30,102 nucleotides of DNA from a virus. Where the stretch lies: positions 1-30,102 of the IMG/VR virus record IMGVR_UViG_3300013233_000635; one strand, given 5' to 3'. The notes under the pieces were generated by a model. That model saw only the letters and a list, made by a program, of their open reading frames with translations. It did not search any database and was not told the origin of the DNA. The translations under genes and the position numbers were made by a program. Below, one piece after another: positions 1 through 30,102 of the stretch; position 1 is the stretch's first letter, and every line of letters begins with the position of its first letter.

Positions 1-404
1 AGGTTGATATCCTTAGAAACCAGAATGACATGGCGATCCGGATGATCACGTTGCGCTGACATGGCTACGGCGATGATGCGATTATCAGCACTACCTTTGA
101 TCAAGGAGTCGGGTAACAAATCAAGCGCACGGTTGTTCATTTCAAAAAACAAGCGCCCACCACCGGGCAAAGGGCAACCTTGTGATAGATCGCCGCATTC
201 CATGCTGAGCGCATCTAGCTGCCGCGATGCTTCGCGAACATTGCGTGCTAATTCATCCAGCCCTTTTTTGACATGATCCATTTCTTCCAGCACAACGATC
301 GGTAGTACGACATCGTGTTCGTCAAAACGTTGTAGCGCATTTGGATCATGGATGATGACATTGGTATCGAGGATATAAATCTTGCGTGACGTGGCGTTGT
401 TCAA
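1..404 (-). CDS. PhoH-family ATPase, N-terminal PIN domain (partial)
   Basis: Host gene whose 3' end runs off the left edge; 134 codons are visible. The start is a TTG at 404 with a good AAGGAG six bases upstream; the only upstream ATG in reach is closed by a stop. The visible part is a PIN-type nuclease domain: Asp13-Thr-Asn after a hydrophobic strand, acidic residues Glu40/Glu41, Asp107 in a SADNRI motif and Asp132 in VSKDIN, the usual four-acid pattern. This PIN domain heads the long PhoH-like proteins (PhoH2/YlaK type), in which a PIN RNase precedes a PhoH ATPase; the ATPase part would lie outside the window. The family is tied to RNA unwinding and cleavage. It is divergent from the tRNA genes and belongs to the chromosome, not the prophage. 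Confidence 0.85.
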   Translation of the reverse strand, partial: MNNATSRKIYILDTNVIIHDPNALQRFDEHDVVLPIVVLEEMDHVKKGLDELARNVREASRQLDALSMECGDLSQGCPLPGGGRLFFEMNNRALDLLPDSLIKGSADNRIIAVAMSAQRDHPDRHVILVSKDIN

Positions 405-497
405 GATAGCTCCTTTTGGTGCTCTCGTATGGATACCGCATATGATGCCAGAAGTTGCATATTTCGCACCTCTCTTGATGATTTATTTGAATGGCGC

Positions 498-525
498 TTG
501 ACAGCAAAAAGTTGCTCGGCATGAT
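498..525 (+). promoter_or_regulatory. Stable-RNA promoter for the tRNA genes
   Basis: A perfect -35 box TTGACA (498-503) is followed after 16 bases by CATGAT (520-525), four of six matches to the -10 consensus, and then by the GC-rich stretch TCGCCCC. A GC-rich discriminator is typical of stringently controlled tRNA and rRNA promoters. Transcription would begin a few bases before tRNA-Gly. Confidence 0.7.
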
Positions 526-537
526 TCGCCCCGATTT

Positions 538-613
538 GCGGGTATAGCTCAGTTGGTAGAGCGCGACCTTGCCAAGGTCGAGGTCACCGGTTCGAGCCCG
601 GTTACCCGCTCCA
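538..613 (+). tRNA. tRNA-Gly (GCC)
   Basis: A complete 76-base cloverleaf with encoded CCA: the acceptor stem GCGGGTA pairs with TACCCGC, the anticodon GCC lies at 571-573 inside a GACCT/AGGTC stem, and the T-loop GGTTCGAGCC is canonical. It is the first gene behind the promoter at 498-525 and is followed by tRNA-Cys, a common proteobacterial pairing. Confidence 0.97.
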
Positions 614-618
614 GATTT

Positions 619-644
619 AGGGGTCCTAGTGGCCCCTTTTTTTT
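619..644 (+). terminator. Terminator-like hairpin between the two tRNA genes
   Basis: AGGGG at 619-623 can pair with CCCCT at 633-637, extended by a T-G and a C-G pair, with a short loop and eight T residues at 637-644. This is the form of an intrinsic terminator. It sits between tRNA-Gly and tRNA-Cys, so it would either reduce tRNA-Cys transcription or act as a processing signal; no separate tRNA-Cys promoter is obvious in the 15 bases left. Confidence 0.5.
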
Positions 645-659
645 CTTACATGGTTATAT

Positions 660-734
660 GGCAGGGTGGCTCAGTGGTACGGCGGAGGACTGCAAATCCT
701 TTATTCGCGAGTTCGATTCTCGCCCCTGCCTCCA
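660..734 (+). tRNA. tRNA-Cys (GCA), probable phage integration target
   Basis: A complete 75-base tRNA with encoded CCA. The acceptor stem GGCAGGG pairs with CCCTGCC, the anticodon GCA is at 692-694, and the T arm GAGTTCGATTCTC is canonical. The integrase starts 178 bases past its 3' end, the standard arrangement for P4-type integrases, which recombine into the 3' part of tRNA genes and restore them. Confidence 0.96.
700..734 (+). other. Candidate attachment site (attL) in the tRNA-Cys 3' end
   Basis: Inferred from position only. The 3' half of tRNA-Cys next to an integrase gene is where the att core normally lies. I saw no second copy of the tRNA 3' end elsewhere in the window, so attR should be beyond the right edge and the core cannot be delimited here. 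Confidence 0.4.
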
Positions 735-911
735 ACCATGTATTTGATGTTGTTTAAAGACCTCTTAAAGACCCCAATTATCAACGAATTTAAGCCTTTC
801 TTACGTTTGCCTTGCCTTATGTTGTATGATGTAATCCAGCGTGGCTGGCGGTATATATTGCGGTATAAAAAAGAAGAATGCGATTTGTACCGTCACAAGG
901 TGGTGTGATCG
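735..911 (+). promoter_or_regulatory. Integrase upstream region, probable attP arm and promoter
   Basis: No gene is seen here. It is AT-rich and carries a short direct repeat, GGCGGTATA (848-856) and TGCGGTATA (859-867), ahead of an A-rich run. A TTGCCT at about 808 with TGTAAT 17 bases later could be a promoter, but the match is weak. Arm-type sites for the integrase would be expected here. The 12-mer GTATATATTGCG (851-862) recurs at 22765-22776 in the candidate origin. Confidence 0.4.
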
Positions 912-2084
912 ATGGCGTTGAGTGATCTCAAGTGCAGACGGGCAAAGCTGCCTGAAGGCAAAAAACAGATAAAGCTGACTGATGGCAAGGGCATGCACTT
1001 GCTTATTAATAAAAGCGGAAAATATTGGCGCATGGACTATCGCCATGCAGATAAACGCAAAACCATCGCGCTGGGTGTATATCCCGAAATCGGGCTTTCT
1101 GAAGCCCGCGACAAAAGAGATGAGGCACGCAAAAGCCTGCGAGACGGCAGAGATCCCAGCAAAGAACGTCAGATACAGCAAAACAATAGCTTTGAAGCCA
1201 TCGCAGCGGAGTGGATGACCATTCGTAAGCTTGAACTGGCAGAAAGCACGACACGGCTGACTGAGATGCGTCTGAAGAACGATATTAATCCGCATCTGGG
1301 TGCAATGCCGGTGAACAGCGTCCGCGCATCGGATATTCTGGCCATGCTGCAAAACATTTGCGACAGAGGGGCCGAAGAGACTGCACATCGATGCAGATCC
1401 ATCGTGGGTCAGATCCTGCGCTATGCGATTGTAACGAATAGATCAGAGTCAGACCCTACACCAGCCCTTCGCGGAGCGATTAGACGACCTGAAGCAAGGC
1501 CTATGCCCACAACGCTCGATCCAATTGAGATTGGCAAGATGCTGAGGGGCATGAGAGATTACACCGGCACGCCAGTGGTGCGGATTGCATTGCAGCTGAT
1601 CGCACTGCTATTTGTGCGACCAGGCAATCTGCGCTTTGCTGAATGGACTGAAATTAACTGGAAGAAATCAGAGTGGCGTATTCCAGCCCATAAAATGAAG
1701 ATTAAAAACAAAGGCGATCATATTGTTGCGCTATCGATTCAAGCCATTGATCTTCTGCGCGAACTGCAAGCCATCACCGGGCACGGTGCTTTGATCTTCC
1801 CGGGCATAAGATCGCCGCTGAAGCCGATCTCTGAAAACACCCTCAATCATGCACTGCGTTATATTGGCATCGCCAAAGGCAAACAGGTTGCGCACGGCTT
1901 CAGAGCCATGGCCAGAACATTATTGGCCGAAGAGGGCTGGAATCCGGAATACATTGAAAGCCAGTTGGCGCATGCCAAGCAAAGCAAAGTTATTGCCGCC
2001 TACGATCGGGCAAAATATTTAAAAGAACGGCGCGAGATGATGCAGGCCTGGGCAGATTATCTGGATGATCTTAAAGCTGGTTAA
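912..2084 (+). CDS. int: P4-type tyrosine recombinase (prophage integrase)
   Basis: Site-specific recombinase that inserts and excises the prophage. Its 390 residues are typical of the P4 integrase family. Residues 1-90 form the arm-DNA-binding DUF4102-type domain (LSDLKCRRAKLPEGKKQIKL onwards), about 95-190 the SAM-like core-binding domain, and 200-385 the catalytic domain. Catalytic residues are all visible: Arg236 in the VRPGNL box, Lys261 or Lys263, His328-x-x-Arg331 in HGFRA, His354 in QLAH and nucleophile Tyr364 in AAYDRA. The start ATG has AAGGTGG about ten bases upstream. It is the only phage gene on the plus strand and converges on the lysis genes ten bases away, so it must be transcribed independently of the late operon. 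Confidence 0.96.
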   Translation: MALSDLKCRRAKLPEGKKQIKLTDGKGMHLLINKSGKYWRMDYRHADKRKTIALGVYPEIGLSEARDKRDEARKSLRDGRDPSKERQIQQNNSFEAIAAEWMTIRKLELAESTTRLTEMRLKNDINPHLGAMPVNSVRASDILAMLQNICDRGAEETAHRCRSIVGQILRYAIVTNRSESDPTPALRGAIRRPEARPMPTTLDPIEIGKMLRGMRDYTGTPVVRIALQLIALLFVRPGNLRFAEWTEINWKKSEWRIPAHKMKIKNKGDHIVALSIQAIDLLRELQAITGHGALIFPGIRSPLKPISENTLNHALRYIGIAKGKQVAHGFRAMARTLLAEEGWNPEYIESQLAHAKQSKVIAAYDRAKYLKERREMMQAWADYLDDLKAG

Positions 2085-2093
2085 ATGTGCCCA

Positions 2094-2525
2094 TCACTCA
2101 AGCCTGCGTGCTGCAGCATTAATATTATCCAACAACAGCTTCCAGCGCTTTTCCCTTGTGATTAAAATATTGTAATTATGCACAAGGTTTCTGTAATTCG
2201 CCTCGGATAGTCCTATATACACATTACTGCCATCATCGATGGCAGGCAAGGCACAGCGCGGCTTTAAGTCTGCAACATCATAGACTGCATTTCTGTCCAA
2301 GCCCTGCTCTTTGGCCAAGTCGATGCAAGTCCGTGAGTTTTTAATCATCACTTGATGTGATGAACGTGGAAAATCCCAAAGTATCGGCGCAAGCATTTGC
2401 TTTTGCGGTGCCGTGTATTGGATCACTGGCTTGGCTACATCGGGCGTGGCTGTGATGATTGGCAACGTGGGCGCGCAGGCAGTCAGCGCCATCACCATCG
2501 GCATTAGAATCAGCATATACCTCAT
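2094..2525 (-). CDS. Outer-membrane lipoprotein, putative o-spanin
   Basis: A 143-residue lipoprotein. Starting at ATG 2525, which overlaps the preceding stop as ATGA, the N-terminus is a short hydrophobic signal ending in a lipobox LTAC with the modified Cys at residue 17. A start three codons earlier is possible. It directly follows a one-TM coiled-coil protein, the layout of Rz/Rz1 spanin pairs, where the lipoprotein partner sits in the outer membrane and joins the inner-membrane partner to fuse the two membranes after the amidase has cut the wall. At 143 residues it is larger than classical Rz1 (about 60) and is not particularly Pro-rich, so the role rests on context. Confidence 0.6.
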   Translation of the reverse strand: MRYMLILMPMVMALTACAPTLPIITATPDVAKPVIQYTAPQKQMLAPILWDFPRSSHQVMIKNSRTCIDLAKEQGLDRNAVYDVADLKPRCALPAIDDGSNVYIGLSEANYRNLVHNYNILITREKRWKLLLDNINAAARRLE

Positions 2526-2902
2526 TGCATCCACCCTTTGTGCAGCCGGGCTACCGATTTATTGAGGGTTTTAAGCAGCAATTCTGAATGCCGGCCATTG
2601 CGCATTTTTAATAATTTGTGGCTGGCCATTTTGTTGCGAACCATCTGCAGCTTTGCATTCAGCCCGGTGTTCACTTCGCCCATTTTATTGACGGCGGCGA
2701 TGTAGCCTTCGACTTCTTTTTTTGTTCGGATTGCCGCATCTTCAAGCCCTTTGTTGGCCGCAGTTAGGGTGCCGACATCGGCTTTCAGTTGCGTGATCTC
2801 CACTTCGGCCTTTGCTGCCTGGGCGCGGTAGTATTGCAAGCCACCGGCAAGACTTACAACAAGCAACGTGACAGCGATAAAAATACCCCCTTGGATATTC
2901 AT
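2522..2902 (-). CDS. Inner-membrane coiled-coil protein, putative i-spanin (Rz-like)
   Basis: 126 residues with a single N-terminal membrane segment (about residues 7-24) followed by a long charged helix with heptad character (about 28-95), the form of Rz-type i-spanins, which stay anchored in the inner membrane and reach across the periplasm. The start at 2902 has GGTGG seven bases upstream. Its stop overlaps the lipoprotein start by four bases, suggesting coupled synthesis of the pair. It lies just behind the holin candidate and amidase. I see no sequence signature stronger than topology and order. Confidence 0.62.
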   Translation of the reverse strand: MNIQGGIFIAVTLLVVSLAGGLQYYRAQAAKAEVEITQLKADVGTLTAANKGLEDAAIRTKKEVEGYIAAVNKMGEVNTGLNAKLQMVRNKMASHKLLKMRNGRHSELLLKTLNKSVARLHKGWMQ

Positions 2903-2903
2903 A

Positions 2904-3230
2904 TCAGACCACCCCGCTCATGTGCTTGGCTAGCGCCTGTTGCCAGGCCTTGTCAGAGTTCTTCAACCACACGGTGGCTGCGTAATATGCGCCAGAGGCG
3001 ATACCTGCAACAGCAAGCCCAAGCAACGGGCCTTGCGTACCGCCAATGAACTCCATTCCGGCCAAGGCACCACACAGATACGACACCAACCGAAACACAA
3101 CAGGCTTATCATAGCCCTGTGATTTACTGACCATCTTGAATATCTGCGTGCCAGAGATCGAGACCGCCGCGACATACAGTAAATTCACCCCGCCGATATA
3201 ATTCAACCAAAAAACAATCATTTCCTGCAT
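2904..3230 (-). CDS. Small membrane protein, putative holin
   Basis: I chose the ATG at 3230 because it has AAGGAG seven bases upstream; the longer reading frame to 3302 adds 24 unlikely residues. The 108-residue product has hydrophobic stretches at about 4-28, 45-63 and 66-88 and a charged C-terminus, fitting a class I-like holin that opens the inner membrane for the amidase. It lies between the endolysin and the spanin pair, which supports this. Holin families are diverse and no specific one is recognised. Confidence 0.6.
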   Translation of the reverse strand: MQEMIVFWLNYIGGVNLLYVAAVSISGTQIFKMVSKSQGYDKPVVFRLVSYLCGALAGMEFIGGTQGPLLGLAVAGIASGAYYAATVWLKNSDKAWQQALAKHMSGVV

Positions 3231-3253
3231 ATCACTCTCCTTAATGTCTTGAT

Positions 3254-3871
3254 TCAAGCATTGCCATGCTCCACGCCCAATACCGCCAAAATGCCTGCGC
3301 ATAGCGCTTGCGCGATTTCAGTATGGCGTTCGGCTATTAACCACTCTTTTGTGAATTTGTTGTTATCGATATATCCGGGTTCTGGAATGAAAGCCGGGCA
3401 GTTGGTTTTGCGCAAGAAATAATCAGCGATAGTGCCAGGTGCAGAGCCGCCCCAATACCACCCTTCTCTTGCGCCCAAATCTCTGTTGCCGATTGTGGCG
3501 CTAAGTGCGGCAGAAATAATCGCTGCCTGCTTCTGTCGAGCATTATTGCCAGGGCAATACATCACCATGCAGCCATGGCCACGGGTATCGTCAAAATCAT
3601 CAGGATCAAGGTGATCGGCATCAGCATTGAAATGCGGCTCAACTGCCAGATCAAAACTGCCCTGATTGATGGCCGCGACCTTTGAAGTCAGACCGCCGGT
3701 TATAATCTCTGAATCAACGCCTGCAACATGCAGTGCCGATGATAAGGCCATGCATATCAACATCGATTCATCGTATTCATTGCGTCCGTATCGTTTATTC
3801 ACCGCACCCTTTGCACTGGGCTTATGCGCTACACTTAGCGCTACACGTTTTCTTATACTCATCGTCTTCAT
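3254..3871 (-). CDS. N-acetylmuramoyl-L-alanine amidase (endolysin)
   Basis: Cuts the bond between N-acetylmuramic acid and L-alanine in peptidoglycan during lysis. The 205 residues match the Amidase_3 family: zinc ligands His16 (VAHKPS), Glu32 or Glu35, and His80 in the signature PHFNAD, with catalytic Glu164 in IPEPGYID. No signal peptide or added wall-binding domain is present, so release should need the holin. The start at 3871 lies 50 bases inside the previous small gene; a second ATG is at 3862. A Ser-Ile-Arg-Lys-Arg N-terminus precedes the first strand. Confidence 0.88.
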   Translation of the reverse strand: MKTMSIRKRVALSVAHKPSAKGAVNKRYGRNEYDESMLICMALSSALHVAGVDSEIITGGLTSKVAAINQGSFDLAVEPHFNADADHLDPDDFDDTRGHGCMVMYCPGNNARQKQAAIISAALSATIGNRDLGAREGWYWGGSAPGTIADYFLRKTNCPAFIPEPGYIDNNKFTKEWLIAERHTEIAQALCAGILAVLGVEHGNA

Positions 3872-4004
3872 CCTCTGCCCATTTCAGCTCATTAAGTTGC
3901 TGTTCCATCTCAGTGATACGCTTATCAATCGCGGCCTGCTGCATGCGCACGAATTTGAGGTTGGCTTCATGTATGTGCTTTAGTTTTACGGGAGGCAGGC
4001 TCAT
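3822..4004 (-). CDS. Small coiled-coil protein of unknown function
   Basis: A 60-residue protein, highly charged, with a central helix of heptad character (residues 10-50, including MEQQLNELKW) and two Cys near the C-terminus. Its start overlaps the stop of the upstream gene as ATGA, a strong sign that it is translated. Its last 50 bases overlap the amidase start in another frame. No family recognised. It may act with the neighbouring membrane-anchored coiled-coil protein. Confidence 0.6.
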   Translation of the reverse strand: MSLPPVKLKHIHEANLKFVRMQQAAIDKRITEMEQQLNELKWAEDEDDEYKKTCSAKCSA

Positions 4005-4411
4005 GTTTCGCCTTCCAACGAGTCGATGTGCCTTTTAAGTCTGTCGTTCTCAAGCTTTAAAGCCCTGTTCTCTTCCTCAACAACCAGTACGCGCTCAGAC
4101 AATTCTGTTAGCTGCGCGGCCATCATCTCCACATTAAACTCTTGCTTCTCAATCTCTGTTAACCGCTGCCGCATCTGCATATTCTCGTCCTTGATACGAT
4201 TTAGCTCATCACGTAGTTCATGGATGATTTCGGTAGACGCACCAACCAATTGTAGCGTACCAGTTAGGTTAATTTCATTGGTCTTTGCTTCAATGTTACC
4301 TGTCTCAGCTTTCAGCTTACCACGGGTGGAGAAGTGGTGTACCAAGGCAGCTCCTAAACTGCCTGTCGCTAGAGCAATCATTAACGGTATGAAGTCGGCC
4401 AGATTATCCAT
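4001..4411 (-). CDS. Membrane-anchored coiled-coil protein, unknown function
   Basis: From ATG 4411 (GGAG eight bases upstream) the product has 136 residues; a GTG at 4420 is the alternative. Residues 7-26 form one membrane helix, and residues 60-135 are an almost uninterrupted coiled coil with repeated Leu/Glu heptads (HELRDELNRIKDENMQMRQR, then LTELSERVLVVEEENRALKL). The topology resembles i-spanins or phage membrane scaffolds, but a better i-spanin candidate exists at 2522-2902. Its start lies inside the 3' end of the 7-TM gene and its stop overlaps the next gene, so the three are coupled. Confidence 0.7.
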   Translation of the reverse strand: MDNLADFIPLMIALATGSLGAALVHHFSTRGKLKAETGNIEAKTNEINLTGTLQLVGASTEIIHELRDELNRIKDENMQMRQRLTEIEKQEFNVEMMAAQLTELSERVLVVEEENRALKLENDRLKRHIDSLEGET

Positions 4412-5057
4412 TGCGTCCACTCCACGCCCTGCTTAGATACCAAAACAAGGGCATCAGTGACACAATCTGTAGGAGGTGTGCCGACCAGAATAGCGGCACG
4501 AATATGCTGCCATCAGCCGTCTCATCTGCCATGCTCATAGTGAATAGCGTTACACAAGACACTGCCAACGTAACCAATATGCAGCGTGTCAGTAGCAGTG
4601 CTGACGTGCCTCCGTATTTAAGAAGATACAAGATAGCCAGTGCGTCCATGGCAAGTGGGAAAAACTCCCAAGGTCTAGGGAACATAGAGCCCTGCACATA
4701 GTAGGACATAGACATAGGCAATACAGATATGCACGAAACCCCAACCAATGAGGCAGCCAGCCATAGCCATTTAGATGGGAACTGGATTGCTAAAGCAGCC
4801 ATGATAAGTAATGGACTCATCATTATCTTTCCTACCAACCAGGTTGAGGGAATGAAGAAATCCAACTGCTTCACTTCGGGCAGCAATGAGCCAATGGCGT
4901 GGGTGATGTCGTTAATGCCTACGAGCGTACCAAAGAACACCAGCGCTGGTAACTCTGCTCTGCCAAGTATTCGATACATAACCTGTGCGCGTACGGCAAT
5001 GACAATAGCCAAGCCGCCTGCGATCAGTTCAGTTAGCGCGTGTAGTAATAAGTCCAT
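4404..5057 (-). CDS. Seven-TM integral membrane protein, unknown function
   Basis: 217 residues with seven hydrophobic segments (about 8-28, 36-59, 73-93, 98-118, 131-148, 153-175 and 185-209) and short polar loops. No catalytic or transport motif and no family is recognised; a polar pair Asn-Asp with His sits in segment two (residues 49-53). The start overlaps the stop of the fibre-assembly gene as TGATG. A seven-helix protein is not part of the standard morphogenesis or lysis set. Candidates are superinfection exclusion, a lysis accessory factor or a host-altering membrane protein, but nothing in the sequence decides. Confidence 0.8.
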   Translation of the reverse strand: MDLLLHALTELIAGGLAIVIAVRAQVMYRILGRAELPALVFFGTLVGINDITHAIGSLLPEVKQLDFFIPSTWLVGKIMMSPLLIMAALAIQFPSKWLWLAASLVGVSCISVLPMSMSYYVQGSMFPRPWEFFPLAMDALAILYLLKYGGTSALLLTRCILVTLAVSCVTLFTMSMADETADGSIFVPLFWSAHLLQIVSLMPLFWYLSRAWSGRNG

Positions 5058-5575
5058 CAGGTTAAGCCAGACCTCAATACAGCAATCTGATTATCAACGT
5101 CTTGTACTTTGTCGATTGCCCAAAGCTCCCCTGCCGCAGGCGATCTGCCTTCAAGCTTCTTACGCATGCCTTCAAACACTTCACGCCTGATGCGTGATGT
5201 GTCGATTGATTGCTCTAGCTCGGCTATCTCAGTCCGTATTAAAGCATTGGGTGAGATAATCCACTTACTGCCGTCCCACCGATGGCGGGGGCTATTAGGT
5301 TTAAGTGCTGTGAGTTCAGCGGGCAATACACCCAGCTCATCATGCCTCACCTCATCGCCTGTACTCGTACTAAAATAGATGCCTCGAGTATCAGCAACCA
5401 GCGACCACTGTTCATCTGCAAATACAGCCGCAAAACCATCAACTTGCTCTGGCGGTTCAATCATTGTAGCCAAGGCTGGAACCAATGGTTGATGTTCAAC
5501 GGGGTCATATTCAAGCTCACTTGATCTAGTGTATTCCCCTGAGTTGTCATAGTTATAAATCATTACTTCCCCCAT
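5057..5575 (-). CDS. Putative tail fibre assembly protein
   Basis: 172 residues. Begins MIYNYDNSGEYTRSSELEYD after a possible four-residue leader and holds a segment WDGSKWIISP, followed by a helical C-terminus. This layout (short beta-rich start, a W-x-G-x-W block, then helix) is typical of phage tail fibre assembly chaperones, which lie directly behind a fibre gene as here. It overlaps the fibre stop as TGATG. It would help fold or trimerise the collar fibre and is probably absent from the virion. Confidence 0.65.
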   Translation of the reverse strand: MGEVMIYNYDNSGEYTRSSELEYDPVEHQPLVPALATMIEPPEQVDGFAAVFADEQWSLVADTRGIYFSTSTGDEVRHDELGVLPAELTALKPNSPRHRWDGSKWIISPNALIRTEIAELEQSIDTSRIRREVFEGMRKKLEGRSPAAGELWAIDKVQDVDNQIAVLRSGLT

Positions 5576-6630
5576 CAGAACTTAATCCAGTAGTGCATTG
5601 CTATATTCCTTGGTCGAGTTTCTGGCGCTGTTCTTGGTGTGCCGTTGCCTCCGTTGGATACAGGCTCTCGGACTATGTTTGCGTTCGTGGTGCCACTAGC
5701 CCAGTTATAGGGGATTGGGGAGCCACCGCCGCCTAGACCGCTAACGTAGTTCCTAATGTTATGGCCATGACCCTGCATTGCATCAAGCTGTGATGAACCA
5801 AATACGCGACCCGAATCAATACCACGACCATCATCTGCACCTCGGATGAACTCACCGCGAAGGTCGGGCAGTGCAAAGGTTGTTGTTCCATCACCTATCC
5901 CAAATACTGTGCCGATAGAGGTGAACAGGGCGGCGTAAGTAGTCCGGCTTATTGCCGCACCATTGCACTTTAAAAAGCCACTATCAAACAGGGCTGCCGC
6001 AGAAGGAACCACTGTGGCTACGGGCATGCCTGCCGACAGCCTGCTATCACTGCCAAGCACCACCTCTGTAGCCGCAGCATCCCCTGTAGTTGGCACGTCC
6101 TTGCTTGCTGCTGTCCCTGCATCAGAGATTGTAGCGAGTAACTGTGTGCCTGTGTGGTTGGCTCTATCGATCAGTGCTGCATCAGGGCTGTTAGCTGTGG
6201 AATCGGATGGAGCATGTTGAGAAACAATGTGTTCTTGTATGTTAGCGTTCGCGGGCTCATTGGCATCGGGAGATGGCTTCAAGACATAAGAATCGCCAGC
6301 GAGCATGGCAACACCTGCAGCAAGCGTAATGACTGTCGCTGTATGACTGACGATAGTATCTGCACGAACATTTGCACCAGACCGCTTCACAACGATTGTG
6401 CCGCCGGCAAAAAGGTTCGGCTCCAAAGCCATGCCTGTGTCGGTTAATGTAGTCGTCGTTCCCGCCGTAGCCGCACCGCTTACAGCCGAGGCATCGACAA
6501 TACCCTGACGCACTTCGATGTCGTTGTTCGATGTTTCGATTGCCTGCATGTCTTCTTTCAAATCGGCCAGCACCGTTGAGCCTAATTCATCCCCTGTGTG
6601 CGCTGGCACTTTTAAACCTACAATAGCCAT
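5575..6630 (-). CDS. Tail fibre protein with tail-collar domain
   Basis: 351 residues. The N-terminal part is Ala/Thr-rich with an RANHTGTQ repeat (157-164) common in fibre shafts. Residues 218-265 are a phage tail-collar domain (GFLKCNGAAISRTTYAALF, then FGIGDGTTTFALPDLRGEFIRG), and the C-terminus holds a Gly-rich loop and the typical ending ETRPRN-x-AMHYWIKF. Such proteins form the distal receptor-binding fibre. It stands 12 bases behind the tail tip gene with an AGGAGA site upstream, and is followed by its chaperone. Confidence 0.88.
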   Translation of the reverse strand: MAIVGLKVPAHTGDELGSTVLADLKEDMQAIETSNNDIEVRQGIVDASAVSGAATAGTTTTLTDTGMALEPNLFAGGTIVVKRSGANVRADTIVSHTATVITLAAGVAMLAGDSYVLKPSPDANEPANANIQEHIVSQHAPSDSTANSPDAALIDRANHTGTQLLATISDAGTAASKDVPTTGDAAATEVVLGSDSRLSAGMPVATVVPSAAALFDSGFLKCNGAAISRTTYAALFTSIGTVFGIGDGTTTFALPDLRGEFIRGADDGRGIDSGRVFGSSQLDAMQGHGHNIRNYVSGLGGGGSPIPYNWASGTTNANIVREPVSNGGNGTPRTAPETRPRNIAMHYWIKF

Positions 6631-6641
6631 GATCTCTCCTT

Positions 6642-9032
6642 TTAACCTATTACCTGCGATAGCTTTTGGCCGTTTCCGGCTCCGGTGTCGCCACCTGCTG
6701 TATTTATGTTTGATGTAAAAACTGAAAGATTTGGAAGGCCGTTGGCATCGCGCTCGGCAAGAGCCATGAACGTGCCGCCACTGCCTGCTCCGCCCTGCCC
6801 TGATGTGTCCGATACTGTGCCCGGTATTTGGCCGACATAGACATAATTTCCTGCACCACCGACATCGCCGGATAAATCAACTGAGCCTGTGGTGATGAAA
6901 ATACCGCGCCCCACAATGAGTAGCCCCGCGCCGCCGTTGCCGCCAACTCCGCGCGCTGCATAACCAAGCGTTGCCCCACCACCACCTTTGCCGCCAAGAA
7001 GCGCAGCGGGCAAGCCGGTAATCGCAGTGACTTGATCACTGACTGGGTCTTGAGCCGTTCCAATCACTGCAACCACGGGCGGTGCGGTGTGAAGCGGTTG
7101 GCTGCCCGCCAAGCCATTGGCTGTCGCGCCGGTATATGAAGACCCTCCACCAAACCAACCACCGTCGGTGTGCCCAGCGAAATAGCCGTTTTTGCCTTTG
7201 CCGCCAACCCCCACATATGATTTGGTTGCAGTCGATGATGCGCCGTTACCAGCCCCATCAATGATGCCGTTGACGGTGATAGTGCCGGTACTAAACAGAC
7301 GCACCGTGCCGGCGATGGTTAACGTGATGCCATCCGCAATAGTGAGGTTGCCATCCCAATAATAATCGCCAGCGGGCAAGGTTAAATCGGTCGAGCCATC
7401 CCATGTTTGTAATGCTCCGACTTGATACACATCATCACTGAAATACGGGGGATTGAAGCCCGCGATAACCGCTTGTTCTGGTTGCGCAAGCAGACTGACC
7501 TTCACTTCGCCGGTCTTGGGGATCAACGATGTTTTTAGTATCTCAAATACACGATTCAAATCTTCACCGGTGTAAGTATCACGAATCGGCAGCCGCACAC
7601 GCACAGTGTCACCAACCTCAAAGGCAGCCATTTTTGGCAAAAGAGTACAATCCAAACGCATGGGCGGACGCGAAAACCGCGCCAGCACGCGCTGAAATCG
7701 CTGGTAAATTTGAGCCACATAAACGCCTTGGGGGATTAGCCCAGACGATGAAAACTTACGGGTTTTACCTGTGCCATGTTTAGCGATGGAACCGGCATCG
7801 GTCAGATATGTTTTGCGGATAAATTTACCGGAAGCTTTCGGGAACTCATCATATTCAATGCGCACTGTAGTTGTGAGGTCGCCGCTGGATAATATTTTCA
7901 AGCGACCCCACTTGACCGCTACATCAGTATCTATGACCGGCGATTGCGCACCACTTGTGGCATCAACGCCAATCACAGATTCCGCTTGTGAAATATCCGA
8001 ATAGCCCCGCAAACCAAGCCGCCCATCACCCCGTACAGGCATGAATGCGCCCAACACACGCATGATCTCTTGCTCAATCCATTTTTTGCCGTCTGTATCC
8101 TTGTTAATCACAAACTCGAACTGCATACCTGCGGTGGCATCGGTCGGATCATAACCACAAAGTAGCGCGCCCTCGGAATTCCAAGCGGCTTGGTCAATAT
8201 GGTTGGTCGCGTCCATCTTTAGCTGCCAGTGGTCGGGTATATCTGAGCCTTTCATGACACGAAGCGCTATAGATAGTGGATTCTCGTTGAAATAAATGAT
8301 TTCAGAAACGTCATCATCCTGCGCGTGAGCCGTAGCAATAGTTCCTTGCTGCCCACGCACACATCCGCTTATCTGGTTGGCTGTTTTGCTGGTGTATTTG
8401 ATGATTTCATCGTTTATTTTCACATAAGCAAACGTACCAGAGGGGTGCGTGACAACATTAAAGGAGACAGCATCTTGTAGGGCAATGGCACTATCTGCGG
8501 CCAGCACATCAGCGCTTAGTTTATCCGTGGCTGGCTCGAATATTTGCTTTTTCAATGCCCGCTGAATATCGGCGGATGATATTTTGATACTACCACCATC
8601 AGTGTCCGCCGCCGTAATCTGCATGCGGCGCATATACTGCCGGTCAGCCCAGTCATCGCCGGGATAAGTCAGATACAGATCACAGCGTTGGCGGTTCAGG
8701 CCATAGCCTGCTGTATCTCCATCCCGAATAGCTTGTGAGACCAGACCGTTGCGATCAATCAGGGAGAAACCCATGGAGCCAATCGTTGAAATGCCAGAAA
8801 CCGGATCAACCGACTGCGATACGGCAGATAAAGACAGTGGATCAAGAAAGGGAAACCATTTACTGGTGTCTGGTGCGTTAGCCCCAATGGATGAATGCGG
8901 TGCTGACGCAAAATAGAGATCGTTTACACCCTCATTATAATCCCCATTAAGCCAGACGATTTCCATCACCCATATAGGGCTTTTAGTGATCGCTTCTGCC
9001 TGTACGAGATTATTGCCCGTGAGTTGCCGCAT
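6642..9032 (-). CDS. Tail tip/hub protein fused to Gly-rich adhesin domain
   Basis: 796 residues. The first 520 or so have the composition of central tail-tip/baseplate hub proteins (WLNGDYNEGVNDLYFASAPH near the start, FEVGDTVRVRLPIRDTYTGE near the end of this part). From about residue 528 there is a beta-solenoid-like stretch (TLPAGDYYWDGNLTIADGIT) and then a region very rich in glycine (GVGGKGKNG, GGWFGGGSS, GGKGGGGATLGY, GGNGGAG), like the glycine-rich loops of T4-type gp38 adhesins. The protein probably caps the tail and touches the host surface. It stands in the gpJ position, behind tape measure and one small tail gene. Its start overlaps the previous stop as TAATG. Confidence 0.8.
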   Translation of the reverse strand: MRQLTGNNLVQAEAITKSPIWVMEIVWLNGDYNEGVNDLYFASAPHSSIGANAPDTSKWFPFLDPLSLSAVSQSVDPVSGISTIGSMGFSLIDRNGLVSQAIRDGDTAGYGLNRQRCDLYLTYPGDDWADRQYMRRMQITAADTDGGSIKISSADIQRALKKQIFEPATDKLSADVLAADSAIALQDAVSFNVVTHPSGTFAYVKINDEIIKYTSKTANQISGCVRGQQGTIATAHAQDDDVSEIIYFNENPLSIALRVMKGSDIPDHWQLKMDATNHIDQAAWNSEGALLCGYDPTDATAGMQFEFVINKDTDGKKWIEQEIMRVLGAFMPVRGDGRLGLRGYSDISQAESVIGVDATSGAQSPVIDTDVAVKWGRLKILSSGDLTTTVRIEYDEFPKASGKFIRKTYLTDAGSIAKHGTGKTRKFSSSGLIPQGVYVAQIYQRFQRVLARFSRPPMRLDCTLLPKMAAFEVGDTVRVRLPIRDTYTGEDLNRVFEILKTSLIPKTGEVKVSLLAQPEQAVIAGFNPPYFSDDVYQVGALQTWDGSTDLTLPAGDYYWDGNLTIADGITLTIAGTVRLFSTGTITVNGIIDGAGNGASSTATKSYVGVGGKGKNGYFAGHTDGGWFGGGSSYTGATANGLAGSQPLHTAPPVVAVIGTAQDPVSDQVTAITGLPAALLGGKGGGGATLGYAARGVGGNGGAGLLIVGRGIFITTGSVDLSGDVGGAGNYVYVGQIPGTVSDTSGQGGAGSGGTFMALAERDANGLPNLSVFTSNINTAGGDTGAGNGQKLSQVIG

Positions 9033-9550
9033 TAGACCACCGCCGGAATTGTAGTCGGCGCTTGCGCTTGCGGTAGAGAAATTAGATCGAACTCAAAGCG
9101 CCACAGATCAAGTACATCGATCCGGCGTGGTGGCTTTATATTTTCTGCGACGGCGGTGACAAATTCGGTAGGGTGACTCTCCCAATCAGGGTAATACACC
9201 ACTTCGCCCGCTTCCAGGTGATCTAGTAGGGCTGTCATGGCTACATAATCGTCGGCGGCGTTGGACACCCTGTCTTCTTTCACAAAGCTGACAGTGAACT
9301 TATGCCCTTTACGAACCCCGTGCGATACAACTTCGGTGAAGCCAGTCGGCGTAGACACGACAGATCGCGACCCTTTGCGCTTTGGATCAAGATTCGTATA
9401 GCCCCAGTCGAGCAAAATATCTGCAGTTACGCCGGCAGCGGCTACATCAGCCCACGGACTACCTAACCCATAAAACGCTACTGTTTTGTATGGTGATCTC
9501 TGCGGTGTGGCCACCTTTGCGACCCATGTGATTCTCGCTGAGCGCTTCAT
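9032..9550 (-). CDS. Minor tail protein (distal tail region)
   Basis: 172 residues between tape measure and tail tip, where siphoviruses encode distal-tail adaptor proteins. It is beta-rich and has no membrane segment. The phrase TEVVSHGVRKGHKFTVSFVK and the C-terminal WRFEFDLISLPQ fit a beta-sandwich adaptor, but I do not recognise a named family. It overlaps tape measure by four bases (ATGA) and the tail tip gene by two. A role joining the tube end to the hub is inferred from order. Confidence 0.65.
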   Translation of the reverse strand: MKRSARITWVAKVATPQRSPYKTVAFYGLGSPWADVAAAGVTADILLDWGYTNLDPKRKGSRSVVSTPTGFTEVVSHGVRKGHKFTVSFVKEDRVSNAADDYVAMTALLDHLEAGEVVYYPDWESHPTEFVTAVAENIKPPRRIDVLDLWRFEFDLISLPQAQAPTTIPAVV

Positions 9551-11967
9551 GCCATCAACTCCAATGCTTGCCGTGAACCAGCTTCAATGATTTGCACATC
9601 GTTGTTGGCGATTTCATCTTGTAAAATGGGCAGCAGAGTATCTGTGACGAATTCACGGCTACCGATGACATTGCCTTGGATGATGATGTTGGTTTGCGGG
9701 CGTTGGGCTGGCGCGCTGCTGAATGGCTGACTCTGAGCAGGCAGCCCGGTGGCCGGATTGGCGTTAAAGGTTGGCCGCGCATCACTGCCACCACCAGCTT
9801 GGGTCGCCACGCCTTGAGCCACACCGCCCGCAATGGCCAGACCCGTGCCGATTACGGCGGTGGTGTTAATTGCAGCGAGTTGAGCAGCTGTTGCTGCCGC
9901 CTGCACAGGCATCTGAGCAAGCGCAGTTAGATCCCCCGCCGCAACGCGCGCGCCCAATGCCGCCTGAGCTACCGAGCCCAGGGCTGCAACCTGAGCCGAA
10001 GCCGATGCAGCCTGAATGCTAATATCACGCACAGCCTGGGCAGTGTGAATGGCGGTGAGCAGTAGCGCTACCACCTTGTTTTTACCTGCAAACATTTGCA
10101 ACAGGGCAATGCCCTGACCGGTCACTTTGTCACGCAAGTTCGCGATTGAATCGTTCTTTTTCTTTTCCAACTCAATTGCGGCATCGGCCTTAGCCTGCTC
10201 AATTGCACCGATCTGATCGGCAGTCTGCTGAGCCCGTTCAATTTCCAGTTCATCATAATAATTGCTGATGCCCAACAGGGCTTCTTCGCGGGCGGTTTCA
10301 TCTTCGATTTGCAATGTGGTGGCATCAATAAAACGCTGGCGCTCGGCATCCAAAGCAAGGATATCTGCATCCTGCTTGGCCAGCAGCATGGCCTGATCAT
10401 CACCAAAAGCGGCTTCGCCGAGATCTTGGATCTGCTGGAATTTAAGAGAATGGATATCGATGATTTTCTGAGCATCAAGCACTGCTTGACTGACCGTGAG
10501 GCTTTCGCCGCCCGGCTTGGGCTGATCGGTTGCGTCGGGATCACCTTTTCCGCCGCCTTTGATCAGTGCATCGTTTCTGGACAATATAGCCGCAGCCTCA
10601 TCATACACCGCTTTGGCATGGGCTTCGGCTGCATCTTTTGCCATAAGCGTGGACACGCCGCCTTCATCCATGGCTTGGGTAAAATCGAACAAGGCTTGTT
10701 GAATGTCGTCATATTTTGTTAAGTCAGGGGAATCGCTGCCAAAGAAATTGGCAGTGTTATTCTGCATATCTTCAATCAGCTTGAGTGGTGCAATCACTGC
10801 GAACAAACCCTTGGCCAGCACATTCAGCGTTGCAAAGGCCGAAGCCTTGAGTGTAAACAGAGACGAATCTATGCCGCTGATGCCGCCCGATACGGGGCCA
10901 ACCATCATATCAGCTAACTTGACCATGCCGGGCAGCAATTGATTGCCGATAGAATTCGCCGCATCTGTGCCAAGCACACCCAGACGTTTCAGCGCAATAT
11001 CACCGGATGTTTCCATTTTCTTGACGGCTTTTTCTGTTTCTCCGGCAGATTTGCCCATATCGGCCAAAATCTTGGCAAACACATCGGAGCGGGTGCCGGC
11101 CAAAGCCATAATCGGTACCAGCGCTTCGACTGAACCGAACAGCTTGGACATTTTTTCAGTGCTGCCACCTGTTTTTTCTTTCACATCTTCTAAAAATCCG
11201 GCCAAACCCTTGGCAGCCAGCGCCTGCGCGTTGAATTCGAGCCCCAATTCAGCGGCCAGCTTGGTAGCTTCGGATGATGGCTTGAGGGTGGTGGCGATCA
11301 CTTGCCGCAAGCCTTGCAATACAACAGATGTTTTCTGGCCGCCCTGCGTCACCGTGGCCGTGGCAGCCAGCAGCTCATCGAGACCGACACCAGCCTGACT
11401 GGCCAGATCAGCGACATTGCCGATGCTGCCGGACAGTTCGCCAATGGTTGTTTTACCGGCGCGCATGGTCACAAATAACATGTCACTGACATCGGTTGCT
11501 GATCCGGCCTCATCGCCGTATGAATTCAAAATCGAGGTCAGCCCATCGGCAGCTGTCGCCACATCGGTGACACCGCCAAGCGCCAATTTATTCGATGCCT
11601 GCAAGAGTTGCATGGCTTGCGCTGTGCTGGTCGCACCGGCTGAAATAATATTATACGTTGCCCGCGCCTGATCAACGGGCATCTCACCGAACTGTAGAGA
11701 GAGCTGGCGAATCGATGCGGTCATCACATCCATGCCGCTGGTATCATCAAGCAGGGTGGAAATTTCCAGCATTTTCTTTTCAAAAGATGCCGCTTCACGG
11801 ATGGCAAAAGCAGCGCCCGCCGCAGCCGCAACCACAGCATAACGCTCAAATGATTTGGAGCCTCTGGTCACACTGGCATCGACCGAATGCAAACGTTTAT
11901 TGACAGAAGCAAACGCAGCGGCTGTTTTATCTTGGGCTCTGATGATAATGCTGGCTCTACTCGCCAC
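9547..11967 (-). CDS. Tape measure protein
   Basis: 806 residues; fixes tail length and passes through the tube at injection. Residues 55-380 carry the TP901-type tape-measure core (FEKKMLEISTLLDD, ARATYNIISAGATSTAQAMQ, LSGSIGNVADLASQAGVGLD). A long charged coiled coil follows (about 500-610), then an Ala-rich hydrophobic region with GIALLQMFAGKNKVVALLLT and VIGTGLAIAGGVAQGVATQA. At about 1.5 angstrom per residue it would span a tail near 120 nm (inference). The start is a GTG inside the end of the frameshifted chaperone frame, with AAGGAG upstream. Confidence 0.92.
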   Translation of the reverse strand: MASRASIIIRAQDKTAAAFASVNKRLHSVDASVTRGSKSFERYAVVAAAAGAAFAIREAASFEKKMLEISTLLDDTSGMDVMTASIRQLSLQFGEMPVDQARATYNIISAGATSTAQAMQLLQASNKLALGGVTDVATAADGLTSILNSYGDEAGSATDVSDMLFVTMRAGKTTIGELSGSIGNVADLASQAGVGLDELLAATATVTQGGQKTSVVLQGLRQVIATTLKPSSEATKLAAELGLEFNAQALAAKGLAGFLEDVKEKTGGSTEKMSKLFGSVEALVPIMALAGTRSDVFAKILADMGKSAGETEKAVKKMETSGDIALKRLGVLGTDAANSIGNQLLPGMVKLADMMVGPVSGGISGIDSSLFTLKASAFATLNVLAKGLFAVIAPLKLIEDMQNNTANFFGSDSPDLTKYDDIQQALFDFTQAMDEGGVSTLMAKDAAEAHAKAVYDEAAAILSRNDALIKGGGKGDPDATDQPKPGGESLTVSQAVLDAQKIIDIHSLKFQQIQDLGEAAFGDDQAMLLAKQDADILALDAERQRFIDATTLQIEDETAREEALLGISNYYDELEIERAQQTADQIGAIEQAKADAAIELEKKKNDSIANLRDKVTGQGIALLQMFAGKNKVVALLLTAIHTAQAVRDISIQAASASAQVAALGSVAQAALGARVAAGDLTALAQMPVQAAATAAQLAAINTTAVIGTGLAIAGGVAQGVATQAGGGSDARPTFNANPATGLPAQSQPFSSAPAQRPQTNIIIQGNVIGSREFVTDTLLPILQDEIANNDVQIIEAGSRQALELMA

Positions 11968-12441
11968 GTCGCGACTCCTTGATGATATTCAGATACGCCA
12001 TCCAATGATTGAATCGGGACGATGACATTTGCATCACGGTATCGATATCACCATGCCATCGATCAGCCAGTGCATAGACACCAAATAGCTCATCGTCCTC
12101 CCTCAGTTTTTTTCAGCGCCCTCGATCGATACCCCAAGACAAGCCAGGGCAACACGATCCAGCACATCAGGATCTGTTTCTGTGATCAGAGCCAGACGAT
12201 CACCAAGCTTGAAATGGGCAGAGCCATCGGCCTTGAGCGCCAATAAAATAATCGCATGAGCCAGTGATGAAGCTGAGTCAAAATCCTTTTCCTTATTGAA
12301 GGCATTGCGCTTGATACGATCCTGCTTGTTTTCTTGCTTCGGATAGACCTTGATGCCCCACTCGGGCACATCAAAAGGCTTGGGTGCATGGCCGGCGAAA
12401 TGCTTGCGGGCTTGCTCAATTGCGCTTGTCGATTGGCTCAT
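11957..12441 (-). CDS. Tail assembly chaperone, frameshifted long form (gpGT-like)
   Basis: Made by -1 frameshifting: join of 12441-12106 with 12106-11957, giving 161 residues. The last 49 residues come from a frame with no start codon of its own in the needed place, open from the slip site to a TAG at 11957-11959 that falls inside the tape measure start. The tail part reads LREDDELFGVYALADRWHGD and ends KESRRGE, acidic with many aromatic residues, as in gpT-like domains. In lambda, gpG and gpGT bind the tape measure and tail tube during assembly and leave the virion. Order (tube, chaperones, tape measure) is the same here. Confidence 0.88.
12103..12441 (-). CDS. Tail assembly chaperone, short form (gpG-like)
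   Basis: 112 residues, mainly helical and charged, with a central helix SASSLAHAIILLALKADGSA and end IEGAEKN. It lies between the tail tube and tape measure genes, the invariant place of the gpG-type chaperone, and ends on the slippery site that yields the longer form. The short form is expected in large excess. It starts three bases past the tail tube stop, with the ribosome site inside the tube gene end. Confidence 0.82.
   Translation of the reverse strand: MSQSTSAIEQARKHFAGHAPKPFDVPEWGIKVYPKQENKQDRIKRNAFNKEKDFDSASSLAHAIILLALKADGSAHFKLGDRLALITETDPDVLDRVALACLGVSIEGAEKN
12106..12112 (-). promoter_or_regulatory. Programmed -1 frameshift slippery heptamer A AAA AAC
   Basis: In the zero frame the codons are GAA AAA AAC TGA, so the heptamer A AAA AAC sits directly before the stop of the short chaperone, in correct X XXY YYZ register. 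A GAGGGAGGA purine run a few bases downstream and a following GC-rich stretch might assist pausing; I cannot fold it here. Confidence 0.85.
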
Positions 12442-12444
12442 TGA

Positions 12445-12849
12445 TTAAGCCGCCACGCCATGCGCCAGAACACCGTTGCCCTTAAATCCAAATGTGCGCT
12501 GAACCATGCCATCCACAGCCAATGAACGGCCAAGGCTGATGATGATGATGTTGCCTGATGACAATGATTGACCCGTGGCTGAACCTTCGGGCAAAAAGCT
12601 GATGGCAACCTCCGCACCGATGCTCATAGCCTCTTGGCCTGTAGTGTCGGTATCATCCCAAAGGCAGGTGATCGAGCCATCCCACGATGTTGCACCGGGC
12701 TTGTGTGTAGTGGCAGGGGCCGGATCATTAATCGTGGGCTCATTGGTTTGATAGGTTTCTGCGGCTTCGTTCCAGTCCACGCTTTTTACTTCGGCTATGA
12801 CATTAGCACCGACCTTTACAACGCCGTCTGATCCATGAAATTGAGTCAT
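12445..12849 (-). CDS. Major tail tube protein
   Basis: 134 residues, beta-rich, opening MTQFHGSDGVVKVGANVIAE and including VDWNEAAETYQT and TSWDGSITCLWDDTDTTGQE, the pattern of small tail tube proteins of siphoviruses and related myoviruses in which a W-x-G-S-I-T strand precedes an acidic loop. Stacked hexameric rings of it would form the tail tube. It overlaps the preceding 55-residue gene as ATGA, and GGAG lies seven bases before the start. Confidence 0.82.
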   Translation of the reverse strand: MTQFHGSDGVVKVGANVIAEVKSVDWNEAAETYQTNEPTINDPAPATTHKPGATSWDGSITCLWDDTDTTGQEAMSIGAEVAISFLPEGSATGQSLSSGNIIIISLGRSLAVDGMVQRTFGFKGNGVLAHGVAA

Positions 12850-13013
12850 GATTTATCTCCTGATTTGGACTTCGCAGCCCGTTTTTTTGTTTTTGTCCAA
12901 CCGTTGGCCAGCATCTGAGCGGATTGATCTTCGCGAACATCGACACAATCATCGCCGCCGGTAGGCGGGTATAGCCGGAAATAGCCTTTTTGAACGCTCG
13001 CTTGATCAACCAT
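12846..13013 (-). CDS. Small basic-tailed protein, unknown function
   Basis: A 55-residue frame found by reading the gap. It begins MVDQASVQKGYFRLYPPTGG and ends in the lysine-rich WTKTKKRAAKSKSGDKS. GGAGG stands five bases before the ATG, and the stop overlaps the tail tube start as ATGA, so translation is very likely. The other frame across this interval (12803-13009) has no such signals. Order suggests a small tail or connector component; no family recognised. The product is acidic in the middle (GDDCVDVREDQ). Confidence 0.75.
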   Translation of the reverse strand: MVDQASVQKGYFRLYPPTGGDDCVDVREDQSAQMLANGWTKTKKRAAKSKSGDKS

Positions 13014-13024
13014 TTCTGCCTCCG

Positions 13025-13462
13025 CTACACAATCACATCGGGCGCGCCGCGCACGGTGTTGTAGGTAATATCAAAATCGAGATCGATCTTGCCATACGGC
13101 TGATCGCCCTCAGATTTCTGTTTGCTGGTGCTCACCAGCGTGCAGAGCTTCGCCCCGGCGGGCTTGGCTCCGTCTAAAACCGCTTCAACTTCGGATGCGA
13201 TCTGATCCAACTGATCATCCAAGTTGCTGTTTGCCTTGGCTCTGCCTTCAATACGCAAACTCAATACGCGTGTATTGGTTTTGCCGCTCATTTCGGATAG
13301 CTCCACCAGCTCATCACTGGCCATATCGATCACGTTCAGGCACGGCAGATCGGTCTCTTCAAAATTGTAAAGGCGATTGCTATGAATATTCGCGGCCGTT
13401 GTAGCCAGACCGGCAACCAGAGCGACCACCGCAGCACGAATCTGTGTGCGTGCGTGCGCCAT
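13025..13462 (-). CDS. Tail terminator / minor tail protein (gpU-like)
   Basis: 145 residues. The opening helix MAHARTQIRAAVVALVAGLA with TTAANIHSNRLY, then LPCLNVIDMASDELVELSEM and strands VLSLRIEGRAKA, resembles gpU-type tail terminator proteins, which form a ring closing the tail tube at its head end. Its position between the head-tail joining gene and the tail tube supports this. The start overlaps the previous stop as TGATG. Confidence 0.72.
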   Translation of the reverse strand: MAHARTQIRAAVVALVAGLATTAANIHSNRLYNFEETDLPCLNVIDMASDELVELSEMSGKTNTRVLSLRIEGRAKANSNLDDQLDQIASEVEAVLDGAKPAGAKLCTLVSTSKQKSEGDQPYGKIDLDFDITYNTVRGAPDVIV

Positions 13463-13746
13463 CAGGCCTTCTCCAACTCAAGCATGATGAAGCCTGTGCC
13501 ATCGGGTTTTTGTTCAATAACTGTGCCGGTGAAGGCATCACTGAAATCACCAGCGGGGATATCGATAGCCGTGCCATTGGGCAGGCCGGCCATATCCGGG
13601 GATTGAGCCAGCGCAACTGGATTGGATGATTCCACATCCAGTTGCGCCAGATACTCATTATCGAAGATCACACGCACAGGATTGCCGCCGATTGTGGCTG
13701 TGACACCAAAATCAGACAGAAACACGGCGCGATCTTCGGTTGCCAT
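13462..13746 (-). CDS. Head-tail joining protein (gpFII-like)
   Basis: 94 residues with an arrangement typical of gpFII-like connectors: a short N-terminal helix (RAVFLSDFG), a strand TATIGGNPVRVIFDNEY, a central loop and a final pair of strands GTVIEQKPDGTGFIMLELEK. These proteins complete the head and form the docking face for the tail. It is coupled to both neighbours by TGATG overlaps. Confidence 0.7.
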   Translation of the reverse strand: MATEDRAVFLSDFGVTATIGGNPVRVIFDNEYLAQLDVESSNPVALAQSPDMAGLPNGTAIDIPAGDFSDAFTGTVIEQKPDGTGFIMLELEKA

Positions 13747-14102
13747 CAGCCATTTACCGGCTGATATTCAGACCACAGCGCATCACGCTGCCTGGCCGAC
13801 AACCCATCAAGCCCAAGGGCTTTCAGAGCATTAACGTCAGGCGATCCGCTGCCTGTCCAGTGCGCTTCATCATCCACATCCAGTTGATCAACCGCAGCCG
13901 CAAACGCTTCCGCCGATACAGCAGCATCAGCACGGGCATCAGCACTGGCATCTTCAGCCCGCTTCAACTTAATCAAAGTGCGTGCATCTTTTTCACTGAC
14001 TTCAGCAGGCACTTTGTAGGTTTTACCTTGCGATAAAGATTGACCAGACGCGCCGCAATGAAACAGCACCATGATGCAGGTGATTAATGATTTCTTAGTC
14101 AT
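13746..14102 (-). CDS. Small head/connector-region protein (DUF7210-like)
   Basis: From ATG 14102 (GAGG eight bases upstream) the product has 118 residues; a GTG at 14111 is less likely. The part VLFHCGASGQSLSQGKTYKV followed by SEKDARTLIKLKRAE matches a widespread phage small domain (GKxYxVxExxAxxLIxxxRAE) often coded beside capsid genes. The hydrophobic start looks like a signal peptide but is probably the first strand of that domain. The C-terminal helix contains GLDGLSARQRDALW. The role is uncertain: head decoration or completion is inferred only from position. Confidence 0.6.
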   Translation of the reverse strand: MTKKSLITCIMVLFHCGASGQSLSQGKTYKVPAEVSEKDARTLIKLKRAEDASADARADAAVSAEAFAAAVDQLDVDDEAHWTGSGSPDVNALKALGLDGLSARQRDALWSEYQPVNG

Positions 14103-14112
14103 ATCATTCACC

Positions 14113-15996
14113 TCAAGTGGTGATTGCGTCGGTCATGGAGGCAAAGGATTCAGCATGGCGAATTGCCACATCAACATCCTGTAAAGCCACAATGCGAACA
14201 GCACCAGAGGTAGATTTTGAATAAGGATCAACGGTCAGATCAAGAGCGCCCCACATGCCAATCAACATATCGTTGAAGTTACCAAACACGATCGAAGACA
14301 GATTGACACCAGAACCTTTGCTGCCATTGGATGGAACTGCATTGGTCATCGCGGCGACATAGCCATTGAGCGGAGAATCAGGTGATTTACGATCCCACAC
14401 CTTTTCACCGGAACCCGCATCAATCAGCGTTTTCTTCAGCTTGCCACGCGTTGTCGCATTAACCAGGTAAGCCATTTGACCAATCGCCGCATTGGCAACA
14501 GAAACCGCACTTTCCAAATCAATAATATGATTGTCTGTTGGTGCAGCACCGTTGGCGCCACCGGCAACAGAGCCAATACCCGTGGTGTTCAGAAGGCCCG
14601 TTGGATCATCACCACTGGCTGCGCCATTGATAGCCGCCTGTTCAATAGCCAGACCAAGAACCTGAGCCAAATCACCTTGGACAAGGTTTTCAACATCGAT
14701 GCTCGACTGCTTCAGTGTTTTGCGGCTGATGTCGGTAAAAGCACCGACCGTATGTGGTGTCATGGCAATCTGATCAAGGGTCTGATCAGATTCGGTTGGC
14801 GCACCTGACTCACCAAGCCAGTACGATGTTGCACCGCCTGTCTGACGTGGAATAGCCATATCACCAACAAGGCCGGCTAAGGTGCGAACGCCCAAACCAG
14901 ACAACACCATGGCATTGCGCAGCATGTCGATGAAGTCACCACCACGAAGATCTGTATCAACCAGATTATTGGCAGTGCCAGCACCCACCGTTAGTTCACG
15001 GGTAAGCACTTCGTTTGGAATAAGAATACCCTGAGCCGTACGGCCCTGAACCGTTTCAACAGCACGAGAACATTCAAATTCGAATGCAGCAGCATCCAAG
15101 GCTCGTTTATCATTCGGATGAGCCAGTGCGTTCATGGCGCGCAGGAATGAAAATTGACGGGCAGATTTCTTGTCTAGCCCAATCTCAGCGGACGGGGTCG
15201 GCTGGGTGGCTGCTTTTTCAAGCAAGGCTTCTTTCATTGCATCGACAGACTTGCCATCGCGAATGAACGATCTAGCCATTTCATTGCCGCCATATTTTTT
15301 ATACTGCTCGCCGGTTGCGAGCAAATCGCTAGTGCGCTGGCGTTCAACCGCCGCAGCGTCAATCTTGTTATCGTCTTTTTTGTCAGACATTTCAGCACCT
15401 CTCACTTCAATTTTTTTATTATTGGATTTTTCTTTTTTTTGTTTTGCAGGTTTGATTTCGATAAAATCAATTGTTGAATTGGCATCAGCAGCCGATTCGG
15501 ATGACCGACCAATACCAACAGACGTGTCGGCAGGCACAGAAACCATCGACACTTCAAACGGCTCCCAATCGGTCACACGGTATGTATCAACATCACCATC
15601 TGACTCTTCCCGGACATCTTTATGGATGATGTAACCGACAGACACATGGCTACGAATACCATCAACCACATCGTTGAATATCTCTTCAGCTCGCTGACTT
15701 CTCCCGAAGCGCACAACCGCACGGCCAACCTTGTCCGCACCGATCTCCACCGATTCAATAACACCAACATGATCACGGCTATCGTGATCCATGAGTAACG
15801 GGCCCCCATCTGACAGGCGACCCAAACGAATTGATTTGCTTTCGTGATCCAGAACTTCAATGCCCCAATAACGCTCATATGGCTCTTCACTGGAGAAGGC
15901 CAACGCGACAGTGCGCGCTTCTTCATCAATCGCCTTTTTCTCAATCTTGAGATGGCGGAACACCTTTGAGCCCGGCTTGATATGTTTATCTAACAT
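14113..15996 (-). CDS. Prohead protease-major capsid protein fusion (HK97-fold)
   Basis: 627 residues. Residues 1-165 are a herpes-type prohead protease: His71 (LLMDHD), Ser119 (SHVSVGY) and Glu148 (PFEVSMVSVPA) are the likely triad. A lysine-rich linker (182-200) leads to a scaffold-like helix (205-290) and an HK97-fold capsid domain to the end (RGGDFIDMLRNAMVLSGLGV, SYWLGESGAP, FGNFNDMLIGMWGALDLTVD). The protease would remove the scaffold part during maturation. The start has GAGGTGATAG upstream. An internal ATG at 15390 (residue 203) also has an AGAGGTG site seven bases away, so a separate 425-residue capsid form may be made, and an A8 tract lies in the linker. Fusions of this type occur in other prophages. 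Confidence 0.9.
   Translation of the reverse strand: MLDKHIKPGSKVFRHLKIEKKAIDEEARTVALAFSSEEPYERYWGIEVLDHESKSIRLGRLSDGGPLLMDHDSRDHVGVIESVEIGADKVGRAVVRFGRSQRAEEIFNDVVDGIRSHVSVGYIIHKDVREESDGDVDTYRVTDWEPFEVSMVSVPADTSVGIGRSSESAADANSTIDFIEIKPAKQKKEKSNNKKIEVRGAEMSDKKDDNKIDAAAVERQRTSDLLATGEQYKKYGGNEMARSFIRDGKSVDAMKEALLEKAATQPTPSAEIGLDKKSARQFSFLRAMNALAHPNDKRALDAAAFEFECSRAVETVQGRTAQGILIPNEVLTRELTVGAGTANNLVDTDLRGGDFIDMLRNAMVLSGLGVRTLAGLVGDMAIPRQTGGATSYWLGESGAPTESDQTLDQIAMTPHTVGAFTDISRKTLKQSSIDVENLVQGDLAQVLGLAIEQAAINGAASGDDPTGLLNTTGIGSVAGGANGAAPTDNHIIDLESAVSVANAAIGQMAYLVNATTRGKLKKTLIDAGSGEKVWDRKSPDSPLNGYVAAMTNAVPSNGSKGSGVNLSSIVFGNFNDMLIGMWGALDLTVDPYSKSTSGAVRIVALQDVDVAIRHAESFASMTDAITT
15390..15402 (-). 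promoter_or_regulatory. Internal ribosome binding site and start for separate capsid protein
   Basis: Within the fusion gene, GAGAGGTG stands seven bases before an in-frame ATG (15390-15388, residue 203), just past the protease domain. The downstream product starts MSDKKDDNKIDAAAVERQRT, a normal charged scaffold-type beginning, and would have 425 residues. This site suggests capsid subunits can be made without the protease. Confidence 0.6.
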
Positions 15997-16042
15997 CTAT
16001 CACCTCATGCACGTCTGATCACTGCGGCAATCATCAAAGCAA

Positions 16043-16073
16043 AAAGGGAAGCCGATAAGGCAAGCACTTCACT
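16043..16073. repeat. 31-bp intergenic direct repeat, copy A
   Basis: Differs from copy B at 18204-18234 by a single base. On the minus strand it begins at the stop codon of the portal gene (TGAAGTGCTTGCC...) and continues into the spacer before the protease-capsid gene. The rest of this spacer holds no gene. Confidence 0.85.
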
Positions 16074-17625
16074 CATCGGGCTTGCCTTGATTGGGAATAA
16101 GATCACCCTCATCCAAGCCTTTTTCTTTAAGCATCTCTTTAAATCGCTTGATCTCATCCAGCACATCTTCGATATCCACACCTTGGCTGGCAGCGATGCG
16201 CTGCGGGCTGGTTAGATTTTCATCCATGGCCATTTTTGCAGCTTTCAAATCTTTGAGAGGATCCACCCATGCCCAGCGGCGACCTTGCCAGCTGTGGGCC
16301 ATGAATTTGCTCATTTTAGCAGTCGGAAGAGCCGAGCCATTGGGCATGGTAATAGCACCAGACAACAGAGCCATTTCCAGCCAAGCTTCATAAAGTGGAA
16401 TGAGGATTGCCTCGATAAACCAATTCTGCAGCACCATCCATTCATCACGCTCTTCCATCACACCGGCTCGAATGCTGGAGAAGTTCACGCCCTCCAAATC
16501 ATTGGCAAAGCCGTGATAAGCCACACCGATGCCCGATGCGATACCGCGCAGGCATGATTTGAAAAACATATCGAATTGTTGATGCGGGTAATCAGGGTTG
16601 AATGCTGTGAATGTTGTACCTTCGGGCAGACCACGAAACACACCAGCTTCGGCTTCCATTTCAAGCCCATCAACATCATGACTGGCTTCGCCATTGTCTG
16701 ACATGCCATCAAGGCCGCCATCGCCGCCGGAAAAGAAACCCATCTGCTGCGCACCAATGCGCGAGGCAATAATGGCCGCTTCACGGTATGCACCAAGATC
16801 ATTCAGCCGCAGCATTGCGGCATGCATCCATGGCAATCCACGCGCTTGTTCCAATTCATCATCAGGCACAAAGGCATGAATAATATCGGCAGCAGGAACA
16901 CGCTCACGCTCACGGTTGCCACCAAGGCCACCATTGGGATGCGATTTGAATATCCAATAAGCTACAGGGCGACGATAAGCATCCATCTCAACACCCATCA
17001 CCACAGCATTACGCCCTGCGATGGGATCAAGATTCATCATGGTATCAAGTCGATCAATATCCAACACCTGAAATGCAAAATTAAACTCATTTTGAGATGC
17101 CGCACCACGCACCAGGCGAATAAGCACCTCGCCATCACGCGCAACGGCTGTGGCCAAAGCACGATCAGCATCGTTTTTGGAATAACGACCGGAAACTTCG
17201 CACACGCCTTTACGGCACCAGCGCTTATGCGCCGCCTCTATTGACTTATTGGCCAGCCGATCAGGTTTGTCGGGAGCATCAAGAGACTGCGCTTGCAGCA
17301 GAAACCCATTAGGGCCGACAAGATTGGAACGCACCATGCGACCAAACTTTTTAGCATATTCATTGTTGCGAAATAACGAGCGCGAGCGCCCGCGCAACAT
17401 ATTCAACTGGCCTCGAAGCTCACGATCAATACTGGCCGATGTGGCCAAAAATGAGGATGTTAAACGATTGACTTTGGCCGCTTCAAACGAGCGGCGCACC
17501 ACTTGCTTTTGTTGCTTGGCTTGTCGATCCCTATTCCAATCGTTCAGAATAACGGAGCCATATTCCCGGCCATGATTCACCTCGCCAACAATCACATCGG
17601 GTTGTATTGCCACGGCCCGACTCAT
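16069..17625 (-). CDS. Portal protein (lambda family)
   Basis: 518 residues; twelve copies form the DNA channel at one capsid vertex and dock the terminase. Family marks include the N-terminal RGRSRSLFRNNEYAKKFGRM, the loop VARDGEVLIRLVRG, and the core FNPDYPHQQFDMFFKSCLRG followed by ASGIGVAYHGFANDLEGVNF, typical of lambda-type portals (gpB-like). The C-terminus ends in a charged helix (EIKRFKEMLKEKGLDEGD). It overlaps the preceding joining gene as ATGA. No signal suggests a fused protease here; the protease is on the capsid gene instead. Confidence 0.93.
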   Translation of the reverse strand: MSRAVAIQPDVIVGEVNHGREYGSVILNDWNRDRQAKQQKQVVRRSFEAAKVNRLTSSFLATSASIDRELRGQLNMLRGRSRSLFRNNEYAKKFGRMVRSNLVGPNGFLLQAQSLDAPDKPDRLANKSIEAAHKRWCRKGVCEVSGRYSKNDADRALATAVARDGEVLIRLVRGAASQNEFNFAFQVLDIDRLDTMMNLDPIAGRNAVVMGVEMDAYRRPVAYWIFKSHPNGGLGGNRERERVPAADIIHAFVPDDELEQARGLPWMHAAMLRLNDLGAYREAAIIASRIGAQQMGFFSGGDGGLDGMSDNGEASHDVDGLEMEAEAGVFRGLPEGTTFTAFNPDYPHQQFDMFFKSCLRGIASGIGVAYHGFANDLEGVNFSSIRAGVMEERDEWMVLQNWFIEAILIPLYEAWLEMALLSGAITMPNGSALPTAKMSKFMAHSWQGRRWAWVDPLKDLKAAKMAMDENLTSPQRIAASQGVDIEDVLDEIKRFKEMLKEKGLDEGDLIPNQGKPDE

Positions 17626-18182
17626 GTGAAACGAACCCTGATTTTATTACGTGAAGGCAAGCCCTTTGAAACACGTTCGGCATTTTCTTCGGATCGAACC
17701 TCAAGCCGCAGCTTATCCCGAAACACCATAAGATCCGCCAATGGATGGAGTTTCATTGCCCGGCCAGCAATGCTGTATTCGGCGACTTCAGCCGATCTAT
17801 CACCCTTCAGCCAGGCATTCACCTTATCAAGTGCAGCACGCGCCACACTGCGGGCATCAAGGCCACCAGTGACTTCGTCAAATTCAGCAAGCACTTCTAT
17901 TTGGCCGCGACCGACGGTGAACTCCTGTGCGCCATCGGACACACGCGCCTGCCAGCTATAGCGGCCAGATGGATAGGCTTTTGTAGCGCCCGGGGCAACA
18001 TCAATCAGATGATCGACACCGTCAGCCGATGACGTAAATTCTATTTTACCCGCCGCATTGACTAGCGCATATGCAAGCACCCAGCCTTGATTGGCCGGGT
18101 AGTCAGAAAGAGACTTTTTCCACGTTGCAGTATCGCCTGCTGTGATTTGTTGCGGCTCTACAGCCGGTATCTTGTGCGCCAT
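17622..18182 (-). CDS. Head-joining protein with gpW-like C-terminus
   Basis: 186 residues between TerL and portal, where lambda has gpW. Residues 1-90 look like a small beta-sandwich (ITAGDTATWKKSLSDYPANQ, GWVLAYALVNAAGKIEF, SGRYSWQARVSDG), also known from Mu-like phages. Residues 105-186 are helical (DARSVARAALDKVNAWLKGD, EYSIAGRAMKLHPLADLMVF), the heptad-rich form of gpW-type head completion proteins. I infer a fusion or extended member that stabilises packaged heads. The start at 18182 follows a spacer carrying repeat copy B; the ribosome site is weak. Confidence 0.65.
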   Translation of the reverse strand: MAHKIPAVEPQQITAGDTATWKKSLSDYPANQGWVLAYALVNAAGKIEFTSSADGVDHLIDVAPGATKAYPSGRYSWQARVSDGAQEFTVGRGQIEVLAEFDEVTGGLDARSVARAALDKVNAWLKGDRSAEVAEYSIAGRAMKLHPLADLMVFRDKLRLEVRSEENAERVSKGLPSRNKIRVRFT

Positions 18183-18203
18183 GGCCGCTATGGTCGTGCA
18201 TGG

Positions 18204-18234
18204 AAAGGGAAGCCGTTAAGGCAAGCACTTCACT
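18204..18234. repeat. 31-bp intergenic direct repeat, copy B
   Basis: One base differs from copy A (16043-16073). As with copy A, the minus-strand copy starts at a stop codon, here that of the Mor-like gene, and extends into the untranslated spacer before the next gene. Confidence 0.85.
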
Positions 18235-18550
18235 TTTCCTCAAGAGATTCGTTTTTTTTCAATCCGCCCTGAATCTTAACAATCTGGCTGATGCGACGCG
18301 GCGACAAACGATAGCGCCTGGACAATAGAGCCCTGCGCTCACCGCGCTGATGGTCACGATAAATTGCATTGTCACGAACCAGTCTATTGGCACGATCAAA
18401 CTTTGTTTTGCCGACATAAGGCCGGTCACCGCCCCAATGACTGCGAATATCACTTTCAAGAAGATCAGCTTTTTCGCCACACAGGGTAGGCAGATGAGCC
18501 TTGAGCTTATTGATAAGCTCAGACACAAAATCCTCATTCACATCACACAT
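18230..18550 (-). CDS. Mor-like transcriptional regulator
   Basis: 106 residues. The central part IRSHWGGDRPYVGK, followed by RLVRDNAIYRDHQRGERRAL and SRRYRLSPRRISQIVK, follows the Mor activator pattern: a GG-x-R-x-Y-x-x-K strand, then helix-turn-helix with Leu-Ser-x-x-x-I. In phage Mu, Mor activates the middle promoter as a dimer. Here the gene sits between the large terminase and head genes within a continuous late operon, so it may tune late transcription or bind packaged DNA. The first 30 residues form an amphipathic helix suited to dimerisation. Start ATG 18550 is preceded by GGGTGA. Confidence 0.7.
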   Translation of the reverse strand: MCDVNEDFVSELINKLKAHLPTLCGEKADLLESDIRSHWGGDRPYVGKTKFDRANRLVRDNAIYRDHQRGERRALLSRRYRLSPRRISQIVKIQGGLKKNESLEEK

Positions 18551-18584
18551 AGATCATCACCCACATAGATCACCCCCGCATAAA

Positions 18585-20564
18585 TCACCATTTCGTTGCC
18601 CATGACTTGCGATTCCGCCGCCTCGTCCTGCGTGGCTTCTTGCTGGCGCTAGCTTTGAACTCATCAGTCGCCGCAGCAGCCTCAACTTCAGGCACCCGAT
18701 ACACACCATCATCGCCTTGCACCAGATCAGTCGGTTGCAGCATTTTCTCAAGCGCATCCCAGTCGGCCTTGGTTTTGGTGTGCAGTCTCAAGGACGGATG
18801 GCGGGCAGCCGCAAGGCCATAAACGAAGGTATCGATCGATTCATTGCGCACACCTGATTTCTTCACATAGCGATTCTTTTCAGGGTCAAATTTTTCAGCC
18901 AACAGCATCTTGAAATAATCTTCATCGAGGCCGGCACTAAAATGGATCATGCGATCATCTGATGATTTCTCTTCATCACCCACCAAATGCGCAATAATCA
19001 GATCCTTGGCTGTATCAGATCCGACCATCCATAGCGCGACACCACGCTTGTTGGTTTTGCCATTCCACTTCACATCTTGATGGCTGGGTCGCGGAGCTAA
19101 CACCGGCTTGCCGCCAATGCTCCAGCTTTTCATGGCCAGCAAGCGCGACACCACCTTGGATCGGCAGGCTGTATAGATGGCATCGGTACGATGGCCGCCG
19201 GTATCCCAGCCGACTGCCTGTATGCGCATCGCTTTGCCCCAAGCATTCAAGAATGTCTGATTCAGATAATCAAACAGCACGCCTTTTTTGTCGACAAAAT
19301 CAGGAATCACATTATTCGGATCACCCGGCAGCTCGACATAATCCAACACCCAGACACGACCACCGCGACCATGACCAAGCAGCTGCAATGGCAGGCGATC
19401 GTTTTGAGTGTCGAGCCCGACAGTCAATGCCAACACGCCCGGGGGAATGGTTTTCAATGCATAATCTTCACGGCGCTCCATCAATACGGATGGTTTTAGG
19501 CTGTGGCGATTGTCTTCATACGACTTGCCCAGTTCAGTGTTGAAAAACACCTTGAGCTTGAGCGGATTGCCTTGCGCGTTGACCCAGTTTTGAGCCATTA
19601 CCAGCCATGCGTTGCCAAGCCCAATGGGTGAGTACAAGCCGCTGATCTGATAGCCACGCACACCCTTGGGCGCATTCGGATTTTCAGCGATCCAGCGACC
19701 AGCCTTAAGCATGGCTGGCTTATAATGCTCTTCAATCTCACATCCGCAGTGCTGGCACACATACCAGGCATCTTTGACCACGCCATCAATCAGGCTGTAT
19801 TGCAGATTCTTCCAGCGCAGCACCTGCTCTTCATGGCAATGCGGGCAGGGCACATAATAACGCCGCTGATCTGATTGCTCATACTTATCATCAATCCGGC
19901 TGGCACCCTTTACCGTGGGCGTGGATACATTGACAATCTTGCGGCGCGGGAATGTTTTGGAACGATTATCCAGCAGATCAACCGGATCACCATCTTGCCC
20001 GACAGCATGTGGCCAGCCGTCGATATCGTCGCGATACTGTTTTTTGGCTTTTTTCTGACGGAAGTTGTTGGCGGAGTTTGCGCCCATCAACATGAGCAAG
20101 CCGGATGGAAAGCCTTTCAAATCCTTACGGTTGGCTGCATCACGGCTCTTGATTGACATTTTTTCGGCCACACAAGGTGTGTCGGTCAGCATTGGATCCA
20201 GATCTTGCTCAACCCACTCTTCCATCAGCTTGTCGGTAGGCACAGCGATCAGCATCGAAGCCGGATCGTGATCGATCGTATAGCCAACCCAATTCACACC
20301 GAGCGCTGTAGTGAATCCAAGCTGGGCTGCTTTGACAACATTCACTTCCCGCACATCAGAGTGCGCCGACAAACAATCCATCGGCTCCTTGAGATAGGGC
20401 GTGCGCGATGTGCGCCAGCGCCCCGGCTCACTTGATGATTTGCTGGATAGAATGCGTTTGTTATCCGACCACTGCGAAACCGTCAGCCGCTGGCGCGGAC
20501 GCAGGGCGTTGGATACCGCATGGATCAGCACCGAGCGCCCATCGGGCATGAGATTGTCAGCCAT
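18585..20564 (-). CDS. terL: Terminase large subunit (GpA family)
   Basis: 659 residues from ATG 20564, which has GGAGGGG nine bases upstream and overlaps the previous stop as TGATG (a GTG three bases earlier is possible). Numbered from that GTG: the ATPase has the divergent Walker A KAAQLGFT (79-86) and Walker B RDDID (179-183); a zinc ribbon is formed by Cys241/Cys244 and Cys271/Cys274; the nuclease domain starts at GLDTQNDRL with metal-binding Asp386 and includes AVGWDTGGH. This is the lambda gpA type, used by phages that package from cos sites. It cuts concatemers and pumps DNA through the portal. The C-terminus is basic. Confidence 0.95.
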   Translation of the reverse strand: MADNLMPDGRSVLIHAVSNALRPRQRLTVSQWSDNKRILSSKSSSEPGRWRTSRTPYLKEPMDCLSAHSDVREVNVVKAAQLGFTTALGVNWVGYTIDHDPASMLIAVPTDKLMEEWVEQDLDPMLTDTPCVAEKMSIKSRDAANRKDLKGFPSGLLMLMGANSANNFRQKKAKKQYRDDIDGWPHAVGQDGDPVDLLDNRSKTFPRRKIVNVSTPTVKGASRIDDKYEQSDQRRYYVPCPHCHEEQVLRWKNLQYSLIDGVVKDAWYVCQHCGCEIEEHYKPAMLKAGRWIAENPNAPKGVRGYQISGLYSPIGLGNAWLVMAQNWVNAQGNPLKLKVFFNTELGKSYEDNRHSLKPSVLMERREDYALKTIPPGVLALTVGLDTQNDRLPLQLLGHGRGGRVWVLDYVELPGDPNNVIPDFVDKKGVLFDYLNQTFLNAWGKAMRIQAVGWDTGGHRTDAIYTACRSKVVSRLLAMKSWSIGGKPVLAPRPSHQDVKWNGKTNKRGVALWMVGSDTAKDLIIAHLVGDEEKSSDDRMIHFSAGLDEDYFKMLLAEKFDPEKNRYVKKSGVRNESIDTFVYGLAAARHPSLRLHTKTKADWDALEKMLQPTDLVQGDDGVYRVPEVEAAAATDEFKASASKKPRRTRRRNRKSWATKW

Positions 20565-20785
20565 CACTTAACCCCTCCAGCACAGGCAACAACACCAGTG
20601 CGCTCTTTCATCTTGATCTTGATATCACCGGCAAAGGCACAGCTTGTGCAGCGATTGACGCACATCCATTGCGTGGTGAGTCCATCTTGCCCAATCACAT
20701 GCACACGAGGGCATTGGACAGAAGGCATATGCACCGGCCTGTAATCGGCAGTTCGAAATTGAATAGGCAACAGGCGTACGCTCAT
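20564..20785 (-). CDS. Small Cys-rich protein between terminase subunits
   Basis: 73 residues with Cys at 25, 42, 46, 49 and 68; the CVNRCTSC block suggests a metal site or disulfide. Not recognised as a family. It overlaps TerS by ATGA and TerL by TGATG, so all three are made in step, which suggests a packaging-related role such as a cos cleavage helper. The GGAGGGG that serves TerL lies in its last codons. Confidence 0.65.
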   Translation of the reverse strand: MSVRLLPIQFRTADYRPVHMPSVQCPRVHVIGQDGLTTQWMCVNRCTSCAFAGDIKIKMKERTGVVACAGGVK

Positions 20786-21342
20786 GGCCGCACCTCCACT
20801 GCTTTTTTAAGGCTGTCGGCCATGTCGGTTAGCACCTGTTCAAAAGCTTCCACCAAGATCGCATAGACGCGATCAGGATCGGATTCAGGAGCGAGTAGGG
20901 GAGTGAGTTGATCGGGCAGGTTCTCAAGCGCTGTGCGCACCTGTGTGCCGATATCCATGCCACCAAGCTTGACCTGATCCATTTCCACCAGATCGCCGAT
21001 TTGTTTTTCATAATCGGCTTGCTGAGCCAAAGCCTTGAAATGTTCATTTTTGGCGCGGGACTGCTGATATGAGAGCTGCGCTTTATCTTCGGCCGGGGAG
21101 ACTGGCACATCTTCCTTTTCGGTTTCGCGATTTTCCGCATGACGGGTGACCACATCATCACGGTTGGCATCTTTGCTGGCTGCAATTTTGGCCAGCGATG
21201 CCTCAACCAGCACCAGCCAACGCTTGCCTTTGGGCTCAGTCACCAGCCGATCATCAGCCTTGAGCTTGGTGATGTATGATTTGGACATGCCAATGCGCTT
21301 GGCAAATGCAGTGGGGGTTTCTTTGCTGATGTGCTCACCCAT
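20782..21342 (-). CDS. terS: Terminase small subunit (Nu1-like)
   Basis: 186 residues from ATG 21342. I reject the longer TTG form to 21402 because the first 20 residues are read out of frame from the preceding small gene and because its stop forms a TGATG overlap with 21342. Residues 6-40 are a helix-turn-helix (TPTAFAKRIGMSKSYITKLK), like gpNu1, which binds cos. A charged middle (60-110) and an oligomerisation helix (QSRAKNEHFKALAQQADYEK) follow, and then a C-terminal TerL-contact region. It recognises phage DNA and recruits TerL. Confidence 0.88.
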   Translation of the reverse strand: MGEHISKETPTAFAKRIGMSKSYITKLKADDRLVTEPKGKRWLVLVEASLAKIAASKDANRDDVVTRHAENRETEKEDVPVSPAEDKAQLSYQQSRAKNEHFKALAQQADYEKQIGDLVEMDQVKLGGMDIGTQVRTALENLPDQLTPLLAPESDPDRVYAILVEAFEQVLTDMADSLKKAVEVRP

Positions 21343-21482
21343 CAGAACGTCACCGAAAACGTCAAAAAAGCAGCACTGACCCAATACATCACCGAGCGCC
21401 AATCACCCGATGGCATATACACCACCGCACTAGCCAGGCTGATGACGATCATCACGGTGGGTAGGATCTGCACCCGGGTCAT
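21342..21482 (-). CDS. Very small membrane protein, upstream of TerS
   Basis: A 46-residue frame recovered from the gap. It starts MTRVQILPTVMIVISLASAV with one membrane helix (about residues 6-23), then a polar SGDWRSVMYW and a second hydrophobic stretch ending LTFSVTF. From memory this resembles a small phage membrane protein type with a GDWR-x-x-x-YW centre and a conserved TF end. Its stop overlaps TerS as TGATG. The upstream ribosome site is weak. Role unknown; two short helices would allow a holin- or pinholin-like function, but it is far from the lysis genes. Confidence 0.7.
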   Translation of the reverse strand: MTRVQILPTVMIVISLASAVVYMPSGDWRSVMYWVSAAFLTFSVTF

Positions 21483-21495
21483 AAAGACACACCAC

Positions 21496-21549
21496 AGTCA
21501 AAAGATTGCACCGCAGAGGACGCAGAGTTTCGCAGAGTAAAGTCAAAAG
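21496..21549 (+). repeat. ACAGAG-type dispersed repeat fragment, flanked by 9-bp direct repeats
   Basis: GCAGAG units at 21513, 21522 and 21532 with 9-10 base spacing resemble the host-genome repeats often mistranslated as TTEDTE. The 36-base core (21505-21540) is bracketed by identical AGTCAAAAG copies at 21496-21504 and 21541-21549. This interval lies between the 98-residue gene and the small membrane gene and holds no other gene. Confidence 0.6.
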
Positions 21550-21552
21550 CAA

Positions 21553-21849
21553 TCATGATGGCACAATCACGAAATCATCCATGCATTCCGTTGGCCTTAG
21601 TTTTATCAATCTCTCAATTCGCCGCTCTGCCTGACTTCTACTTTTGAAAATCATAGCACTTTCAATTCGGTGGGTGCGTGACTCATCGCTGTTTAAAAAA
21701 CCATACGGTGCAAGCCACATATCTACCCAAAAAACCCTGAGCTGCTCTTGCCTTCCCTCTGTGTCCCTCTGTGTACTCTGTGGTCCCCCAGGGGAGCCTC
21801 TCTTGCTTCGCAATTCACCTTCTGAATGCTTTTGGGCTTGATTATTCAT
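21553..21849 (-). CDS. Hypothetical protein with repeat-derived N-terminus
   Basis: 98 residues from ATG 21849, which overlaps the previous stop as ATGA. Residues about 18-34 (SPGGPQSTQRDTEGRQEQ) are the translation of an ACAGAG-type intergenic repeat that has entered the frame without breaking it. The remaining 60 residues (VFWVDMWLAPYGFLNSDESR, then RSQAERRIERLIKLRP) look like a normal small domain with an amphipathic helix. No function recognised. It may be a degraded or decorated early gene. Confidence 0.55.
   Translation of the reverse strand: MNNQAQKHSEGELRSKRGSPGGPQSTQRDTEGRQEQLRVFWVDMWLAPYGFLNSDESRTHRIESAMIFKSRSQAERRIERLIKLRPTECMDDFVIVPS
21751..21790 (-). repeat. ACAGAG-type dispersed repeat, inverted relative to 21496-21549
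   Basis: On the minus strand, CACAGAG units begin at about 9-10 base steps (plus-strand CTCTGTG at 21757, 21767 and 21776) followed by a GGGGGACC/CCCCAGGGG border. This is the opposite orientation to the copy at 21505-21540. It lies inside the 98-residue coding frame. Confidence 0.65.
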
Positions 21850-22106
21850 GCCGGCACCCACAACGCCACAGCATTATGCAGGCGCGGTTGATGGGCGGCT
21901 TGCAGGGCGCGTTGTTCATTTTGATGTTTGGTGACGCGGGCTTTTAAGCCTTGGGCTGTGGTGCGCGGGCAGCCAGTGACATCAATGGCCTGCTGAATAG
22001 TTGAGTCATCAAGATACATCGCAATCATTTGATCGACTGCGAGGGGATGATCAAACGACCATGAACCACGGCGATAGTTTTTGTGAAAACCGATTGCATT
22101 GCTCAT
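21846..22106 (-). CDS. Hypothetical DNA-binding-like early protein
   Basis: 86 residues. The central part VDQMIAMYLDDSTIQQAIDV, followed by TGCPRTTAQGLKARV, has the rhythm of a helix-turn-helix, ending in a basic helix. No family recognised. It overlaps both neighbours by four bases (ATGA). It lies at the junction of replication and packaging genes, where some phages code a late regulator; that role is only a guess. Confidence 0.55.
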   Translation of the reverse strand: MSNAIGFHKNYRRGSWSFDHPLAVDQMIAMYLDDSTIQQAIDVTGCPRTTAQGLKARVTKHQNEQRALQAAHQPRLHNAVALWVPA

Positions 22107-22381
22107 GCCTGCTCCCGGTAAATGTTGAAATACTTACAGCCTTTATCTGTCAACATTGCCTCGTCTCCGAAAACCTCTTTTTTAATCTCCACAAATCCAC
22201 ATGAAACGAGCATGGACAACACTGCGCGACACCTTTTTTCCGTCCAATGTCTGCCAGGCTCAATAAGAGGAGACCAAGAGACACCGATACTTGCCTCCCG
22301 CAGCCTTCCGCTAGCATTGTTTTGTGAAATCATGAGAGCAATCACCCGCCCAGCGTCATAATCAATCTGAATGGAACTCAT
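22103..22381 (-). CDS. Hypothetical winged-helix-like protein
   Basis: 92 residues. The segment HWTEKRCRAVLSMLVSCGFV, followed by EIKKEVFGDEAMLTDKGCKY, fits a winged-helix ending: recognition helix, then a beta wing and the common LTDKG-x-x-Y motif of MarR-like or phage HTH proteins. Function not known; a transcription or replication accessory role is possible. The start overlaps the previous stop as ATGA. Confidence 0.6.
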   Translation of the reverse strand: MSSIQIDYDAGRVIALMISQNNASGRLREASIGVSWSPLIEPGRHWTEKRCRAVLSMLVSCGFVEIKKEVFGDEAMLTDKGCKYFNIYREQA

Positions 22382-22629
22382 GCCGCATACCTCAATTCAT
22401 TGGCTTCCGCTGCTGCTTTTGCCTTGAGCATCGCAGCCAAATCCGCAGCAGCCCAGGCCGGATAAGCTCGAACCGCTGCCCGCTCGGTCGGGAATCGCTC
22501 GATATCCAGCACAGGGATATCTTTGCAGCATGGGCCACCAGCGATTACACCAGTGATATCAAGGTTCACCCAGTACGATTCGCCGCATGCCTTGCATTCC
22601 ACCATGTTCAAATCGATACCATCAGACAT
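22378..22629 (-). CDS. Small zinc-binding-like hypothetical protein
   Basis: 83 residues from ATG 22629, chosen because GGAGG lies five bases upstream. The Cys pairs CKACGESYW and GGPCCKDI look like a metal-binding knuckle, and the rest is an Ala-rich helix (AAVRAYPAWAAADLAAMLKA). It is the first gene past the candidate origin, so its promoter may lie in the AT-rich centre of the iteron region. Function unknown. Confidence 0.65.
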   Translation of the reverse strand: MSDGIDLNMVECKACGESYWVNLDITGVIAGGPCCKDIPVLDIERFPTERAAVRAYPAWAAADLAAMLKAKAAAEANELRYAA

Positions 22630-22650
22630 AAGAACCTCCATAAAAATCCA

Positions 22651-22901
22651 TTTGCTTCATTTGCTTCACCATTTGCTTCACCACTAATGTCTGAAAGACT
22701 TGCTATGAAAGGCTTTTGCTTCATTTGCTTCATTTGCCTGTTGTTTCTATATGATGCGAGGCTTGTATATATTGCGTCTGTATATAATGCGCTCACATGT
22801 AGCGCGGGAGTGAAGCAAATGGAGCAAATGAAGCAATCGCCTTGTGCAGCAAGGGTTTGCGCACATTGATGTGGAGCAAACGGTGAAGCAAATGGAGCAA
22901 A
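22651..22901. other. Iteron arrays in inverted orientation, candidate phage replication origin
   Basis: No gene is supported here. Nine-base units TTTGCTTCA stand at 22651, 22660, 22672, 22715 and 22724, with a partial at 22733. Reverse-oriented units TGAAGCAAA or TGGAGCAAA stand at 22811, 22820, 22829 (ending T), 22872, 22884 and 22893. Many are head-to-tail with exact 9-base steps. Between the arrays is an AT-rich core with the tandem pair TGTATATATTGCG (22764) and TGTATATAATGCG (22779), a plausible unwinding element. It lies directly behind the primase-helicase stop. In phage P4 the alpha primase-helicase binds iterons at its origin; the same logic is inferred here. Confidence 0.7.
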
Positions 22902-22912
22902 TAAAGGTATCA

Positions 22913-25300
22913 TCATGATTCAACAGCAGTGCGAAAACCGTTCACTTTTTTAACCAGCCATTCCTGCCAGCGCGCTTCATCGGGCTTTTGATCATCTTCG
23001 GGCAACACAACACAGACCACCTTGGCTTTGCCCGTGGCCTGCAGCACTGGCTTTTTAGCAACAATGAGATCGTCGCGCATATTGATGCGGGCTGAGAACT
23101 TGTTTTTGGCATAAGCGAAGCGTTCACCTTCAGTCCGTATCCAGCGCTCATAGAATCGATATAAATCAGCCAGGGCGCAGGCTGTGAGGCCGACATCAAG
23201 CTCATCACGCAACCAAGCCTCGATGAATCGATCAGGTGACTCCTTGGATATCTCAATCAGAGCCGTGCGGGCTCGCGTTTCGATGGGCGGTGTGCCGGGA
23301 TTGAAGTCACCGAGATCAACATTGAGCAGATGATCATGCAGCGCCTCGATGCCACCGTTGTTGATTTCAGCAAGCACGGCTTTGTAAAACTCTGGGTCGC
23401 GCTTTTTAGGTGTCCAGATGGCCATGAATCGGCGATCATCCGGATCAAGCACCACCGGCTGTGCCTCATTGGACAGAAACACAAGATTGAGATGGTTGCG
23501 TTCATCGTGTGAGGCCACGTTTTTCGGATTGATGTGAATCCAGTCATCAGTGATCAGCGCTTTGATCTTGTTCTTTTGATGAAAAAGCTCAGCCCGCGCC
23601 ATGACTTCATTAGCGATCAGGAACAATTTTCGGCTAGCCCATTCGTTGAATTTCTCTTCCAGTTCAGACTGGCCAACCACGCGGCCATATTCACCATAGA
23701 TACCCATGACGGCCTCGAAAAACATGTTTTTACCCACGCCCTGACCACCATGCACCACAACAGCGGTTTTCATTTTGGCACCCGGATGTTGAATCGGATA
23801 AGCCAGCCATCTGATCAGCCACTTATAAACATCGCGACTGTTCTTTTCTTCGCTGCACATATAGGCCAGCAGCTCCAAAAGCTTGTCGCATGAGCCTTTG
23901 TTATCGGGGGTGGTTGGCCAGCCACCCCACATATTGCACTCAATATTCGGATCGGATTCAGTCGGGTCAAATCCCACCGCATCGATATCGACAATTTTAA
24001 AATCAGGATGCCGTTTCATTTCATCCCAAGCACGGCCAGAAGTGATATCCAGCACACATGATTTTGGCACGATCTTGAACAGAGCGCGATCAAACATGGC
24101 ATCTTTAACGCCAAAAATAAGAGGGAATCGATCAACAGATTCATCAACACTAATAATCCGCAGCTTGTCTTTCCCCGCCCCCCCTTGTTGCGCGCCCCGC
24201 GCTGGAGGCGAAGATTTTCCAGCTTTGGGGAATTTATCAGCGATGGCGGCACGCAGCTGCGCTGCCACCACGCCCAGCGTCTCGTCACAATGCAAATCGT
24301 TGAAATCGGTGAGCTTGCGCCATTTGCCATCAACTTGGCGGGCGGTGAATTCAGGTTTGATCCATTCGGCATTGTCGATAGTCATGGCGGCTTTCATGGC
24401 CACGGTCACGCCGGTGTTGTGTTTGCCGGGCGCTTTGTCGCAATGCGAACATGATGGTTCAGCTACCAGCGTTTGCTTTTTGCAGTGCTGGCACCGGCAT
24501 AGATAATCATCATCGGCACCGATCAGCCAGCGCGCACGTGGGTATTGTTTTTCAAGATTGAGCAGCACGGGCAGAATATTGTTGGCCGAAAATACCACCG
24601 CGACAGGCAGGCCGCTGGCTTCAAACATGCTTGCGCCAGTCGCATAACCCTCGGTGAGCATGTTCACGCCGGTTGGATCAATGGCCCCGATCAGATGGAA
24701 ATGACCTTGCATGGCTAAGCCAGTTGGCCAGAAGCGCTTGTCACCATCCATTTTCTGAATGCGCTTTTTGTGCAGCTCATTATCGCGATCGAGAATGAAT
24801 TGCAGGCCGTGAATCTTGCCGTTCACATCTTGCATGGGCACAGCCAGCGCACCATCTTTGAAACGAATGCCGTGCGCCTGCACCTGTTTGCGGGTCAAGT
24901 ATCCGGATGAACCTTCAAGCTGCATGGAGCGCCAATATTGCACGGCCTTTTCTGCTGCCTTGGCCTGAGATCGTTTGAGTTCAGCAGCAAGCTTTTTCTT
25001 GTTGGCCGCGATGCGTTTGCGAATTTCGGCATTATCAGCTTTGCTGGCATTCGATGATTTGGGTACTTCGATTTTCTGCGCACCATTATCAGCACCATGC
25101 CAAACACCATATGAGCCGACAATAACAATATCGCCAGAATCGAAGGGCAGCTCATGCAGCCAGTACCAGCCTTTTCGGCCACGCTCACCATCAACACGGC
25201 AGCGGACTGGCTTGGATGTACCAATGGCAAAACCGGACAGATCCAGACCGGCCGCAGCCAGTTGGATTTCAACATCACTTAAATTGACGGCCATGCTCAT
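22913..25300 (-). CDS. Phage primase-helicase (Toprim, DUF5906-like ATPase)
   Basis: 795 residues. Residues 1-130 are an N-terminal region with a lysine-rich helix; a Toprim domain follows with Glu217 (TEGYATGAS) and Asp263-Asp265 (GADDD). A Cys cluster inside it, Cys268/270/273 and Cys284/287, suggests an inserted zinc ribbon. The superfamily-3-like helicase holds Walker A GGQGVGKN (518-525), Walker B KLFLIANE (558-565), a sensor Asn611 in FLSNEAQP and the DDRRF arginine motif, the DUF5906 pattern of D5/NrS-1-type phage enzymes. It primes and unwinds phage DNA, probably from the iterons at 22651-22901. It overlaps the gpZ-like gene as ATGA. Confidence 0.92.
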   Translation of the reverse strand: MSMAVNLSDVEIQLAAAGLDLSGFAIGTSKPVRCRVDGERGRKGWYWLHELPFDSGDIVIVGSYGVWHGADNGAQKIEVPKSSNASKADNAEIRKRIAANKKKLAAELKRSQAKAAEKAVQYWRSMQLEGSSGYLTRKQVQAHGIRFKDGALAVPMQDVNGKIHGLQFILDRDNELHKKRIQKMDGDKRFWPTGLAMQGHFHLIGAIDPTGVNMLTEGYATGASMFEASGLPVAVVFSANNILPVLLNLEKQYPRARWLIGADDDYLCRCQHCKKQTLVAEPSCSHCDKAPGKHNTGVTVAMKAAMTIDNAEWIKPEFTARQVDGKWRKLTDFNDLHCDETLGVVAAQLRAAIADKFPKAGKSSPPARGAQQGGAGKDKLRIISVDESVDRFPLIFGVKDAMFDRALFKIVPKSCVLDITSGRAWDEMKRHPDFKIVDIDAVGFDPTESDPNIECNMWGGWPTTPDNKGSCDKLLELLAYMCSEEKNSRDVYKWLIRWLAYPIQHPGAKMKTAVVVHGGQGVGKNMFFEAVMGIYGEYGRVVGQSELEEKFNEWASRKLFLIANEVMARAELFHQKNKIKALITDDWIHINPKNVASHDERNHLNLVFLSNEAQPVVLDPDDRRFMAIWTPKKRDPEFYKAVLAEINNGGIEALHDHLLNVDLGDFNPGTPPIETRARTALIEISKESPDRFIEAWLRDELDVGLTACALADLYRFYERWIRTEGERFAYAKNKFSARINMRDDLIVAKKPVLQATGKAKVVCVVLPEDDQKPDEARWQEWLVKKVNGFRTAVES

Positions 25301-25899
25301 GCGTTGAACCTCCGAAGCACATGCCGGGCGGCACGTTCAAATTCGATGGGGAACTCTTTCTGGATGCGTGCTACTACACGTTTATTGATGCGCTTCGTGT
25401 TGAACATGTTCGGCACATCAATGGTGCCAACGGCTTCGATCGGTGTGCGGGCTTTGCCTGATCGTTTAAAAATGGTGCGGCCTTTATTGCCAATGAATGC
25501 ACCCTTGATGGTTTTTGCGGGTCCGCGCTTTTTGATCTTGAAACGAAGCTGGTTCTGGGTGCCTGATTTCTTGCGGCGGCGACCTTCAGCCAGAGTCACC
25601 TTGGATTCTAGGAAACGAATCAGATTCATGGACCGACCACGACGAGAGCCACCCAGTGCGTCCAGTACAGCCACAAGATCGGCACCTTTCTTTGATGCAC
25701 GAAGAACCCGAAGGCGAGGGCGGATATCGGCTGCCTTGAGATTGAATTCAGCACGAATCGCGCGACCCATTTCGGTCTTACCTTTGGCCGCCGTTTTGTT
25801 CAGAGCCATATTCGTAGCTTTGTTTTTCAGACCATCACGCAACCCACCGAGAGCTCGGCTCACTTTCTTGATATCCATTTTCATACTCAGCTCAATCAC
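25297..25899 (-). CDS. Prophage minor tail protein Z family (gpZ-like)
   Basis: I prefer the GTG at 25899 (GGAGGGG nine bases upstream), giving 200 residues; an ATG at 25920 would add seven. Marks of the GPZ family: MALNKTAAKGKTEMGRAIRA, then a basic strand RPRLRVLRASKK, arginine-rich GSRRGRS and EGRRRKKSG, and RTPIEAVGTIDVPNMF before a C-terminal RIQKEFPIEFERAARHVLRR. gpZ joins tail to head in lambda. Here it is coded in the early region, upstream of the primase and far from the tail genes, which is unusual. The high Arg/Lys content could also fit DNA binding. Confidence 0.75.
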   Translation of the reverse strand: MIELSMKMDIKKVSRALGGLRDGLKNKATNMALNKTAAKGKTEMGRAIRAEFNLKAADIRPRLRVLRASKKGADLVAVLDALGGSRRGRSMNLIRFLESKVTLAEGRRRKKSGTQNQLRFKIKKRGPAKTIKGAFIGNKGRTIFKRSGKARTPIEAVGTIDVPNMFNTKRINKRVVARIQKEFPIEFERAARHVLRRFNA

Positions 25900-25928
25900 A
25901 GCCCAACCCCTCCAAAGCATCTCATAGT

Positions 25929-26294
25929 TCAGTATGTTTCAACCACATTCTCTAGCGCTGTTTCGCGCTCCTTTGGACCCGTAGTACGCATATCGCCAGA
26001 AGTACCTTTTTCTTGGATAAGCCAGATCATTGATGAACCTCGACCGAACCATTGTTCACAGCCGACTGAACAACTGACACGCGCGATCTTCCTGTATGGG
26101 GGACGGGGTTCATCATTGGGCAGCGCCTCGCCTATTGGAAATGAGAACGCGCCCGGCCTACTTAGATACTGGCATCCAGTCAGATGATCAGTGAACAGAT
26201 GCAGACCAGAACGTTCGCCAGACTGGGGGTTGTCAGTATTGTCATACGGAGAACAGGCCGAGAGAAGCAACGTCAATACAATCAGCCGCCTCAT
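25929..26294 (-). CDS. Small lipoprotein, unknown function
   Basis: 121 residues. The N-terminus MRRLIVLTLLLSACS is a short lipoprotein signal with the modified Cys at 14. The mature part has a strand pair LFTDHLTGCQYLSRPG similar to a small phage beta domain (DUF6440-like), and two further Cys (VSCSVGCEQW). It would sit in the envelope, facing the periplasm. A lipoprotein in the early region is a typical lysogenic conversion or exclusion gene, but no function is shown. It overlaps the previous small gene as ATGA. Confidence 0.65.
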   Translation of the reverse strand: MRRLIVLTLLLSACSPYDNTDNPQSGERSGLHLFTDHLTGCQYLSRPGAFSFPIGEALPNDEPRPPYRKIARVSCSVGCEQWFGRGSSMIWLIQEKGTSGDMRTTGPKERETALENVVETY

Positions 26295-26455
26295 AGTTCC
26301 ACCTTCAGCGACTTACTCACCAGCTTACGCATATCGAGCAGATGCCCCTGGGTAGCAGCCAATGAACCAGCCGAACCAGACCCCTCACTTGGTCTGATGC
26401 CACACTGCCAAAGTGAATCCATCAGCTCTTGCGCCATCTCAGGCTTAATAGTCAT
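26291..26455 (-). CDS. Small conserved-type phage protein (54 residues)
   Basis: Recovered from the gap: 54 residues starting MTIKPEMAQELMDSLWQCGI, with the central SEGSGSAGSLAATQGHLLDM and MRKLVSKSLKVEL end. The E-G-S-G-S-A-G-x-L-x-A-T-Q-x-H-L-x-D-M-R run has the look of a conserved phage early protein seen in other proteobacterial prophages (from memory). The stop overlaps the lipoprotein start as ATGA. No clear ribosome site. Function unknown. Confidence 0.65.
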   Translation of the reverse strand: MTIKPEMAQELMDSLWQCGIRPSEGSGSAGSLAATQGHLLDMRKLVSKSLKVEL

Positions 26456-26515
26456 CGAAACAGTGCAGACTTATATTATGACTGAATGGACTACTTTTTT
26501 CTGCGATAATACGCA

Positions 26516-27223
26516 TTACGCCATCACCTCATCTATGTTTTTACGGATCACTTCAAACTCGATCACCCACACCCAAGGATTATCATCCCAGTTGTTGTCG
26601 ATTGAATTCCAGAGGTCTTCAAAGCGTTTTGCGCGTGTGATTCCGCACTCATGATGATTGAGCCACTCGCCTTCAGAATAGATTCCACAGCCTTCAGCGA
26701 TAGCGCCATCTTCAGTAATATCCTGCACCCGTTCAACGCGAACATCAGTGATTTTCAGCGTTAGCCGTGAAGCCCAACGCGGCATGAAGATAGATGCAGT
26801 CCATCTTGTGCGGTCATCATACTCCGGTGCAGATTCAGGGAGCTCATAAGGAACGATGTGCGGCTCTGGTTCGGTTGCCCGGTAATGTGGAATAAGACAA
26901 TACTCGCCAGCATCAGGATCATCATGTTTTTGAATTGGTCTGCTATCAGTCGGAAGATCATGGGTGCCGTGATATTCATGGGTGTTTTCTAAAGCGAAGG
27001 TTTCACGCACCCAAAGCAGGTCGCCGATCTTGCCGTATGGACATTTGAAAGGTTCACCAAAATAAAACGTTCCGCTTGTGCGCCAATTAATCCCATCTTC
27101 TGTTGAAATATTAGAACTTGCTGAACACGGCTGCTTGCGCAATGCCCGCCGCGTCTGAGTTTTACAGCCATCAAGCAGAGCCCTAACCATTTCGGCATTG
27201 AATAAAACAGGACGTGCTTTCAT
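26516..27223 (-). CDS. ASCH/PUA-like phage protein
   Basis: 235 residues. Begins MKARPVLFNAEMVRALLDGC with KTQTRR, the hallmark start of a common phage family often annotated as a morphogenetic protein and related to ASCH/PUA-like nucleic acid-binding domains. It continues with GDLLWVRETFA, WASRLTLKITDVRVERVQDI and FEDLWNSI, all shared by that family. The ASCH fold is linked to RNA or modified-base binding; the phage role is not established. A coupled ATGA overlap links it to the next upstream gene. Confidence 0.78.
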   Translation of the reverse strand: MKARPVLFNAEMVRALLDGCKTQTRRALRKQPCSASSNISTEDGINWRTSGTFYFGEPFKCPYGKIGDLLWVRETFALENTHEYHGTHDLPTDSRPIQKHDDPDAGEYCLIPHYRATEPEPHIVPYELPESAPEYDDRTRWTASIFMPRWASRLTLKITDVRVERVQDITEDGAIAEGCGIYSEGEWLNHHECGITRAKRFEDLWNSIDNNWDDNPWVWVIEFEVIRKNIDEVMA

Positions 27224-27411
27224 TCCATCACCTCAACCACACAATCAACCAACTCATAGTGATCACTTGTAAATTCGGGATATTTGGCACGCAGATCCGC
27301 ATTGCATTCATCGCACACTTCTTGCGCACGAACCGGATCGACCACAACAGGCCCCAATAGTTTGCCCCGTGAATCAACAACCGCCTGAGCGGACTTGCAC
27401 ACATTTATCAC
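27220..27411 (-). CDS. Hypothetical small early protein
   Basis: 63 residues, no recognised domain. It includes a CDEC pair (residues 33-36) and two further Cys, and is otherwise acidic. It overlaps both neighbours by four bases (ATGA), the main evidence that it is real. Confidence 0.6.
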   Translation of the reverse strand: MINVCKSAQAVVDSRGKLLGPVVVDPVRAQEVCDECNADLRAKYPEFTSDHYELVDCVVEVME

Positions 27412-27605
27412 AGGCTACTCATCGGCTTGCAGGCAACGACCACCGTGCGCAGACGATGCCCAGCGCTTAATCCGTTGGATTTACTTACAGTGCCGAGATC
27501 GCCGCATTCAGCATGGATAACAACAGCAGCCACCGGCCAGCCAAAAAATAGCCGGACAGCGATCAACCCCAAAAACACAACCAGACCAAGACATACATAA
27601 TCCAT
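27408..27605 (-). CDS. Small single-TM protein
   Basis: 65 residues. One N-terminal membrane helix (VCLGLVVFLGLIAVRLFFGW, residues 4-23) followed by a short polar tail. The start overlaps the zinc-ribbon gene stop as TGATG and the stop overlaps the next gene as ATGA. Function unknown; small membrane proteins in early operons often act on host envelope functions. Confidence 0.58.
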   Translation of the reverse strand: MDYVCLGLVVFLGLIAVRLFFGWPVAAVVIHAECGDLGTVSKSNGLSAGHRLRTVVVACKPMSSL

Positions 27606-27781
27606 CAGCAGTCACCAAGCCCTGAACCATCGACCGCCAATTCATCGGCCAAGAATTGATCATATGGCTTAGATGAATACTTACGCTCGCATTCAGGACA
27701 TTGCTCATCATCATTCAGACCACCGCTTGAGACAGTCCAATATCGCCCGCAATCGATGCAGTCACCCGCCTTGATGTTCAT
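27605..27781 (-). CDS. Small zinc-ribbon protein
   Basis: 58 residues, recovered between two frames. MNIKAGDCIDCGRYWTVSSG carries a CIDC pair, and QCPECERKY a second CxxC pair 17 residues later, a classical four-Cys zinc ribbon. The rest is acidic. Both ends overlap their neighbours (ATGA and TGATG). A 68-residue frame on the same strand covers part of the interval (27508-27714) but has neither overlaps nor motifs. Likely a DNA- or protein-binding accessory factor. Confidence 0.75.
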   Translation of the reverse strand: MNIKAGDCIDCGRYWTVSSGGLNDDEQCPECERKYSSKPYDQFLADELAVDGSGLGDC

Positions 27782-28053
27782 GCGGTGATTGCCAATAGCT
27801 TCTGCTTTTCGATTTCCAACCGCTCAACCTTCAGCGCCGATGCAGCCTTCTCTTTCTCAATATGTTTGTTGAGTTTTTTAATCTTAGCGTCCCGAATATC
27901 CAAGTCAGAGGGCATATCAAACTCAGCTGATACATCCACCTTACAGATATGGATATATCCGGAATTATGGCCCGCCATATCCATATCAAATATCTGAGGC
28001 TTGGCCCTCGTGTATGGACTTAATTGCACAAACATTTCCTGTGTTATTATCAT
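27778..28053 (-). CDS. Hypothetical protein with C-terminal coiled coil
   Basis: 91 residues from ATG 28053, chosen for the GGGAGGGG just upstream. A mixed N-terminal half (FVQLSPYTRAKPQIFDMDMA, SGYIHICKVDVSAEFDMPSD) is followed by a charged coiled coil (KIKKLNKHIEKEKAASALKV and the following leucine heptads). No family recognised. Confidence 0.62.
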   Translation of the reverse strand: MIITQEMFVQLSPYTRAKPQIFDMDMAGHNSGYIHICKVDVSAEFDMPSDLDIRDAKIKKLNKHIEKEKAASALKVERLEIEKQKLLAITA

Positions 28054-28069
28054 TACCCCTCCCAATCGC

Positions 28070-28315
28070 TTACGCTTGTTTTCTATTGACTGATATGTGA
28101 AAACGGCGCGGATTAAGCAACGTCCGTGGCCTATCCAGCATCACCCGATTACACCAACCAGCCGGTAGCAACTGCCTGAAGGCATAGCGCGTACGCACCA
28201 GCCCATCCTTAAATCCAATCACCAACCGAACCATGCGGCGCTCTTTGGCATCACGGTCATGCAACACCAGGTCACCCAGATGCCATTCGCGACGATTAGC
28301 GGCATGCACTGTCAT
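28070..28315 (-). CDS. Hypothetical early protein
   Basis: 81 residues from ATG 28315, with GGAGG six bases upstream; the longer frame to 28435 is antiregister to the previous gene and is rejected. Basic, beta-rich (REWHLGDLVLHDRDAKERRM, VRLVIGFKDGLVRTRYAF), perhaps a small SH3-like or OB-like barrel binding nucleic acid. It overlaps the preceding gene end by 20 bases. Confidence 0.62.
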   Translation of the reverse strand: MTVHAANRREWHLGDLVLHDRDAKERRMVRLVIGFKDGLVRTRYAFRQLLPAGWCNRVMLDRPRTLLNPRRFHISVNRKQA

Positions 28316-28754
28316 CAGCGCCTCCAAACTCCAAATCATCAAGAGCTTTGGCCAACCGCGTGAGATACCTTTTGCCAGTAGATGCCGATGGTGAGATTGC
28401 CACACCCAGCCTGTTGGCCGTATAATTAAGGTCACTTGCTGTGTTATTCAGCAATGCTGCCAAGGCCTTCCAGCGCAAACGATGTGTTTTTCGATATGCC
28501 TTAAGGCGCAGGCGAGGATCTTCTTGCAGCGCTAAAGGGAGCGATAATCTTACAGGCATACCGACTTTTTTAACCTCGGCAAGCTCTCCTGTATAACCAT
28601 GACCACAGCGCGAACAGAGCGCCACAAGAGCGCCCTTCAAATAGCCTTCAAGGGCTCCGGGGCGCTCACATTGAAAACAACGAAGCGTATCGCCAGACAA
28701 GCAAATACCCGCCGGAGTAGGGGGTCTATGATCATTGTACATCGCTGCCTGCAT
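28296..28754 (-). CDS. Zinc-ribbon/HTH-like hypothetical protein
   Basis: 152 residues. Cys pairs LRCFQCERPG (residues 26 and 29) and ALCSRCGHG (47 and 50) make a zinc ribbon. The C-terminal half, ALAALLNNTASDLNYTANRL and KRYLTRLAKALDDLEFG, is helical with HTH character. Such a two-part layout fits a transcriptional or replication regulator. The start overlaps the previous gene stop as TAATG. No family name can be given. Confidence 0.62.
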   Translation of the reverse strand: MQAAMYNDHRPPTPAGICLSGDTLRCFQCERPGALEGYLKGALVALCSRCGHGYTGELAEVKKVGMPVRLSLPLALQEDPRLRLKAYRKTHRLRWKALAALLNNTASDLNYTANRLGVAISPSASTGKRYLTRLAKALDDLEFGGADDSACR

Positions 28755-28909
28755 TAGCGGACAGCCACCTTGCGTGTCGCCATACTAGGGATTGATACCG
28801 GCTCAAAGCCAACAGCCCTCGAGCATCGCGCACATGCCTTGGATGCCACAGAATGCTCCCAGTGATGATGTCCAAACAAACAAGAAACCCAGCCAAACAA
28901 TCGCTTCAT
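28754..28909 (-). CDS. Small Cys/His-rich protein (DUF1660-like)
   Basis: 51 residues recovered from the gap: MKRLFGWVSCLFGHHHWEHS, then SKACARCSRAVGFEP. A Cys-x-x-x-x-His-x-x-Trp start followed by a CxxC pair is the pattern of small phage DUF1660-type zinc-binding proteins. AGGTGG lies six bases before the ATG. Both ends overlap neighbours (ATGA, TAATG). Function unknown. Confidence 0.68.
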   Translation of the reverse strand: MKRLFGWVSCLFGHHHWEHSVASKACARCSRAVGFEPVSIPSMATRKVAVR

Positions 28910-29181
28910 GATACCACCTCACCTTTAATGAATTGACGCACAGCCTGTGCATCCCAAAATGTATTGAATCCAATTTTTCGAGGCTGCGGGGCAATGCCTT
29001 GCTTCACCCAATCAAGCCAAGTCGCCTTGCTCACCCGGATGTACATCAGCACATCCTTCACCTTCATCATCCCCTCTTCGGGAAAAGGCATCAGCGCGGC
29101 CTTGTTGTCACCAATGGACACATCCTGAATCAGCAGCGTGTGCGTAACCTTTGACCTAGTGACGGCTTGCGTTGCAGGCAT
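28906..29181 (-). CDS. AlpA/excisionase-like DNA-binding protein
   Basis: 91 residues from ATG 29181, which overlaps the previous stop as TGATG. Residues 38-85 (MMKVKDVLMYIRVSKATWLD, WVKQGIAPQPRKIG, FWDAQAVRQFI) form the winged MerR-type helix-turn-helix of AlpA-like phage proteins. These act as excisionase or as regulators of integrase genes; P4-type integrases commonly pair with such a protein. The 37 residues before it are unusual, and a start at codon 38 or 39 would give a normal-sized AlpA. No other Xis candidate was found. Confidence 0.75.
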   Translation of the reverse strand: MPATQAVTRSKVTHTLLIQDVSIGDNKAALMPFPEEGMMKVKDVLMYIRVSKATWLDWVKQGIAPQPRKIGFNTFWDAQAVRQFIKGEVVS

Positions 29182-29741
29182 CACTTCACCTTCTCTTCAA
29201 CAGCGGCCAGCAGCATTTCATAGCTGGCTTCAACTTCGCGTACTTCACGCACCAAGCGATTGTATTCACGCCGTGTGGGATCGCGCCCGCCGTCCGACTC
29301 AGGCGCTAGAATTTCTTTCAATAGCAATCCGACATCGCCAGCCTCTTTCATGCAGTTCATTAACTCGGCTTGGATGTCATCGTGATCTTTAATTTCTGGC
29401 ACCCGCACATAAACGCCTTTAGCCAGGGCGCAAAGCTCTTCGAGCGGGAGGGTGTCCATATTGCGCATCAATAAGATTGCGAACTCAATCAACTGGGCTT
29501 CGTGCTGTGTTTCATTCGGGCTCAATTTGTTGCGTACATTGCTTACCTTGTTGCCCGTTAAACGAGCCGCCAAAGCAGTGCCCATGGCTCTAATCTTACG
29601 CCCAGCGGCAGCAAACAAACTGCGCTCCGCACACTCTTCAGACACAACATCGCGGAAGGCTTCGCGGAACTTGATCAACCGCTGCTCTTCGTCATGCGAT
29701 AGATGCGGGTACTTTTCACCCAGAGAGATATTTAACGACAT
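29181..29741 (-). CDS. Phage regulatory CII (CP76)-like protein
   Basis: 186 residues, second gene behind the operators. After an N-terminal helix, GTALAARLTGNKVSNVRNKL followed by SPNETQHEAQLIEF resembles the CP76-type regulator motif (A-x-x-L-x-x-R-N-K-L-x-P-x-x-x-x-H). The C-terminus is a long helix (DPTRREYNRLVREVREVEAS). CII-like proteins favour lysogeny by activating repressor synthesis. The match is from memory and moderate. A perfect 10-bp inverted repeat lies 36 bases before the start. Confidence 0.58.
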   Translation of the reverse strand: MSLNISLGEKYPHLSHDEEQRLIKFREAFRDVVSEECAERSLFAAAGRKIRAMGTALAARLTGNKVSNVRNKLSPNETQHEAQLIEFAILLMRNMDTLPLEELCALAKGVYVRVPEIKDHDDIQAELMNCMKEAGDVGLLLKEILAPESDGGRDPTRREYNRLVREVREVEASYEMLLAAVEEKVK

Positions 29742-29776
29742 TGTGACGAGCCTCTGACCGTTCCCGTCGAGGGATT

Positions 29777-29805
29777 TTCATGCAGCGATAACATTGCTGC
29801 ATGAA
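29777..29805. promoter_or_regulatory. Perfect inverted repeat between the first two early genes
   Basis: TTCATGCAGC (29777-29786) and GCTGCATGAA (29796-29805) are perfect reverse complements with nine bases between. There is no T-run after it on the minus strand, so an operator or an mRNA hairpin affecting the CII-like gene is more likely than a terminator. The gap 29742-29820 has no gene. Confidence 0.7.
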
Positions 29806-29820
29806 GTTGATTAAAAGCAA

Positions 29821-30024
29821 TCATGGTTTTAATGCCTCGGAATCAGGCGTATCAAGCAATGGCGCTGGGTCGATGCCTTCGCGCACGCATGCAGCGAGAA
29901 CCCGATCTGATGCAGTTGGCGATAACGGGTCACTCCAATTGTTCAAGGCTTGGTTTGTAACGCCGATAGCACGAGCGATTTTCGCCTTGCTACCGAATAG
30001 ATTGATTACTTTTTGCATATCCAT
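29821..30024 (-). CDS. Cro/YdaS-like helix-turn-helix repressor
   Basis: 67 residues: MDMQKVINLFGSKAKIARAI, then GVTNQALNNW, a clear helix-turn-helix in the style of Cro and YdaS antitoxin proteins, with a C-terminal segment VREGIDPAPLLD. As the first gene of the early operon, directly behind the operator array at 30035-30101, it probably represses the early and repressor promoters. A start at Met3 is possible; no strong ribosome site is seen. The divergent CI-type repressor should lie past the right edge. Confidence 0.82.
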   Translation of the reverse strand: MDMQKVINLFGSKAKIARAIGVTNQALNNWSDPLSPTASDRVLAACVREGIDPAPLLDTPDSEALKP

Positions 30025-30034
30025 AAGCCGAACT

Positions 30035-30101
30035 GTAAATAACTATTTATATCATGTAAAGGACTATTTACTTGTGTCATGCCATATAAACAATAGTTTA
30101 C
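30035..30101. promoter_or_regulatory. Three operator-like palindromes of the immunity region
   Basis: Three 16-base imperfect palindromes: GTAAATAACTATTTAT (30035-30050), GTAAAGGACTATTTAC (30056-30071) and ATAAACAATAGTTTAC (30086-30101), all built on outer TAAA/TTTA arms. Centres are 21 and 30 bases apart. On the minus strand TTGTTT and TAAATA with a 17-base gap form a possible early promoter overlapping them. This is the arrangement of lambdoid operators between cro and cI. Confidence 0.75.
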
Positions 30102-30102
30102 C

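Follow-up and report, generated by a model that had tools for sequence, protein, structure and literature searches.

A probable replication origin with mirrored iteron arms behind a primase-helicase gene in a temperate tailed phage

Origins located 3′ of primase-helicase genes

The origins of PICI, which are satellites without a full set of virion genes, are located immediately 3′ of rep and comprise two iteron sets flanking an AT-rich region; in the case of EcCICFT073, a rep-ori segment supports plasmid maintenance, much of which is lost without ori (PMC6092414). SaPI Rep and Cch2 use their C-terminal domains to recognise iterons lying directly downstream of their own genes, with the Cch2 origin containing only three AAGTG iterons (PMC7581432). 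In the alpha protein of P4, a TOPRIM primase, a helicase, and a C-terminal winged helix are joined in one polypeptide (PMC4234260). In pRN1 and Bordetella phage BIP-1, the origin element directly 3′ of the primase-helicase gene is a stem-loop without iterons, shown to be required in pRN1 and proposed for BIP-1 (PMC4234260).

The locus described here, positions 22651-22901 of an IMG/VR record of 30,102 bases (hereafter the window, that is, the whole stretch of DNA analysed), very probably serves a temperate tailed phage as its replication origin, and would be bound by the primase-helicase of that phage through a C-terminal winged helix, probably as two hexamers. This reading draws on sequence comparison, on a structural model, and on analogy with the systems above. 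The element in the window encodes an integrase, a terminase, a portal protein, a capsid protein, a tape measure protein, and an amidase, as well as CII-like and Cro-like regulators, and has the look of a complete temperate phage with a tail; since it encodes a full set of virion genes, it is not itself a PICI. Both relatives recovered from genome assemblies are in Zetaproteobacteria, suggesting a zetaproteobacterial host for the window phage. An iteron origin of the PICI/SaPI kind is known in principle; what appears to be new, as judged from sequence, is its occurrence in complete temperate phages, with a strict ruler that is independent of the letters of the unit. No description of such a phage-origin family was found in the open-access literature, subscription papers being outside the scope of the search.

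Arm geometry and comparison with described systems

A motif scan of the window located TTTGCTTCA exactly on the + strand at 22651, 22660, 22672, 22715, and 22724, and with at most one mismatch on the − strand at 22811, 22820, 22829, 22872, 22884, and 22893. The scan bore out two observations of an earlier note on this DNA made from the letters alone, namely the presence of two unit arrays and the switch in their orientation (+ strand on the left, − strand on the right). The same note had counted twelve 9-base units; eleven of these hold with at most one mismatch, while the twelfth, TTTGCCTGT at 22733-22741, is degenerate, with three mismatches. Eleven TTTGCTTCA sites at this stringency are thus packed into 251 bp, compared with a chance expectation of ~12.6 for the entire 30-kb window. 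Furthermore, the top 9-mer in the 300-bp region has 11 sites, compared with at most four in 100 shuffles, which excludes chance as an explanation for the array.

More detailed inspection of the spacing revealed two mirror arms of six sites each (the eleven within one mismatch plus the degenerate one) flanking a 69-bp core. The start-to-start spacing in each arm, from the outside inwards, is 9, 12, 43, 9, and 9 bp, and not the uniform 9-base head-to-tail spacing reported earlier; that is, each arm consists of an outer triplet with sites 9 and 12 bp apart and, 43 bp further on, an inner triplet with sites 9 and 9 bp apart, with the right arm mirroring the left. On the left (+ strand), the outer triplet (22651-22680) is made up of the units at 22651, 22660, and 22672, and the inner triplet (22715-22741) of those at 22715 and 22724 and the degenerate unit at 22733. 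On the right (− strand), the inner triplet (22811-22837) is made up of the units at 22829, 22820, and 22811, and the outer triplet (22872-22901) of those at 22893, 22884, and 22872. The right outer triplet is the one nearest the primase stop codon, the distance from that codon to the last right-arm unit being 11 bp, where 12 bases had been given. On the other side, the intergenic region is bounded by a downstream gene of 87 aa (22378-22641, − strand), and a similar protein is readable at the same place in one relative, L003. Counted from the outermost site, the starts at 0, 9, 21, 64, 73, and 82 stay, by arithmetic on a 10.5-bp helix, within ~70 degrees of a single face, an arrangement to be expected if subunits were bound in a row.

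The core (22742-22810) has a GC content of 43%, and had been called AT-rich; it is only moderately so, but positions 22749-22788, the least stable 40 bp of the region by nearest-neighbour duplex energy (99.4th percentile of the window), rank among the least stable 0.6% of the window and constitute a candidate unwinding element. The two tandem TGTATATA(A/T)TGCG blocks noted in the core were located by sequence scan on the + strand, TGTATATATTGCG at 22764-22776 and TGTATATAATGCG at 22779-22791.

With respect to described systems, the comparison with P4 alpha put forward in the earlier note is a fair one, but the PICI/SaPI origin is nearer in layout (PMC6092414). As in PICI and SaPI, two iteron sets surround a core, the unit differs between elements, and the array lies just past the stop codon of the initiator gene. 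The AT-rich core of PICI is matched by the core of the window, but not by the cores of its GC-rich relatives. An element of CFT073 at 1377930-1388654 was taken to be EcCICFT073 on the basis of its gene order (integrase, DNA primase family protein, PerC, and capsid genes). In the region 3′ of its primase gene (L124), TCTACC sites are arranged as a mirrored pair of six-site arms, with a degenerate sixth right site, and the spacing within an arm is 9, 46 (to a reversed site), 22, 11, and 9. The origin regions of EcCICFT073 and the window are thus alike in lying right behind the gene for a DUF5906 replication protein, in having mirrored six-site arms, and in their 9-bp steps, but differ in the spacing itself, and the geometry of the window, used as a template, scores 0.41 on EcCICFT073 and does not fit it. 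In addition, EcCICFT073 Rep shows D5_N, DUF5906, and Pox_D5, whereas the primase domain of the window protein is of the TOPRIM type, and BLASTP detected no significant similarity between EcCICFT073 Rep and the window primase-helicase. P4 likewise has short iterons, its crr lies ~46 bp 3′ of the alpha gene, and spacings of 9 and 43 bp recur in it. However, P4 has a separate ori and crr, its 8-bp type I iterons, with the unit TGTTCACC, are in mixed orientation, and it has no six-site two-arm mirror; the window template scores 0.33-0.36 on P4, no better than on shuffles.

The same ruler behind related primase genes

A search with the primase recovered five close viral loci, two Zetaproteobacteria MAGs, and named phages, and an alignment-based search raised the number of viral relatives to at least 588, with 80 of them retained. 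The close relatives all carry inverted 9-bp arrays directly after the primase gene, written in other letters. Units across the wider set of 87 regions considered below include, for example, TGTGCGGGC and TGTGCAGGG, and Stenotrophomonas phage S1 has a TGTGCGGG-type unit. The array mostly starts 3-30 nt past the primase stop in the relatives. The unit of the window is itself nearly private, a literal search of viral contigs having returned 24 matches that are mostly isolated; among these matches, L015 is the same contig as a true relative (L041), and L026 and L030 hold some further sites. The 331-bp region had no match when compared at the DNA level with named phages.

A unit-free autocorrelation of 87 distinct 3′ regions showed peaks at lags of 9, 18, 12, 21, 64, 55, 73, 43, and 82, which are the pairwise distances predicted from the geometry of the window. 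The window template scored higher than all ten shuffles of the region concerned in 75 of the 87 regions (~8 expected; 11 in the coding control) and higher than the maximum of all 870 shuffles in 55 of the 87, a bar never passed by the coding control. The failures, 12 of 87 against the regions' own shuffles and 32 of 87 at the strict bar, are partly explained by arms that use other layouts. Across the 86 relatives, with the window excluded, the spacing of the window had the best mean score of 31 spacings tried, and every one of 33 alternatives scored lower, these being 30 one-step spacing changes (of 1-3 bp) and three direct or unmirrored arm arrangements. Co-occurrence with related primases, which the earlier note had proposed as a check, was thus found: arrays of the window geometry stand 3′ of most of those examined, once the letters of the unit are allowed to vary. 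A self-contained initiator and iteron origin, as that note had supposed, is the best explanation for this pattern. The note did not anticipate the mirrored layout of six plus six sites, the change of unit from phage to phage, or the covariation of the unit with the C-terminal winged helix described below.

Other layouts were also observed. In the clade of the window, four loci (L032, L040, L041, and L003) combine a left arm of the window type with a right arm containing one reversed unit (spacings of ~45 and 21); these right arms resemble those of PICI, making the four loci putative mixed-layout origins, and the coexistence of both kinds of arm in one clade indicates that the two layouts grade into each other. 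Phages of P. stutzeri and P. aeruginosa again have 12 sites, six per arm, at another spacing, and the window template does not fit Pseudomonas, Halomonas, and Moraxella phages with reversed sites. No convincing array was found just past the primase gene in ECO1230-10, PPpW-3, FoX2, LPPA36, KA2-1, and ST4, and the feature is therefore not universal among phage primases. These six belong to the phages matching only over the N-terminal half of the primase, which mostly have no arrays; PS3, which has one, is an exception. In S1, the arms (2479-2734) are overlain by gp2, annotated as a hypothetical protein (2454-2804 of L034), which is probably a spurious gene prediction made across the origin.

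The cores of the relatives are mostly 57-85 bp long and, in GC-rich phages, are not AT-rich (mean, 59% GC). The motif CTC[AG]C[AG] occurs in 21 of 52 cores, compared with 4.75 expected, and its reverse form in 16, compared with 3.45, forming a second inverted element. An inverted CTCGCG-type motif, enriched over shuffles, was seen in many cores (L040-L119; 22742-22810 in the window), where it is often followed by TATATAG.

The relatives also bear on other readings of the region. The earlier note had held that the arrays could not be explained by coding. This does not follow from the window alone, in which an ORF of 102 aa (22608-22916, − strand) spans the arrays, but the relatives have no shared open frame; any one frame is open in at most 33 of the 52 loci, and coding was ruled out. 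That the region acts instead as a large hairpin or cruciform of DNA or RNA, either as a structural origin like those of pRN1 and BIP-1 or as an RNA element, is highly unlikely. The window strand does fold strongly (z −12.8), and the stem-loops of pRN1 (required) and BIP-1 (proposed) provide a precedent 3′ of a primase (PMC4234260), but arm complementarity across 52 loci is 0.55 inside the units and 0.30 outside them, the latter being near background, and the right arm of several relatives is not a mirror of the left. A hairpin would, moreover, have no need of direct repeats within an arm, and no Rfam family reached the gathering score in the region.

Bordetella phage BPP-1 has a repeat of another kind (~1100-1210 of L121). 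Past bbp28, at ~0.5 kb from the primase on its 3′ side, TTTGCCTCG doublets form a short inverted pair. The doublets are not significant by site count, and the window template does not fit BPP-1; the origin may lie in this repeat and not in the previously proposed hairpin, which immediately follows the primase gene.

Repeats are typical of packaging and partition sites, and terminase genes lie ~1.2 kb downstream of the arrays in the window. A role as a pac/cos or partition site is nevertheless extremely unlikely, given that the arrays stay 3′ of the primase while the terminase varies in distance, from <0.4 kb in S1 to ~2 kb in SC_9_H1H8_2017, that the unit covaries with the C-terminus of the primase (see below), and that no gene of the ParB type was noticed next to the array of the window.

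The primase-helicase as proposed initiator

The proposed initiator of the candidate origin is a TOPRIM primase-DUF5906 (SF3-type) helicase of 795 aa (22913-25300, − strand), with matches to Pfam DUF5906 (4.3e-20) and to PHROG 2249, DNA primase (5.8e-120). Residues E217 and D263-D264-D265, which were interpreted as belonging to TOPRIM, and G523-K524 of the P-loop are invariant or nearly so in alignments A1-A3. The N-terminal half is covered by plasmid matches annotated as toprim or primase-bearing, and the S1 orthologue shows a DUF5906 match together with matches to Toprim_3 and Toprim_4, both sub-threshold. A confident AlphaFold2 model built with 51 relatives (pLDDT 87.9) ends in a winged helix, composed of helices 710-723 and 732-740 and strands 745-753 and 759-767. 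This predicted domain (residues 706-767; 23000-23185, − strand) is, from the model and the covariation described below, the proposed reader of the iterons. The protein would thus have an architecture like that of P4 alpha, with a TOPRIM primase, a helicase, and a predicted C-terminal winged helix.

Foldseek matches include the NrS-1 helicase, poxvirus D5/E5, the SaPI5 primase-helicase, and PriRep1 with double-stranded DNA. The SaPI5 primase-helicase, PriRep1, and Cch2 resemble the window protein in having D5/DUF5906-type helicases (structural matches 7ola and 7pds). For the C-terminal domain alone, the nearest match is a weak one, to the fold of an archaeal Orc1/Cdc6 initiator on origin DNA (E 0.04).

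Unit similarity was compared with the identity of protein segments across 48 non-redundant loci, with the rest of the protein controlled. Residues 690-795 showed a partial r of 0.39 (0 of 1000 permutations), and 0.43 (0 of 1000) without the clade of the window, the strongest 20-aa windows lying at 736-765, that is, where the second helix ends and in the wing. No link was found for the helicase (0.05), TOPRIM (0.12), or N-terminal (−0.04) segments. The linker (341-439) covaries more weakly (0.30; 0.25 with 12 of 1000 permutations without the clade of the window), and part of the covariation may thus reflect shared ancestry. Pseudomonas phage PG1 and phage LPPA56 differ in their primase domains (TOPRIM and Prim-Pol, respectively), but have in common the DUF5906 module, the unit TGTGTTGGG, and the site layout.

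The identity of the covarying protein as the primase-helicase also counts against a reading of the arrays as operators, at which this or another phage protein would control the downstream late genes. With six sites in each of two mirrored arms and a length of 250 bp, the region is far above the usual size of an operator. The arrays do have the primase gene on one side and the late genes on the other, and TGTATATAATG is similar to an extended −10; however, no sigma-70-like promoter was found in 22300-23300, scans of the region for promoters and terminators returned nothing convincing, and the similarly built region of EcCICFT073 is needed for plasmid maintenance (PMC6092414). An operator role is, overall, very unlikely.

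Under the origin reading, the primase-helicase would bind the twelve 9-bp sites through its C-terminal winged helix, one subunit per site and six sites per arm, such that a hexamer would form on each of the two converging arms. The facing hexamers would then melt the labile core between the arms, and the two helicases would run outwards, with the TOPRIM domain laying primers for a host polymerase. The outcome would be two forks and bidirectional theta replication. Against this reading, a GC-skew switch at 22.7 kb, which the earlier note had suggested looking for, is absent; the probable reason is that almost every gene is on the same strand. A DnaA-dependent iteron plasmid origin was ruled out, since no DnaA boxes were found beside the arrays, the only TTWTNCACA match in the window being at 2176.

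We lean slightly towards a broader proposal, according to which the fixed ruler (mirrored arms, each with six 9-bp sites spaced 9-12-43-9-9) would set the loading of two initiator hexamers across a large family of temperate-phage origins, while the letters of the sites drift together with the winged helix. If so, the family would contain many mutually blind replicon specificities, and its pairs of winged helix and unit could be read as a recognition code. Under the origin reading itself, the logic of satellite origins extends to complete temperate phages of many hosts, which suggests that satellites and these phages have a common initiation mechanism. It would also provide an origin map for phages whose origin is unannotated in the records examined and sometimes hidden beneath a predicted gene. 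Because the geometry is constant while the unit and the domain that would read it vary in step, these phages offer dozens of naturally occurring pairs with which to test how an SF3-type helicase selects an origin and how two hexamers load.

Two further features of the window concern structural genes. A gene resembling those for minor tail protein Z or tail completion (PF06763, PHROG 27; 25297-25920, − strand) lies just upstream of the primase, among the early genes and not in the structural block. A single ORF (14113-15996, − strand) encodes the prohead protease (S78) as a fusion with the major capsid protein.
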